64,000 nt of DNA from an uncultured Haliea sp. (lineage in GTDB: Bacteria; Pseudomonadota; Gammaproteobacteria; Pseudomonadales; Halieaceae), in the NCBI GenBank assembly GCA_947258585.1, contig CAMYIZ010000038.1, positions 1 through 64,000 of the forward strand, given 5' to 3'. Shown here one piece after another: positions 1-64,000 of this stretch (the stretch's first letter is position 1; each line of letters starts with the position of its first letter). The position numbers were made by a program, and so were the translations under genes. A model generated the notes under the pieces. That model had not been told where the DNA came from. It ran no database searches and saw nothing but the letters and a program-made list of their open reading frames with translations.

Positions 1-2
1 CC

Positions 3-407
3 GTGCCGGCGAGGCCCGCCAGCCGGGCCCCGCTCGCGCCTGTGACCGCATGGCGCTGGCCGGCGGCGGGGCCGGTCACCCGTGGTTATTCGGCGACAGT
101 GCACAAGGGCATTGATATCGGAGGCCAACGGGGTGACCCGGTGGTCGCTGTGGCCGCCGGAGAGGTCGTCTATGCGGGAACCGGTATCGTCGGTTTTGGT
201 GAACTGTTGATCATCAAGCATGATGATGTGTACCTCAGCGCCTACGGCCACAATGACCGCTTGCTGGTCGCCGAGGGAGACAGGGTTTCCGCGGGGCAAC
301 AGATCGCGGAGAAAGGCAGTAGCGGAACCGATACGGTAAAGCTGCATTTCGAGATTCGTCAGGAGGGCAGGCCGATTGACCCCATGCGCTTGCTGCCGGG
401 GCGGTAG
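3..407 (+). CDS. nlpD: M23 family peptidase / NlpD-like murein hydrolase activator, C-terminal part (5' truncated by window)
   Basis: Protein has the LytM/M23 core (VTRGYSATVHKGIDIGGQRGDPVVAVAAGEVVYAGTG...LHFEIRQEGRPIDPMRLLP); located immediately upstream of rpoS, the usual nlpD position. Confidence 0.88.
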   Translation: MPARPASRAPLAPVTAWRWPAAGPVTRGYSATVHKGIDIGGQRGDPVVAVAAGEVVYAGTGIVGFGELLIIKHDDVYLSAYGHNDRLLVAEGDRVSAGQQIAEKGSSGTDTVKLHFEIRQEGRPIDPMRLLPGR

Positions 408-511
408 CCGGCGCCGCGCCAGGCGTCTTGTGCTGGATGTTCGCCTTGAGGTAACCTGATCCACCGGCTCGTATACGCTCAGCTGTCAGAGTGCGCCAAT
501 GAGGTATCGCC

Positions 512-1582
512 ATGGATGTGGATACAAGAAAAATAAGCCCCAAAAGGACGGCCGCTGGCGGCAAGGCCAGTAAAGGAAATCCGCGTACCCCCCAGGTAAA
601 GACGCGGGCCGAAGACATCCCGGAAGACGAGTTGGAGTTGGAGCAGGCGGCTGCCGATGGGGCGCCGGACGAACTTCTCCTCGAAGAGAGTGAGGAAGCT
701 GCCGAGCAGCTGGCCTTTGACCGCGCCCGGTCTGCCCGCTCGGTTGAGAAGTCCCTGGACGCCACCCAGCTCTACCTGAACGAAATCGGTTTCTCGCCAC
801 TGCTGACTGCGGACGAGGAAAAGTACTACTCCCGTCTGGCGCTCAAGGGCGACGAGGCGGCCCGGCGCCGGATGATCGAGAGCAATCTGCGCCTGGTGGT
901 AAAGATCTCCCGCCGCTATATCAACCGCGGGCTGACCCTGCTGGATCTTATCGAGGAGGGCAACCTGGGCTTGATCCGCGCCGTGGAGAAGTTCGACCCG
1001 GAGCGCGGCTTCCGTTTTTCCACTTATGCCACCTGGTGGATCCGGCAGACAGTCGAGCGTGCGATCATGAACCAGACCCGCACCATTCGCCTGCCCATCC
1101 ACGTGGTCAAGGAGCTCAATGTTTACCTGCGTGCGGCGCGTGAGCTCACCCAGAAACTTGATCATGAGCCCAGCGCGGAAGAAATCGCCGACATGCTGGA
1201 CAAGCCTGCGGAGGACGTGAAGCGCCTGCTGGGGCTGAACGAGCGGGTGACTTCAATCGATGTTCCCGTGGGGCCGGAGTCGGACAAGGCGGTACTGGAT
1301 ACCATTGCCGATATTGGCGGCAGCGACCCTTCGCAGTTGCTGCAGGAGAACGATATCCGCGACAGCATCAGCCACTGGCTCGATGAACTGTCGGAAAAGC
1401 AGCGCGAGGTGGTGTCCCGGCGTTTCGGGCTCAGGGGACACGAGAGCAGTACGCTGGAAGAGGTGGGGCGGGAGATAGGATTGACCCGGGAGCGGGTGCG
1501 CCAGATCCAGGTGGAGGCCCTGCGACGCCTCCGTCAGATCATGGAGACAGAGGGCCTTACCGGGGACTCCCTGTTCAGCTGA
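512..1582 (+). CDS. rpoS: RNA polymerase sigma factor RpoS
   Basis: Sigma-70 regions 1.2-4.2 ([78 protein letters not shown]); synteny nlpD-rpoS-fdxA-mutS. Confidence 0.96.
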
Positions 1583-1584
1583 AC

Positions 1585-1908
1585 TCAGCGCTCCAGCAGG
1601 GCCAGTTTGTTGGGCTTGCCGGCCCATTCCTCGGCGTCGTCTGGCGCCGGTTTCATCTCGGTGATGTTGGGCCAGATTTCCGCCAGTTCCGCGTTGAGCT
1701 CCAGGAACACCTGCTGGTCCTCCGGGAGTTCGTCCTCTGAGTAGATCGCGTCTACCGGGCACTCTGGCTCGCACAGGGCGCAATCGATGCACTCGTCAGG
1801 GTGAATCACCAGGAAATTCGGGCCTTCGTAGAAGCAATCCACCGGGCAGACTTCCACACAGTCTGTGTGCTTGCACTTGATACACTGTTCACCAACAACA
1901 AAAGTCAT
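1585..1908 (-). CDS. fdxA: Ferredoxin FdxA (7Fe-8S type)
   Basis: [62 protein letters not shown], typical FdxA cysteine spacing. Confidence 0.95.
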
Positions 1909-2009
1909 GCCAGTCCTGCCTCATCTGCCCGTGGGCCCGTTCGAAGGTGGGCAAGTTTAACCGCTGCGGGGAGAGTTTTAAAGTGTTTACCCCGTATTGC
2001 GGCCGCCGT

Positions 2010-4568
2010 TCACTGCAGCTGGGAGCGCAAGTGATAGAGCTGCTCCAGCGCCTGTCGCGGGCTCAGGTCGTCGATCGCCAGCGCGGCCAGCTGGTCCAGC
2101 ACCGGGTGGGGAGCGGGCTCGCTGAACAGCTCGGCCTGGGCGGGCGCCGGTGCCGGCCCGGCGCGGTCCCGGCCCTGCTCCAGCTCCCGCAACTTGTCCC
2201 GGGCGGCGCGCAGTACCGGGTCCGGAATACCTGCCAGCTTGGCCACTTGCAGGCCGAAGCTGCGATTCGCGGGGCCCTCCTGGATATTGTGCAGGAAGAC
2301 CACGTGATCCTGGTGCTCGGTGGCGTCCAGGTGCACATTGGCCATGGTCGGGCACAGCTCCGGCAGGGCAGTCAGTTCGAAGTAGTGGGTGGCGAACAGG
2401 GTAAAGGCGCGGACCTGCTGCGCCAGCTGGATCGCCGCTGCCCAGGCCAGGCTGAGACCGTCGAAGGTACTGGTGCCGCGCCCGACCTCGTCCATCAGCA
2501 CCAGGCTGCGTTCGGTGGCGTTGTGCAGTATGTTGGCGGTTTCCGTCATTTCCACCATAAAGGTGGAGCGGCCGCTGGCGAGGTCATCCGAGGAGCCGAT
2601 ACGGGTGAAGATGCGGTCGATGGGCGACAGGCGCGCGCTGCTGGCGGGGACGAAGCTGCCGCTGTGGGCGAGCAGGGCGATAATCGCGTTCTGCCGCATA
2701 TAGGTCGATTTGCCGCCCATATTGGGCCCGGTGATCAGCAGCATCCGACGGCGCTGGTTGAGGAGGGCGTCGTTGGCGATGAAGGGCTCCTCCAGCACCT
2801 GCTCCACCACCAGGTGGCGGCCGCCGCTGATCTCGAACAGCAGCTCGTCGCTGAACTCGGGCTGGCACAGGCGCAGGGTCTCGGCACGCTCGGACAGGTT
2901 GGCCAGCACGTCCAGTTCCGCCACCGCGAGGGCGCTGTCCTGCAGCGGCGCCAGGTCCTCGTTCAGGCGCTCCAGCAGCGCATCGTAGAGGCCCTTTTCC
3001 CGGGCCAGGGCCCGGCTTTTTGCCGACAGGGCCTTGTCCTCGAAGGTTTTCAGCTCCGGGGTGATAAAGCGCTCGGCGTTCTTCAGGGTCTGGCGCCGCT
3101 GGTAGGTGTCCGGCGCCCGGTCTGACTGGCCGCGGCTGATCTCGATGTAGTAGCCATGGACCCGGTTGTAGCCCACTTTCAGGGTGCTGATGCCGGTCGC
3201 TTCGCGTTCGCGCTGCTCGATTTCCAGCAGGTAGTCACCGGCATTGCTGCTGATGCGGCGCAGTTCATCCAGTTCTTCGTCGTAGCCGCTGGCAATCACC
3301 CCGCCATCGCGGATCACCACCGGGGGATTGTCGCCAATTGCGCGCTCCAGCAGGTCACAGAGCTGCGGGAATTCGGCCGCCTGCTGCGACAGGGTCCCGA
3401 GCCGCCCGGAACTGCAGGTCTCCAGTTCCGAGCGCAGCCCCGGCAGGGCCTGCAGCGAGCTGCGCAGGCGGGTGAGGTCGCGGGGGCGCGCCGAGCGCAG
3501 GGCCACCCGGCTGAGGATGCGTTCCATGTCGCCTATGGGCTTGAGGGCGGCGCGCACTGGCTCGTACCCGTATTCCGCGCACAGGGCGCGAATCGCCTCG
3601 TGGCGTCGACGCAGGACCTCAGTATCCGTGAGTGGACGGTGCAGCCAGCGCCGCAGCAGGCGGCTACCCATGGCGGTGACACAGCGATCCATGACCGAGA
3701 GCAGGGTGTTGCTCTCACCGCCAGCCAGGTTGCGGTCGATCTCCAGGTTGCGGCGGGTGGCGGCGTCGAGGATCACACTTTCCGCCCGGCTTTCATGGGC
3801 AATGGCGCGAATATGGGGCAGGTTACTGCGCTGGGTGTCTTTCACATACTGCAACAGGCAGCCGGCGGCGCCGAGGGCCAGGCCCAGTTCGTCGCAGCCA
3901 AAGCCCTGCAGGTCGTGGGTCTGGAACTGCAGGTTCAGGGAGCGGCGAGCGCTGTCCTGGTCGAACTCCCAGACCGGCTGGGCGCGGGCCCCGCGGCGGG
4001 CGGTCACAACCGGGTAGGCAACGCTGTCCTGGTACAGGGTCTCCGCTGGATTCAGTCGCTGCAGCTCGCTGGCCAGTGCCTCCTCGCCAGTGACCTCCAG
4101 TACCCGGAAGCGGCCGCTGGCCAGGTCCAGCCAGGCGAGTCCGAACTGGTCCCGGTGCTGGGCCACCGCCAGCAGCAGGTTGTCCGCCCGTTCCTCCAGC
4201 AGGGCCTCGTCACTGAGCGTGCCGGGGGTGACGATGCGCACCACCTTGCGCTCCACCGGGCCCTTGCTGGTGGCCGGGTCGCCGATCTGCTCGCAGATGG
4301 CCACCGAGACCCCGGCCTTCACCAGCCGTGCCAGGTAGCCTTCCGCGGCGTGGTAGGGGACCCCGGCCATGGGAATGGGTTCACCGCCGGACTTGCCGCG
4401 CGCGGTGAGGGTGATGTCGAGCAGCTCCGCCGCCCGTTTGGCATCGTCGAAGAACAGTTCGTAGAAGTCGCCCATGCGGTAAAACAGCAGCTCCCGCGGG
4501 TGCTGGGCCTTGATGCGCAGGAACTGCTGCATCATGGGGGTGTGGGGGGATTCGGTATCACTGGTCAT
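2010..4568 (-). CDS. mutS: DNA mismatch repair protein MutS
   Basis: [55 protein letters not shown]; Walker [33 protein letters not shown]. Start set at internal Met (ORF extends to 4610). Confidence 0.96.
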
Positions 4569-4684
4569 TGCGGGTGAACTTGCTGTCGCTCCAGGCAGGC
4601 GGTGCAGCATACCAAACCCCGGGACCCGCCATCGTCTTTTGTTCCTGTCGGGGCATGGTGTTCAGGCTGATCGGGTATTGGTGC

Positions 4685-5188
4685 TCAATGCAGCACCGAG
4701 CGCGGCTGCTGGCGGGTGGTGCCGTCCTCGGAAAACAGGTAGTCCAGCCGCAGGCACTCTTCCGCCAGCAGCAGGGTGGCCTGCATGGCGATGGCGACAA
4801 AGTGGTTGAATTGCCCCTGGGTCAGGCCCTCGTTGCCGGGGAAGATGCTGGCAGCCACCAGTTGCGGGGTGGCGTCATCGACGATGTCGAGAAAGATCTT
4901 CAGGGTCGGGTATTCCATGTTCAGGCGCCCCAGGTCCGCCGCCACGGCGAGCAGGGCCATCGGCCGGATTTCCAGCTCGGTGGTGAACAACAGGCCAAAG
5001 GACTCCTGGATCAGGCGACTGTCCAGCACGCCCTCCTGTGCGCGGACTTCGCTCAGATGCAGGTTGTCGCAGTGCTCGCAGACATAGCTGTCGACCACGG
5101 CGGCCTTGAGCCAGCGTTCCAGCAGGGAGCGATCGGGGTTAACGGGTGAAGGCATGGCAATGGCATATCCGGTGAACTGGAGGGGCAT
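4685..5188 (-). CDS. Conserved hypothetical protein, possibly YbjN-like
   Basis: Intact ORF, no competing ORF with recognisable domains; fold assignment from overall look only. Start may be the internal Met (MPSPVNPDRSLLERWLKAA). Confidence 0.6.
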   Translation of the reverse strand: MPLQFTGYAIAMPSPVNPDRSLLERWLKAAVVDSYVCEHCDNLHLSEVRAQEGVLDSRLIQESFGLLFTTELEIRPMALLAVAADLGRLNMEYPTLKIFLDIVDDATPQLVAASIFPGNEGLTQGQFNHFVAIAMQATLLLAEECLRLDYLFSEDGTTRQQPRSVLH

Positions 5189-5268
5189 TTTACGCCAAGG
5201 AATCGCGATCCTCTACCGCCTTCTGTGCTCGCGAATCCGTTCCCAATCCGCAACTGTGCTATAAACCA

Positions 5269-6753
5269 GTGATGGGCCTTGACATCCGACACTCTCAGTT
5301 CACCCCCGCCGATTACCGTTGCTTTGGTGAGCGCCTGGAGCGCAATCTCGAGCGCCTGCGCGAGGTTCTGGCGGTGCCGGGCTTCGGCGAGGGCCCGGGT
5401 TCGCTGGGTGCGGAACTGGAGCTGTATATCGTGGACCAGGAGGGGCGCCCGGCGCTGCTCAATGCGGAGCTGCAGGCCGAGGCGCGTGATCCGCAGCTTA
5501 CCCTGGAATTGAATCGCTACAATCTGGAGTACAACCTGTCGCCGGTTGCCATCGCCGGCGACCCGCTGCGGGCGCTGGAGCGGGAAATTCTGGCCAAGCT
5601 CCAGTCCCTGCGCAGCCTCGCGGCCGGGCACGGCGCCCGCATCGTCCCCATCGGGATTCTCCCGACCCTGCAATTGGCGGACTTTGGCCCCGCCTGCCTG
5701 ACCGGGAAAACGCGTTTCACTGCCCTGGTCGAGCAGCTTATCGCCCGTCGCGGCAGCCAGTTCCGGGTTGATCTCAACGGCCGGCACCCGCTGCGGGTAG
5801 AGATGGACGATGTGACCCTGGAGGGCGCCAATACGTCGTTCCAGGTACATTACCGGGTTCCCCCTCGACAGTTCGCCGACACCTTCAATTCCATCCAGGC
5901 GGTGACGCCACTGGCCCTGGCGATCGCGGGTAATTCTCCCACCCTGTTCGGTCACAGCCTGTGGCAGGAGACCCGGATTCCGCTGTTCAAGCAGTCGATC
6001 GATACCCGCCTGCCGGACCGCTACCACTGGCATGAACCCGCGCGCGTCAACGTTGGCCAGGGCTGGGTGCGGCGCGAGGCCTTCGAACTGTTTGTCGAGG
6101 CGGTGCGTCTGTATCAGCCCCTGCTGCCGGTGTGCGCCGAAGACCCCGCTGACCGTGAACTTGCGGCAATGCCCCCGCAACTGCCGGAGCTGCAGCTGCA
6201 CCAGAGCACGGTCTGGCTGTGGAACCGGCCAGTCTACGACGCCGCGTGCGGCGGCCACCTGCGGATCGAGATGCGCGCGCTGCCGGCGGGCCCGACGGCG
6301 GCGGACATGGTCGCCAATGCCGCGTTCCTCATCGGCATGGCGGAGGGGCTGCGGCCTGCGATCAACACCTGGTTGCCGGCCCTGCCGTTCAATTTTGCCG
6401 AGCACAATTTCTACCGGGCCGCCCAATACGGTCTTGAAGCGCGCCTGGTGTGGCCGAGGGACCGGCAGTGTGCCTGTGAAGAGCGGACTGCAGCGGCCAT
6501 TATCGCCGACATGCTGCCGGTGGCGCGGCGCGGGCTCCTTGCGATCGGCATCGACGAGGCCTCCGTGGCTCACTACCTCGGTATTATCGAGCGGCGTCTG
6601 GCAAACGGCCAGACCGGGGCCCGCTGGCAGCTGGCGCAGCTGGAACAGTCCGGGGCAGGTGCCCGGCCCGACGCCGGCGGTTTGCACGCCCTGCTGGAGG
6701 CCTACCTGGTACACAGTGCTGGCAATAATCCGGTCTCGGAGTGGTCCCTGTGA
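5269..6753 (+). CDS. Glutamate-cysteine ligase (GCS2)-like family protein
   Basis: GCS2-like features (SLGAELELYIVDQEGRPALLN, HHxx-type core and GNSPTLFGH); continuous 494 aa ORF overlapping the next gene. Confidence 0.75.
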   Translation: MMGLDIRHSQFTPADYRCFGERLERNLERLREVLAVPGFGEGPGSLGAELELYIVDQEGRPALLNAELQAEARDPQLTLELNRYNLEYNLSPVAIAGDPLRALEREILAKLQSLRSLAAGHGARIVPIGILPTLQLADFGPACLTGKTRFTALVEQLIARRGSQFRVDLNGRHPLRVEMDDVTLEGANTSFQVHYRVPPRQFADTFNSIQAVTPLALAIAGNSPTLFGHSLWQETRIPLFKQSIDTRLPDRYHWHEPARVNVGQGWVRREAFELFVEAVRLYQPLLPVCAEDPADRELAAMPPQLPELQLHQSTVWLWNRPVYDAACGGHLRIEMRALPAGPTAADMVANAAFLIGMAEGLRPAINTWLPALPFNFAEHNFYRAAQYGLEARLVWPRDRQCACEERTAAAIIADMLPVARRGLLAIGIDEASVAHYLGIIERRLANGQTGARWQLAQLEQSGAGARPDAGGLHALLEAYLVHSAGNNPVSEWSL

Positions 6754-7790
6754 GACGCTTCCGGTTTCTTCGCAATCCGCTGGCCACCGAGATTGGCAAC
6801 AGCGTGGAAGCTTTCCTGCGCTATCTGGGGGGACCGACGAGTATCTTCCTGGAAGGCGCTGATGGTAGCCGGACCCGCGCCTTTGTCACCCTGTTGCACG
6901 GCAACGAGCCCTCCGGTGCGATGGCCCTGTTCCGCTGGCTGAAATCTGCGCGCCAACCCGCTGTCAACACCGTGTGTATCATTGCCTCGGTGGAGGCGGC
7001 CCTGGCGTCGCCGCTATTCAGTCACAGGATGTTGCCGGGGCACCGGGATCTCAACCGCTGTTTCCGCCCGCCTTTCGACGACGACCAGGGGCTTCTGGCG
7101 GAGGAGATTCTCGAGATCCTGCGCCTGCACGCTCCGGAGGCGGTGGTGGACATGCACAATACCTCCGGCAGCGGGCCGGCGTTCGGCGTCTGCACCCACA
7201 TGGACCGGCAGCATGACGCCCTGGTATCACTGTTCACGGGGCGCATGATCGTGACCCGGCTCAATCTCGGCGCCCTGATGGAGATCAGCGAGCACCGCTA
7301 TCCGACGGTGACGGTGGAAGTGGGCGGGCGTCTGGATGACTGCGCGCATGAGCTGGCGTGGTCGGGGCTTTGCGAGTACCTGGAGAGGCCACAGGTGCTG
7401 GCGGGCGATGTCGTGGATTGGGGGCTGGAACTGTTGCGCAACCCTATCCGGCTGGAGCTTAACCCCGGGGTGGAGCTGGCGTATGCGGAACAGCCCGATC
7501 CCGGTGTTCCCGTGACGCTGCGGCCGGATATCGAGCAGCTGAATTTCGGTGTCGTGCAAGCGGATGTGCCCCTGGGCTGGGTCAGGGACGATTTGCGCTC
7601 ACTGTTCTGGGCCCAGGATGTGAGCGGCCGCTGCGCCGTTGCCCGCCTGTTGCGGGTGGAGGAGGGCCGCCTGTTTCCGGCTGCGCCGCTGAAACTGTTC
7701 ATGATCACCACCAATGCCGCTATCGCACGCAGCGATTGCCTGTTTTACGCCATTGAGCAGGGCGGCGCGGAGGACTCGGTGCCTGCCTGA
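6741..7790 (+). CDS. Succinylglutamate desuccinylase/aspartoacylase (AstE/AspA, M14-like) family protein
   Basis: Zn-site motif LLHGNEPSGAMALF, VDMHNTSGSGPAFG and TVTVEVGG; overlaps stop of upstream GCS2-like gene. Confidence 0.85.
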   Translation: MVPVRRFRFLRNPLATEIGNSVEAFLRYLGGPTSIFLEGADGSRTRAFVTLLHGNEPSGAMALFRWLKSARQPAVNTVCIIASVEAALASPLFSHRMLPGHRDLNRCFRPPFDDDQGLLAEEILEILRLHAPEAVVDMHNTSGSGPAFGVCTHMDRQHDALVSLFTGRMIVTRLNLGALMEISEHRYPTVTVEVGGRLDDCAHELAWSGLCEYLERPQVLAGDVVDWGLELLRNPIRLELNPGVELAYAEQPDPGVPVTLRPDIEQLNFGVVQADVPLGWVRDDLRSLFWAQDVSGRCAVARLLRVEEGRLFPAAPLKLFMITTNAAIARSDCLFYAIEQGGAEDSVPA

Positions 7791-7808
7791 TCACCGGCAG
7801 CAGAACAA

Positions 7809-8370
7809 TCAGTCTTCCCAACCCCAGGGGGCCGGCGGCAGAGCCACTGACTGGCTGAGGTCAAAATCCACCTGGAACGCGCGCGACGTGCCCAGCCGCC
7901 AGAGGCCATAAGTGAAAACCTCGCCGGGCGCGACCCGCATGGTCCAGACATTGGCGAAAGCGGGCTCGATGACTTCGCGGGTCTCCTCGTCGGCGGGAAA
8001 CAGCTGTTCCCCGGCGCGACCCGCGTTGGTGCTGGTGCCGCCGTACATCGTGATGGCATCGGGGCTGCCATCGGCGTGGCGGTGATCGTGCTTGAGGGTG
8101 ATCCGGTCGCCGTCGCGGGTCAGGACCCAGGTGCGGGAGAGGTCGTCGCCGACCACAAAGGGAATCCGGATCCGGGTGTCGGAACACTCCCTCACGTGCA
8201 TGACCAGTGACTTGCCGGCGAACTCGTCATCCGCGGGGGCGTCCACCAGCTCCCCGGCGAAGGCCTTGCCGCAGAGAGCGGTCAGCGCCTGCCAGTAGTC
8301 TTCAGCGGGAGTGCCGTGGACCGAGCCTGCGAGCAGCAGGGTGAGCAATAGGGCGATGGGGCGCACCGCA
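7809..8370 (-). CDS. Hypothetical secreted protein
   Basis: N-terminal hydrophobic signal-like segment (RPIALLLTLLLAGSVHG) inside ORF 7809..8495; start codon approximate. Confidence 0.6.
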
Positions 8371-8533
8371 GTTCTCCCTGGAATCCGGACGGGGGTAGGG
8401 AGCTTACACCATTCCGGAGACCGTGCCTCCCCTTCCCTGCAAACGTGTCGCCTGAACAGGCAGGTACCTGATGGGGTGGACGAATTTGCCCGCATTTGTC
8501 TGGATTTGGGGCTTGCAATTGCCGCTCAATGCA

Positions 8534-8549
8534 CTGAGTATATATACAG
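8534..8549 (+). promoter_or_regulatory. LexA/SOS box upstream of recA
   Basis: ctgagtatatatacag matches CTGTATATATATACAG (CTG-N10-CAG) at 14/16, about 75 bp upstream of recA ATG. Confidence 0.88.
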
Positions 8550-8623
8550 TAGTCAGGTCCGGCGCCGAGCGGCGGCCAGACCCCGAATCAGCAGCGCAGC
8601 AACAACCACAGGAGCAGTCGATT

Positions 8624-9676
8624 ATGGACGCCAACAAGCAGAAAGCACTGGACGCCGCCCTCAGCCAGATTGAACGCCAGTTTGGCAAGGGTACGGTCAT
8701 GCGCATGGGTGACAACGAACGCGTTGCCATGCCCGCCATCTCCACCGGCTCCCTGGGGCTGGACATCGCCCTCGGTATCGGTGGCCTGCCCAAGGGACGA
8801 ATCTGCGAGATCTACGGCCCCGAATCATCCGGCAAGACCACGCTGACCCTGCAGGTGATCGCCGAGTCCCAGAAGCAGGGCGGCACCGCGGCCTTTATCG
8901 ACGCCGAGCACGCGCTGGATCCCTCCTACGCGGAAAAGCTCGGGGTGCAGGTGGACGATCTCATCCTCTCCCAGCCGGACACCGGCGAGCAGGCCCTGGA
9001 AGTTGCCGAGATGCTGGTGCGCTCGGGTGCCGTGGACGTGCTGGTGATCGACTCTGTCGCGGCGTTGACGCCGAAGGCCGAGATCGAAGGCGAGATGGGC
9101 GATTCCCATGTGGGTTTGCAGGCCCGCCTGCTGAGCCAGGCCATGCGCAAGCTCACCGGGGCCATCAAGCACAGTAATTGCCTGGTCATCTTCATCAACC
9201 AGATCCGCATGAAGATCGGGGTGATGTTCGGCAACCCGGAAACCACCACCGGCGGTAATGCACTGAAGTTTTACTCCTCGGTGCGCCTGGACATCCGTCG
9301 TATCGGCGCGGTCAAGGACGGTGACGAGGTCATCGGCAACGAGACCCGGGTGAAAGTGGTCAAGAACAAGGTGTCGCCGCCGTTCAAGCAGGCGGAGTTC
9401 CAGATCATGTACGGCAAGGGTATCTACCACATGGGCGAGGTGATCGACTGGGGTGTCAAGCTCAACCTGGTCGACAAGTCCGGTGCCTGGTATGCCTACA
9501 AGGGCGACAAGATTGGCCAGGGCAAGGCCAATGCAGCCAAGTTCCTGGAGGACAACCTGGCCATTGCCAACGAGATCGAAACCGAGATCCGCAAGCAGAT
9601 GATGGTTGGCCTGGCGCCGCCGAAGAAGGGGGGCAAGGAAGCCATTGCCGTCGAAGACGACCTCGCCGACGAGTGA
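8624..9676 (+). CDS. recA: Recombinase RecA
   Basis: [30 protein letters not shown]...[38 protein letters not shown] extension upstream to 8471 covers the SOS promoter and is not coding. Confidence 0.98.
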
Positions 9677-9716
9677 TTGCATACCCGGTGGCCCTGTGGT
9701 CACCGGTGATTTCCGG

Positions 9717-9763
9717 CGCCGGGGCCCACTGACCCCACTCTCACACCCCCGGCGTCTTTTTCT
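9717..9763 (+). terminator. Rho-independent terminator/attenuator between recA and recX
   Basis: cgccgggg ... ccccggcg followed by tctttttctt; loop about 22 nt. Confidence 0.6.
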
Positions 9764-9786
9764 TGGCAACAGCGGGGTGAACACCG

Positions 9787-10365
9787 GTGCCAACAGACCC
9801 CACGAGAACAGGCGAGAGCACGGACATTGCTGCCGGCGCGGATAGGGAGGCTGTGCGCCCTGCCGATGTGCGGTTGGCCGCCCTGAACCTGCTCGCGCGT
9901 CGTGAACATTCCCTGTCTGAACTCCAGACCAAACTCTGCCGGCGCTTCGATGCTCCCGACCTGGTGGCCTCCATTGTGCACGAGCTGCAACGGGAGAACC
10001 TGCAGAGCGACCAGCGCTACGCCGAGAGCCTGCTGCGGCAGCGCCTGCAGCGGGGCTATGGACCGGCTCGCATTCGCCAGGACATGCGTGAACGCGGCCT
10101 GGATGAGTCGGCGATAGCCACCGCTCACGCCGCTGTCGAACCAGACTGGTTTGCGCTGGCCGAGGACGTGTTCAAGCGCAAGTTTGGCAGTCGCCCAGTG
10201 GGGGCGCCCGCCGGCGACCCCGGTCGACAGGATGAAAATGTCGCCGGCCCGGACGCACGCCGGGAAGCACAGGAGGCGGCGTTCCGGGAAAAGGCCCGGC
10301 GCATGCGCTTTATGCAGTATCGTGGCTTTGCCACCGAGCATTTTCGGCATTTACTGGAGGATTGA
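9787..10365 (+). CDS. recX: Regulatory protein RecX
   Basis: RLAALNLLARREHSLSELQTKLCRRFDAPDLVASIVHELQRENLQSDQRYAESLLRQRLQRGYGPARIRQDMRERGLDE; directly downstream of recA; GTG start. Confidence 0.93.
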   Translation: MPTDPTRTGESTDIAAGADREAVRPADVRLAALNLLARREHSLSELQTKLCRRFDAPDLVASIVHELQRENLQSDQRYAESLLRQRLQRGYGPARIRQDMRERGLDESAIATAHAAVEPDWFALAEDVFKRKFGSRPVGAPAGDPGRQDENVAGPDARREAQEAAFREKARRMRFMQYRGFATEHFRHLLED

Positions 10366-10465
10366 GGGCTGGTCGAAGCGTGGATCTTTGCTATCCTCCG
10401 CTGCCCCCGTCCATGAGCTGTCCCTATGATATTCACCTCCAGACTGCGAATCCGGCGCGATACCC

Positions 10466-12265
10466 ATGCGGGGCGGTAATACCGCGGAACCCGGCCAGAC
10501 ACTGAACTGGTCAATCCTGCTGCGTCTATGGCCCTATCTGCACGATCATCGGCGGCGTATCGCCCTGGCGCTGGTGTGTCTGCTGCTGGCCAAGGGCGCG
10601 GTGCTCATCATTCCCTTCATCATGAAGCACCTGGTGGACGGGATGAATCTGCAGGCCGGCGCGCAGCTGGCGGGTTTGCTCGCATTGGGCCTGGTGCTGG
10701 CCTATGGCCTGGCGCGGTTTTCCAGCGTCCTGTTCGGGGAACTGCGCGACACCCTGTTTGGTCGCGTGACCGAGCGCGCCATGCGCAAGCTGGGGCTCAA
10801 GGTATTCCGGCACGTGCACGCCCTGGACCTGGACTTTCACCTGCAGCGACGCACGGGCGGCCTGGCAAGGGACATTGAGCGAGGTACCAGCGGGGTCAGC
10901 TTCCTGCTGCGCTTCATGGTTTTCAATATCGTTCCCACCCTGTTCGAAATCGCCGCCGTGGTCTCGGTGTTTCTGATTGCCTACGGTGCCAGCTACGCGC
11001 TGGTGACGCTGGCTTCGGTACTCGCCTACGGCTGGTTTTCCTTTGGTGCCACCGAGTGGCGAACCCGCTTTGTTCGCGAGATGAACGAGGCGGACTCGGC
11101 CAGCAATACCCGGGCGGTGGACAGTCTGCTCAATTTTGAAACCGTGAAGTACTTCGGTAACGAGGATTTCGAAGCCCATCGCTACGATGAGGATCTGCAG
11201 CGTTGGGAGATGGCCCGGCGCAAGAACCGGCTCTCCCTGTTTGGGCTCAACGGCGGCCAGGCGCTGATTATCGCCGTCGCGCAGACCAGCATGATCGGCC
11301 TGGCGGTGTATCAGGTCCGTGCCGGCATCCTCACCCTCGGCGATTTCATCCTCATCAGCCAGTACATGATCCAGCTGTTCATGCCTCTGGGCTTCCTGGG
11401 CTTCGTCTATCGGGAAATGAAAGGCGCAATGGCCAATATCGAGAAGCTGTTTGCGCTGCTGGATGTGCGGCCCCAGGTGACCGAACGCGAAGCTGCGGCC
11501 GAACTGATCGTGGAGGATGCGGCGATCCGTTTCGACAATGTGAGTTTTGCCTACCAGGCCCAGCGGCCAATTCTGCAGGGCGTCAGTTTCACAGTACTGC
11601 CGGGACAGAAAGTGGCTGTGGTCGGCGCCAGCGGTGCCGGCAAGTCCACCCTGGTCAAGCTGCTGTTTCGCTTCTATGACCCGACTGCCGGCAGTATTGC
11701 TATCGACGGCCAGGATATCGCCGGGGTTACCCTGCAATCCCTGCGCCGGGCTGTCGGCATCGTGCCCCAGGACACGGTCCTGTTCAACGATACCCTGCTG
11801 GAGAACGTGCGTTACGGCAAGCCTGGCGCTGCCGACTCCGAGGTGACCGAGGCGATACGCATGGCGCACCTTGAGGAATTTCTTGCCCAGCTGCCGGAAG
11901 GTGGGGAGACCCGGGTGGGGGAGCGCGGCCTCAAACTCTCCGGGGGGGAGAAGCAGCGGGTCTCGATTGCGCGCACAGTGTTGAAGCGGCCGCCGATCCT
12001 GGTTTTCGACGAGGCCACTTCAAGTCTCGACAGCCGTTCGGAACAGTCGATCCTGTCGGCGCTGCGAGAGATCGCCCGGCATCACACCAGCCTGGTGATA
12101 GCCCATCGACTGTCCACGGTGGTTGATGCGGACCGCATACTGGTATTGCACCACGGCCGCATTGTCGAGCAGGGCGCGCACCGGGAGCTGCTGGCGCTGG
12201 ACGGGCACTATGCGGCGCTGTGGCGCGCCCAGCAGGATGAACAGGCGCGGGGGCCGGATCAGTAG
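10466..12265 (+). CDS. ABC transporter permease/ATP-binding protein, ATM1/heavy-metal exporter type
   Basis: TMD-NBD fusion with Walker A GASGAGKSTLVKLLFRFYDP, signature LSGGEKQRVSIARTVLKRPPILVFDEATSSLD; VKYFGNEDFEAHRYD typical of Atm1-like transporters. Confidence 0.9.
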   Translation: MRGGNTAEPGQTLNWSILLRLWPYLHDHRRRIALALVCLLLAKGAVLIIPFIMKHLVDGMNLQAGAQLAGLLALGLVLAYGLARFSSVLFGELRDTLFGRVTERAMRKLGLKVFRHVHALDLDFHLQRRTGGLARDIERGTSGVSFLLRFMVFNIVPTLFEIAAVVSVFLIAYGASYALVTLASVLAYGWFSFGATEWRTRFVREMNEADSASNTRAVDSLLNFETVKYFGNEDFEAHRYDEDLQRWEMARRKNRLSLFGLNGGQALIIAVAQTSMIGLAVYQVRAGILTLGDFILISQYMIQLFMPLGFLGFVYREMKGAMANIEKLFALLDVRPQVTEREAAAELIVEDAAIRFDNVSFAYQAQRPILQGVSFTVLPGQKVAVVGASGAGKSTLVKLLFRFYDPTAGSIAIDGQDIAGVTLQSLRRAVGIVPQDTVLFNDTLLENVRYGKPGAADSEVTEAIRMAHLEEFLAQLPEGGETRVGERGLKLSGGEKQRVSIARTVLKRPPILVFDEATSSLDSRSEQSILSALREIARHHTSLVIAHRLSTVVDADRILVLHHGRIVEQGAHRELLALDGHYAALWRAQQDEQARGPDQ

Positions 12266-13797
12266 GTGTAGCTGGATTGCAGCCCCAGTGGCAGGTCCAG
12301 CGCCCAGTAGCCGAGCAGGAACAGGGTCCAGAGAACAATAAAGGTGACCGAGTAGGGCAGCATCAGGGCGGTCACTGTGCCAATGCCGGCGCTGCGGATG
12401 TAGCGTTGGCAGTAGACCACCACCAGCGGGAAATAGGGCATCAACGGGGTAATGATATTGGTGGTGGAGTCGCCTATCCTGTAGGCGGCCTGGGTCAGGT
12501 CGGGGGATGCGCCCAGTTTCATCAGCATGGGCACCAGAATGGGTGCCAGCAGCGCCCACTTGGCGGAAGCCGAGCCCACGAACAGGTTCAGCAGGCCGGT
12601 CAACAGGACGATGCCGGAAATCGTGAGCGCGCCCGGCAGGCCCAGCGCCTGCAGCCCCGCGGCGCCCTTCACCGCCAGCAGGATGCCCAGGTTGGAGGCG
12701 CTGAAGGCGTAGATGAACTGGGCGATAAAGAACATGATCACCAGGTAGTAGCCCATGGTCTGCATGGTCTTGGTCATGCCCTCAATGACGTCGCGGCTGC
12801 TGCTGATCGTGCCGGCGGCAATGCCATAGATCACACCGGGCAACAGGAACAAGAGGAAAATCAGCGGCACGATTGAGGCCATCAACGGCGCCCCGGCTTC
12901 GGTCAGGGAGCCGCCCGGGCCGCGCCAGGCGGAATTTTCCGGCACGGCGCTGAATACCAGCAAGAGAACCACCGCCAGCATGCTCCAGAGGGCAATGCGC
13001 AGGGCCTGGCGCTCCCGCTCCCCCAGTTCCTGCATGCCGGTTTCCGCCGCCACATTCTCATCCAGTGGACTGCCGTGCTGCAGCCGCGGCTCGACAAAGC
13101 GGTCGGTCACCAGCCAGCCGACCAGGATAATCAGCAGCGATGAGACCGAGGTGAAAAAGTAGTTGTTCAGCGGGTTCAGCACCACGGAGGGGTCGATGAT
13201 CTGGGCAGCTGACTGGGAGATACCCTGCAACATCGGATCGATTGCCGAGGGGATGAAATTGGCCGAATAGCCGCCGGATACGCCGGCGAACGCGGCGGCA
13301 ATGCCGGCGAGTGGATGGCGCCCGGCGGCGTGGAAGATAATGCCACCCAGGGGTATTACCAGTACATAGCCCGCATCGGCTGCGGTATGGCTGACAATGC
13401 CGACCACGATCACCATCGGCGTCAGCAGCCAGCGGGCAGTAACGCCCAGCATGGCCCGCAGGGTGGAGTTGATAAAGCCGGTGTGCTCGGCAACGCCAAT
13501 TCCCAGCATGGCCACCAGAACGACACCGATGGGATGGAAATGGGCGAAGGTGGTGACCATCGCCGACAGGAATTGTGTCATCGCCCCTGCGGACAGCTGG
13601 TTAACCACGACCAGCGGTTCGCCGTTGCGAGGGTCGATGAGGTCGTATTCGAACAGGGAAAACAGCAGGGACAGCGCCCAGGTGACAAATAGCAGCGCAA
13701 TAAACAGCACGGCAGGATCGGGCAATTTGTTGCCTACCCTCTCAATACTGGCCAGGACTCTCTGGGTGCGCGTGGCGGGGAGGGGTGCCTGATTCAT
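12259..13797 (-). CDS. AbgT family transporter
   Basis: MNQAPLPATRTQRVLASIERVGNKLPDPAVLFIALLFVTW; multiple TM segments, AbgT-like signature (GDSTTNIITPLMPYFPLVV). Confidence 0.9.
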   Translation of the reverse strand: MNQAPLPATRTQRVLASIERVGNKLPDPAVLFIALLFVTWALSLLFSLFEYDLIDPRNGEPLVVVNQLSAGAMTQFLSAMVTTFAHFHPIGVVLVAMLGIGVAEHTGFINSTLRAMLGVTARWLLTPMVIVVGIVSHTAADAGYVLVIPLGGIIFHAAGRHPLAGIAAAFAGVSGGYSANFIPSAIDPMLQGISQSAAQIIDPSVVLNPLNNYFFTSVSSLLIILVGWLVTDRFVEPRLQHGSPLDENVAAETGMQELGERERQALRIALWSMLAVVLLLVFSAVPENSAWRGPGGSLTEAGAPLMASIVPLIFLLFLLPGVIYGIAAGTISSSRDVIEGMTKTMQTMGYYLVIMFFIAQFIYAFSASNLGILLAVKGAAGLQALGLPGALTISGIVLLTGLLNLFVGSASAKWALLAPILVPMLMKLGASPDLTQAAYRIGDSTTNIITPLMPYFPLVVVYCQRYIRSAGIGTVTALMLPYSVTFIVLWTLFLLGYWALDLPLGLQSSYTY

Positions 13798-14001
13798 GCC
13801 GTTGGCTTCTCGCGTAAAACCGCAGTGTAATTCGAGCGCGGGCTGGAGACAAACCCGCCGCAACGCCGCTGGAGCACCGCGGCGAGTTGCGCGGTCGGTT
13901 TGATTTGCTGAACGGCGGTTCGCCCCGGTCGCGCGCCGCTTGTGTCCCACTCTGCGCTGGGCCATGCTCCCGACAATACCGATAACAGACAGGCTGCCAC
14001 C

Positions 14002-15129
14002 ATGCTCTCAACATTCGATGACTACCCCATTCACCAGACAGCTGAACCCATAGCCCAGACCGCCAGCAGCGACCGCTGCACCTATGACCGCTACTGGTAC
14101 AACGCCCACGACCGCGACGGCGCCTTTTATTTTGGGGTGGGTCTGTGCCGCTATCCCAATCTGGGCATCATGGATTGCAGCCTGAGCCTGGCTATTGATG
14201 GCCAACAGTACGCGTTTCACGGTTCGCGGCGGGCGCCGTCAGAGCCTACCGACACCAGTGTCGGGCCCTTTGTCCTGCGCATTCTCGAACCCATGGGTCG
14301 CCATCAGTTGACCATCGGGCCCAACGAGACCGGAATCGAATGCGACCTGGTATTCACGCCCTATACAGCGTGCATGGAGGAGGGTCGCCAGACCCTGCGC
14401 AACGAGCGGCACCTGGTCATGGATGCAACCCGTCTCGACCAGTTCGGCAGCTGGCACGGCTGGATTCGCTACGATGGCCGGGAATTGCGCGTCGACGGCG
14501 CCACGACGTTGGGCCTCAAGGACCGTTCCTGGGGCATCCGTCCGGTGGGTGAGCCCTGGCCTGGCGGGGCCCCTATCAGCAGTTTCCAGGCCGTGCATTT
14601 CTGCTGGATGCCCATCCACTGGGACGACCAGTGCAGTCTCGCCGGCTGGTTCGAGGACGACAGTGGTCACCAGTGGCACTGCGATCAGGGTTTCCTGCCG
14701 CGCTATGCGGACACAGCCGCCATTCCCGGTACCAGCGATCCCGCCGCCTCTGTCTGGCAGGGCACGGTGGAGCATGCGATCGCGATGGTGCCGGGTACCC
14801 GCCGCGCCGCCAGCGCCACGGTGACCATGCGCGACCGCAGCGGCGAGGCCATGACGGTCACCCTGGAGCCGCTACTGGTACACCGCATGAAGGGTCTGGG
14901 TTACCAGCACCCACAGTGGGGCCACGGCAAGTGGCATGGCGAGCTGGTCATTGCCGGTGAGAGCTGGCGCGACAGCGACCTCGACCCCCTGGCCCTGGAA
15001 AACCTGCATATCCAGCAGGTGGTGCGCGCGACCTGCGGCGACCGGGTCGGGCACGGCGTACTCGAACAAATGCACATCGGCCCCTCCCGCACCTACGGCT
15101 TCAACGACTGGTTTGATGCGGCCGGCTAG
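14002..15129 (+). CDS. Hypothetical protein, possible AttH/CrtC-like (hydroxyneurosporene synthase-like) beta-barrel domain
   Basis: Intact ORF starting MLSTFDDYPIHQTAEPIAQTASSDRCTYDRYWYNAHDRDGAFYFGVGLCRYPN; family assignment tentative. Confidence 0.6.
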   Translation: MLSTFDDYPIHQTAEPIAQTASSDRCTYDRYWYNAHDRDGAFYFGVGLCRYPNLGIMDCSLSLAIDGQQYAFHGSRRAPSEPTDTSVGPFVLRILEPMGRHQLTIGPNETGIECDLVFTPYTACMEEGRQTLRNERHLVMDATRLDQFGSWHGWIRYDGRELRVDGATTLGLKDRSWGIRPVGEPWPGGAPISSFQAVHFCWMPIHWDDQCSLAGWFEDDSGHQWHCDQGFLPRYADTAAIPGTSDPAASVWQGTVEHAIAMVPGTRRAASATVTMRDRSGEAMTVTLEPLLVHRMKGLGYQHPQWGHGKWHGELVIAGESWRDSDLDPLALENLHIQQVVRATCGDRVGHGVLEQMHIGPSRTYGFNDWFDAAG

Positions 15130-15295
15130 GTGGGGCCGGCCAGGTGGGGCTGCCGAGGCCTCCCATGGTGCAAGACTTGAACTCCTTGGCACCGAACTGG
15201 ACTCGGAAAAGTATCGAAGCTACCACTGAGTCTGAAGGACTTCCCGCTGTCGTAGTCCCTGCACTGGGCCCCTGCTCGGTAGGCAATGAGATGTC

Positions 15296-15727
15296 TCAGT
15301 CCAGTGGATAGGGCGGCCGCTGCCCGCCGCAGAGCACGTCGGTCACCTGTTCCGTGTCCATGTACTCGGTGAGCTTGACCAGCTTGCCCTTGTCGAATTC
15401 GAACAGGAAGTGGTAGTCGTTGCTGTAGGTCTGGCCGGACACGTGCTCACCCTCGCTGGAGGCTTCCACGGCCACTTTATCGCCCTCGGCCACCATGCCG
15501 CGCACGGTGAAGGTAATGCCCCTGGGGAAGACTTCCATGATGCTGGCAATGGCGCCGCGCAGTTCCGGATACTCAGTGAGGCCGGAAATGAGCGTTGCTC
15601 CCATGGTTTCCACGCAACCGTTTTTGGCGTAGGTGGCAAGCGCCGCGTCGACGTTGCCCGCGCTCAAGTCCGCGAGGAACTGGCGAACCTTCGCCTTGTT
15701 GTCTGTCTCTGTTGTCATCGTCGTCAT
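15296..15727 (-). CDS. SnoaL/NTF2-like domain protein
   Basis: KVRQFLADLSAGNVDAALATYAKNGCVETMGATLISG... small NTF2-like fold pattern. Confidence 0.75.
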   Translation of the reverse strand: MTTMTTETDNKAKVRQFLADLSAGNVDAALATYAKNGCVETMGATLISGLTEYPELRGAIASIMEVFPRGITFTVRGMVAEGDKVAVEASSEGEHVSGQTYSNDYHFLFEFDKGKLVKLTEYMDTEQVTDVLCGGQRPPYPLD

Positions 15728-15929
15728 CCGCGAGAAGGAGCGCCGGCCGGCGCCATGGCTCCATCTTAGTCGCCGCGGTCTGCCGCGCCATGTTGCTGGT
15801 ACAGCATTTCAAGCCAGTGCAGCCGGCCCGTTGCAGGGGGCCGGCGCTGGTTCAACTATTCGACAAGGAGGGCGGGAGCCCGGCGGGCGGAACACGGTCT
15901 TGCTCCCGGGCTGGAGCTGGGGGCGGTTC

Positions 15930-17117
15930 TCAGCGGTTCCTGCCCAGGCGTTCGTGGGCGTTGACCCATTCGTTTTCGCGGGTTTCCTTGTCCACCCGGG
16001 TGGCAGCGCCCAGCGACAGTTCCCCGGCGACGACCAGGCCGGCGGCGATTTCCGCCAGCTTCAGGACCTTGCCCTTGCCGTGGCAGTCCATGATCTCAAG
16101 GCACTCGCGCTGGGTGGGCAGGTTGGTGCCCCCGCCATAGGTGGCGAGGATGAGGGCCGGCAGGGTGATGGAGAAGAAGTAGTCGCCTGCACGGGTCACC
16201 CGGGTGTAGACGGTACACTGGTTGGATTCACCGATGTTGGCAATATCCTGGCCGGTGGCCAGGTACAGGGCAGCGAGTCCATTGGCCGGATGCGCGGCGT
16301 TGTTGGACGAATGGGTCAGAAAGGACGCAACGGTAGTGATGCCCCAGCCGTAGTGCATGGCTTCCGGGGTGATCCGCAGGTTGGCTTGCAGCACATCGCG
16401 TGGCACGGTGATTTCCGCGGTGACCCGGCGCCCGCGACCCTTGAGCGAGTTGACCGAGGAGGTGCGTTTTTCGGTGTCGAAGTTGCCGGAAAGCAGGTAG
16501 TGGCGCATCTTCGGGAACTGCTCGCGGATCCATTCGCAGGCGAAGAAGGTCGCCTTGCTGGTCATGTTCTGGCCGGCGGCGTCGCCGGTGCTGTAGTCAA
16601 AACGGGTGAACACCATGTTGTGGGCGATGTAGTGTTCGACCTCGTTGAGCTTGCCCACGGATGTGGTGCTTTCGGCCACCGCCTTGATCGCCGCAAAATT
16701 CTCCACCAGCCATTCGTTGAAATCCCGGGCGTCCCGGGCGTCCTTGAAGACGAAGCAGGGCGCCCGTTGCATGGCTTCGCCGCAGACGGTGGTCTTTACC
16801 CCACCGCTCTCGCGAATCACTTTCATGCCCCGGTTGTAGCTGGCCAGCATGGTGCCCTCGACAGTGGCCATCGGTACGTAGAACTCGCCCTGGGCGTGCT
16901 CGCCGTCGATCAGCAAGGGGCCCGCAAGGCCGATCGGCACCTGGACCACGCCGAACATGTTTTCGATATTGCCGGCCATGACCTCGGGCTCGAAGGAGAA
17001 CTGGCGCGTATGGTGCAGCTGCGCGGGGGTTTTTGCTTCGATAAAGGCCTGGCGTTCGGCGATGATCTCTCGGCTGTAGTCGTTATCGTTGTTGCGCGGG
17101 ATCTTGTTGTTGCTCAT
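15930..17117 (-). CDS. Hydroxymethylglutaryl-CoA reductase (class I-like)
   Basis: ENMFGVVQVPIGLAGPLLIDG, VEGTMLASYNRGMK, NMTSKAT, SGNFDTEKRTSSVNSLKGRGR, GQDIANIGESN, C-terminal NAHERLGRN; start at MSNNKIPRNND. Confidence 0.9.
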   Translation of the reverse strand: MSNNKIPRNNDNDYSREIIAERQAFIEAKTPAQLHHTRQFSFEPEVMAGNIENMFGVVQVPIGLAGPLLIDGEHAQGEFYVPMATVEGTMLASYNRGMKVIRESGGVKTTVCGEAMQRAPCFVFKDARDARDFNEWLVENFAAIKAVAESTTSVGKLNEVEHYIAHNMVFTRFDYSTGDAAGQNMTSKATFFACEWIREQFPKMRHYLLSGNFDTEKRTSSVNSLKGRGRRVTAEITVPRDVLQANLRITPEAMHYGWGITTVASFLTHSSNNAAHPANGLAALYLATGQDIANIGESNQCTVYTRVTRAGDYFFSITLPALILATYGGGTNLPTQRECLEIMDCHGKGKVLKLAEIAAGLVVAGELSLGAATRVDKETRENEWVNAHERLGRNR

Positions 17118-17188
17118 GGCATCGCCCTCGGGAAAATCGAAAGGGTAGGAAAAAGGTCTTCGCAGCGCAAGGGACGCCCCGCCGGGTA

Positions 17189-18994
<1,806 letters not shown>

Positions 18995-19039
18995 GGCGGG
19001 CGAGTATACCCCAGTCCGGCCTGCTTTCCGGTGATCCAA

Positions 19040-20506
19040 TCAGTGCAATAAGGCCTGAATCAGTTCGTTGCGCAGATCGCGGGGGGCTATGACCCGGTCA
19101 AAGGCCATGGCATCGGCACCGGCCCAGGCGCCGCTCTGGTGGGCCGCAAGCGCCTCGGTGGCATCGCGGTCAGCGCCGGTGGCTGCGGCGGCGCCCAGGG
19201 CCGGGATGCCGCCCAGGCTGACTCCGGGCAGCGCCAGGCTCACCAGCTGCCGGTCCCAGGGGTTCATGCCCATGACCGAGCTGCCGAAACCAAAGGCCTT
19301 GCGCAGGGTTACCACCACCTTTTGCCCGCGATAGTGGCGCTGGGCCCGGAACATGCCGGCCGCCGCCCGCAGGACGCCCGAGCGCTCCGCCGCGGGGCCG
19401 GGCATCACGCCGGGGTTGTCGACCAGGGATACCAGCGGCAGGCCGAAGCGGTGGGCCAGGCCGATAAAATAGCTGGCCTTGTCCGCGGCCTGGCGGGTAA
19501 TGGCGCCCGCCTCGACGGCGGGCTGGTTGGCAATCAGCAGGCAGCTGCGGCCGCCGATACGGGCGAGGGTGGTGATGAGGGTGCGGCCGTAGTCCGGCTG
19601 CAATTCCAGCAGGCTGTCGGTGTCCACCAGCTCCGCCAGCACCCTGCGCATGTCGTAGGGCTGCGCGACGGCCGGTGGAATGATATCGAGCAGGCTGTCC
19701 ACCGGGCGTGGCGCGCTTGCGGTGGGGTCCACGCCGTTGGCCGCGAGCGTGTCCGGCTCTGCCAGCAGAGCGAGAAATCGGCGCGCCAGGCTGAAGCACT
19801 CGGCCTCGCTGGCGCAGCGCTGGTGGGCGACGCCGCTGTCGCGGGTATGGAGCAGGGCGGAACCCAGTTCATCCGCAGTGGTGTCGATACCCATGGCGGC
19901 CTTCACCAGGGGTGGCCCGGCGCTGAAGAGAGCGCTGCCTTCGGCCATGATCACCAGGTCGGCGAACATGGCGGCGAGGGCGCCGTGGCCGGCGGAGGTG
20001 CCGAGCACAATGGCCACGATGGGAGCCTGTCCCTGCAGGTCCGCGAGCAGTTGCAGGTCACCGGGGGCATGGGGATAGCGCTCATCCTGGTTGCTGGCCC
20101 GCTCCCCGGCGCCGTCCAGCAAAACCAGGAGTGGACAGCGCTGTTCCAGCGCCAGTCGTACCAGGCGAGCGCGCTTGGCGGCGTTGGGGTGGCCAATCGA
20201 GCCGCCCTGAACGGTAAAGTCTTCCGCGAGGATAACGCAGCGGCGGCTGTCGATGTGGGCCGTGCCCGCCACCAGGCCATCGGCGGGCACCGCTGGCCGG
20301 CCGGCTGGATGCTGGCCACCCGCCAGGGCGCCGTACTCTCTGAAGCTGCCCGCGTCGGCCAACGCCTCGACACGCTCCCGGGCGGTGAGGCGCCCGCGGC
20401 GGTGCTGGCGGGCGATGCGTTCTTCCCCTCCCTGGGCGACTGCGGCCTGCTGGCGCTGGCGCAGCTCGGACAGCAGTGCTTCCCAGTGCTTGCGGTTTTC
20501 GGTCAT
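19040..20506 (-). CDS. Acyl-CoA carboxylase carboxyltransferase (beta) subunit
   Basis: RGRLTARERVEALADAGSFREYG, GGSIGHPNAAKRARLVRLAL, LVSLVDNPGVMPGPAAE, VVVTLRKAFGFGSSVMG; start could also be 20524. Confidence 0.88.
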   Translation of the reverse strand: MTENRKHWEALLSELRQRQQAAVAQGGEERIARQHRRGRLTARERVEALADAGSFREYGALAGGQHPAGRPAVPADGLVAGTAHIDSRRCVILAEDFTVQGGSIGHPNAAKRARLVRLALEQRCPLLVLLDGAGERASNQDERYPHAPGDLQLLADLQGQAPIVAIVLGTSAGHGALAAMFADLVIMAEGSALFSAGPPLVKAAMGIDTTADELGSALLHTRDSGVAHQRCASEAECFSLARRFLALLAEPDTLAANGVDPTASAPRPVDSLLDIIPPAVAQPYDMRRVLAELVDTDSLLELQPDYGRTLITTLARIGGRSCLLIANQPAVEAGAITRQAADKASYFIGLAHRFGLPLVSLVDNPGVMPGPAAERSGVLRAAAGMFRAQRHYRGQKVVVTLRKAFGFGSSVMGMNPWDRQLVSLALPGVSLGGIPALGAAAATGADRDATEALAAHQSGAWAGADAMAFDRVIAPRDLRNELIQALLH

Positions 20507-20613
20507 GGCGGCGGGCCGGATCATTGGTGGAGAACACCAAAATACGTAATGCCGTCGCCGCGGACAATGGCGGCGGCGCGGCTCCGGTTCAGTCTGTTGG
20601 TTCGCGCCGGCCT

Positions 20614-22101
20614 TTATGCGGCCGAGGACGCCTCTGCCTGCGGCGCTGGCAGGCCAAACGCTGCCCAGTCCGGTTCCGCCATGCAGGCGGTGAAGCGGGC
20701 GAAATTCCACGGCCAGCTGGAGGGAATACCTTCCGCATCCAGGTACCAGCTGACACAGCCCCCCAGGTACCAGACCGTGTTCTTGGCCGCGGCGACGCGC
20801 TCGGTCTCAAAGCGCTCCATGGCCTCGAAACTGGGGGCGATCTCGGTGCAATCGTTTGCCCGCAGGCGCCCCAGCAACTGGCTGATGTAGCCCCACTGGT
20901 GCTCGGCAATGTCGATCAGGGAGAAGTTGCCCACCGGCCCATTGGGGCCATTGAGCATGAACAGGTTCGGGAAGTCGGGCATGGTCACCGCCAGGTAGGC
21001 CTTGGGACGATCGGCCCAGAAGGCGTCCAGGCTCGCCCCGTTGCGCCCGTTGATTGTCATCGGGCGCATGAAATGATCGGCGTGGAAGCCGGTGGCATAC
21101 ACGATCACGTCCAGCTCGTGCAGTTCCCCGTCCGCGGTGCGGATGCCTTCGGGCTCAATACGCTCGATACCGTCGCGCACCAGCCGTGACTGCGGGTGCT
21201 GGATGGCCTGGTAGTAATCGGGCGAGAAGACCAGGCGCTTGCACAGCGGTGCATGGTCCGGCCGCAGCTGCTCCCGCAGTGCCGGGTCGGTCACGGACTG
21301 TTCCAGGTTGTCCAGGCAGGCTTTGGCCATGGCGCGGGCGGGCTCGGATTCCATATCGGTGATGGACTGGGTGTAGGCCTCCACTGCGGCCATGTACTCC
21401 TCCACGTTCATCGCCTGGGCCAGTACCTCGGGATCCCGGAAGGCGGCCCGCTCTGCCTCGCTGAAGACTCCGTTTTCTACCGGCATTATCCACTGTGGCG
21501 TGCGCTGGTAGTGTTCCAGCAGCGCCGCCTTGCCCGCCAGCGCCGAGATGATCTGCACCCCAGTGGAGCCGTTGCCGATGACGCCGATGCGTTTGCCCTC
21601 GAGCGTCACGCTGTGGTCCCAGCGGGCGCTGTGCATCAGGTCCCCGCGGAAGGACTCCGCTCCGGCGATGTCCGGATAGCGGGGGTGGTGGAGTACGCCG
21701 GTGGCGGCGATGAGGATGTCGGCGCTGTCGCGGTGGCCACTGCGGAACTGCAGCTGCCAGCGGCCTTCGCGGTAGTCCGCGCGGGTGGCTTCCTCGCCGA
21801 ACCGGGTCAGCCGGTCGATACCGTATTTGGCGGCAGTGCGCTCGAAATAGGTCTGGATTTCAGGGCCGGGAGGCAGGTGTCTGCTCCAGTCCGGATTGCG
21901 TTCAAAGCTGTAGGTGTAGAAATGCGAGGGCACGTCGCAGGTCAGGCCGGGGTAGGTGTTGTCGCGCCAGGTCCCGCCGACCCGGTCGGCCTTTTCGTAG
22001 AGGGTGATGTCGGTGTAACCCTCTTCCTGCAGGCGGATGCCGGCGAGGATGCCGGCCATGCCGGCGCCGAGAACGATAATGCGGGGTTGTGTGGCGGACA
22101 T
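20614..22101 (-). CDS. Flavin-containing Baeyer-Villiger-type monooxygenase
   Basis: Rossmann GAGMAGI, GGTWRDNTYPGLTCDVPSHFYTYSF, fingerprint FRGDLMHSARWDH. Confidence 0.92.
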   Translation of the reverse strand: MSATQPRIIVLGAGMAGILAGIRLQEEGYTDITLYEKADRVGGTWRDNTYPGLTCDVPSHFYTYSFERNPDWSRHLPPGPEIQTYFERTAAKYGIDRLTRFGEEATRADYREGRWQLQFRSGHRDSADILIAATGVLHHPRYPDIAGAESFRGDLMHSARWDHSVTLEGKRIGVIGNGSTGVQIISALAGKAALLEHYQRTPQWIMPVENGVFSEAERAAFRDPEVLAQAMNVEEYMAAVEAYTQSITDMESEPARAMAKACLDNLEQSVTDPALREQLRPDHAPLCKRLVFSPDYYQAIQHPQSRLVRDGIERIEPEGIRTADGELHELDVIVYATGFHADHFMRPMTINGRNGASLDAFWADRPKAYLAVTMPDFPNLFMLNGPNGPVGNFSLIDIAEHQWGYISQLLGRLRANDCTEIAPSFEAMERFETERVAAAKNTVWYLGGCVSWYLDAEGIPSSWPWNFARFTACMAEPDWAAFGLPAPQAEASSAA

Positions 22102-22233
22102 GGGGATGGCTCCTGGCTGCTGTGATTATGGCCATAGCTTACGGGAGAGCGGCCACTCCAGGCTTAGCATTTATGTTCAACTTTATGACAATATCGCTAA
22201 TAATGCCCACGGGTGGAAGCGGTGCCGAATGCC

Positions 22234-23295
22234 ATGTCCCAAATCACGCCACAACCTGTTACAGCCCGGCGGAGTCCGCCTGGTCCCGAGGCCCCCGGTT
22301 CAGCCTTTGCGCCGTTGGTGGAACTGCTGCTGGCCGAGCTGGAGGCCTGCGGTCAGGCGGATGGCCTGCGCCAGCCGCCGCGCACACTGGCGGCGTTTAC
22401 CCGCTGGTATCTCGACGTGGTCCAGCGCCTGGACGCCTACCTGGCCGGTGGCGACGATCACGCCCCGATGGCGCGGGGCGAGGTGGAGCTGATGTGCCGC
22501 TGCGCCCTGTCGGCCGCCGATTTGCGCGAGGTCATTGCCATCTGCGAACGTTTTGCCGACATGTTGCAGCCCCGGGCGGGGCGGATCCGCCTGGAATCGG
22601 CGGCGGGGCGCGCCAGTTTCCGCCTTGATTCCCTGCGCGGCCAGCCCAGTACCGCCGGCAGTCTGGTGGATATCACCGGCCTGTTTGCGTTCCTGCAGCT
22701 GTTCCAGTGGCTGCTCGGCAGGGAACTGCCACTGGAACAGGTCCGTATCGGCCCCATCCGTCGTCAGGATGTGCTGCCATTCCTGCGCCTGTTCCGGGCG
22801 CCGGTTCTGGCCGGTGGTGAGGACTATGCCCTCGACTTTGCCGCAGCGGCCCTGGAGCTGCCGGTGGTGCGCAGCCCCAGTGAGTTCCCCGAGTTCTTTC
22901 ACAGTTTTCCCTGCGCCGTGTTCGGTGTCCGTGGCCACAGCCTGCCTGGCCAGGTCGCCGCGCTGCTCTCTGCCGCCCTGCGCCACGGCGCGCCGCTGCC
23001 GAGCCAGGGGCAGCTCGCCGAGGAGCTGGGGCTGCCGCTTTCGACCTTCCGCCGGCGCTTGCGACAGGGGGGCAGTAACTACCGGGCCCTGCGGGAAGCT
23101 GCGCTGCGCAATGCCGCCTGCGAAGCCCTGGCGCAGCCGGACCGGCTGATCGGTGACATCGCTGCCGGCCTGGGCTTTGCCGATGCCGCCAGCTTCACCC
23201 GCGCGTTCGGGCAGTGGTTCGGTGTGCCGCCGGGGGCGTGGCGGGACCAGTTCCCGGAGGTGGACCCTGTCCGGGACAGCAAAAATAAACATTGA
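22234..23295 (+). CDS. AraC family transcriptional regulator
   Basis: N-terminal arabinose-binding-like region and C-terminal AraC HTH (LPSQGQLAEELGLPLSTFRRRLRQGGSNYRALREAALRNAACEAL...IGDIAAGLGFADAASFTRAFGQWFGVPPGAWR); divergent to the monooxygenase. Confidence 0.93.
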   Translation: MSQITPQPVTARRSPPGPEAPGSAFAPLVELLLAELEACGQADGLRQPPRTLAAFTRWYLDVVQRLDAYLAGGDDHAPMARGEVELMCRCALSAADLREVIAICERFADMLQPRAGRIRLESAAGRASFRLDSLRGQPSTAGSLVDITGLFAFLQLFQWLLGRELPLEQVRIGPIRRQDVLPFLRLFRAPVLAGGEDYALDFAAAALELPVVRSPSEFPEFFHSFPCAVFGVRGHSLPGQVAALLSAALRHGAPLPSQGQLAEELGLPLSTFRRRLRQGGSNYRALREAALRNAACEALAQPDRLIGDIAAGLGFADAASFTRAFGQWFGVPPGAWRDQFPEVDPVRDSKNKH

Positions 23296-23319
23296 CCGAT
23301 TTCGCAACGCCTGTATACT
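23292..23319 (+). promoter_or_regulatory. Sigma-70-like promoter for the cold shock gene
   Basis: TTGACC -16 bp- TATACT; leaves a leader of about 150 nt before the ATG. Confidence 0.6.
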
Positions 23320-23474
23320 CGGTCTTGCTTGAACGTTTTACACCTATCTTATGCATACCATTTCGAAGTCACGCAGTTAGTACCTCGTCCCTGATTTCAT
23401 AAGTAATTGCACTACCTCAAGCCCTACCGCCTTCCCCGGAAGGTTCATCTATACCTGAAATACAGGAACGTAAC

Positions 23475-23681
23475 ATGGCTACTAGCACCGGCACCGTAAA
23501 ATGGTTTAACGAGACCAAAGGCTTCGGCTTCATCGAGCAGGAATCAGGCCCGGACGTATTTGCGCACTTCAGCGCGATCTCCGGTTCCGGCTTCAAGACT
23601 CTGATCGAAGGCCAGAAGGTCGAGTTCAACGTCACTCAGGGCCAGAAAGGCCCGCAAGCAGAAAACATCGTAGTCGTTTAA
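23475..23681 (+). CDS. Cold shock protein (CspA family)
   Basis: [61 protein letters not shown]. Confidence 0.97.
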
Positions 23682-23702
23682 GACCGCGTAAGTTCTGCCA
23701 AG

Positions 23703-23735
23703 GCCCCCCGGTGGAGACACCGCGGGGCTTTTTTT
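23703..23735 (+). terminator. Rho-independent terminator downstream of the cold shock gene
   Basis: gccccccggtg-gaga-caccgcggggc followed by ttttttt. Confidence 0.88.
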
Positions 23736-23838
23736 ATGCCCGCATTTCCCGGGCGGCGGTTCAACATGCCTTCCCGGGCTGTTTGCGCCGGGCGCGGCGG
23801 CTAACTATGGTGAGGCTTTCCCAGGCCCCGGGGGCAGC

Positions 23839-25770
23839 ATGACCGCAGTACTCCTGTTTCGAGCAGCCGCGCAACATAGTGGCGGGCGGCCCCGCCAGTG
23901 GCTGGCTGTCCTGCTGCTTGCCGCGCTGTCGGCGGCCTGGGCGCAGGGCACTGACGGGGAGCGTACGCCCTGCGAGCACCATCAACCGCTGCGCCAGCCC
24001 TTCTTTGGCGACCTCCACGTCCATACGCGCTATTCCCTGGATGCCAGTACCCAGGGCACCCGCACCTCGCCGGCCGAAGCTTACCGCTTTGCCCGGGGGG
24101 AGAGGATCGGTATTCAGCCCTGGGATGAGTCTGGCCAGCCCGCCCGCAGCCTGCAGCTTCGCCGGCCGCTGGATTTTGCCATGGTGTCCGATCACGCCGA
24201 GTTGCTCGGTGAAGTCAATATGTGTGCCAATCCTGAGGTCCCGGGCTACTCCAGCTGGCAGTGTCGTTTTTACCGCAGCTGGCCGCGGGGCGCCTACTAT
24301 CTGTTCAATTACATGGCCGCGATGCGCGCTTCTCACCTGGGCATGTGCGGCGAGGATGGCGAACGCTGCCTCGCGGCAGCCCTGGCGCCCTGGCAGGAGA
24401 TGCAGGACGCGGCCGAGCGTCACTATGACCGCTCCGGAGACTGTGCCTTCACTACCTTTGTCGGCTACGAGTGGACCGGCGTACAGGCGGATTCCGGCGG
24501 CAACTTGCACCGCAATATAGTGTTTGGCAACGCCAGCGTGCCGGAGCTGCCCGTGAGCTATATCGATGCGCCGGGAGAGACCCTGCTGTGGGACGCGCTG
24601 GATACCGGGTGCATCGATGCCGCCAACGGTTGCGATGCCCTGGTGATTCCGCACAACGCCAATCTGAGTGCGGGCCACATGTTCAGCGACCGCCTTGCCG
24701 ACGGCTCGCCGGTCGATGCCGCCTATGCCCTGCGGCGCCAGCGTATGGAGCCCCTGGCGGAGATCATGCAGCACAAGGGGGCTTCTGAGTGTTTCTTTGC
24801 CCCGGACATTACCCGCGACGAACTGTGTGCCTTCGAACAGCTGCCGCAGGACAATATCGCCGGCTTCGGCAATCCGCCCACCGCCAGTACCGGTTTCCTG
24901 CGCGAGACCTGGCGCCAGGGCCTGGTCCAGGAGGCCCTGCTCGGCGCCAACCCGTTCCGCTTCGGGGTGATCGCCAGTACGGATACGCATCTGGGCACGC
25001 CGGGCGCGGTGGAGGAAGACCGCTTTCTGGGCCACGGGGGTGCCGGCGTGCCGGCGCTGAAATCGGTGCCCCCCGGGCTGCCTGACAAGCTTGAATACAA
25101 CCCGGGGGGGCTCGCCGTGCTGTGGGCCGAGGAGAATTCCCGGGCTGCCCTGTTCAGCGCCATGCGGCGCCGGGAGGCCTATGCCACCAGCGGGCCGCGA
25201 ATCATCACCCGGCTGTTCGCCGGCTGGAACCTGGACTCCGAGCTGTGCGCGGCGCCCGACCAGCTTGAGCGCGCCTATGCCAGCGCGGTGCCCATGGGCT
25301 CAGAACTGGGGCCGGCGCCCCCGGGCGGCGCCCTGCGCCTGCTGGTGGCGGCCGAGCAGGACGCTGGCACTGTCGACAGTCCCGGTATGCCGCTGCAGAA
25401 AATCCAGGTGATCAAGGGCTGGCTGGACGAGGCAGGTGAAACCCGCGAGCAGGTCGTGGATGTGGTGGGTGACCCGGTCAGCCGCGGCAGTGTAGACCTG
25501 GCGACCTGTGCCACCGCGGGCAGCGGGCATGCCAGGCTCTGTGCGGTGTGGGAGGACCCGGACTTTGATCCCGGGCAGCGCGCCTTCTACTACACACGGG
25601 TGGTGGAAAATCCCGGCTGTCGCTGGAGTCAGCGCCAGTGCCTGGCCGGGGGAGTCGACTGCAGTCGCCCCGAGACTATCGGCAAGGGCTTCGAAGGCTG
25701 CTGCGCAGCCGAACACCGGCCACTGGTGCAGGAGCGGGCCTGGACCTCACCGGTCTGGTACCAGCCCTAG
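23839..25770 (+). CDS. DUF3604 domain-containing (PHP-like) exported protein
   Basis: FFGDLHVHTRYSLDASTQGTRTSPAEAYRFARG...FAMVSDHAELLGEV...FVGYEWTG typical of DUF3604; N-terminal signal-like segment. Confidence 0.88.
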   Translation: MTAVLLFRAAAQHSGGRPRQWLAVLLLAALSAAWAQGTDGERTPCEHHQPLRQPFFGDLHVHTRYSLDASTQGTRTSPAEAYRFARGERIGIQPWDESGQPARSLQLRRPLDFAMVSDHAELLGEVNMCANPEVPGYSSWQCRFYRSWPRGAYYLFNYMAAMRASHLGMCGEDGERCLAAALAPWQEMQDAAERHYDRSGDCAFTTFVGYEWTGVQADSGGNLHRNIVFGNASVPELPVSYIDAPGETLLWDALDTGCIDAANGCDALVIPHNANLSAGHMFSDRLADGSPVDAAYALRRQRMEPLAEIMQHKGASECFFAPDITRDELCAFEQLPQDNIAGFGNPPTASTGFLRETWRQGLVQEALLGANPFRFGVIASTDTHLGTPGAVEEDRFLGHGGAGVPALKSVPPGLPDKLEYNPGGLAVLWAEENSRAALFSAMRRREAYATSGPRIITRLFAGWNLDSELCAAPDQLERAYASAVPMGSELGPAPPGGALRLLVAAEQDAGTVDSPGMPLQKIQVIKGWLDEAGETREQVVDVVGDPVSRGSVDLATCATAGSGHARLCAVWEDPDFDPGQRAFYYTRVVENPGCRWSQRQCLAGGVDCSRPETIGKGFEGCCAAEHRPLVQERAWTSPVWYQP

Positions 25771-26391
25771 GACTTCCCGGGCGTAGGCCAGGGCCGCTGG
25801 CGCCGCCACCCGGGTGCTGTAGCCCTCGAGGAACAGCTTGCCGACCACGGTACCATCCGGCGCGACCACGATCATGCCGGGATGGGGTATACCGTAGTGC
25901 TCGTCCCCCGGGCTGTAGTCCTGGTGCAGGATTCCCAGGGTCTTGAAGCTGAGTGCCTCCACGTCCGCCAGCAGGGGAATTGTGATCCCGTGCTGGCGGG
26001 CGAAAGCCGCCTGCTCCCCGGGGCTGTCATAGGTGATCGCCACCAGGCCGATACCCGCGGCATCGAAGGCCCCCCGGTGCTCCTGCAGCTGGCGCAGCTC
26101 CGCCATGCAGTACGGGCACCAGACCAGCGACCGGCTGGCCACCAGCACGGTGCCATTGGCGCCGGCAAAGGCGTCGAGCAAGGTGATTTCCCGACCTTCG
26201 TGCAGCGCCCGCAGGCCCGGAAAGCGCGAGCCCACCGCGGGACCCAGGGATCGCTGCGCCTGGTCCGCGGAGACGAACATGTCAGCCGTCAGCCCTTTCT
26301 CCACGGCTTCCCGCAGGGGGGCGCGGAGGCTGTAGAGGACGCCGGCGGCAAGCACCAGGACGACGATGCCGCCGAGGATGAGCCGTTGCAT
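25747..26391 (-). CDS. Membrane-anchored thioredoxin-fold/redoxin (AhpC/TSA-like) protein
   Basis: N-terminal TM, SLVWCPYCMAELRQLQEHRGAFDAAGIGLVAITYDSPGEQAAFARQHGITIPLLAD. Confidence 0.83.
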   Translation of the reverse strand: MQRLILGGIVVLVLAAGVLYSLRAPLREAVEKGLTADMFVSADQAQRSLGPAVGSRFPGLRALHEGREITLLDAFAGANGTVLVASRSLVWCPYCMAELRQLQEHRGAFDAAGIGLVAITYDSPGEQAAFARQHGITIPLLADVEALSFKTLGILHQDYSPGDEHYGIPHPGMIVVAPDGTVVGKLFLEGYSTRVAAPAALAYAREVLGLVPDR

Positions 26392-26543
26392 GGTTGTGCT
26401 CCCGTAGCCAGTGTTGACTGCGGCAGTGTAACCGCAAAGCGCTTGCCCCGCTGGTATGGATGGCCGGCAAGGATGACTTGTCGCTTGCACCGGGTTGCAC
26501 GTATGCTTGCCCGTTTCGTATTGGCCGCCCCTGGAATCCACAC

Positions 26544-28268
26544 ATGATCGACCAGCTCCTCATTTCCGGCCTGTTCCTGTGGCTTCTGGGCAGCCTGATA
26601 TTCAGCGACTGGCCGCCGTCGAAGATATTCCTCGGCACCATGCTGGCGGCGTACTTCCTGGGCCTGGTGGAAACTTCGCAGGTTTTGGAGAAGGCCTCCA
26701 ACTCGGGGCTGATCACGCTGATCCTGCTCCTGCTGGTGTCCATTGGCCTGGAAAAACTGTCCTGGCTGAACAGTCTCTCCGGGCGCCTGATCTCCCCCAG
26801 CTATACCCTGAGCCTGTTGCGCCTGGGTGGCGTAACGGCGGTGTTTTCCGCTTTCGTCAACAACACGGCGGTGGTGGCGACCCTGGCTACCGCCGTGCGC
26901 GCCAGCCGCCATCATCCCGCCTCGCGCCTGTTGATGCCCCTGTCCTATGCGGCGATCCTCGGCGGTACCATGACCCTGATCGGGACCTCCACCAACCTGA
27001 TCGTCAGCAGTTTTCTGGAGGACGCCACCGGCGCGGGGCTGGCCTTCTTCGACTTCTTCCCAATCGGTGTCGCCGCGGTCGCGGTGGGCCTGCTGGTGAT
27101 GCTGCTGTCGGCCCGGCTGCTGCCCCGCGCCAGTGCCGAGCAGCTGCAGGTGGCGGAATATGTGATCGAGGCGGAGGTGGGCCCCGGGTCCAGCCTGATC
27201 GGCAGGAGTATCGCGGACAATCGCCTGCGCGACCTCGACGCCCTGTTCCTGGTCGAGATCGTGCGCGGCGAGCACCTGATTTCACCGGTGGCACCGACCG
27301 AATTTATCGAGGCCGGGGATAAGCTGATCTTTTCCGGAGACATCACCCAGGTCAATGCCCTCGACGCCTTCGATGGGCTGAGCCTGTTCGCGGTGGAGGA
27401 GGGGTTGTTGCGGGAAAACATGATGGAAGTGATCGTCATGCCCAATGCCGCGATTGAGGGCAAGACCATCAAGGAGTCCGGTTTCCGCTCCCTGTTCGAC
27501 GCCGCCGTGGTGGGAATGCGCCGGGGTGGCAAGCGTCTGTCGGGCAAGCTCGGCAATATCACGATCCAGGCCGGTGACAACCTGATGCTGGCGACCGGGC
27601 CGGATTTCAACGAGCGCAAGAACCTGGACAAGAACTTCGTGGTGGTGGATGACGCGGTGGCCGGTTCCAACACCACGCCGCTGCAGAACTGGTCGGTCAG
27701 TCTGCTGCTCGCCGCCGTGGTGCTGCTGGCGGCGCTGGAAATCCTGCCGCTGATCAAGGGCCTGGCCCTGCTGCTGATCTGCATGCTGGGGCTGCGCCTG
27801 GTGCGGGGCTCGGAGTTGCGCCGGCGCTTCCCGTTCGAGATCTGGCTGATCATTGCTTCCGCCCTGACCCTGTCCCAGGCCCTGACCAACACCGGCCTGG
27901 TGGCGACTGTGGCCCTGGCACTGCAGGACCAGCTCGTCGCCGTTGGCCCCTGGATGGCGCTGCTGGGTATCTACCTCGCTACCTTGCTGCTGACAGAGCT
28001 GATGACCAACAACGCGGCCGCGGCCTTGAGCTTCCCGGTCGCCTTCGGTCTGGCCGAGACCCTGGGCGTCAGCGCGATGCCGTTCGTGATGGCGGTCGCC
28101 TACGGTGCCAGCGCCAGTTTCCTGACGCCCTATGGCTACACCACCAATCTCATGGTGCAAAACCTCGGCGGCTACGCGATGCGGGACTACTTTCGCAGTG
28201 GCCTGCCGGTATCCATCGCCTATTCCGCCGTGGTGCTCTGGCTGCTGCCCCGGGTATTTCCCTTCTAG
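26544..28268 (+). CDS. SLC13/DASS-type anion permease with TrkA-C (RCK_C) domains
   Basis: Multiple TM, FVNNTAVVATL, GTMTLIGTSTNLIV, two TrkA-C-like segments, ELMTNNAAAALSFPVAFGLAE. Confidence 0.9.
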   Translation: MIDQLLISGLFLWLLGSLIFSDWPPSKIFLGTMLAAYFLGLVETSQVLEKASNSGLITLILLLLVSIGLEKLSWLNSLSGRLISPSYTLSLLRLGGVTAVFSAFVNNTAVVATLATAVRASRHHPASRLLMPLSYAAILGGTMTLIGTSTNLIVSSFLEDATGAGLAFFDFFPIGVAAVAVGLLVMLLSARLLPRASAEQLQVAEYVIEAEVGPGSSLIGRSIADNRLRDLDALFLVEIVRGEHLISPVAPTEFIEAGDKLIFSGDITQVNALDAFDGLSLFAVEEGLLRENMMEVIVMPNAAIEGKTIKESGFRSLFDAAVVGMRRGGKRLSGKLGNITIQAGDNLMLATGPDFNERKNLDKNFVVVDDAVAGSNTTPLQNWSVSLLLAAVVLLAALEILPLIKGLALLLICMLGLRLVRGSELRRRFPFEIWLIIASALTLSQALTNTGLVATVALALQDQLVAVGPWMALLGIYLATLLLTELMTNNAAAALSFPVAFGLAETLGVSAMPFVMAVAYGASASFLTPYGYTTNLMVQNLGGYAMRDYFRSGLPVSIAYSAVVLWLLPRVFPF

Positions 28269-28274
28269 CGCGGC

Positions 28275-29288
28275 TCAGCGCCCACCGGCGCCGGGCCGCC
28301 AGTTGTCGTGGGTATAGAACTGCGCGTACCACTTGCGGAACTTGGCGAAGGGGCCGTCGTTGTCACACAGCAGCGGCTTCTCGAAGTACTGCTTGTGGGT
28401 CCAGATGATGCGGTCCTCCTCCATCTGCCGGTAGATGTCCTTGACGATGGCGTCGGCGACACCGCCCACCGGTTCCCTGCCGTCGACTTTTTTCTGGATG
28501 AAGGCATAAAAAGCCCTCGAGTTTTCACTGTCCACCGGCGTCAGGTTGGCCATCAGCACGGTGTCGCAGATACCGCTGAAGCGTACCGTGGCCTGCCCCG
28601 GTCCGGTGCTCTTGTTGGCGATTGTGCCGGTGACTTCGCCGCGGGGCGTGGCCATTTTGCTGATCAGCTTGCCCGAGCGGTAGACGCCGTCGAACTCCAT
28701 GGTTTCGGGGGTGGGGATGTTCTGGGTGCCGTGGACATACAGGAAGTGGGCAGGGTCGACGGCGTTCTCGCCGATCTCCTGCATGTGGGTGCCGATGTCC
28801 CAGGTGTGAATCTTGAAGCTGCCCCAGTCGCCGTTGTCGGCGGCGGCTTCCGGGATTTCTTCCGGCTCGAAATGGGGTGCCGCGCCTTCCGGGTGGTACC
28901 ACACGTAAATGACCTGGTTCAGTTCCCGCACATGCCACGGCCGGATCACCTGCTCGCCGCGGGCGATCTTCGGCGGCAGATTGTTGGCGTAGGGCACATC
29001 GGTGCACTGGCCCTCGCCGTTGTATGCCCAGCCGTGGAATGGGCAGACGATGGAGTCGCCGCGCACCTCCGACCCGACACCGGCCTGCCCGCGGATCCCG
29101 TAGCCGAGATGGGCGCCCATGTGTGGACAATAGGCATCCAGGACCTTGGCCTCCCCGCTCTCCGTTCGGAACAACACCAGGTCGGTAGCGAAATAGCGCA
29201 GGGGCATGGAGGCGGCTACCGGCAGTTCCTGTGAATAGGCGACCTGGAACCAGCCCAGGGGAATCGGCATGGGGATACGTTGACTCAT
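28275..29288 (-). CDS. Rieske non-heme iron oxygenase (KshA-like alpha subunit)
   Basis: Rieske motif CPHMGAHLGYG...CPFHGWAYNGEG and mononuclear iron motif ENAVDPAHFLYVHG; GWFQVAYSQEL N-terminus. Confidence 0.9.
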   Translation of the reverse strand: MSQRIPMPIPLGWFQVAYSQELPVAASMPLRYFATDLVLFRTESGEAKVLDAYCPHMGAHLGYGIRGQAGVGSEVRGDSIVCPFHGWAYNGEGQCTDVPYANNLPPKIARGEQVIRPWHVRELNQVIYVWYHPEGAAPHFEPEEIPEAAADNGDWGSFKIHTWDIGTHMQEIGENAVDPAHFLYVHGTQNIPTPETMEFDGVYRSGKLISKMATPRGEVTGTIANKSTGPGQATVRFSGICDTVLMANLTPVDSENSRAFYAFIQKKVDGREPVGGVADAIVKDIYRQMEEDRIIWTHKQYFEKPLLCDNDGPFAKFRKWYAQFYTHDNWRPGAGGR

Positions 29289-29528
29289 GGTGGGATACTC
29301 CGTGCATTGGCAGCATTGTCGTAACGCCTGTACTCTACGGCAGCCCCGTGGTGATTGGTATGACTTGCAAATTTCTGACGAAACGTTACCGGAGTAAATA
29401 ATCATACCCCGCGGGCTATTCGTCCCTGCCGGGTGCCTGAGGGACTCCGCCGGGGAGCGTGGCAGTTGACCGTTCGCCCCGGCGCTGCCTAAGCTGCCGC
29501 TCTTTCTTCACGATGCTGACAAGAGGAC

Positions 29529-30308
29529 ATGCAGATGAGATTGCAGGGCAAAGTTGCGATTGTCACCGGCTCGGGACAGGGTATCGGTGCTGCCACCGCC
29601 CTGCGCTTTGCGGAAGAGGGTGCCGCGGTGGTTCTGGCCGCCCGCAGCGAGGACAAGCTCGCCGGGGTGGCGGACAGGATTGCGGCGGCCGGGGGCCGGG
29701 CGCTGGTCTGTCCCACGGATATTGCGGATGAGGACGCGGTGCGCGCGCTGGTGGCCAGGACGGTCGACGCCTTTGGCCATCTCGACATCGTGGTCAACAA
29801 TGCCGTGCTGATGGTGCCGGGAATGCTGGCGAATCACGATACCAGGGCCTGGCGGCAGAATTTCATCGTCTCCCTCGACGGCGCCATGTTCCTGATGCGC
29901 GAGGCGTATCCCCAGCTCAAGGCCAACCGCGGTGCGGTCGTCAATGTCTCCTCGGTCTGTGGCCTGCGCGGTTCCCCGGCCACGGCCGGTTACAGCGCGG
30001 CGAAAGCTGCGTTGCTGGGCCTGTCGCGCAACGCGGCGATGGAATGGGGCAAACTGGGCATCCGGGTCAACACCGTGATTCCCGGTGCGTTCATGACCCC
30101 GCCCACCGCGGCGGTGCTGCCGGATGACGCCTCGCGCGAGGCCACGGCCAAATCCATCCCCATTGGCCGTATCGGTGATCCCCGGGAATGTGCCAACGCC
30201 ATCCTGTTTTTGGCCAGCGATGAAGCGTCCTATATCACGGGTACTGAGCTGGTGGTCGACGGTGGCCGGGTGGCGGAACTCAATGCCGGTACGGCGAGCT
30301 GGGAGTAG
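29529..30308 (+). CDS. SDR family oxidoreductase
   Basis: GSGQGIGAATALRF, NNAV, YSAAKAALLGLSR, GTELVVDGG. Confidence 0.92.
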   Translation: MQMRLQGKVAIVTGSGQGIGAATALRFAEEGAAVVLAARSEDKLAGVADRIAAAGGRALVCPTDIADEDAVRALVARTVDAFGHLDIVVNNAVLMVPGMLANHDTRAWRQNFIVSLDGAMFLMREAYPQLKANRGAVVNVSSVCGLRGSPATAGYSAAKAALLGLSRNAAMEWGKLGIRVNTVIPGAFMTPPTAAVLPDDASREATAKSIPIGRIGDPRECANAILFLASDEASYITGTELVVDGGRVAELNAGTASWE

Positions 30309-30312
30309 GGCG

Positions 30313-30939
30313 ATGACGGACGCGAGCCTGCTGCGACGGATAGACCGCCTGGAGTCGCTGGACGAGATACGCCAGCTGGCGGCCAAGTATTCCCTGTCCC
30401 TGGACATGCGTGACCTGGACGCTCACGTCAACCTGTTTGCGCCGGATATTCGGGTGAGTCGGGAGAAAGTCGGCCGCAGCCACCTGAAGCGCTGGCTGGA
30501 CGATACCCTGCGCCTGCAGTTCACCGGCACCTCGCACCACATCGGCAATCACATTATCGAATTCGATGATCCGGATCGTGCCCACGGCGTGGTGTATTCC
30601 AAGAACGAGCACGAAACCGGTGACCAGTGGGTCATCATGCAAATGCTGTACTGGGACAATTACGAGCGCATCGGCGGGCGCTGGCTTTTTCGTCGCCGCC
30701 TGCCCTGCTACTGGTACGCCACCGACCTCAACAGCCCGCCCATCGGCGAACACAAGATGCGCTGGCCGGACCGCGAATCCTACGACGGCGCCTATCACGA
30801 TTTGTGGCCCTCCTGGGCCGACTTCTGGGCGCAGCCGCCAACCACGGATGAACCCGAGGTGGCGGCGCCGGCGCCGCTGGAGGAATTTCTCGCCACCATG
30901 CGCCGCGGCGCCCCCGAGCCGCGCATCCGCGTTCGCTGA
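30313..30939 (+). CDS. SnoaL/NTF2-like family protein
   Basis: ESLDEIRQLAAKYSLSLDMRDLDAHVNLFAPDIRVSREKVG...HHIGNHIIEFDDPDRAHGVVYSKNEHE; start assigned 5 nt after stop of preceding SDR. Confidence 0.85.
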   Translation: MTDASLLRRIDRLESLDEIRQLAAKYSLSLDMRDLDAHVNLFAPDIRVSREKVGRSHLKRWLDDTLRLQFTGTSHHIGNHIIEFDDPDRAHGVVYSKNEHETGDQWVIMQMLYWDNYERIGGRWLFRRRLPCYWYATDLNSPPIGEHKMRWPDRESYDGAYHDLWPSWADFWAQPPTTDEPEVAAPAPLEEFLATMRRGAPEPRIRVR

Positions 30940-30971
30940 CCCCTGTTACACGACCAAGGATAACGACAGCA

Positions 30972-32039
30972 ATGGATCTTCTGACACCACTCAAGCTCGG
31001 CGACCTGCAGTTGCAGAACCGCATCGTGATGGCGCCCATGACCCGCAGCCGCGCGGGCACCGATGCGGTGCCGACAGCGTTGATGACCGAGTACTACCGG
31101 CAGCGGGCCAGCGCCGGGCTGATTATCACCGAAGGTATAGCGCCCAGCGCCGACGGCCTCGGCTACTGCCGCACGCCGGGTATTTACAGCGCGGAACAGG
31201 TGGCCGCCTGGCGCGAGGTGACCACGGCGGCACATGCGGAGGGGGGCTGTATCGTCGCCCAGATCATGCACGTGGGGCGGGTTGCCAGCCATTACAACAA
31301 GCCCGCCGGCGCGGAAACCGTGGCGCCGTCGGCAATCACGGCCAAGGGCGACATCTACACCGACCAGGCTGGCATGCAGCCCATGGACGCACCCCGGGCG
31401 CTGACGCTGGCAGAGATACCGGGAGTGATCGAAGAGTACCGCCAGGCCACGGCGAATGCACTCGCCGCAGGCTTTGACGGCGTGGAACTGCACTGTACCA
31501 GCGGCTACCTGCCCGCCCAGTTTCTCTCCACCGGCACCAACCGGCGCACCGATGCCTACGGTGGGTCCGTCGCCAACCGTGCGCGCTTCGTGCTGGAGGT
31601 ACTGGCGACCATGGCCGCGGAGGCCGGGGCCGGCCGGGTTGGCATGCGCATCTGCCCGGACAACAGCTTCAACGACCTGTCCGACGATGACCCGCAGGAG
31701 ACTTTCGAGTATCTACTGGCCGCAGCGGCCGGAATGGATCTCGCCTGGCTGCATGTCATCCGCATGCCCGCCGGCCGGGTCGACAACCTGGCCCTGGGAC
31801 AGCGCTATTTCGGCGATAGACTGATCGCCAACGAGAGCTACAAACTGGAGGAGGCCGGCGACGCCGTGGCCGCCGGCGCGGTGGCCGCGGTGTCCTTCGG
31901 GCGCCCGTTCATTGCCAATCCGGACCTGGTGGCGCGCTGGCACCAGCAGCTGCCGCTGGCAAAGTTTGATCCCAACACCCTGTATACCCCCGGACCCGAG
32001 GGCTATACCAGCTACCCTCCGGCCGCCCAGGGGCGCTAG
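30972..32039 (+). CDS. Old Yellow Enzyme family NADH:flavin oxidoreductase (alkene reductase)
   Basis: LFTPLKLG-like N-term (LLTPLKLGDLQLQNRIVMAPMTRSRA), GGCIVAQIMHVGRVA, TNRRTDAYGGSVANRARF. Confidence 0.93.
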   Translation: MDLLTPLKLGDLQLQNRIVMAPMTRSRAGTDAVPTALMTEYYRQRASAGLIITEGIAPSADGLGYCRTPGIYSAEQVAAWREVTTAAHAEGGCIVAQIMHVGRVASHYNKPAGAETVAPSAITAKGDIYTDQAGMQPMDAPRALTLAEIPGVIEEYRQATANALAAGFDGVELHCTSGYLPAQFLSTGTNRRTDAYGGSVANRARFVLEVLATMAAEAGAGRVGMRICPDNSFNDLSDDDPQETFEYLLAAAAGMDLAWLHVIRMPAGRVDNLALGQRYFGDRLIANESYKLEEAGDAVAAGAVAAVSFGRPFIANPDLVARWHQQLPLAKFDPNTLYTPGPEGYTSYPPAAQGR

Positions 32040-32794
32040 CGAACCGCACCGCCGCCGTCCACCGACAGGAGCTGGCCGGTGATGAAGGAGGCGCGGTCAC
32101 TGCACAGGAAGGCGACCGCCTCGGCGATTTCCCCGGGCTCCCCGATGCGGTTCAGCACTGCGGTCTTTTTCAGCTGCTCGGCGACCTTCGGCTGTTCCGT
32201 GAAATACTTCTCCAGGCCCGGGGTGCGGATGACCCCCGGCGACACGGCGTTGATGCGAATGCCCTGGGCGCCGTACTCTGCGGCGGCGCTTTTGGTCAGG
32301 ATATTCACCCCGCCCTTGGCGGCGGCGTAGGCGGTATTGAATGCCTGGCCCTTGAGCGAGGCGTTGGAGGAGATGTTGACAATGGCGCCGCCGCCCGCAG
32401 CCAACATTGCGGGAATCTCGTATTTCATGCACAGCCAGGTGTTGGTCAGGCACATTTCCAGGGTCTGGTCGAAGACTTCGCGGCTGTATTCGTGAATGGG
32501 ACCGGAGCCGCGGCTCAGGGCGGCGCTGTTGCAGGCGATGTCGAGCCGGCCCCAGGCGCTGATCACGGCGGCGACCATATCCTTCACCGATGTTTCATCG
32601 CTGACGTCGCCGTGGACGAACAGCGCTTCGCCGCCGGTTGCCGCAATGCTCGCCGCGGTTTCCTCGCCCGACTCGGCATTGAAATCGGCTACCAGAACCT
32701 TGGCTCCCTCGCGGGCGAAACACTGGGCTATGGCTCGCCCTATGCCCTGTCCCGCGCCGGTGACGATGCCGATCTTGCCCTCGAGAATTGCCAT
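32036..32794 (-). CDS. SDR family oxidoreductase
   Basis: GAGQGIGRAIAQCFAREGAKV, YAAAKGGVNILTKSAAAEY, GQLLSVDGG. Confidence 0.92.
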   Translation of the reverse strand: MAILEGKIGIVTGAGQGIGRAIAQCFAREGAKVLVADFNAESGEETAASIAATGGEALFVHGDVSDETSVKDMVAAVISAWGRLDIACNSAALSRGSGPIHEYSREVFDQTLEMCLTNTWLCMKYEIPAMLAAGGGAIVNISSNASLKGQAFNTAYAAAKGGVNILTKSAAAEYGAQGIRINAVSPGVIRTPGLEKYFTEQPKVAEQLKKTAVLNRIGEPGEIAEAVAFLCSDRASFITGQLLSVDGGGAVR

Positions 32795-33017
32795 GCCCTG
32801 TTCCTCTTTGTCCGCAGTCAGAAAAGTGAATGGTAGCGGGTATGGGGCGGCGCTTCAGTGCTTCACCAGTGCTCCAACGGCAACATCAGCCAGCGGGTAC
32901 AACATGACAGTACGATGGCGGAAAAGCGCCTGCAACGCCGGCTGCAGGGCCCCGTGACCTGTCGTCCGGGTGCGGGTGACGGTATGCTGGCGAGCAGTCA
33001 ACAGGTGGAGCCAGAGG

Positions 33018-33770
33018 ATGAATCTACAGGGAAAGGTGGCACTGGTAACCGGTGCCGGACAGGGCGTAGGCCAGGGCATCGCACTGGCGCTGGCAGCGCA
33101 GGGCGCCCGGGTGGCGGTCAGTGGCCGGACGCTGGAAAAACTTGAGGCGACGGTCCAGAAGATTGAGGAGCGCGGCGGCGAGGCACTGCCCGTGGTATGC
33201 GAGGTGAAGTCTCCCGCATCCCTGCAGAGCTGCGTCGACGCAGTCATCGACAAGTGGGACGGGCTCAGTATTCTGGTCAACAACGCCCAGGAAGTGCCGC
33301 TGGGGCGCCTGCTGGATGTCACTGACGACGCGGTGACAGCGGGCTGGGAGTCCGGTCCGATGGCGACTCTGCGCCTGATGAAGCTCTGCTATCCCTATCT
33401 CAAGGGCGACGGGGTGATTATCAACCTCGGCAGCTCTGCCGCCAAACGCTGGGACATGGCGGGCTACGGCGCCTACGCCGGGATCAAGGAGGCCATCCGC
33501 TCCCTGACCCGGGCGGCGGCCTGCGAATGGGGCCCGGACAATATCCGCTGCAACGCCATCCTGCCCCACGCCTTGTCGCCGGCCCTGGAATGGTGGCTGC
33601 AGCGCGACCCCGCGGAGGCGGAGGCTTTTTTCGCCCAGATACCCCAGCGCAGGATCGGGGACTGCGAGCAGGATATCGGCCGGTTTGTCGCCCTGCTGTG
33701 CTCCGACGGGGCGGGCTATGTCAACGGCCAGAGCATCGCCCTGGACGGCGGCCAGGCATTCCTGGGCTGA
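33018..33770 (+). CDS. SDR family oxidoreductase
   Basis: MNLQGKVALVTGAGQGVGQGIALALAAQGARVAVSGR, YAGIKEAIRSLTRAAACEWG, GQSIALDGG. Confidence 0.9.
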   Translation: MNLQGKVALVTGAGQGVGQGIALALAAQGARVAVSGRTLEKLEATVQKIEERGGEALPVVCEVKSPASLQSCVDAVIDKWDGLSILVNNAQEVPLGRLLDVTDDAVTAGWESGPMATLRLMKLCYPYLKGDGVIINLGSSAAKRWDMAGYGAYAGIKEAIRSLTRAAACEWGPDNIRCNAILPHALSPALEWWLQRDPAEAEAFFAQIPQRRIGDCEQDIGRFVALLCSDGAGYVNGQSIALDGGQAFLG

Positions 33771-33779
33771 GCGGACTGG

Positions 33780-35135
33780 TTAGCGGGCGTCAAATAATGG
33801 CAGGGTGATGTCCATCCTCAGGCCGGGACTGGTATTGCTCGCCGTGATGCTGCCGCCATGCTGGACGATGGCCCGGCGGGCGATCGCGAGTCCGAGGCCG
33901 TAACCGCCGGTCTCCCGGGTCCGGGCTGAGTCGACCCGGTAGAATTCGTCAAAAATGTGTTCCAGCTCTCCGGCGGGAATGCCCGGGCCCTGGTCCTGAA
34001 CGCTGACCCTGATCTCCCCGGTGGTGGTGCCGATAGCGACAGCGATCACCGTGTCCGGTGGGCTGTAGTACAGCGCGTTGCGCAACACGTTGTCGAAGGC
34101 CTTGCGCAGGCGCCCGCCGTCCCCGAGCACCAGGGCCTGCCCACAGTCGATTTGCAGCTCAATCCTGCGTCCACTCTCCCTGCCCTCGAAGCTGGCGTCA
34201 TTGCACAGGTCGCGCAGCAGGGGCACCAGGTCGATGTGTTCGTCCATCGCCAGCTGGTCACTCTGGCTGCGCAACAGTTCCGCGATCAGTTCGTCCAGCC
34301 GGCTGGCCTCGCGTTCAATTCGTTCCAGTTGTGGACCCGCTGCCGCGGGATTCTGCTCCGCCAGTGCCAGCGCGACCCGGAGCCGCGCCAGGGGCGAACG
34401 CAACTCGTGGGATACGTCCGCAAGCAGGCGCCGCTGGGCATCAATCCGCTGTTGCAGTTGGGCGGCCATGCGATTGAAATCCCGCGCCAGGTCATCGGTT
34501 TCATCGCCGCCCTGGCCGCGCACCGCCAGGCGCACCGCCAGGTCGCCATCCGCCAGCTTGGTGGCAGCCTGCCGCAATCCGCCCAGGCGCCGGGTCAGCA
34601 GTCGCGACAGCAGGTAACAGAGCAGGCCCGACACCAGCACCGCCAGCGCTCCCCGCAGCCACAGGTTGCTGCCCAGCTCGTTGACCAGGCGAGACCTGCT
34701 GGGTTTCAGCACCAGTACCGAGCGCATCCGCCCCAGATCTTCGCGGTAGAGCTGGTGGGCCAGCAGTTGCCGGCTGTCGTCGCGCATAAAGGCACGCCGG
34801 CCGCCCTTGCCGAGGCGCGCCGCAACCATTGCCACGTTCTGGGGGACCCGTCGTCCCAGAACGTCCTCGCCACTGCTGTTGAGGAAATAGACTTGTACCC
34901 TGTGCTCCGCCTGTGCCGCCGCGATCACTTCCGGGAGTTTTTCACTGGCCTGATTCTGCAGGTCGTACAGCAGGCGCACGACAAAACGCGGCGGACTTTC
35001 TCGATGATGTGGGTGCCTGTCGTCCGGCACCAGGGAGTCAAGGTACTGGCCCGCCAGCAGCCAGCTGCCCAGGACAGCGATGGTGATCACCCAGAAGCCC
35101 AGGAAAATCTTGACGAACAGGGGAGACCTGGGCAT
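33780..35135 (-). CDS. cpxA: Sensor histidine kinase, CpxA-like
   Basis: HAMP, DVSHELRSPLARLRVALALAEQ, N box and G boxes (DQGPGIPAGELEHIFDEFYRVDSARTRETGGYGLGLAIARRAI); in operon with CpxR-like regulator. Confidence 0.88.
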   Translation of the reverse strand: MPRSPLFVKIFLGFWVITIAVLGSWLLAGQYLDSLVPDDRHPHHRESPPRFVVRLLYDLQNQASEKLPEVIAAAQAEHRVQVYFLNSSGEDVLGRRVPQNVAMVAARLGKGGRRAFMRDDSRQLLAHQLYREDLGRMRSVLVLKPSRSRLVNELGSNLWLRGALAVLVSGLLCYLLSRLLTRRLGGLRQAATKLADGDLAVRLAVRGQGGDETDDLARDFNRMAAQLQQRIDAQRRLLADVSHELRSPLARLRVALALAEQNPAAAGPQLERIEREASRLDELIAELLRSQSDQLAMDEHIDLVPLLRDLCNDASFEGRESGRRIELQIDCGQALVLGDGGRLRKAFDNVLRNALYYSPPDTVIAVAIGTTTGEIRVSVQDQGPGIPAGELEHIFDEFYRVDSARTRETGGYGLGLAIARRAIVQHGGSITASNTSPGLRMDITLPLFDAR

Positions 35136-35833
35136 CAGCCGCGGTCCGCAGTGGAGATGGTGAACTGGTAACCGGCGCCGCGAATGCTGACGATCGGGTT
35201 GTCCGCGCCGCAGGCCGCGAACTTCTTGCGAATCTTGCTGACGTGCACATCGACACTGCGGTCATAGGCCGAGAGCGAACGCCCCAGGGCCTGGCGGCTG
35301 AGGGACTCCTTGTCCACAACATTGCCAGCGTGCAGGAGCAGGGTGTGGAGTATGTTGAATTCCGCGCTGGTCAGCTCCAGGTCGCGGTTATCCCATGAGG
35401 CGCTGCGATCCGCGGTATTCAGCTGTGTCAGGCCCACCCTCAGGTCGGCATCCCTGGCTGCTTCCGCACTCCGCCCCCGGCGCAGGATCGCGCGCAGGCG
35501 CGCCGCCAGCTCCCGCGGATTGCAGGGCTTGGGCAGGTAATCATCGGCGCCGAGTTCGAGGCCGATAATGCGGTCCGTGTCCTCGCCGCGGGCCGTGAGC
35601 ATGAGGACGGGGGTGTCCAGTCGCTCCCGCAGCTTGCGCAGTACCTCCAGGCCCTGCATCCCGGGCAACATGACATCCAGCACGATGGCGTCAAACATCG
35701 TCTGCTGGCAGCGCCGCAGAGCCTCGCGTCCATCGTGGCAGAGATCGACGCTGAAGCCTTCCAGCTGCAGGAATTCCTGCAGCAGGGCGCACAGCTCATG
35801 GTCATCGTCTATGATCAGCAGGTGCTCGGTCAT
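35135..35833 (-). CDS. cpxR: OmpR-family response regulator, CpxR-like
   Basis: LLIIDDDHELCALLQEFLQLEGFSVDLCHDG...DAIVLDVMLPGMQGLEVLRKLRE; winged helix output. Confidence 0.9.
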   Translation of the reverse strand: MTEHLLIIDDDHELCALLQEFLQLEGFSVDLCHDGREALRRCQQTMFDAIVLDVMLPGMQGLEVLRKLRERLDTPVLMLTARGEDTDRIIGLELGADDYLPKPCNPRELAARLRAILRRGRSAEAARDADLRVGLTQLNTADRSASWDNRDLELTSAEFNILHTLLLHAGNVVDKESLSRQALGRSLSAYDRSVDVHVSKIRKKFAACGADNPIVSIRGAGYQFTISTADRG

Positions 35834-35920
35834 GGGGCGGGTTCAAGGTCGCGGTGTTGGCGACAGTGTGCGGCGCTCGCGGTGGAAAATCCATGCTTCG
35901 GCGGCCTGCTACTACGCTTC

Positions 35921-35935
35921 TTTACAGTTATTTAC
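35921..35935. promoter_or_regulatory. CpxR box (GTAAA-N5-GTAAA) in the cpxR/cpxP divergent intergenic region
   Basis: tttacagttatttac; reverse complement GTAAA-TAACT-GTAAA is a perfect match to the Cpx consensus. Confidence 0.82.
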
Positions 35936-36005
35936 CTTTATAAAGCGCACACTTACACAGGTTTCCCCGATACTGGCCACGTGTTCAGCCAACAGGAGAA
36001 GGTCA

Positions 36006-36497
36006 ATGCACACACCAATACGTACAGCTCTTCGCACCAGTGCCCTGGTACTGGCCCTTGCCACTGCGGCCGTTGCGGCACCCGCGTCGGCCTGGCCCGA
36101 CGAGGGCGGCCCCGGTCACATGGCGGGGAAGATGATCCAGCACCTGGACCTGACTGCCGAGCAACAGGCCAGCGTCAGTGAGATCATGACCAGGGCGCGT
36201 GAAGCGGGCGCTGCAGACCACGAGCGGATGCGCGAGATCAGGACCCAGCTGCGAGCGCAGTCCGACAGCTTCGACGCCGGCGCCACCCAGGCTCTCGCGG
36301 ATGAATTGGGTCAGATCACCGCGCGCAGTACCTACCGGATGACCGAGACCCGGGCTGCAGTGCACGCGCTGTTGAACGAGGAGCAGCGCGAGAAGCTCGA
36401 GGCCCTGGAGGCCAGGCGCGGTGAGCGCAAGCACGGCAAGGGTCCGGGCAAGGGCGGCATCAAGGAGCGCAGAGGCGGCGAAGCGAGCGAAAGTTAG
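36006..36497 (+). CDS. Spy/CpxP family periplasmic protein
   Basis: Signal peptide (ALRTSALVLALATAAVAAPASAWP), LDLTAEQQASVSEIM...LNEEQREKLEAL; divergent to cpxRA. Upstream ORF extension rejected. Confidence 0.85.
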   Translation: MHTPIRTALRTSALVLALATAAVAAPASAWPDEGGPGHMAGKMIQHLDLTAEQQASVSEIMTRAREAGAADHERMREIRTQLRAQSDSFDAGATQALADELGQITARSTYRMTETRAAVHALLNEEQREKLEALEARRGERKHGKGPGKGGIKERRGGEASES

Positions 36498-36517
36498 ACA
36501 GGAGGTAGTACCGGGCC

Positions 36518-36551
36518 CCGGGGCTGGCGATCAAGCCGGCCCCGGTTTTTT
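36518..36551 (+). terminator. Rho-independent terminator downstream of the cpxP-like gene
   Basis: ccggggc-tgg...ccg-gccccgg followed by tttttt. Confidence 0.82.
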
Positions 36552-36569
36552 GCCCGCAGATGGTTGTCG

Positions 36570-39521
36570 CTACAGAATCTCTACCTGCAAGCCCAGCTCA
36601 GCCACCGCTGAACCCAGCGACTCGTACTGCTTGCGGCTGGTAAGCACTGCCGTGCTGGCCAGCGCCGGATCAAGGTAGCGCCGGGCTACCTGCCGCAGAT
36701 CCTCCAGGCTTACGTCCAGAATCGCGCGGCGAAAGGCTTCCCGCTGCTCGTGGCTGCGGCCAAACAGGCGCTGGTAGAAATGCTGCCTGGCTTCGCCGGC
36801 GGGGGATGCGGGCTTGTCCAGGCTGCCTATCACGCCCAGTATCGCTTCCTCCAGGGCGCTGTCCTCATGGCTCGATTCCAGCACCCAGGCGATGGCGCGG
36901 TCGAAATCCGCCAGCGTGTCCAGCAACCGCGGGTCGCGGTAGGAATAAAACCGGAACGCCGCGATGCCGGAGTCCTGGCTGGCGCCGCCGCCGTAGGCTC
37001 CGCCCTGCTCGCGGACGCTGCGGTGCAGGAAACCGTTGCGCATGAAGCCGCCGAGGACGGTCAATGCCGCCGCATCGGGGTGACCGACGGGTACGGTGGG
37101 GTAGGCGCGGGCACAGAAGTTGACCTGGGTGTTGGCAATCCACAATTCCCGCCTCGCCTCGCGCACCGGCGCGGCAGTAAACGAGGCCTGGTCGGGATCC
37201 GGATGGACGACAGCGCTCCACGCCGACAGTGCCTGGTGGCTGACAGCGTCCATGGCGTGTTCGTCGGCGATCGTCAGCAATTGCGGCTGCATGCGAGTGA
37301 CCGCGCTGTGTATATCGCGCAGGCGGCCGATAAAGTCCTGCAGCTCGCTGTCGCTGCCCAGGCTGTCGTCCAGCGCCTTCAGCGAGCGAATCCCCTCCAG
37401 GCCGCTGTGCAGGTGGTTGATTTGCGCCAGCGGGCTCATGCCCGCGCTCGCCGCCGTCATCGCCAGCCCGTGACCGTTGCCGGTGACGGACTGCTCCCGG
37501 CGGGCCCGGGCCTGCGCCACCAGTTCCCGTATGCGCCCACTCTCATCGAAACGGACCCGCTGCAGGCTGTCCTGCATCAGTGCGATCTGGGCCTCGCTGT
37601 TGCGCGCCAGCGCCTTGGAGGAGAGGGTGAAGCAAGCCTGTACCTGCTGCTCATCGTCCACCGCACCGCGCAGGGCGGCGGAAGCACCGATGCTGCCCAC
37701 CGTAGCGGCCTGGCGGTGCTGGACCTGCAGATAGTCCTCACTGCCCAGCCCCACCTCGGTCAGAATCCGCGTGTACAGGGGCAGCAGGCCGGTGGCGGTG
37801 GCGTCCAGCGCCGGCAGGGGACTGACCAGTTGCTGGTAGACCAGCCCGTTGGTGCCCTGGGTGTAGGTAGTCAGGGTCAGGCCATCCTGACGCAGTTCAC
37901 GGTACTCGGGCTCGGGCAGGCTGGCCGGCACGTCGGCCAGGGTGACTTTGGGCAGGATGCTCAGGTCGCCGACCTGCTGCTGGCGCTGTTCCAGTTTCTG
38001 CGCCAGTTCCAGGGTTGCCTGCTTGTCGGCCTCGCTCATGCCGGCCTTCAGCGCCGCCAGTCGCTCGGCCTCCCTGGCCAGCCGGCGCCCGGACAGTTCG
38101 GTGTCCGGGGTCATGACCAGGGTGACCCGGTGGGGGTTGTCGAGCAGCAGGCGCCGGGCCAGGCTCCGGATGTATTCCGGGTCGCGAATATTTTCCTGCA
38201 GGGTGGCAATGACCGGGTCGAGATCGAGTATCGCTACCGGGTCGGCGTAGTGCGTGGCCGGGCTCAGTGCCTGCAGGATCAGCTGCAGGCCGTAGGGGTA
38301 GCCGTCACCGCTGATTTCCCGCTGGTGGAGTTCCAGCTGGTGCAACACGGCCTCCAGCTGGGCGGGCGGGACGCCGTCCCTGGCCACTGCTTCGATGACA
38401 CCCAGCACCAGTGCCTCCAGGGCGTCGGCGGAAGCCGCTTCGCTGCCCTCGATACCACAGCTGAAGACCATTTCGCGCTGGGAGTCCTCCAGCCCGCACA
38501 GGGGCGAGGGAGCCTGGCCCAGGGTGGTAGTCTCCAGCGCCTGCATCAGCGGCGAGGCGCTGTTGTCCAGCAGTACGCTGGACAACAGCTGGGCCTCCAG
38601 CAGCTGCTGCAGGTCGGCGCTTTCGCCCAGCAGCCAGCCCACCACGATATGGGTCTTGCGTGCGGTGTCACCCGAGTCGTCCAGGGCATAGGGGCGCTCA
38701 ACCCGGCGTGGTTCGCTGTAGCGTTGCTCCAGCGCCACTTCGATGCGCTGGGGCAGGCGCTGGAAGCGCGCCAGCGCCCGTTCCTGGAACACCGCCTGGT
38801 GCTCGTGGGCGGGGATGTCACCAAAAGTCATGAAGATGGCATTGCTGGGGTGGTAGTGGCTCTGGTAGAAGGCCTTGAGCTCGGCGTAGCTGAGGTCGGG
38901 AATGTGCTCCGGAGCGCCACCGCTGTCGTAGTGGTAGGTGTTGGTGGGGAACAGCTGCTCGCACAGCGTCTGCCACAGGGTGCTGGGCACCGAGCTCCTG
39001 GCACCCTTCATTTCGTTGAACACCACGCCCTTGAACACCAGCTCACTGTCGGGATTGCCGGGCTCGGCGAATTCCACCCGATGGCCTTCCTGGGCGAAGT
39101 CCAGTGGGTCCAGGCGGGAGAAGAACACGGCATCGAGGTAGACGTCCAGCAGGTTGGCAAAGTCTTTGCGGTTCTGGCTGGCGAAGGGGTAGGCGGTCCA
39201 GTCACTGCTGGTAAAGGCGTTCATGAAGGTGTTGAGCGAACGCCGCAGCATCATGAAGAACGGGTCGCGCACCGGGTAGCGTTCGCTGCCGCAGAGAGCC
39301 GTGTGTTCGAGAATGTGGGCCACGCCGGTGGAGTCCGTGGGCACCGTGCGCAGTGCCACCAGGAACACATTTTCGCTGCTGTCCGCGGCCAGGTGATAGT
39401 GCATGGCGCCAGTCGCCTGGTGCTCGTACTGGTCCACCCGCAGTTGCAGGGATTCGATCTCGTGGCTGCGCAGCAGGCGGAAAGCGGCGTGGCTGATGGC
39501 GGCCGGTATGCTCTGGGTCAT
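36570..39521 (-). CDS. M16C insulinase/presequence protease-like metallopeptidase
   Basis: HxxEH in VAHILEHTALCGSERYPVRDPFFMMLRRSLNTFMNAFTSSDWTAYPFASQN; 983 aa. Confidence 0.93.
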   Translation of the reverse strand: MTQSIPAAISHAAFRLLRSHEIESLQLRVDQYEHQATGAMHYHLAADSSENVFLVALRTVPTDSTGVAHILEHTALCGSERYPVRDPFFMMLRRSLNTFMNAFTSSDWTAYPFASQNRKDFANLLDVYLDAVFFSRLDPLDFAQEGHRVEFAEPGNPDSELVFKGVVFNEMKGARSSVPSTLWQTLCEQLFPTNTYHYDSGGAPEHIPDLSYAELKAFYQSHYHPSNAIFMTFGDIPAHEHQAVFQERALARFQRLPQRIEVALEQRYSEPRRVERPYALDDSGDTARKTHIVVGWLLGESADLQQLLEAQLLSSVLLDNSASPLMQALETTTLGQAPSPLCGLEDSQREMVFSCGIEGSEAASADALEALVLGVIEAVARDGVPPAQLEAVLHQLELHQREISGDGYPYGLQLILQALSPATHYADPVAILDLDPVIATLQENIRDPEYIRSLARRLLLDNPHRVTLVMTPDTELSGRRLAREAERLAALKAGMSEADKQATLELAQKLEQRQQQVGDLSILPKVTLADVPASLPEPEYRELRQDGLTLTTYTQGTNGLVYQQLVSPLPALDATATGLLPLYTRILTEVGLGSEDYLQVQHRQAATVGSIGASAALRGAVDDEQQVQACFTLSSKALARNSEAQIALMQDSLQRVRFDESGRIRELVAQARARREQSVTGNGHGLAMTAASAGMSPLAQINHLHSGLEGIRSLKALDDSLGSDSELQDFIGRLRDIHSAVTRMQPQLLTIADEHAMDAVSHQALSAWSAVVHPDPDQASFTAAPVREARRELWIANTQVNFCARAYPTVPVGHPDAAALTVLGGFMRNGFLHRSVREQGGAYGGGASQDSGIAAFRFYSYRDPRLLDTLADFDRAIAWVLESSHEDSALEEAILGVIGSLDKPASPAGEARQHFYQRLFGRSHEQREAFRRAILDVSLEDLRQVARRYLDPALASTAVLTSRKQYESLGSAVAELGLQVEIL

Positions 39522-39556
39522 GGTAGTCCTGGTCGGTTCGAAACAAGCCCGCTATT

Positions 39557-40336
39557 CTAGCGCGAAATCACCGTCCCTGCTGTGGCCGGCACCAATTCGA
39601 TGCGGTAGAGCCAGGGCCAGTTCTTGCCGGTAACCCAGAGGCCGCCGTCCGCGGGGTTGCGGGCGATACCGTTGAGGACGTCGGCGTTCGGGGGACGCTC
39701 CCCCGGCGGTAGCAGGCCACTGAGGTCAACGCTGGCGGTGACCTCGCCGCTGGCCGGGTCGATGACAACGATGCGATCAGTCATCCAGACATTGGCCCAG
39801 ATTTTTCCGTCTATCCACTCCAGTTCGTTCAGGTGTCCGAGGCGCCGGCCCCGCTCCGTCACCGCCAGCGTGCGCAGATGGCGTCCGCTGTCCGGGTCGA
39901 GAAAGTGCAGGTGCTCGGTGCCATCGCTGTAGACAAGTTCGCGGCCGTTATCGGTCAGGCCCCAGCCCTCGCCAGGCAGGGCAAAGACAGCCACGGGGGT
40001 CAGCGCCTGCCGGTCGTACACCAGCATGCGCCCGGCGCGCCAGGTCAGCTGGTAAACCCGGTCGCCGAAGACCGTGAGCCCCTCGGCAAACAGGCGGGGA
40101 TGCAGGCGCCGCTGGTCCAGCAGCTCGCCGTCGGCAAAGCGGTAGCGCAGCAGGCGTGACTGGCCGTAGAGGCCGGTGCTGACGTAGAGTTCGCCATCGA
40201 TGATCTGCAGGCCCTGGACAAAGCTGTTGCGCGGCTGGGGTTTTTTTTCCAGCACCCGGTAGTTGAATTGCTCCACTGCCAGGACAGGGTTGGCGAGCAG
40301 CAGCAGCAGGCAGCTGCGCAGGATCAGCTTGTTCAA
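39557..40336 (-). CDS. Glutaminyl-peptide cyclotransferase (glutamine cyclotransferase)
   Basis: FVQGLQIIDGELYVSTGLYGQSRLLRY...LNELEWIDGKIWANVWMTDRIVVIDPASGEV...LNGIARNPADGGLWVTGKNWPWLYRI. Confidence 0.93.
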   Translation of the reverse strand: MNKLILRSCLLLLLANPVLAVEQFNYRVLEKKPQPRNSFVQGLQIIDGELYVSTGLYGQSRLLRYRFADGELLDQRRLHPRLFAEGLTVFGDRVYQLTWRAGRMLVYDRQALTPVAVFALPGEGWGLTDNGRELVYSDGTEHLHFLDPDSGRHLRTLAVTERGRRLGHLNELEWIDGKIWANVWMTDRIVVIDPASGEVTASVDLSGLLPPGERPPNADVLNGIARNPADGGLWVTGKNWPWLYRIELVPATAGTVISR

Positions 40337-42351
40337 ATACGGTTTCTCCCGAGATCGCGAATGAGGAAGCGGGCCGGGGCCAGCGCGCGCACGAGCTCTG
40401 GTTCCAGAGGCAATGGTTCAGCGCACAGCTGGCTGGCCAGCAGCTCCGCCGCCAGCGGAGTCGAGGTCAGTCCCCGCGAGCCGTGGCCTGTATTCAGGTA
40501 GAGCCCGGGGACATACCGCCCCGCCCGTGGAATGGCCGTGCGGGCATTGTCCCGCAGCGCACCATAGTCGCACAAAAACGCTTCCCGGTCCGGTACCGGT
40601 CCCACCAGGGGAAGGTAGTCCGGGCTCGCGCAACGCCAGCCGGTCCGCCCCGGCAGGGGGCTGTCTGCGAGCCCGGCCAGTGAGGATTGCGCGGCGGGCA
40701 GCGCCGCCGCCAACTGCTCAAGGTTGTGGAACTGGTCACGCTGGCGCAACTGCGGATCCATGTCCCCCGGCGCAAACGTGGCGCCGATACAGTGCCCCTC
40801 ACCAGTCGCCGGGGCGATGTAACCGCTGTGGCACAGCGTCGCCCGCAGCCCCGCCAGATCGGGTAGCGGCGGTAGCTGGGTGGTCTGGCCCCGGATCGCC
40901 TTGAGCGGGAGCCAGTCCAGCGGGCCGAGTTCGCGGCAGTGGATTCCGGCCGCGACGACGGCGACCGGTGCCCGGGCCAGCAGTTGACCGCCGCTTGTTG
41001 CCTGCCAGGCATCGCCCGCCCGCTGTAGCTGAACCGGCCCGCAGTTCTCGCGCAGGGTGATAAGCGGATGCCGCAGCAGCTGCCGACAGATGGCAGGCGG
41101 GGACATCCAGCCCGAATTCGGGAACCAGTAGCCCGCCCCGGCCTGGGGCACGCCCAGCAGCGCGGAGGCACGCGCGGCGTCGACGACCTGTGCCAGTGCG
41201 GGCAGCGCCTCCAGCAGCGGCGCCATGCGCTCGAGTTCGCCGGTATCCGTCACCTGGTGAAAACTGCCGCACAGCGCGCCGTCGACCTGCGGTCGCAGGA
41301 CGCCATCGGCAAAATCCGCCCGGTAGTGGCGACTGGCGAAGTCGAAACTGCTGAGGGCGAAATCCGTCAGCGATGAGTGGCGGTGGGAGAGACGGGTGTA
41401 CAGCACCCCCTGGGCATTGCCCGAGGCGCCGTCGGCAACCTGGCCCTGGTCCAGCAGGGTCACCGGGATACCCCGGCGGGCGAAGGCGGCGGCAGTGTGG
41501 CAGCCCGCCAGCCCGGCGCCGATGATCAACACCTCCCGGGGTGTGTCCGGTGCCTGTGCGGGGATGTCCCAGGGTGTGCCCCGCGCTGGCACCGGGCGCG
41601 GGCGGACACTGAGCCGGCCACACAGCTGTTCCCGCTTGCGGCCAAAGCCGGGTACTTTGCGCACCTCGAAGCCGGCCTCCCCCAGGCCACGGCGCACCGC
41701 GCCGGCAGCAGTGAAGGTAGCGAAAGTGGCTTCGGGTCGGCTCAGGGCCGCGATTGCGGGCCACAGTGAAACGTGCCACATGGCGGGATTGCGCGCGGGG
41801 GCGAAGCCGTCCAGGTACCAGGCGTCCACCAGCGGGGTGCGGGCGTGGCCCAGGTCCTCCAGCACAGCGGTAACATCGCCCCACCACAGGTCGAGGACAA
41901 CCTCGCCCCGGTCGAACAGGGCTCGATGGGTGCCGGGCAGGGGCAGCGGGTACTGCGCCGCCAGGCTGGCCAGCAGGGGCGCCAGTTCCGGCCAGGCGGC
42001 TCCCGCCCGCCGCAGCTGCGCGACATCAAGGGGGAATTTTTCCAGCGCCAGATAGTGCAGTCGCCCGGGCCCGCCGGCGCCTGCGGCGCGGCTGCGCCAG
42101 GCCTGCCAGGTGAGGAGAAAGTTCAGTCCGGTGCCGAAGCCGGTTTCCGCCACCACGAAACGCTCTGCTCCCGGCGTTTCCCAGCGCGCCGGCAGCTCGT
42201 TGCCGGCGAGGAATACGTGGCGACCTTCGGCCAGGCCATTGTCGCGGGAGTAATACACATCGGTGAAAGCCGACGAAACCGGACTGCCGTCATCCTGCCA
42301 CTGCAGGGACGGACCCGGCATGGGTTGCCACGGGGCATTGGAGCGCTGCAT
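40333..42351 (-). CDS. mnmC: Bifunctional tRNA mnm5s2U biosynthesis protein MnmC
   Basis: MnmD domain (FVVAETGFGTGLNFLLTWQAW, DAWYLDGFAPARNPAMW) fused to FAD oxidase (VLIIGAGLAGCHTAAAFARRGIPVTLLDQG); start at MQRSNAPWQP. Confidence 0.95.
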   Translation of the reverse strand: MQRSNAPWQPMPGPSLQWQDDGSPVSSAFTDVYYSRDNGLAEGRHVFLAGNELPARWETPGAERFVVAETGFGTGLNFLLTWQAWRSRAAGAGGPGRLHYLALEKFPLDVAQLRRAGAAWPELAPLLASLAAQYPLPLPGTHRALFDRGEVVLDLWWGDVTAVLEDLGHARTPLVDAWYLDGFAPARNPAMWHVSLWPAIAALSRPEATFATFTAAGAVRRGLGEAGFEVRKVPGFGRKREQLCGRLSVRPRPVPARGTPWDIPAQAPDTPREVLIIGAGLAGCHTAAAFARRGIPVTLLDQGQVADGASGNAQGVLYTRLSHRHSSLTDFALSSFDFASRHYRADFADGVLRPQVDGALCGSFHQVTDTGELERMAPLLEALPALAQVVDAARASALLGVPQAGAGYWFPNSGWMSPPAICRQLLRHPLITLRENCGPVQLQRAGDAWQATSGGQLLARAPVAVVAAGIHCRELGPLDWLPLKAIRGQTTQLPPLPDLAGLRATLCHSGYIAPATGEGHCIGATFAPGDMDPQLRQRDQFHNLEQLAAALPAAQSSLAGLADSPLPGRTGWRCASPDYLPLVGPVPDREAFLCDYGALRDNARTAIPRAGRYVPGLYLNTGHGSRGLTSTPLAAELLASQLCAEPLPLEPELVRALAPARFLIRDLGRNRI

Positions 42352-42389
42352 GTCCCTGGTTCCTGACCTTGTGCCGCCGCGCGCCCCGG

Positions 42390-43148
42390 TTACCCGGCGA
42401 CGGTATAGCCGCCGTCGATGGGCAGGGTCTGGCCCGTGATCCAGCTCGCCTGGCTGCTGCTGAGAAACAGCACCGCACCCGCCACGTCTTCCGGTGTGCC
42501 GTGCCGGCCCGCCGGAGTGCGCGCCATGGTGGGCGCCGACCACTCGGGGTTGGCGATGGTCGCCGAGGTCATCCGGCTCTCGCACAGGCCCACGGCCACG
42601 CAGTTGGCGCGAATGCCGATAGCGCCCCATTCGACCGCCATAGCCCGGGTGACCCCCAGCAGCCCGGTCTTGCCGGCACCGTAGCCGGGGATGATGCCCA
42701 TGCCGAAGTAGGAGCTCATCGAGGCTATGCCGATGACCGAGGCACCTCCGGCGAGTTCGCTCGCCCGGAGGGCATCCCGGCAGCCCCGGGCGAGCCGGAA
42801 TCCGGAGATCAGGTGGATGTTGACGGCGCGGACGAAGTTGTCCGGATCCCATTCGTCGAGGCCCAGGCTGGGCAGGGCAATGCCGGCATTGTTCACCAGC
42901 ACGTCCAGCTGGGTCTGTGCCTGCGCGACCGCGTCCACCTGCGCCGGGTTTTCCACATCCAGCTGCAGGTAGCGGTAGCCTGAGAGATCCGTATCGTAGT
43001 CCCCGGCACTGGCCCGGGTGCCGGTAATGGTGACTTCTGCGCCCGCGGCCAGGTAGGCCGCGGCTATGCCCGCGCCGATACCGCTGGTACCGCCGGTGAC
43101 GAGAATCCTGGCACCGCTGAAGTCGAAGTGTGCTGCATTGCTGGCCAT
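42390..43148 (-). CDS. SDR family oxidoreductase
   Basis: GGTSGIGAGIAAAYLAAGAEVTITG, YGAGKTGLLGVTRAMAVEWG, GQTLPIDGG. Confidence 0.9.
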   Translation of the reverse strand: MASNAAHFDFSGARILVTGGTSGIGAGIAAAYLAAGAEVTITGTRASAGDYDTDLSGYRYLQLDVENPAQVDAVAQAQTQLDVLVNNAGIALPSLGLDEWDPDNFVRAVNIHLISGFRLARGCRDALRASELAGGASVIGIASMSSYFGMGIIPGYGAGKTGLLGVTRAMAVEWGAIGIRANCVAVGLCESRMTSATIANPEWSAPTMARTPAGRHGTPEDVAGAVLFLSSSQASWITGQTLPIDGGYTVAG

Positions 43149-43327
43149 GGTTTTACTCTTGTTGGGGTGGAGTCGCCGTGGCGGTCTGCCCCGGCGCGGA
43201 AAAGCCTAGCAGATACCCCCGGCTGGAGCCATTGCGGCACAGTGCAGGCAGGTCCCGGCCCGGGGCAACGCTGGTTTTTGCCGCGGCCAGGCAGTAGACT
43301 TGCGCCCCTTGATTGTGAGGGCTTTTC

Positions 43328-43834
43328 ATGGCGCAGAACCAGAGTCAAACCATCCCCCGGGACAAGTTCCTGACCATAGCGGTCAACCTGTTGTACAAGG
43401 CGTTTCTTGAGAATCGGCGCACGGAGTCGAAGAACGTCTTTCGCGACATGGCTGCCGGCAGGTCTGTGCACCTGACCAATGTCCAGATGGAGGATCGCTC
43501 CCAGGTCCGCTTCGATGTCGCCCTCGACCATACCGAGTTCCGCGGCAAGCTGAATTTTGGCGCGTTCCGCGCCAGCCTGGCCATGCTGGTCGCCCAGCTC
43601 AGCGATGCCCTGCGCGCGGGCAAGGACATCAAGGTGTTTACGGACCAGGGCAACCCGGACAACGTCATCTTCGGGCTGACAGCGGCTACCGAAGAGGACG
43701 GCGAGGTCAACGTCATGGTGTTGGGAGTCGATTCCAGCGAGACCCGCGGTTCCATTGAACTGCGGCTGCAGTACCTGGACCCGCAGCAGTTCGCACCGGA
43801 AGCCGAGGTCGCGCCCGCGTCGCCGTCAAGCTGA
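43328..43834 (+). CDS. Conserved hypothetical protein of unknown function
   Basis: Intact 168 aa ORF, MAQNQSQTIPRDKFLTIAVNLLYKAFLENRRTESKNVFRDMAAGR; no recognised domain. Confidence 0.7.
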   Translation: MAQNQSQTIPRDKFLTIAVNLLYKAFLENRRTESKNVFRDMAAGRSVHLTNVQMEDRSQVRFDVALDHTEFRGKLNFGAFRASLAMLVAQLSDALRAGKDIKVFTDQGNPDNVIFGLTAATEEDGEVNVMVLGVDSSETRGSIELRLQYLDPQQFAPEAEVAPASPSS

Positions 43835-43852
43835 CGTCCCCGCGGCCCGGTT

Positions 43853-44317
43853 TCAACCGGGCTTTGGCGTCTCGATTGTTACCGTTTCCCGCTCCGCCGG
43901 CGCCATCACTTCCGCGCTGCCTGTGACGACCTTCTTCCCGTGCTGGTTCAGGACCAGGCAGTCCAGGGTCACCTGGCGTCGCCGCGGTTGCTTGTCCGTC
44001 ACGGTCAGCTGCACCGTCAGGGTGTCACCGATCTTCACCGGCAGCCGGAACGCCAGCGACTGGCCCAGGTAGATAGTCCCCGGCCCCGGCAACTGCATGG
44101 CCAGTGCGGCTGAAATCAGGCCGCCGCTGAACATGCCGTGGGCGATGCACTCGCCGAACGGGGTGCCGGCGGCGTAGGCCGGGTCCAGGTGCAGGGGGTT
44201 GTGGTCGCCTGAGGCCGCGGCAAACAGGCGGATATCCTCCATGGTGACCGTGCGGGTGCTCTCTGCCTGCTGGCCGATCGTCAGTTCATCGAAGGTATGG
44301 TTGCGCACTTCGGGCAT
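43853..44317 (-). CDS. MaoC family dehydratase
   Basis: FAAASGDHNPLHLDPAYAAGTPFGECIAHGMFSGGLISAAL (hydratase 2 motif); start at MPEVRNHTFDEL. Confidence 0.92.
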   Translation of the reverse strand: MPEVRNHTFDELTIGQQAESTRTVTMEDIRLFAAASGDHNPLHLDPAYAAGTPFGECIAHGMFSGGLISAALAMQLPGPGTIYLGQSLAFRLPVKIGDTLTVQLTVTDKQPRRRQVTLDCLVLNQHGKKVVTGSAEVMAPAERETVTIETPKPG

Positions 44318-44409
44318 GCCGGGCTCCTGCGGGGATTGTTGAAAGCGCGATGATACCTTAGTGTAGCGGGCCCCAAACACCCCGAAACCCAGCCCGCAGG
44401 AGCAGAGCG

Positions 44410-47400
44410 ATGCCGGAAGCGGTGGTTCGCGCCATCCCGCCGATTACCTATCCCCCCGAGTTGCCTGTGGTGCAGCGCCGGGAGGACATCGCGCGGGCCA
44501 TCAGCGAGCACCAGGTGGTGATCATTGCCGGCGAAACCGGTTCCGGCAAGACCACCCAGATCCCCAAGATCTGCCTGGAGCTGGGGCGTGGCCGCGAGGC
44601 CCGGATCGGCCACACCCAGCCTCGCCGACTGGCGGCGAGGACCGTGGCGCAGCGTATTTCCGATGAACTGCAGGTGCCGCTGGGCGAGGCGGTGGGCTAC
44701 CAGGTGCGTTTCACCGACCAGGTTTCCGAGGCCTCGGCGGTCAAGCTGATGACCGATGGCATACTGCTGGCGGAGATCCGCAACGACCGGCTCCTGCGGC
44801 AGTACGACACGCTGATTATCGACGAGGCCCACGAGCGCAGCCTCAACATTGACTTCCTGCTCGGCTACCTGCGGCAGCTGTTGCCGAAACGGCCAGACCT
44901 GAAGTTGATCATCACGTCCGCTACCATCGACGTCAACAGCTTCTCGCAACACTTTGGCAACGCCCCCATCATTGAGGTCTCCGGTCGCAGCTACCCGGTG
45001 GAAACGGTGTACCTTGATCCCGCCGAAGATCGGGACCTGGGGCTGCAGGAGCAGATCGTGGGCCTGGTCGACGACATTGAAGCGGGCCGTTTCGGGGAGC
45101 GCGGGGATGTGCTGGTGTTCCTGCCGGGAGAGCGCGATATTCGAGAGCTGGCGCGGCAACTGCGAGGTCGGGAACGGCTGGAGGTGCTGCCGCTCTACGC
45201 CCGCCTCACCCAGGCCGAACAGAGCCGCGTTTTCGACCTCTCGCGGCGGCGGGGGATGCGGGTGGTACTGGCGACGAATGTGGCGGAGACCTCCGTTACC
45301 GTGCCCGGTATCCGCTATGTGATCGACCCGGGAGAAGCCCGTATCAGCCGCTACAGCTTCCGCACCAAGGTGCAGCGGCTGCCCATTGAGCCCATCTCCC
45401 GGGCCAGCGCGAACCAGCGCCAGGGCCGCTGTGGCCGTATCGCTCCCGGCGTCTGTATCCGTCTCTACACGGAAACCGATTTCCTCTCGCGGCCGGAGTT
45501 CACCGACCCGGAGATTCTCCGCACCAGCCTCGCGGCGGTGATTCTGCAGATGCTGAACCTGGGGCTGGGGGAACTGCAGCGCTTCCCCTTTATCAATCCC
45601 CCGGACCCGCGCATGGTGCGCGACGGCTACAAGCTGCTGCAGGAGTTGGGGGCGGTCACCGGTCGCGGCAAGCTGACCGGCATCGGCAAGCGCATGGCCA
45701 GGTTGCCGGTGGATCCGCGCCTGGCGCGGATGGTTCTGGCCGCTCAGCAGCTGTCCTGTCTGGATGAGGTGCTGGTGATCGCGGCGGCACTGGCCATCCA
45801 GGATCCCCGGGAACGGCCGGCGGACAAGCAGGCGCAGGCCGACCAGATGCACGCGCGCTTTCGTCACCCGCGCTCGGACTTCATGGCCTGGCTGGCCCTC
45901 TGGCGCTATTACGAGGAGCAGCGCCAGGCCCTGAGCCAGAGCCAGTTGCGCAAGCTCTGCCAGCGCGAATTCCTCTCGTTCCTGCGGCTGCGTGAGTGGC
46001 GCGACATGCATGCCCAGCTGCGCATTGGCTGCCGCCAGCTCGGGCTGCATCCGGGGGCGGGATTGCCCGCGGTGGAAGAGGAGAGCTATGACGCGGTGCA
46101 CCGGGCCCTGCTGGCGGGTTTACTGTCGAATATTGCCCAGCACCAGGAGGACCGGGACTACCTCGGCAGCCGCAACCGCAAGCTGCAGATTTTTCCCGGC
46201 TCCGCCCTGGGGCGGCAGCGGCCGAAGTGGCTGGTGGCAGCGGAGATCGTGGAAACCTCAAGGGTGTTCGCCCGTACGGTCGGCACCATCGATCCCGCCT
46301 GGGTCCTGGACACCAACCCGGAGCTCCTCAAATTCCACTATTACGAACCGCGTTGGGAGGCACGCCAGGGGCGGGCCATGGCCTGGGAGAGAGTGACGCT
46401 GTACGGCCTGACGGTGGCCGACAAGCGCCCGGTACACTACGGCCCGATCAATCCGGCGGAATCGCGGGAGCTGCTGATTCGCGAAGGCCTGATCGCCGGG
46501 CGCTTTCCCCGCCATCCCGGATTCCTGAAGCACAATCTCAAGCTGCTGCGCACGCTTGAAGATCTCGAAGCCCGGGCCCGGCGCCGGGACCTGCTGGCCG
46601 ACGAGCAGGTGCTCTTTGCGTTCTATGCCGAGCGCCTGCCGGAGGACGTCACCACCGCCGAGCGCCTGCGCGCCTGGCTGGCGGCCACGCCGGCTGCGGA
46701 TGCCAGCCTGCGGGTTCCCCGCGACTTGCTGCTGGCGCGGGACCCGGGATCCGGCCTCGGCCAGCAGTTCCCCGATCGCTTGAGCTGGGGTGACATGGAG
46801 TTCCGCCTCAGCTACCAGTTCGAGCCGGGGCAGGCGACGGACGGTGTTTCGGTGACGGTGCCGGTCGGACTGCTGAACCGGGTGCCGCGCTTCCGGTTCG
46901 ACTGGCTGGTACCGGGCTTGCTGCGTGACAAGTGTATTGCCCTGGTCAAAAGCCTGCCCAAGGACAAGCGCAAGCAGCTGGTGCCGGTGCCGGACACGGT
47001 GGATCGCGCGCTGGCGCTGCTGGCTCCCGGGGACGAGGACCTCTGTGTGGCACTGGCCCGGGAACTCTCACGGCTGGGCGGTATTGCCGTACAGCCCGGC
47101 GACCTGCAGGCGGACAGGCTGGACGCCTTCTACCGTATGAATATCCGGGTCGTCGACGCGGATGGCAAGCTGCTGAACCAGGGACGGGACCTGGCGGCAC
47201 TGGTGGCCGAGTTTCGCAGCGACACGCGCCAGACCATCAGCGCGGCGGCCACCAGCAGTCCCGCCCGGGAGGGCCTGACCCACTGGGATATCGATGCGCT
47301 GCCCGAGACCTGGCGGTTCCGCCAGGCCGGCACCGAGATCGTGGCCTGGCCGGCCCTGGTGGACCGGGGTGAGTCGGTGGCGGTGGAGTTGTGCGATTAC

Positions 47401-48165
47401 CCGGGTCTGGCCCTGTTGCAACACCGGCTCGGGGTGCTGCGGCTGCTGCGGCTGCAGCAGAAACAGCAGGTCAAGTTCCTGCGCAAACAGCTGCTGCTTG
47501 GCAACGAGACCAGTCTGCTGCTGGCGGCGGCAGGGCAGGAGCGGGTGCCGCTGGTGGATGACCTGATCGATGCGGCCTGGGTTCAGGTCGGTGGCCTCAA
47601 TGAGGCCCTGCCGCGTGACGCAGCTGGATTCCAGGCCGTGCTGGCCCACAGTGGCGAGGTCGTGGCGCGGGCTACGGCGCTGGAAACCAACCTGCTCAAT
47701 GCACTGAAACCGCTGGCGGAGCTGCAGCCTCTTTGGGCCCGGTTTACCGACCCGTCCTGGGCCCCGGCACTGGCGGATATCCGGGAACAGCTTGCGGACC
47801 TGTGGCAGCCCGGGTTTCAGCGCGATACCCCGGCGGACTGGCTGGCCCAGTACCCGCGCTACATGAAAGCGCTGAAACAGCGTCTGGAGCGCCTTGGCGG
47901 GCAGCTGCCCCGCGACACCACCCAGCGCGAGATGCTGCAGCGGCTTGCCGAGCCCCTGCGCGATGCCCGCGCCCGGTGGCCGGGTCTACTGGCCCAGTGC
48001 GCGCCGGCGCAGCAATATCGCTGGATGCTGGAGGAATTTCGGGTGTCCCTGTTCGCCCAGCAACTGGGCACCCGCATACCGGTCTCCGACAAGCGTCTGC
48101 AGGAGCAGTGGGGGCTGGTGAGCGAGTGGCTCGATACCCATCCGGACGGTGGTCTCGCACCCTGA
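44410..48165 (+). CDS. hrpA: ATP-dependent RNA helicase HrpA (DEAH-box)
   Basis: GETGSGKTTQIPKICLELGRG, DEAHERSLNIDFLLGYL, SATID; 1251 aa with HrpA C-terminal domain. Confidence 0.97.
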   Translation: MPEAVVRAIPPITYPPELPVVQRREDIARAISEHQVVIIAGETGSGKTTQIPKICLELGRGREARIGHTQPRRLAARTVAQRISDELQVPLGEAVGYQVRFTDQVSEASAVKLMTDGILLAEIRNDRLLRQYDTLIIDEAHERSLNIDFLLGYLRQLLPKRPDLKLIITSATIDVNSFSQHFGNAPIIEVSGRSYPVETVYLDPAEDRDLGLQEQIVGLVDDIEAGRFGERGDVLVFLPGERDIRELARQLRGRERLEVLPLYARLTQAEQSRVFDLSRRRGMRVVLATNVAETSVTVPGIRYVIDPGEARISRYSFRTKVQRLPIEPISRASANQRQGRCGRIAPGVCIRLYTETDFLSRPEFTDPEILRTSLAAVILQMLNLGLGELQRFPFINPPDPRMVRDGYKLLQELGAVTGRGKLTGIGKRMARLPVDPRLARMVLAAQQLSCLDEVLVIAAALAIQDPRERPADKQAQADQMHARFRHPRSDFMAWLALWRYYEEQRQALSQSQLRKLCQREFLSFLRLREWRDMHAQLRIGCRQLGLHPGAGLPAVEEESYDAVHRALLAGLLSNIAQHQEDRDYLGSRNRKLQIFPGSALGRQRPKWLVAAEIVETSRVFARTVGTIDPAWVLDTNPELLKFHYYEPRWEARQGRAMAWERVTLYGLTVADKRPVHYGPINPAESRELLIREGLIAGRFPRHPGFLKHNLKLLRTLEDLEARARRRDLLADEQVLFAFYAERLPEDVTTAERLRAWLAATPAADASLRVPRDLLLARDPGSGLGQQFPDRLSWGDMEFRLSYQFEPGQATDGVSVTVPVGLLNRVPRFRFDWLVPGLLRDKCIALVKSLPKDKRKQLVPVPDTVDRALALLAPGDEDLCVALARELSRLGGIAVQPGDLQADRLDAFYRMNIRVVDADGKLLNQGRDLAALVAEFRSDTRQTISAAATSSPAREGLTHWDIDALPETWRFRQAGTEIVAWPALVDRGESVAVELCDYPGLALLQHRLGVLRLLRLQQKQQVKFLRKQLLLGNETSLLLAAAGQERVPLVDDLIDAAWVQVGGLNEALPRDAAGFQAVLAHSGEVVARATALETNLLNALKPLAELQPLWARFTDPSWAPALADIREQLADLWQPGFQRDTPADWLAQYPRYMKALKQRLERLGGQLPRDTTQREMLQRLAEPLRDARARWPGLLAQCAPAQQYRWMLEEFRVSLFAQQLGTRIPVSDKRLQEQWGLVSEWLDTHPDGGLAP

Positions 48166-48302
48166 AATATGAAATAGTACCAAAGCCCCTCGAAGCGCGG
48201 GGAAACTTCCTCGCCAATACTGGGTCACAGCACTGACTGTTGGCGTTTGGCGCCGGCATTGAATGTGTTCGAGAACTTCCACTAATCAAAAGGACAATCA
48301 TC

Positions 48303-48644
48303 ATGGCTCAGTCAAAGAAGCCCTTCGCATTCGCCCTCGGTGCAGCCTTCCTGGCCAGCTCCGTGGTACCCATGGCATCAGCGGAGGCCAACCCCTTTGC
48401 GGCGGAACAGCTTAACACCGGCTACAACCTTGCCAACTACGCCTCTCACGGTGACGGCGACCACGAGGGAAAATGTGGTGAGGGCAAGTGTGGTGAGAAG
48501 GAAGGTGAAGGCAAGTGCGGTGAAGGCAAGTGCGGCGAAAAGGATGGTGAAGGCAAGTGTGGCGAAGGCAAGTGTGGTGAAAAGGACGGCGAACGCAAGG
48601 ACGGCGAGGGCAAGTGTGGCGAAGGGAAGTGCGGCGGTGCCTGA
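48303..48644 (+). CDS. hvfA: HvfA-like RiPP precursor with eight EGKCG motifs
   Basis: 113 aa; signal peptide (MAQSKKPFAFALGAAFLASSVVPMASA|EANPF), spacer FAAEQLNTGYNLANYA, then (EGKCGEGKCG) four times separated by EKEG/EKDG/EKDGERKDG; followed by DUF692 and DUF2063 genes. Confidence 0.93.
   Translation: MAQSKKPFAFALGAAFLASSVVPMASAEANPFAAEQLNTGYNLANYASHGDGDHEGKCGEGKCGEKEGEGKCGEGKCGEKDGEGKCGEGKCGEKDGERKDGEGKCGEGKCGGA
48465..48635 (+). repeat. In-frame tandem repeat encoding EGKCG motifs (core of the hvfA-like gene)
   Basis: gaRggMaaRtgYggY units, period 15 nt within pairs and 42 nt between the first three pairs. Confidence 0.92.
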
Positions 48645-49501
48645 TGCCGGATAGTCACAACGGGCCCGCGGGAGCGGGCCTGGGATTGCGACGGGCCCTG
48701 ATGGGTCCGCTGCTTTCGCTGCCCCGGGGCGAGCTGGATTTTCTCGAGCTGGCGCCGGAGAACTGGATTCGGGTAGGCGGCCGCTACGGGCGCCAGTTGC
48801 GCCAGCTCGCGGAGCGCTTCCCTCTGGTGTTCCACGGCTTGTCACTGGACATTGGTGGCCCGGACCCGCTGGACACGGACCTGCTGCACGCCGTGCGCAG
48901 GTTGATGGACGAACTGGGGGTGGACGTGTACAGCGAGCACCTCTCCTGGTGTGCCGCCGAGGGGCACCTCTACGATCTCCTGCCAATACCCTTTACCGCG
49001 GAGGCGGTGCGCCACGTCACCCAGCGCGTACAGCAGGTGCAGGACATTATAGGCGCGCCGCTGGCCCTGGAGAACGCCTCCTATTACGCCCAGGCGCAGG
49101 CCGACATGAGCGAGGCGGAATTCATCAGCGCCGTGGTCAGTGGCTCCGGCTGTGACCTCCTGCTCGATGTGAACAACATCTACGTCAACAGTATCAACCA
49201 CGGCTATGACGTGTCCGCTTTCCTGCGCGCCCTGCCGCTGGACCGGGTACGCTATATCCACGTGGCCGGTCATTACGATGAAGCACCCGATTTGAAGGTG
49301 GACACCCACGGCGCCGATGTCATCGACCCGGTGTGGGACCTGCTGGCCGAGGCCTACCACCTGCTGGGGCCGGTGCCAACGCTGCTTGAGCGCGACTTCA
49401 ATCTGCCGCCCCTGCCGGACCTGTTGCGGGAGGTGGCGCGGATTCGTGAGTTGCAAACGGCTCGCAGCACTGACAACAGGCTGGCGCTCGCCCATGGCTG
49501 A
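48644..49501 (+). CDS. hvfB: MNIO (DUF692) family multinuclear non-heme iron oxidative enzyme, HvfB-like
   Basis: GLGLRRALMGPLL...DFLELAPENWI, HGLSLDIGGPDPLD, YSEHLSW, LALENASYY, DLLLDVNNIYVNSINHGYD, IHVAGHYDE, LLERDFNLPP; ATG overlaps precursor stop (TGATG). Confidence 0.94.
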   Translation: MPDSHNGPAGAGLGLRRALMGPLLSLPRGELDFLELAPENWIRVGGRYGRQLRQLAERFPLVFHGLSLDIGGPDPLDTDLLHAVRRLMDELGVDVYSEHLSWCAAEGHLYDLLPIPFTAEAVRHVTQRVQQVQDIIGAPLALENASYYAQAQADMSEAEFISAVVSGSGCDLLLDVNNIYVNSINHGYDVSAFLRALPLDRVRYIHVAGHYDEAPDLKVDTHGADVIDPVWDLLAEAYHLLGPVPTLLERDFNLPPLPDLLREVARIRELQTARSTDNRLALAHG

Positions 49502-50231
49502 GCTGCGTGACAGTCAGCTGGCATTCGCCGGGCACCTGCGCAATCCTGACGCTGTGCCCCCGCCGGGTGGCATTGAGCCGCGTCGCCTGAAGATTTATCA
49601 GGACCTCATCTACAACAACATCGAGGGCTTTATCAGCGGTGGTTTCCCCGTGCTGCGGAGTCTGTATTCCGCACCGGCGTGGCACGCCCTGGTACGCCAG
49701 TTCATTGACGACCATCGCTGCCACACACCGTATTTCCTTGAAATCAGCCAGGAGTTCCTGCGCTTTCTGTTCGAACGTCACCAGCCCGGGCCGGAGGCCC
49801 CGCCGTTTATTGCCGAGCTGGCTCACTATGAGTGGGCGGAGCTCGCCCTCTCGGTCGCGGAGGAGGATTTGCCGCCCCCGGCACCTGGTCGCGACCCGCT
49901 GGCGGCGGTGCCGCGGCTGTCACCGCTGGCCTGGGTGCTGGCCTACCAGTTCCCCGTGCACCGCATCGGGGCCGACTATCGGCCCGCGGAACCCGGTGAT
50001 CCAGTCTATCTGACGGTCTATCGTGACAGGGAGGACGAGGTCCAATTCATGGTTCTCAATGCCGCCAGCGCGCGCCTGCTGGAGCTTGCCCGCGACAACG
50101 AATCGGGCAGCGGCGCCCAGCTTTTACAGCAGCTGGCAGTGGAGCTGGGTATGGATCCAGAGCGGGTCCTTGGCTTCGGTGGCACCCAGCTGGCGGATTT
50201 CGCCAGCCGTGGCGTCGTTATCCTGCACTGA
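49494..50231 (+). CDS. hvfC: DUF2063 family putative DNA-binding-fold protein, HvfC-like RiPP partner of the MNIO enzyme
   Basis: RLKIYQDLIYNNIEGFISGGFPVLRSLYSAPAWHALVRQFIDDHRCHTPYFLEISQEFLRFL; overlaps hvfB stop by 8 nt. Confidence 0.93.
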   Translation: MAELRDSQLAFAGHLRNPDAVPPPGGIEPRRLKIYQDLIYNNIEGFISGGFPVLRSLYSAPAWHALVRQFIDDHRCHTPYFLEISQEFLRFLFERHQPGPEAPPFIAELAHYEWAELALSVAEEDLPPPAPGRDPLAAVPRLSPLAWVLAYQFPVHRIGADYRPAEPGDPVYLTVYRDREDEVQFMVLNAASARLLELARDNESGSGAQLLQQLAVELGMDPERVLGFGGTQLADFASRGVVILH

Positions 50232-50321
50232 TACAAGCCAACTTTTGCCCCTTAGTCCGTGTTGCTCCTCCGTACACACAAGCGTAATATTCCGCCACTT
50301 TTTTCGAACATCGGCAATGCC

Positions 50322-51041
50322 ATGAAACTGCTGCGCCCGACCCTGGGGCTCCTGTGTCTGCTTCTGCTTGCTCCGGCGATGGCCCAGGAGCCCGTCAATC
50401 CCGACCCCTGGGAGGGTTTCAACCGCCCCATCTTCGAGTTCAATGAGCAGCTGGACAAGTATGTTCTGAAACCCGTGGCGAAAGGCTACCAGGCGGTGAT
50501 GCCTGATCCCGCGGAAAGGGGCGTCAGCAATTTTTTCAGCAACCTGCGTGACGCCAACTCCACCCTCAACGCCGTGCTGCAGGGGCGTCCCGGTGGCGCG
50601 GTCCGCGCTGGCGGCCGTTTCCTGCTCAATTCGACGTTTGGCATGCTGGGGCTGTTTGATGTGGCCACCCGTATGGGTGTCGAGCCCTACCGCACAGACT
50701 TCGGTCACACCCTGGCCATCTGGGGCGCCCCTTCCGGGCCGTATCTAATGGTTCCCGTGCTGGGGCCGCGCACCGTCCGCAGCGGCACCGGTTCCGTCTT
50801 CGACGCTTTTGCCTCGGTGGAGATGGCCATCGACGACGCGGGCATCCGCAACTCCCTCCGGGGGCTGGATATCGTCGACGCCCGTGCCGGGCTGCTCAAG
50901 GCGGAGGACCTGGTGTCGGGGGACCGCTATATCTTCCTGCGCGATGCCTACCTGCAGCAGCGCCGGGCGCTGGTCAATGATGGCGTGGTGGAGGACAGCT
51001 TCTCGGACTTTGGCGACGATGACTGGGGCGAGGAATTTTGA
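50322..51041 (+). CDS. mlaA: MlaA (VacJ) family lipoprotein, intermembrane phospholipid transport
   Basis: NPDPWEGFNRPIFEFNEQLDKYVLKPVAKGYQAVMPDPAERGVSNFFSNLRDANSTLNAVLQG; start at MKLLRPTLGLL. Confidence 0.94.
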   Translation: MKLLRPTLGLLCLLLLAPAMAQEPVNPDPWEGFNRPIFEFNEQLDKYVLKPVAKGYQAVMPDPAERGVSNFFSNLRDANSTLNAVLQGRPGGAVRAGGRFLLNSTFGMLGLFDVATRMGVEPYRTDFGHTLAIWGAPSGPYLMVPVLGPRTVRSGTGSVFDAFASVEMAIDDAGIRNSLRGLDIVDARAGLLKAEDLVSGDRYIFLRDAYLQQRRALVNDGVVEDSFSDFGDDDWGEEF

Positions 51042-51165
51042 GGTCCACGCCCCGCTCCGTTACCCGCAGCAAAACTGTGAAATCCTGCCAGAACACAGCG
51101 CCTGCCGGTTGCCCGCCCCGGGGCAAGGGCGTAGTGTCTGCCCGCAAGTTTCCCGCAAGTAACGC

Positions 51166-52350
51166 ATGATGGATTCCAAGGGCTTTGTGCTGGTGATCGA
51201 CGACGACTCCGCTCGTGCAGCAGCGCTTGCGGCGACCGTTTCTGCAGCAGGTTTCCGCACTGAAATTCACACTGATGTCACCGCAGCCTATCACTTTCTT
51301 GAGGGCAACGATGAGCTGGACGTCATTCTCTGCGAGCTGGATCTGGAGGACGTGTCCTGGGTGGAGGCGCGCCGGTCACTGCGCGAGCTGGATCTGCAGA
51401 TACCGGCGATCATCATCAGCGACCGGGCTGAGGTCGACCGGATGATGACGGCCCTGCGCCTGGGCGCCAGCGACTTCTTTGTGCGCCCGATCGAGGATAC
51501 CGACGCCCTGCTCAAATCCATTGAGCGCTGCGTACGCCAGCGTCAGCTGCGGCGCGAGCTGCAGGAGTCCCGCAAACGCCTGGAGCTGGCGAATATCGAG
51601 CTCCGCGGGACCGTCAAGATGCTGGAGCAGGACCAGCAGGCCGGCCGCCAGGTGCAGCTGCGGATGCTTCCCGCCAGTCCCATGGTGCTGGACCAGTACG
51701 TCTTCAGTCACACCGTGATTCCCTCGCTCTACCTGAGTGGCGACTTCACCGACTACTTCACCGTCGGCGACCACCACGTGACGTTCTTCATGGCTGATGT
51801 GTCAGGTCACGGCAGTTCCTCGGCCTTTACCACGGTGCTGCTGAAGAATCTGTTTGCCCGCAAGCGCTCTGATTACCTGCGGCGCAGCGATGACACCATT
51901 CTCAGCCCGGTAGCCATGCTCAAGCGGGCCAACCAGGAGCTGCTGGGGCTGGCAGTGGGCAAGTTCGCCACCATGGTAGTTGGCCTGCTCGACACTGCCG
52001 CCAACACATTGCGCTACAGTATAGCCGGGCATCTGCCCCAGCCGGTGCTGGTGTCGAAAGAGGGCGCCCGCTATCTGCGGGGCGAAGGCTCGGCGGTGGG
52101 CATTATGGACGATGCATCCTACGAGGAGCACCTGATCGACCTGCCGCAGCGCTTCATGCTGGCACTGTTCTCCGACGGGATCCTGGAGATCCTGCCGCCG
52201 CAAAACCTGATCGAAAAGGAAAAGTACTTCCTCAAGGTGTTTGAGGAGTCCGCCGAGTCCCCGGAAGATATCGTCACCCGGCTCGGACTCGATCATGTCG
52301 AAACCGCACCCGACGATATTGCTGCGCTGTTTATCAGCAAGCGGGGTTAG
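51166..52350 (+). CDS. rssB: Response regulator with PP2C/SpoIIE phosphatase domain, Pseudomonas RssB-like
   Basis: N-terminal REC, linker coiled coil, C-terminal SpoIIE domain (SGDFTDYFTVGDHHVTFFMADVSGHGSSSAFTTVLLKNLF); followed by STAS gene, tal and dusA as in pseudomonads. Confidence 0.87.
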   Translation: MMDSKGFVLVIDDDSARAAALAATVSAAGFRTEIHTDVTAAYHFLEGNDELDVILCELDLEDVSWVEARRSLRELDLQIPAIIISDRAEVDRMMTALRLGASDFFVRPIEDTDALLKSIERCVRQRQLRRELQESRKRLELANIELRGTVKMLEQDQQAGRQVQLRMLPASPMVLDQYVFSHTVIPSLYLSGDFTDYFTVGDHHVTFFMADVSGHGSSSAFTTVLLKNLFARKRSDYLRRSDDTILSPVAMLKRANQELLGLAVGKFATMVVGLLDTAANTLRYSIAGHLPQPVLVSKEGARYLRGEGSAVGIMDDASYEEHLIDLPQRFMLALFSDGILEILPPQNLIEKEKYFLKVFEESAESPEDIVTRLGLDHVETAPDDIAALFISKRG

Positions 52351-52351
52351 G

Positions 52352-52834
52352 ATGGAAGAAGGCCGTATTCTCGCAGCGAGCCAGGACGGCGCCTATGTCA
52401 TTCGCCTGACCGGCGATGTGCGCCTCACGCTCTGCACGACCATCGACGACTACATGCACAGGATGCTGGATAACCCCGATTTTGCCAGTGTCTGGGTCGA
52501 TCTCTGCGGCGCCGAGGGCATAGACAGCACCACTCTGGGCTTGCTGGCCAAGCTGGCATTGGAAGTGCGGGCGCGCTTTGGCTTCATGCCCGCGATCTAC
52601 AGCAACAACCCGGGTATTACGCGCCTCATCAAGAGCATGGGCTTCCAGCGCCTGTTCGAATTGCATGAGGACGCCTGCGCCAATCCCGATCGCATCCACC
52701 GCATTCCCCTGGTCGAGGGCAGTGAGCAGGCTGTCAAGGAGAAGGTGCTGGAGGCCCACCGGGTGTTGATGGGGCTCTCGGAAGAGAACCGGGCCCGCTT
52801 CAAGGACCTGATGGTGGTGCTGGAGCGCAGCTGA
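52352..52834 (+). CDS. rssC: STAS-domain anti-sigma factor antagonist, RssC-like
   Basis: VIRLTGDVRLTLCTTIDDYMHRMLDNPDFASVWVDLCGAEGIDSTTLGLLAKLA; immediately after the rssB stop. Confidence 0.86.
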   Translation: MEEGRILAASQDGAYVIRLTGDVRLTLCTTIDDYMHRMLDNPDFASVWVDLCGAEGIDSTTLGLLAKLALEVRARFGFMPAIYSNNPGITRLIKSMGFQRLFELHEDACANPDRIHRIPLVEGSEQAVKEKVLEAHRVLMGLSEENRARFKDLMVVLERS

Positions 52835-52841
52835 ACCCTGT

Positions 52842-53285
52842 TCAGTCCGGCTTGGCCGCCAGTTTACTGCGAATGTAGTCCTGGTGGGGTACGTAGGTCA
52901 GCTCCGCCACCTGCCGAATCAGGTGCTCCTCGTACTTGTCCAGGTTGCCGTCGGCGTAGGCGACCTGCCACATCGACGCGATCAGTTCCAGCTTCTCCGC
53001 CGGCCCGTAGTGGTCGTTGATCACCCGGGTGAATTCATAGAGCGAGATGGCGGTGTCCACCCGCCCTGAAGCCTGCTCAACCAGGGCGTGAACCTCCTCC
53101 CGGGGCAGGGCGAGCGAGTTGCATAGCAAACGTTCCAGTGCCGCTTCCTCTTCCGCATCCTGGCTGAAATCGGCCCTCGCGGTTTCAATCAGCAGTGCGG
53201 CCGCCGCCAGGTGGACCCGGTGAGAATGCTCCTCTTCACTGTCGCCGGCGGGCAGGATAAACAGGGATTTCAGGGCATTGATCAT
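52842..53285 (-). CDS. TerB family (tellurite resistance-like) protein
   Basis: [31 protein letters not shown]...[52 protein letters not shown]. Confidence 0.9.
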
Positions 53286-54235
53286 GAGGCGACGATCACC
53301 TGTTCCAGCTTGATCTGGTCGGCGATGAAGTTGCGGATACCCTCCGCCAGCTTTTCCGTTGCCATGGCGTCATCGTTCAGGGCCAGGCGGAAGGCGGGTT
53401 CCACCCGCGTTTCGCGGGCGTCCCCGGAGCGGGCGCCCTCCGGTGACAGCTGGCGGGGCAGGTTGCCATGGTCTTCCGCCAGGCTCTCCAGCAGCGCCGG
53501 ACTGATGGTCAGGCGGTCGCAACCCGCGAGTGCCTCGATTTCGCCGGTATTGCGAAAGCTGGCGCCCATGACCACCGTGCCATAGCCGTGGGTCTTGTAG
53601 TAACTGTAGATGCGGCGCACGGACTGTACTCCGGGGTCGTCCGTTGCCTGGGCGACCACCAGGTCCGTGTTGGCCAGGTGCCAGTCGAGGATGCGGCCGA
53701 CGAACGGGGAGATCAGGTAGACCCCGGCATCGGCGCAGGCTGCGGCCTGGGCGAAACCGAACAGCAGCGTCAGGTTGCAGTTGATGCCCTCTCTCTCCAG
53801 CTGCTCACCGGCCCGGATACCTTCCCAGGTGGATGCGATCTTGATCAGGATTCGCTCCCTGGGGACACCGGCTTTTTCGTACAGGTGGATGATTCGATGG
53901 GCGCGATCGATGGTCGCAGCGGTGTCGAACGAGAGCCGGGCGTCGACCTCGGTGGAAATGCGCCCGGGCACGATATTCAGGATTTCGCAGCCGACATCCA
54001 CCGCGAAACGGTCGCAGCAGTTGGCCAGCTGCTCAGTGCTGGAGCCTCCTTCCGCCGCGGCCCAGCTGCGGGCCTGGGCCAGCAGCGCGCCGTAGTGGGG
54101 CAGTGCGGACGCCTTCAGCAGCAGCGAGGGGTTGGTGGTGGCGTCCCGGGGATGAAAGCGGCGGATGGCCTCCATATCGCCGGTGTCGGCGACCACGTCG
54201 GTCATGGCTTTGAGTTGCTCGAGTTTGCTGGTCAT
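53282..54235 (-). CDS. tal: Transaldolase
   Basis: [95 protein letters not shown]. Confidence 0.97.
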
Positions 54236-54255
54236 CTTGGTCCTTGTTTCCTCTA

Positions 54256-55269
54256 TCAGGCGGCGGAGTCCCGGGCCTGTTGCCGTTCACCGGCATCCCG
54301 CACCAGGCGGTATGCCTGCTCCAGCACCTCTATGCCGGCGCCTTTGCGGTGCGCGTTTTCGCTGATATGCCGGCGGAACTGCCGCGCCCCTGGCAGCCCC
54401 TGGTACAGGCCCAGCAGATGTCGGGTAATATGGTTCAGTTGCGCGCCATCGGCCAGTTCCCGGGCCACATAGGGCAGCATCTGTTCGATCACCGCGTGGC
54501 GTGATTGTAGCGGATTCTGCGTTCCGAATAGCACCCGGTCCACATCCGCCAGCAACCAGGGGTTGTGATAGGCTACCCGCCCCAGCATGACACCGTCCAG
54601 CCGCGCCAGATGTTGTTCGCAATCCTTGAGGGTGGTGATGCCGCCGTTGAGGACCACGGTCAGCTGCGGCAGGTCGGCCTTGAGCTGGTACACCCAGGGG
54701 TAGTTGAGGGGCGGGATTTCCCGGTTCTCCTTCGGTGACAGCCCCTGCAGCCACGCCTTGCGCGCATGCACGATAAACACGCTGCAGCCGGCCGCCGCGC
54801 TCGGGGCAACGAAGTCCAGCAGCTGCTGGTAGGACTCCATGTCATCGATGCCGATACGGTGCTTGACGGTCACCGGCAGGGCGCAGGCGTCCCGCATTGC
54901 CGCCACACACTCCGCGACCCGCCCGGGATGCGCCATCAGGGACGCGCCGAAGGCACCGGACTGCACCCGGTCCGAGGGGCAGCCGCAGTTGAGGTTGACC
55001 TCGTCATAGCCCCAGTCCTCGGCCCAGCGCGCGCAGCGGGCCAGCTCCGCGGGATCGCTGCCCCCCAGCTGCAGGGCCACAGGCTCCTCCACCGGGTCGA
55101 AGCGCAGGAAGCGGGCGCGGTCGCCGTGGATCAGCGCGCCGGTGGTCACCATTTCCGTGTACAGGCGCGCATGCCGGCTCAGCAGGCGCCACAGGTAGCG
55201 GCAGTGGCGGTCGCTCCAGTCCATCATCGGTGCAATGCAGAAACGGTGGGCGTTGAAGGTGCTGGACAT
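54256..55269 (-). CDS. dusA: tRNA-dihydrouridine synthase DusA
   Basis: [74 protein letters not shown]. Confidence 0.97.
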
Positions 55270-55383
55270 CGGGCGGTAACGGTAAGAATGAATGGGGTAT
55301 TGTAACCGAGAAGCGGAGCCAGTTGGTTATACTGCCCGGGCTCCATTCACAGGCAACCGGCACCATTCCGGGGGAGGGTCCTG

Positions 55384-55716
55384 ATGCATTACATCTTCGA
55401 AGTCACCCTGAAGCCAGGCTATAGCGCGGAACAGTATGCGGATGCCTGGATCCGCGCCAGCGAGATCATCCAGCGCGCGCCCGGGGCACAGGGTACCCGG
55501 CTGCATCGCAAGATCGGCGATCCCTCCCGCCTGCTGGCGATTGCGACCTGGGAGAGCAAGGCGGCCCGGGATGCGATGGAGACGCGCTTGCCCGACAAGG
55601 TGCAGGAGATCATTGCCGAGCAGATTCCCTTTGTCGAGATCAGCCTGATTGGTGAGTTCGAGGCGCCGGAGTGGACCGTACTGCCACCGGGCCGGGCCGC
55701 GTCCGCGAAAAGCTAG
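55384..55716 (+). CDS. Antibiotic biosynthesis monooxygenase (ABM)-like dimeric alpha/beta barrel protein
   Basis: MHYIFEVTLKPGYSAEQYADAWIRASEIIQRAPGAQGTRLHRKIGDPSRLLAIATWESKAARDAM. Confidence 0.75.
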   Translation: MHYIFEVTLKPGYSAEQYADAWIRASEIIQRAPGAQGTRLHRKIGDPSRLLAIATWESKAARDAMETRLPDKVQEIIAEQIPFVEISLIGEFEAPEWTVLPPGRAASAKS

Positions 55717-56861
55717 CCCCGTGGCGCCTGTGCCTGGCGCAGGACCGGCGGTGACACGATTTCGCCGTCGTGCTCCTGCTGGATAACCGTTGACGGAGTG
55801 CAGCAGCATTCCCGCGGGCAGTCCCCCTCGAATACGACCACATGCTGCAGGTTGAAGCGCACCGGCAGCATGCCGCCCAGCGGGATATCGACATGGCTGG
55901 GGGTCAGGCAGGGAACCCGCTGGCCGTCTGTCAGCAGGAGTTCGTACAGGTAGTTGGCACCGCGGAATGCCTTGTGCATCACCCGCAGGGCAATGTGACT
56001 GCCCTCATCGTATTCAATGTCGTCGGGGCGTACCAGCAGGCGCAAGGTCTCTCCCGGTTGCCAGTGCGGATGACCCCGGTCCAGTACGCCCAGGCCGTCA
56101 TTCATCTCCCCGGCGGCGTTCACGGTGACCGTAATCATGGTGCCCTGCCCGATGAACTCGGCGACAAATTCGTTGCCCGGGTTGTGGTACAGGTTGTAGG
56201 GCGTGTCAGTCTGGGCGACCCGGCCGCTGTTCAGCAGGGTGACCTGGTCAGCCATGGCGAAGGCCTCGTGCTGGTCGTGAGTCACCAGGATGGCGGTGAC
56301 GCCGTTGCGCTTCAGCAGCTCGCGGATTTCCGCCGCCAGCTCGGTCCGCAGCTCGGTGTCCAGGCTGGAAAAGGGTTCGTCCAGCAGCAGGATCTCCGGG
56401 TTGGGCGCCAGCGCCCGCGCCAGCGCAACACGCTGCTGCTGCCCGCCGGACAGCTCGTGAGGATAGGCATTGCCGTATTCGCTCAGGGCCACCAGTTGCA
56501 ACATGCTTTCCACCCGCTCGCGCCGCTCCCCGCGGGGCAGGTGGCTGAGGCCGAAGCCGATGTTGCGGCGAACGTTCAGATGGGGGAACAGGGCGAAATC
56601 CTGGAATACCATGCCCACCTTGCGTCGCTCCGGTGGCAGTTCACACTCGGGCGTGCTGATAAGTGTCCCGCGCAGAAAGATGCTGCCGGCACTGATGCCT
56701 TCGAACCCGGCAATCGCCCTCAACAGGGTAGTCTTGCCACAGCCCGAGGGTCCCAGCAGGCAGCCGATCTGGCCAGTCTGCAGCGTCATGGAGATGTTTT
56801 CCACGGCGGTGAAATCGCCGTATTTGACCGTGACCTGCTGTAATTCCAGCTGGCTGCTCAT
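55713..56861 (-). CDS. fbpC: Ferric iron ABC transporter ATP-binding protein (FbpC-like)
   Basis: GPSGCGKTTLLRAIAGFEGISAGSIFLRG, LSGGQQQRVALARALAPNPEILLLDEPFSSLD, TOBE-type C-terminus; operon context. Confidence 0.9.
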   Translation of the reverse strand: MSSQLELQQVTVKYGDFTAVENISMTLQTGQIGCLLGPSGCGKTTLLRAIAGFEGISAGSIFLRGTLISTPECELPPERRKVGMVFQDFALFPHLNVRRNIGFGLSHLPRGERRERVESMLQLVALSEYGNAYPHELSGGQQQRVALARALAPNPEILLLDEPFSSLDTELRTELAAEIRELLKRNGVTAILVTHDQHEAFAMADQVTLLNSGRVAQTDTPYNLYHNPGNEFVAEFIGQGTMITVTVNAAGEMNDGLGVLDRGHPHWQPGETLRLLVRPDDIEYDEGSHIALRVMHKAFRGANYLYELLLTDGQRVPCLTPSHVDIPLGGMLPVRFNLQHVVVFEGDCPRECCCTPSTVIQQEHDGEIVSPPVLRQAQAPRG

Positions 56862-58522
56862 GTTTGCTCCCTGGGCATGCTGCGATTCATCAGGATAACA
56901 GGCAGCAGGCCAATGAGCACGATAGCCAGTGCCGGGAGCGCGGCTTCAGCGAGGCGCTCGTCCGAGGCCAGTTCATGGGCGCGTACCGCAAGGGTGTTGA
57001 AATTGAAGGGGCGCAGAATCAGGGTGGTGGGCAGTTCTTTCAGCACGTCCACGAAGACCAGCAGCAGTGCCGTCAGCAGGGAGCCCCGCAACATGGGCAA
57101 GTGAATGCGCCGCAAGACACCGAGGGGGGTGTGGCCGAGTGAGCGCGCGGATTCGTCGATGCCGGGGCGGATACGGGCCAGGCCTGCCTCCACGGACTGC
57201 AGTGATACAGCGAGGAAACGCACCACATAGGCAAAGACCAGCGCAGCCAGGGTGCCACTCAGGAGCAGGCCGGAGGAGATGCCAAACTGCTCGCGCAACC
57301 AGCCATCGATACTGTTGTCGATCCAGGCGAAGGGAATCAGCACACCGACGGCAATAACGGTACCGGGCACTGCGTAGCCCATCCCGGCAATCCGGGTGGC
57401 CGCGGTCTCGGCCCGGCCGGGGTACAGGCGCCGGCCATAGCCCAGCAGCAGCGCCAGCAGCAGGCAGCAGACGGACGCGGTGGCTGCCAGCAGGAAGCTG
57501 TTGCCAATCAGCTGCAGGAAGGCCCTGTCCAGCGCATCGCTGTAGTGTTCCGCCGCCCAGGCCCCGAGCTGGGCCGCGGGCAGCAAAAAGCCGGCGGTAA
57601 GTATGCCCAGCGCAACACTGAAGCTGGCCGCCGCGCGCCAGCCCCGCAGATGTATGCGGGCGGGGTGGCTGCGAGCGGAGTTCTTGTGAAATCGCAGGCG
57701 TGCCCGCGATCGCCGCTCGAGCACGAACAGGGTGAACACAAAGAGCAGCAGGAAAGCCGCCAGTTGCGCCGCGGTCTGCAATTCGCCCAGACCGTACCAG
57801 GTGCGAAAGATCCCGGTGGTAAAGGCGCTGACACCGAAATAGGCCACGGTGCCGTAGTCGGCCAGGGTCTCCATCAGCGCCAGGCTGACACCGGCTGCGA
57901 TGGCCGGACGCGCCATGGGCAGCGCCACCAGGAACAGGGTTTGCCACGGGGTCTTGCCGAGGTTGCGGCTGGCTTCCAGCACCGCCGTGGACTGCTCGAG
58001 AAACGCGACCCGCACCAGCAGGTAGACGTAGGGATAGAGCACCAGTGACAGCATGCAGATGGCTCCGCCCAGTGAGCGGATCTGTGGGAACCAGTAGTCG
58101 CCAAAGCCCCAGCCGAAGCTGTTGCGCAGCAGGGTCTGTACCGGGCCCGCGTAATCCAGCATGCCGGTGTAGGTGTAGGCGATGATGTAGGCGGGAATTG
58201 CCATGGGCAGCAGCAGGGCCCAGCTGAAAAAGCGCCGTCCGGGAAAGTCGCACATGGCGGTCAGCCACGCGGCGCTGACGCCGAGCACCAGAGTACCGCT
58301 GCCCACGCCCAGCATCAGCAGCAGGGAGCTGGTGACATAGTCCACGAGTACGGTGTCGATCAGGTGTTGCCACGCGCTGCTGTAAGGCCCCAGCAGACTG
58401 GCGACGATCACCAGCACCGGCACCGCGATGATCGCCGCGCTCAGCAACAGCAGAACCCGCCACAGGCGGGCCTGCAGCGGGTGTGTACGCACGGCTGTCA
58501 GCGCGCGGGTGGCTATTTCCAA
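56858..58522 (-). CDS. fbpB: Ferric iron ABC transporter permease (FbpB-like, two fused permease domains)
   Basis: Two repeated permease halves with EAA-like loops (EASRNLGKTPWQTLFLVALPMARPAI; DESARSLGHTPLGVLRRIHLPMLRGSL); stop/start overlap with ATPase gene. Confidence 0.9.
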   Translation of the reverse strand: MEIATRALTAVRTHPLQARLWRVLLLLSAAIIAVPVLVIVASLLGPYSSAWQHLIDTVLVDYVTSSLLLMLGVGSGTLVLGVSAAWLTAMCDFPGRRFFSWALLLPMAIPAYIIAYTYTGMLDYAGPVQTLLRNSFGWGFGDYWFPQIRSLGGAICMLSLVLYPYVYLLVRVAFLEQSTAVLEASRNLGKTPWQTLFLVALPMARPAIAAGVSLALMETLADYGTVAYFGVSAFTTGIFRTWYGLGELQTAAQLAAFLLLFVFTLFVLERRSRARLRFHKNSARSHPARIHLRGWRAAASFSVALGILTAGFLLPAAQLGAWAAEHYSDALDRAFLQLIGNSFLLAATASVCCLLLALLLGYGRRLYPGRAETAATRIAGMGYAVPGTVIAVGVLIPFAWIDNSIDGWLREQFGISSGLLLSGTLAALVFAYVVRFLAVSLQSVEAGLARIRPGIDESARSLGHTPLGVLRRIHLPMLRGSLLTALLLVFVDVLKELPTTLILRPFNFNTLAVRAHELASDERLAEAALPALAIVLIGLLPVILMNRSMPREQT

Positions 58523-59550
58523 TTCGACTGGTCCATGGCCATCACCGCTTGGGCGTTCAAGCGCCCGAGTTCGCTGACATTGAGCGGGTCAGCCTTGAAC
58601 TCACCCCAGGATTGCAGCAGGGCCGAGGGAGCAATGCCGGGGCGCACGGGGTATTCATTGTTGGCCTCCGCATACCACTGCTGGCTGTCCTCGCGCAGCA
58701 TGAACTCGATCAGTTGCCGCGCCTCGTCGCTGTGCGAGGCGGAGCGGGTGATGCCGGCGCCGCTGATGTTGACATGGACCCCGCGTCCCGCCTGATTGGG
58801 CCAGAACAGTCGGACCTGTTCCGCGGCAGCGCGCTCTTCGGCGTCACCCGAGTTCAGCATGCCGCCCAGGTAATAGCTGTTGACCAGGGCGATGTCGCAC
58901 TGGCCGCTGGCGACGGCCTTGATCTGGTCGCGATCACCGCCCTGGGGCTGACGGGCGAAATTGGCGACAAATCCCTGCAGCCAGGCCTGGGTGGCCTCTG
59001 CGCCCTGGCTCGCGAGCATGCCTGCGACCATCGACTGGTTGTAGATGTTGCCTGAGGAGCGCACACAAATCCGCTGCCGCCAGGATGGATCCGCGAGCGC
59101 CGCATAGTCGCTCAGTTCTGCCTCATCAACGCGGTCGGGCGCGTACACCAGCACCCGGGCGCGCAGGGAAAGCCCGTACCAGTAGCCCTCTTCACTGCGC
59201 AGGTTGACCGGCACCGCCGCCTCCAGGGCCGGCGAGCTGACCGGTTGCAACAGGTCTGCCTGCTGGGCCCGGTACAGGTTGCCGGCGTCGCTGGTGAGCA
59301 GCAGGTCCGCCGGGGAGTTCAGGCCTTCATTGCGCAGGCGCGCGAGCAGGGCGTCGCCGTCCCCGGTCACCAGGTTCACCGCAATGCCGGTTTCCGCGGT
59401 GAAGCGGTCCAGCAGTGGCTTGATCAGCGCCTCCTGTCGGGCCGAATAGACATTGACCGACTCCGGACTGGAACAGGCTGCCAGCAGCGGCAGGAGTAGC
59501 AGGGCGAGCAGCGAAATGGCCGAGGGCCGACCGCGGCGTGAACACAACAT
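58513..59550 (-). CDS. fbpA: Ferric iron ABC transporter substrate-binding protein (FbpA-like)
   Basis: Lipoprotein-type N-terminus LLPLLAACSS; VNVYSARQEALIKPLLDRFTAETGIAVNLVTGDGDALLARLRNEG. Confidence 0.92.
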   Translation of the reverse strand: MLCSRRGRPSAISLLALLLLPLLAACSSPESVNVYSARQEALIKPLLDRFTAETGIAVNLVTGDGDALLARLRNEGLNSPADLLLTSDAGNLYRAQQADLLQPVSSPALEAAVPVNLRSEEGYWYGLSLRARVLVYAPDRVDEAELSDYAALADPSWRQRICVRSSGNIYNQSMVAGMLASQGAEATQAWLQGFVANFARQPQGGDRDQIKAVASGQCDIALVNSYYLGGMLNSGDAEERAAAEQVRLFWPNQAGRGVHVNISGAGITRSASHSDEARQLIEFMLREDSQQWYAEANNEYPVRPGIAPSALLQSWGEFKADPLNVSELGRLNAQAVMAMDQSNWK

Positions 59551-59597
59551 GGAAACCTCGCAACAGTGTAGGGGTGAAGCTAGCGCACCCGTTGAAC

Positions 59598-59618
59598 GAT
59601 AACGCTAATTATTCTCAT
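59598..59618 (-). promoter_or_regulatory. Fur-box-like site upstream of the iron ABC operon
   Basis: gataacgctaattattctcat; reverse strand TGAGAAT-A-ATTAGCG resembles TGATAAT-N-ATTATCA (6/7 and 5/7 in half sites). Confidence 0.6.
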
Positions 59619-59782
59619 TTAAAAAAACAATAGCAACCTTATTCTCCGCGATCAACCGGGAAACTGTAAATGCCCATACTGCCGGCGCGGACGATCCGTT
59701 CCGGCGCCTGAGCACGGGAGTTTTGCAGCCCGGTACTCCCGGCGCGTACACTGCGCGCTTCACTTTCCGGAACTTGATCGCC

Positions 59783-60823
59783 ATGCCAGCAAATCTGCCG
59801 CTGTCGCTCCTGGAACTCGCCTCGGTACGTGCCGGCGACTCCGTGGGACAGACCCTCGCCAACAGCGTCGCCTATGCCCGCAAGGCCGAGCAGCTGGGTT
59901 TTACCCGGTTCTGGCTGGCGGAGCATCACAATATAGAGGGGGTCAGCAGTTCCGCCACAGCCATCCTCATCGGGCATATCGCCGGTGCCACCAACAGGAT
60001 CCGGGTAGGCTCCGGCGGGATCATGTTGCCCAACCACCCACCCTTGGTGATTGCCGAACAGTTCGGGACCCTGGAATCCCTTTATCCGGGGCGGATCGAT
60101 CTGGGGTTGGGGCGGGCGCCCGGCACGGATCCCGTGACCAGCCGCGCCCTGCGCCGGGCGGGTCCGGGAGCGGAGGCTTTCCCGGAAGACATTGCCGAGC
60201 TGCAGGGCCTGTTGGGCCCACTGCGACCGGGCCAGGCGGTCAAGGCGATTCCCGGTGCCGGGACCGCAGTCCCGCTCTGGTTGCTGGGGTCCAGTCTGTA
60301 CAGCGCCCAGCTGGCGGGTATGCGCGGCCTGCCCTATGCCTTCGCCGGTCATTTCGCCCCGCGCTTGTACCGGGAGGCGCTGCACATCTACCGAACGCAT
60401 TTTCAACCGTCACCGCAACTGGAGGCTCCCTACGCCATGCTGGCCGTGCCGGCGATCGCTGCCGACACGGACGCGGAGGCCAGGTTTATCGCCACCACCA
60501 GCCAGCAGCGCATCCTCGCGCTGCTGCGTGGTCGCCCCCTGTTCATGGAGCCGCCGGTAGACAGTATGGCGGGGCTTTGGAGCCCGCAGGAGGAAGCCGC
60601 GGTGCGCGATTTCCTCGGCCTGCAGTTGTGCGGTGGCCCGGCCACGCTGCGTCGCCAACTGGGTGAGTTGCTGGCGACGGTGGAAGTGGATGAGTTGATG
60701 TTCACGGTGGATATTCACGATCCGGCCCAGCGCCGCCATGCGCTGGAAGTACTTGCCGGGGTCCGTGATTCGTCGCCCCGACTGGCCGGCGCCAGTGGGC
60801 AGGGGGCGATGCAGCCCGTATAA
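59783..60823 (+). CDS. LLM class flavin-dependent oxidoreductase (luciferase-like)
   Basis: [108 protein letters not shown]. Confidence 0.95.
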
Positions 60824-60855
60824 TCCCGCGCTTCCCCACATGTTCCAGGTTAGCC

Positions 60856-62349
60856 ATGACTGTTCGCACCCGCATCGCCCCGTCCCCCACCGGCGACCCC
60901 CACGTCGGCACCGCCTACATTGCGCTGTTCAACCTCTGTTTTGCCCGCGCCCACGGCGGCCAGTTCATACTGCGCATTGAAGATACCGACCAGGCCCGCA
61001 GTACCCCGGCCTCGGAGCAGGCGATTCTCGACTCCCTGCGCTGGCTGGGGCTGGAGTGGGACGAGGGTCCGGATGTGGGCGGCGCCTGTGGTCCCTATCG
61101 CCAGAGCGAGCGTATGGAGCTGTACGGCGCATATGCCATGCAGCTGGTGCGCGAGGACAAGGCCTTTGTCTGCTACCGCACGCCAGAGGAGCTGGATACC
61201 CTGCGCGAAGCGCGTCGCGCCGCCGGTGACAGCACCGCGCTGAAGCCGGCCGACCTGCGGCTGCCAGCGGAGGAGGTGGCCCGGCGCGAAGCCGCCGACA
61301 TGCCCTACGTCATTCGCATGGTGGTGCCGGACGAGCCCGGTGCCTGTGTTATCGAAGACCTGCTGCGGGGCACCATTGAGCTGGACTGGAGCATGGTGGA
61401 CGCGCAGATCCTGCTGAAGTCCGACGGCATGCCCACCTACCACCTCGCCAACGTGGTGGACGATCACCTGATGGGCATCACCCATGTACTGCGCGGGGAG
61501 GAGTGGATCAACTCCGCGCCCAAGCACAAGCTGCTCTACGACTACTTCGGCTGGGAGATGCCGGTGCTGTGTCACCTGCCGCTGCTGCGCAACCCGGACA
61601 AGTCCAAGCTCAGCAAGCGCAAGAATCCCACCAGCATTCTCTACTACCAGCGCATGGGCTTCCTGCCGGAGGCACTGCTCAACTATCTGGGGCGCATGGG
61701 CTGGTCCATGCCCGACGAGAGCGAGAAATTTTCCCTGCAGCAGATGCTGGACCACTTCGATATCCAGCGGGTTTCTCTCGGCGGTCCGATTTTCGACGTG
61801 GAGAAACTGCGCTGGCTGAACGGGCTCTGGATTCGCGAGGATCTGAGCGAAGAGCAGCTGGCCCAGCGCCTGGTACAGTGGGCCTACAATCAGGACAACC
61901 TGATGCGGGTTCTGCCCCACGCCCAGAAGCGGATGGAAACCCTGAGCGACTTTGCGCCGCTGGCATCCTTCCTGGTGTCGGGCACTTTGCCCATCAGCGA
62001 GGAGTCCTTTGCCGGTATCAAAGGCGAACGCGAGGACCTGCTGGCGAACCTGCAGTTCGCCCTCTGGCGCCTGGAGGCTCTGCGAGACTGGGACCGGGAT
62101 GGGGTGTGGAATGCGCTCAAGGGCCTGGCCGATGCCCTCGATCTCAAGATCAAGGACTTGCTGGCGCCGCTGTTCGTCGCCATAGCCGGCTCCAGCGCGT
62201 CTTTTTCGGTAGTCGATTCCATGGCCATGCTCGGTCCGGACATGAGCAGGGCGCGCCTGCGGCACGCCATCGAGGTCCTGGGTGGGGTGTCGAAGAAAGC
62301 GGCAAAGCGGCTGGAAAAGGCCTACGCTGAACTCGGCCAGGACGGCTGA
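60856..62349 (+). CDS. gltX: Glutamyl-tRNA synthetase
   Basis: [57 protein letters not shown]. Confidence 0.98.
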
Positions 62350-62356
62350 ACCGTCC

Positions 62357-63094
62357 TTGGCCATCCCCCCGGACAGCCGCTTTCGGTTCCTGATCGTCGG
62401 CGCGGGCCGCTCCGGTACCAGTCTGCTGACCGCACTGCTGGACCAGCATTCGCAGCTGGAGGTAGGGTTTGAAGTCGGCAGCATCGACTGCCTGCGCGGG
62501 CGCGCGCTGGAGGACGAGCCCGCGCGGCTGTTCCAGCAGCGTAGCGGCGCCTTTGTCGAGCGCTGTCTCGCGGCTGCGGCGGCATCGCCGGCGGCACTCT
62601 GGGGCAACAAGATCACCACCGAGCAGCTCGCGGGCCTCAACAAACACAATCTTTATCATGTCCCGCCGCTGGATATCCTGGACGCCTTTTTCAACGACGT
62701 GCTCAAGGGCCTGCCGGTCATCTACCTGCTGCGGGACGGTCGCGCCTGTGTCCAGTCCAAGCTGGCGCGCACAGCCCAGAGCCTGGAACAGGCCTGTGAC
62801 AGCTGGCGCTATGCCGTGACCGTCTACGAGTTCCTGCAACAGCGGCCCCGCACACTGTTTATGCGCTTTGAAAATCTGGTACTGAACCCCGAGCGTGAAC
62901 TGGGGCGTGCCCTGGACCTCCTCGGCGTCGACTTCGAACCGGGTCTCACAGGCGGCGCGGGTACCATGCACCCGGGCATGCCGCCAGCCTACCGCCGCGC
63001 CGGCATAGATCCCGGCCGTGCCACCGATCTCGACAGCACACATCCCTGCGTGGCCCTGATCGAACCCGAACTGAAGCGCTGCGGTTACCTCTGA
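62357..63094 (+). CDS. Sulfotransferase family protein
   Basis: 5'-PSB-like RFLIVGAGRSGTSLLTALLDQHSQLEV and 3'-PB-like VIYLLRDGRACVQSKLA; start uncertain (no ATG in frame near domain start, TTG at 62357 proposed). Confidence 0.78.
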   Translation: MAIPPDSRFRFLIVGAGRSGTSLLTALLDQHSQLEVGFEVGSIDCLRGRALEDEPARLFQQRSGAFVERCLAAAAASPAALWGNKITTEQLAGLNKHNLYHVPPLDILDAFFNDVLKGLPVIYLLRDGRACVQSKLARTAQSLEQACDSWRYAVTVYEFLQQRPRTLFMRFENLVLNPERELGRALDLLGVDFEPGLTGGAGTMHPGMPPAYRRAGIDPGRATDLDSTHPCVALIEPELKRCGYL

Positions 63095-63188
63095 ATCACC
63101 AGGCCACCGAAGCAGCGCGGCAGCGGTAGCATTCTGTCGACAGCGGCCTACAATGTGCTGCTTGATCAATCTGACAGGAGACTCCAGC

Positions 63189-64000
63189 GTGGCCATCAGC
63201 GTATTTGACCTGTTCAAGGTGGGGATCGGGCCGTCCAGCTCCCACACCGTCGGGCCAATGAATGCCGCCCGCCGGTTCGTTCTCGGCCTCGCCGAAGACG
63301 GCCGGCTGGAGCGCTGTCAGCGCGTTACCGCGGAACTCTATGGCTCCCTGGGTGCGACCGGGGCCGGGCACGGGTCGCCCAAGGCGGTGATTCTCGGGCT
63401 GGAGGGCGAGGCGCCGGAAACCGTAGTGGTGGATGACATTCCGGCCCGCGTCGCGGCCGTGCGCGAAGGCGGTAGGCTGCGCCTGCTGGGACGCCAGGAG
63501 ATCGCCTTCAGTTACCGGGACGACCTGGTCATGCACCGCAGCGAGTCCCTGCCCTGGCATGCCAACGGCATGCGTTTTACAGCGCTTGATGGCGCCGGCG
63601 AGGTCCTGCGAGAGCGGGTCTATTATTCCGTGGGGGGCGGTTTTGTGGTCGATGAGGCCGCCGCGGAGGGCGGTGACGTCATTGTCGACGACCCCACCGA
63701 GCAGCCCTGGCCCTTCACCACCGCCGCCGAGCTATTGCGCCAGTGCAAGGAGAGCGGGCTCTCGATCAGCGCCCTGATGCTGGAGAACGAGAAGGCGTGG
63801 CGCAGTGAAGAGGAAATCCGCGAGGGGCTACTGGCCCTGTGGCGGGTCATGGATGCCTGTATCGAGCGGGGCTGCCGCGCCGAGGGAATCCTGCCCGGCG
63901 GTCTTAAGGTCAAGCGCCGGGCCGCACAGCTGCACAGACAGTTGAAGAGTGGCGCCGGCGGCCTGGGGGACGATTCCCTCAACACCATGGACTGGGTCAC
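63189..64000 (+). CDS. sdaA: L-serine ammonia-lyase (L-serine dehydratase), 3' truncated by window
   Basis: GTG start; translation by eye gives VAISVFDLFKVGIGPSSSHTVGPMNAARRFVLGLAEDGRLERCQRVTAELYGSLGATGAGHGSPKAVILGLEG...; not in the supplied ORF track because it runs off the window. Confidence 0.93.
   Translation, partial: MAISVFDLFKVGIGPSSSHTVGPMNAARRFVLGLAEDGRLERCQRVTAELYGSLGATGAGHGSPKAVILGLEGEAPETVVVDDIPARVAAVREGGRLRLLGRQEIAFSYRDDLVMHRSESLPWHANGMRFTALDGAGEVLRERVYYSVGGGFVVDEAAAEGGDVIVDDPTEQPWPFTTAAELLRQCKESGLSISALMLENEKAWRSEEEIREGLLALWRVMDACIERGCRAEGILPGGLKVKRRAAQLHRQLKSGAGGLGDDSLNTMDWV

Follow-up and report, generated by a model that had tools for sequence, protein, structure and literature searches.

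The window, a 64,000-nt stretch of contig CAMYIZ010000038.1 from an uncultured Haliea sp., very probably carries a minimal captophorin operon of the HvfABC/MmrABC/FonABC type. The product of this RiPP operon would be a thiooxazole-containing Cu(I) peptide, and transcription of the operon would start at an ECF-type promoter that a sigma factor encoded elsewhere in the genome recognizes, RpoE being the leading candidate. This reading is based on family models, on the solved structures 3BWW and 3DEE, on the conserved ABC gene order, on FonB-type residues in the modifying enzyme, and on the precedents of the fon and mmr operons. The identity, order and coupling of the genes, the specificity residues, and the conservation of both the promoter and the chromosomal slot were observed here.

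Organization and identity of the genes

The three genes are read from the forward strand. Re-checking of the open reading frames bore out the arrangement given in the preliminary description, i.e., an hvfA-type precursor gene (48303..48644; 113 aa, eight EGKCG motifs), whose stop codon overlaps the start codon of the hvfB-type MNIO (DUF692) gene (TGATG; 48644..49501, 285 aa), and an hvfC-type gene (49494..50231; 245 aa), which overlaps the MNIO gene by 8 nt (49494-49501) and codes for a DUF2063 partner protein with an RRE fold. In profile searches the MNIO ORF matched PF05114 with 344 bits (cut-off 25), and the partner ORF matched PF09836 with 89 bits (cut-off 27.2) and NGO1945_C with 102 bits (cut-off 27), in agreement with the DUF692 and DUF2063 assignments made earlier. 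The curated NCBIfam models for the HvfB equivalog (418; cut-off 360) and the HvfC equivalog (307; cut-off 142) were also passed, which upholds the proposal of an HvfABC-like RiPP locus with MNIO and DUF2063/RRE enzymes. The closest solved structures were PDB 3BWW for the MNIO (E=6e-76) and PDB 3DEE for the partner protein (E=2e-13), both of which belong to genuine RiPP loci (PMC13097082). Rfam gave no match for a structured RNA in the locus region, and PADLOC matched no defence genes. We conclude that the locus is a real, functional-looking representative of an already described class.

The grouping of these genes is not due to chance, since the MNIO and HvfC genes occur together in 79 of 80 related loci, and in nearly all of them a KCG-repeat ORF is found just upstream. 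Among named relatives, Haliea sp. E1-2-M8 comes first (85% MNIO identity), followed by Halioglobus, Parahaliea, Pseudohalioglobus and Seongchinamella.

The precursor peptide

The precursor begins with a putative Sec signal peptide, MAQSKKPFAFALGAAFLASSVVPMASA (48303..48383, forward strand), recognized by sequence inspection and kept in relatives. By eye its n-, h- and c-regions are typical, and cleavage would occur after residue 27. Directly behind it lies a conserved leader segment, NPFAAEQLNTGYNL (48390..48431, forward strand); 67 of the 74 precursors compared had the motif [ND]PF-x4/5-LxxG[YF] at this place, which is a plausible recognition site for the RRE of the partner protein. In H. influenzae, HvfA that lacks its signal peptide is poorly modified (PMC13419390). 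The core region (48465..48635, forward strand) holds the eight EGKCG motifs in tandem cassettes, and TRF detected a 42-nt tandem array at positions 48483-48623 with 83% matches. With the HvfA-family repeat model KCGExKCG_twice (NF050137) the precursor scored 53.4 bits, above the cut-off of 19.5, but with the strict HvfA equivalog NF050188 it reached only 40.7 bits against a cut-off of 95, and hence it is filed as HvfA-family only.

In several other Halieaceae precursors (L012, L008, L010, L013, L015 and L020) EGSCG or EGNCG stands in place of most EGKCG motifs; the L012 precursor has six EGSCG and two EGKCG.

Predicted modification and function of the peptide

The MNIO residues R16/R17 and D251/F252 correspond, by local motif, to Arg15/Arg16 and Asp249/Phe250 of FonB, which have been linked to specificity for EGKCG (Lys-Cys-type) substrates (PMC13097082). 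These four residues are at least 98.8% conserved among 80 loci. The same genome has a separate second locus, of the DUF2282 bufferin type with a DoxX gene, and its MNIO carries Arg-His and Asp-Asn at the specificity positions. The thiooxazole chemistry, the export and the copper binding of the captophorin reading are taken from characterized relatives. Fontimonas FonBC install seven 5-thiooxazoles (PMC13097082), Microbulbifer MmrB/MmrC remove four hydrogens from each cysteine in the EGKCG cassettes (PMC12538549), and the structure of oxazolin has been revised to 5-thiooxazole (PMC13097082, PMC13419390). The preliminary description had envisaged oxazolone/thioamide groups; this part does not stand, because the chemistry of the class has since been reassigned to 5-thiooxazole (PMC13097082, PMC13419390). 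The remainder of its proposal, a modified-cysteine peptide for copper handling, fared better: family models, relatives and published work (PMC12538549, PMC13097082, PMC12452194) favour a cysteine-modified, Sec-exported and probably Cu(I)-binding product.

By analogy, the operon probably works as follows. The DUF2063-RRE partner, bound to the MNIO, would recognize the signal-peptide/leader region of the precursor, and the MNIO would oxidize the eight Lys-Cys-Gly cysteines to 5-thiooxazole, with a loss of four hydrogens each (∼32 Da in total). The modified peptide would be exported by Sec, the signal peptide would then be lost, and the mature form would be a periplasmic protein that binds Cu(I) at multiple sites. 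Transcription would most likely start from the ECF-type promoter at 48202-48229, driven by an unlinked sigma factor for which RpoE is the leading candidate.

Comparison with known systems

Two of the closest known systems are published minimal operons. The Microbulbifer mmrABC operon (bulbicupramide) shares the minimal ABC layout, the conserved leader and the lack of a protease or exporter nearby, and its precursors have five to eight EGKCG cysteines, compared with eight here, but it belongs to a different genus (PMC12538549). Neither the Halieaceae promoter motif nor the hrpA/mlaA slot described below is mentioned in that report. The Fontimonas fonABC operon, source of fontiphorin, the captophorin type example, likewise shows the minimal ABC layout, EGKCG repeats, and the Arg-Arg and Asp-Phe pairs, although fontiphorin has seven modified cysteines and the window precursor eight motifs; the account of fon does not deal with its regulation (PMC13097082). 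Haemophilus hvfABCX (oxazolin; PMC13419390) has in common with the window HvfB, HvfC and a precursor with paired EGKCG motifs and a Sec signal, which is putative in the window, but it includes the DoxX-like hvfX, and the window precursor falls under the HvfA equivalog cut-off. The Neisseria operons NGO1944-1948 and NMB2140-2145 also encode DUF692, DUF2063 and putative periplasmic proteins, and are ECF-controlled; in contrast to the Haliea locus, the sigma and anti-sigma genes lie inside the operon, and the promoter consensus is GTMAGBWTT/CGTCTAAH with a 12-13-nt spacer. Finally, in the DUF2282 bufferins (Buf1) an MNIO and a DUF2063 protein modify a secreted cysteine peptide, whereas the precursor family is another one, a DoxX gene is present, and the MNIO has Arg-His and Asp-Asn.

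A conserved chromosomal slot

In the window the operon is flanked by two forward-strand genes that lie outside the system and serve as slot markers: the hrpA helicase gene upstream (44410..48165), and mlaA downstream (50322..51041; PF04333, 243 bits). The other neighbours code for a SpoIIE/response-regulator protein, a STAS protein, TerB and transaldolase. All 30 Halieaceae-like loci with enough sequence on the upstream side had hrpA there, and all 31 with enough on the downstream side had mlaA; HvfC followed the MNIO in 33 of the 34 loci, and the remaining one lies on a truncated contig. In the 46 loci outside this group the slot was mostly different, and DoxX was present in six. The constant hrpA-ABC-mlaA position suggests that the captophorin operon has been vertically inherited within the Halieaceae-like group.

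Neither a DoxX gene nor an ECF sigma gene adjoins the locus in the window flanks, and a linked copy of either was thus discarded as part of the locus. The preliminary description was correct on this absence, but it had taken it as a mark that sets the locus apart from fuller Hvf loci. Neither this absence nor that of an exporter gene distinguishes the locus: the published fon and mmr operons are equally minimal, none of the 34 Halieaceae-like relatives has DoxX nearby, and a locus reduced to ABC is thus nothing out of the ordinary. A sigma gene does lie ∼47 kb away, at window positions 512-1582, but its sequence, judged by inspection, is of the RpoS-like and not of the ECF kind. The Chromatocurvus halotolerans locus (L054) departs from the Halieaceae-like loci: it has DoxX, lies outside the hrpA/mlaA slot and lacks the promoter motif.

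A probable ECF-type promoter precedes the precursor gene

Comparison of the precursor upstream regions of relatives revealed a motif, GAAACTT-N15-GTCNNA. In the window it takes the form of an ECF-sigma-type promoter, GAAACTT-N15-GTCACA, on the forward strand at 48202..48229, 101 nt before the precursor start, an element that the preliminary description had overlooked. This was the sole exact match in the window, and no match was found in 100 shuffles. With the spacer set to 15 nt and no further filter, the motif was exact in 29 of the 34 Halieaceae-like upstream regions and had one mismatch in four more (33/34). Composition-preserving shuffles gave 0/1700 exact and 4/1700 one-mismatch occurrences, a comparison that overstates the significance of the motif since related upstream regions are not independent. 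A looser form was upstream in 42 of 74 loci with an extracted precursor, with about one further copy elsewhere in 1.4 Mb of locus DNA. Across 61 family genomes, 19 of 28 strict matches were immediately followed by an EGKCG precursor. Positions 48100-50400 yielded no sigma-70-like promoter. A literature search for the motif came back blank, and an unlinked, family-wide fixed ECF-type promoter was likewise absent from the open-licence papers searched. The family-conserved ECF-type promoter is apparently the single unreported detail of the locus.

RpoE is the leading candidate regulator

The assignment of a sigma factor is deduced from the motif and from co-occurrence. Five sigma genes of the ECF type were found in the genome, namely RpoE (TIGR02939, 322.7; cut-off 236), C73, C51, C17 and a FecI-like gene. 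Among 41 genomes compared, 14 had the motif before the precursor, and RpoE was present in all 41, including the 14 motif-bearing ones. C73 was found in just 4 of 41, and among the 14 motif-bearing genomes C51 was missing from four, C17 from four and the FecI-like gene from five, some of these absences possibly stemming from incomplete genomes. As each of these four is missing from several motif-bearing genomes, they were rejected as the regulator. The upstream region of rpoE itself carries GGAACTT-N15-NTCNNA (exact in 20 of 27), which has the same architecture as the precursor promoter, with the AACTT core and the spacing in common; the E. coli sigma E promoter is quoted as GGAACTT / TCAAA. 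Judged from these sequences, RpoE is the leading candidate regulator of the captophorin operon.

The two promoter sets differ at two bases. Base 2 was A in 33/33 precursor promoters and G in the rpoE promoters, the latter sites having been selected with G at base 2 and at most one mismatch, and the base before TC was G in 33/33 precursor promoters and never G in rpoE promoters. The precursor promoter may thus be either a tuned RpoE promoter or a site for another sigma factor. The latter, in which a different ECF sigma with a small regulon of its own, possibly this operon alone, reads the promoter instead of RpoE, seems to us a serious contender with somewhat less than even chances: the two bases separate the sets in all examples found, and the family-wide concentration of strict matches before EGKCG precursors would suit a small regulon, but the four remaining ECFs detected in the genome show the absences given above, and the two of them that were checked lack the motif before their own genes.

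Extent of the regulon

The motif gave five matches in the genome itself and three in a reversed control, and a relaxed form gave 15 and 15. A broad regulon was therefore rejected, the own-genome count being barely above the control. Order-wide, the motif count was at or below the control level, with 3 of 29 loci before precursors, which ruled out the motif as an order-wide feature. Because no enrichment was seen elsewhere, the claim is limited to the precursor promoter.

In the genome itself, motif sites also occur before dsbD, a DUF4136 lipoprotein gene, a Bax-inhibitor-1 protein gene and a toxin-antitoxin-like pair. The first three would suit an envelope-stress response. The dsbD site (L088; C26:2742-2769) precedes the gene for a periplasmic thiol-disulfide enzyme, appealing next to a thiol-based copper peptide; it was not seen in other members of the genus. 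One close relative (G063) has sites similar in sequence to those before the Bax-inhibitor-1 gene (L087/L090; C61:73793) and the DUF4136 lipoprotein gene (L084/L089; C29:312). In a genome of another family (G223), eight copies of GAAACTT-N15-GTCATA were found on contigs C43, C56, C58, C65, C77 and C116, several of them nearly identical and apparently in a dispersed repeat.

ECF control of such operons has precedents in Neisseria sigma E and in Caulobacter sigma F, which controls DUF2282 loci via GTAACC-N16-CGAA. We tentatively propose, with the odds somewhat against it, that the Halieaceae captophorin operon is a fixed, trans-controlled member of an envelope-stress sigma regulon that is not induced by copper, and that its peptides would serve against periplasmic thiol/envelope stress, possibly together with DsbD-type enzymes.

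Copper and the role of the peptide

A copper-handling role for the minimal layout is plausible by analogy with characterized relatives, and copper induction of the locus is an assumption. Copper-induced detoxification, in which copper would trigger production of the peptide and the peptide would soak up surplus Cu(I) in the periplasm in a bufferin-like manner, appears rather unlikely. Modified relatives do bind Cu(I), and DUF2282 bufferins improve growth under copper stress. However, the conserved upstream element resembles an ECF promoter, the same-layout Microbulbifer homologue protected E. coli only slightly, and the MmrA-C proteins were undetected in the proteomes of Microbulbifer whether copper was present or not, the authors being reluctant to assign copper protection. 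An extracellular, methanobactin-like chalkophore for copper acquisition is very improbable: methanobactin likewise combines MNIO chemistry with Cu(I) binding, but here the precursor is a long repeat protein with a putative Sec signal, no dedicated exporter, TonB receptor or protease adjoins the locus, and the MNIO scored far under the cut-off of the MbnB model (TIGR04159; 49.9 against 325).

The class, its minimal layout and its chemistry are already published; the promoter and the fixed slot lift the locus above the routine. EGKCG captophorins are widespread in Pseudomonadota, and in this family the conserved promoter points to regulation by an ECF sigma factor, of which RpoE is the probable one, and directs attention to envelope/thiol stress, and away from copper salt, as a possible inducer.
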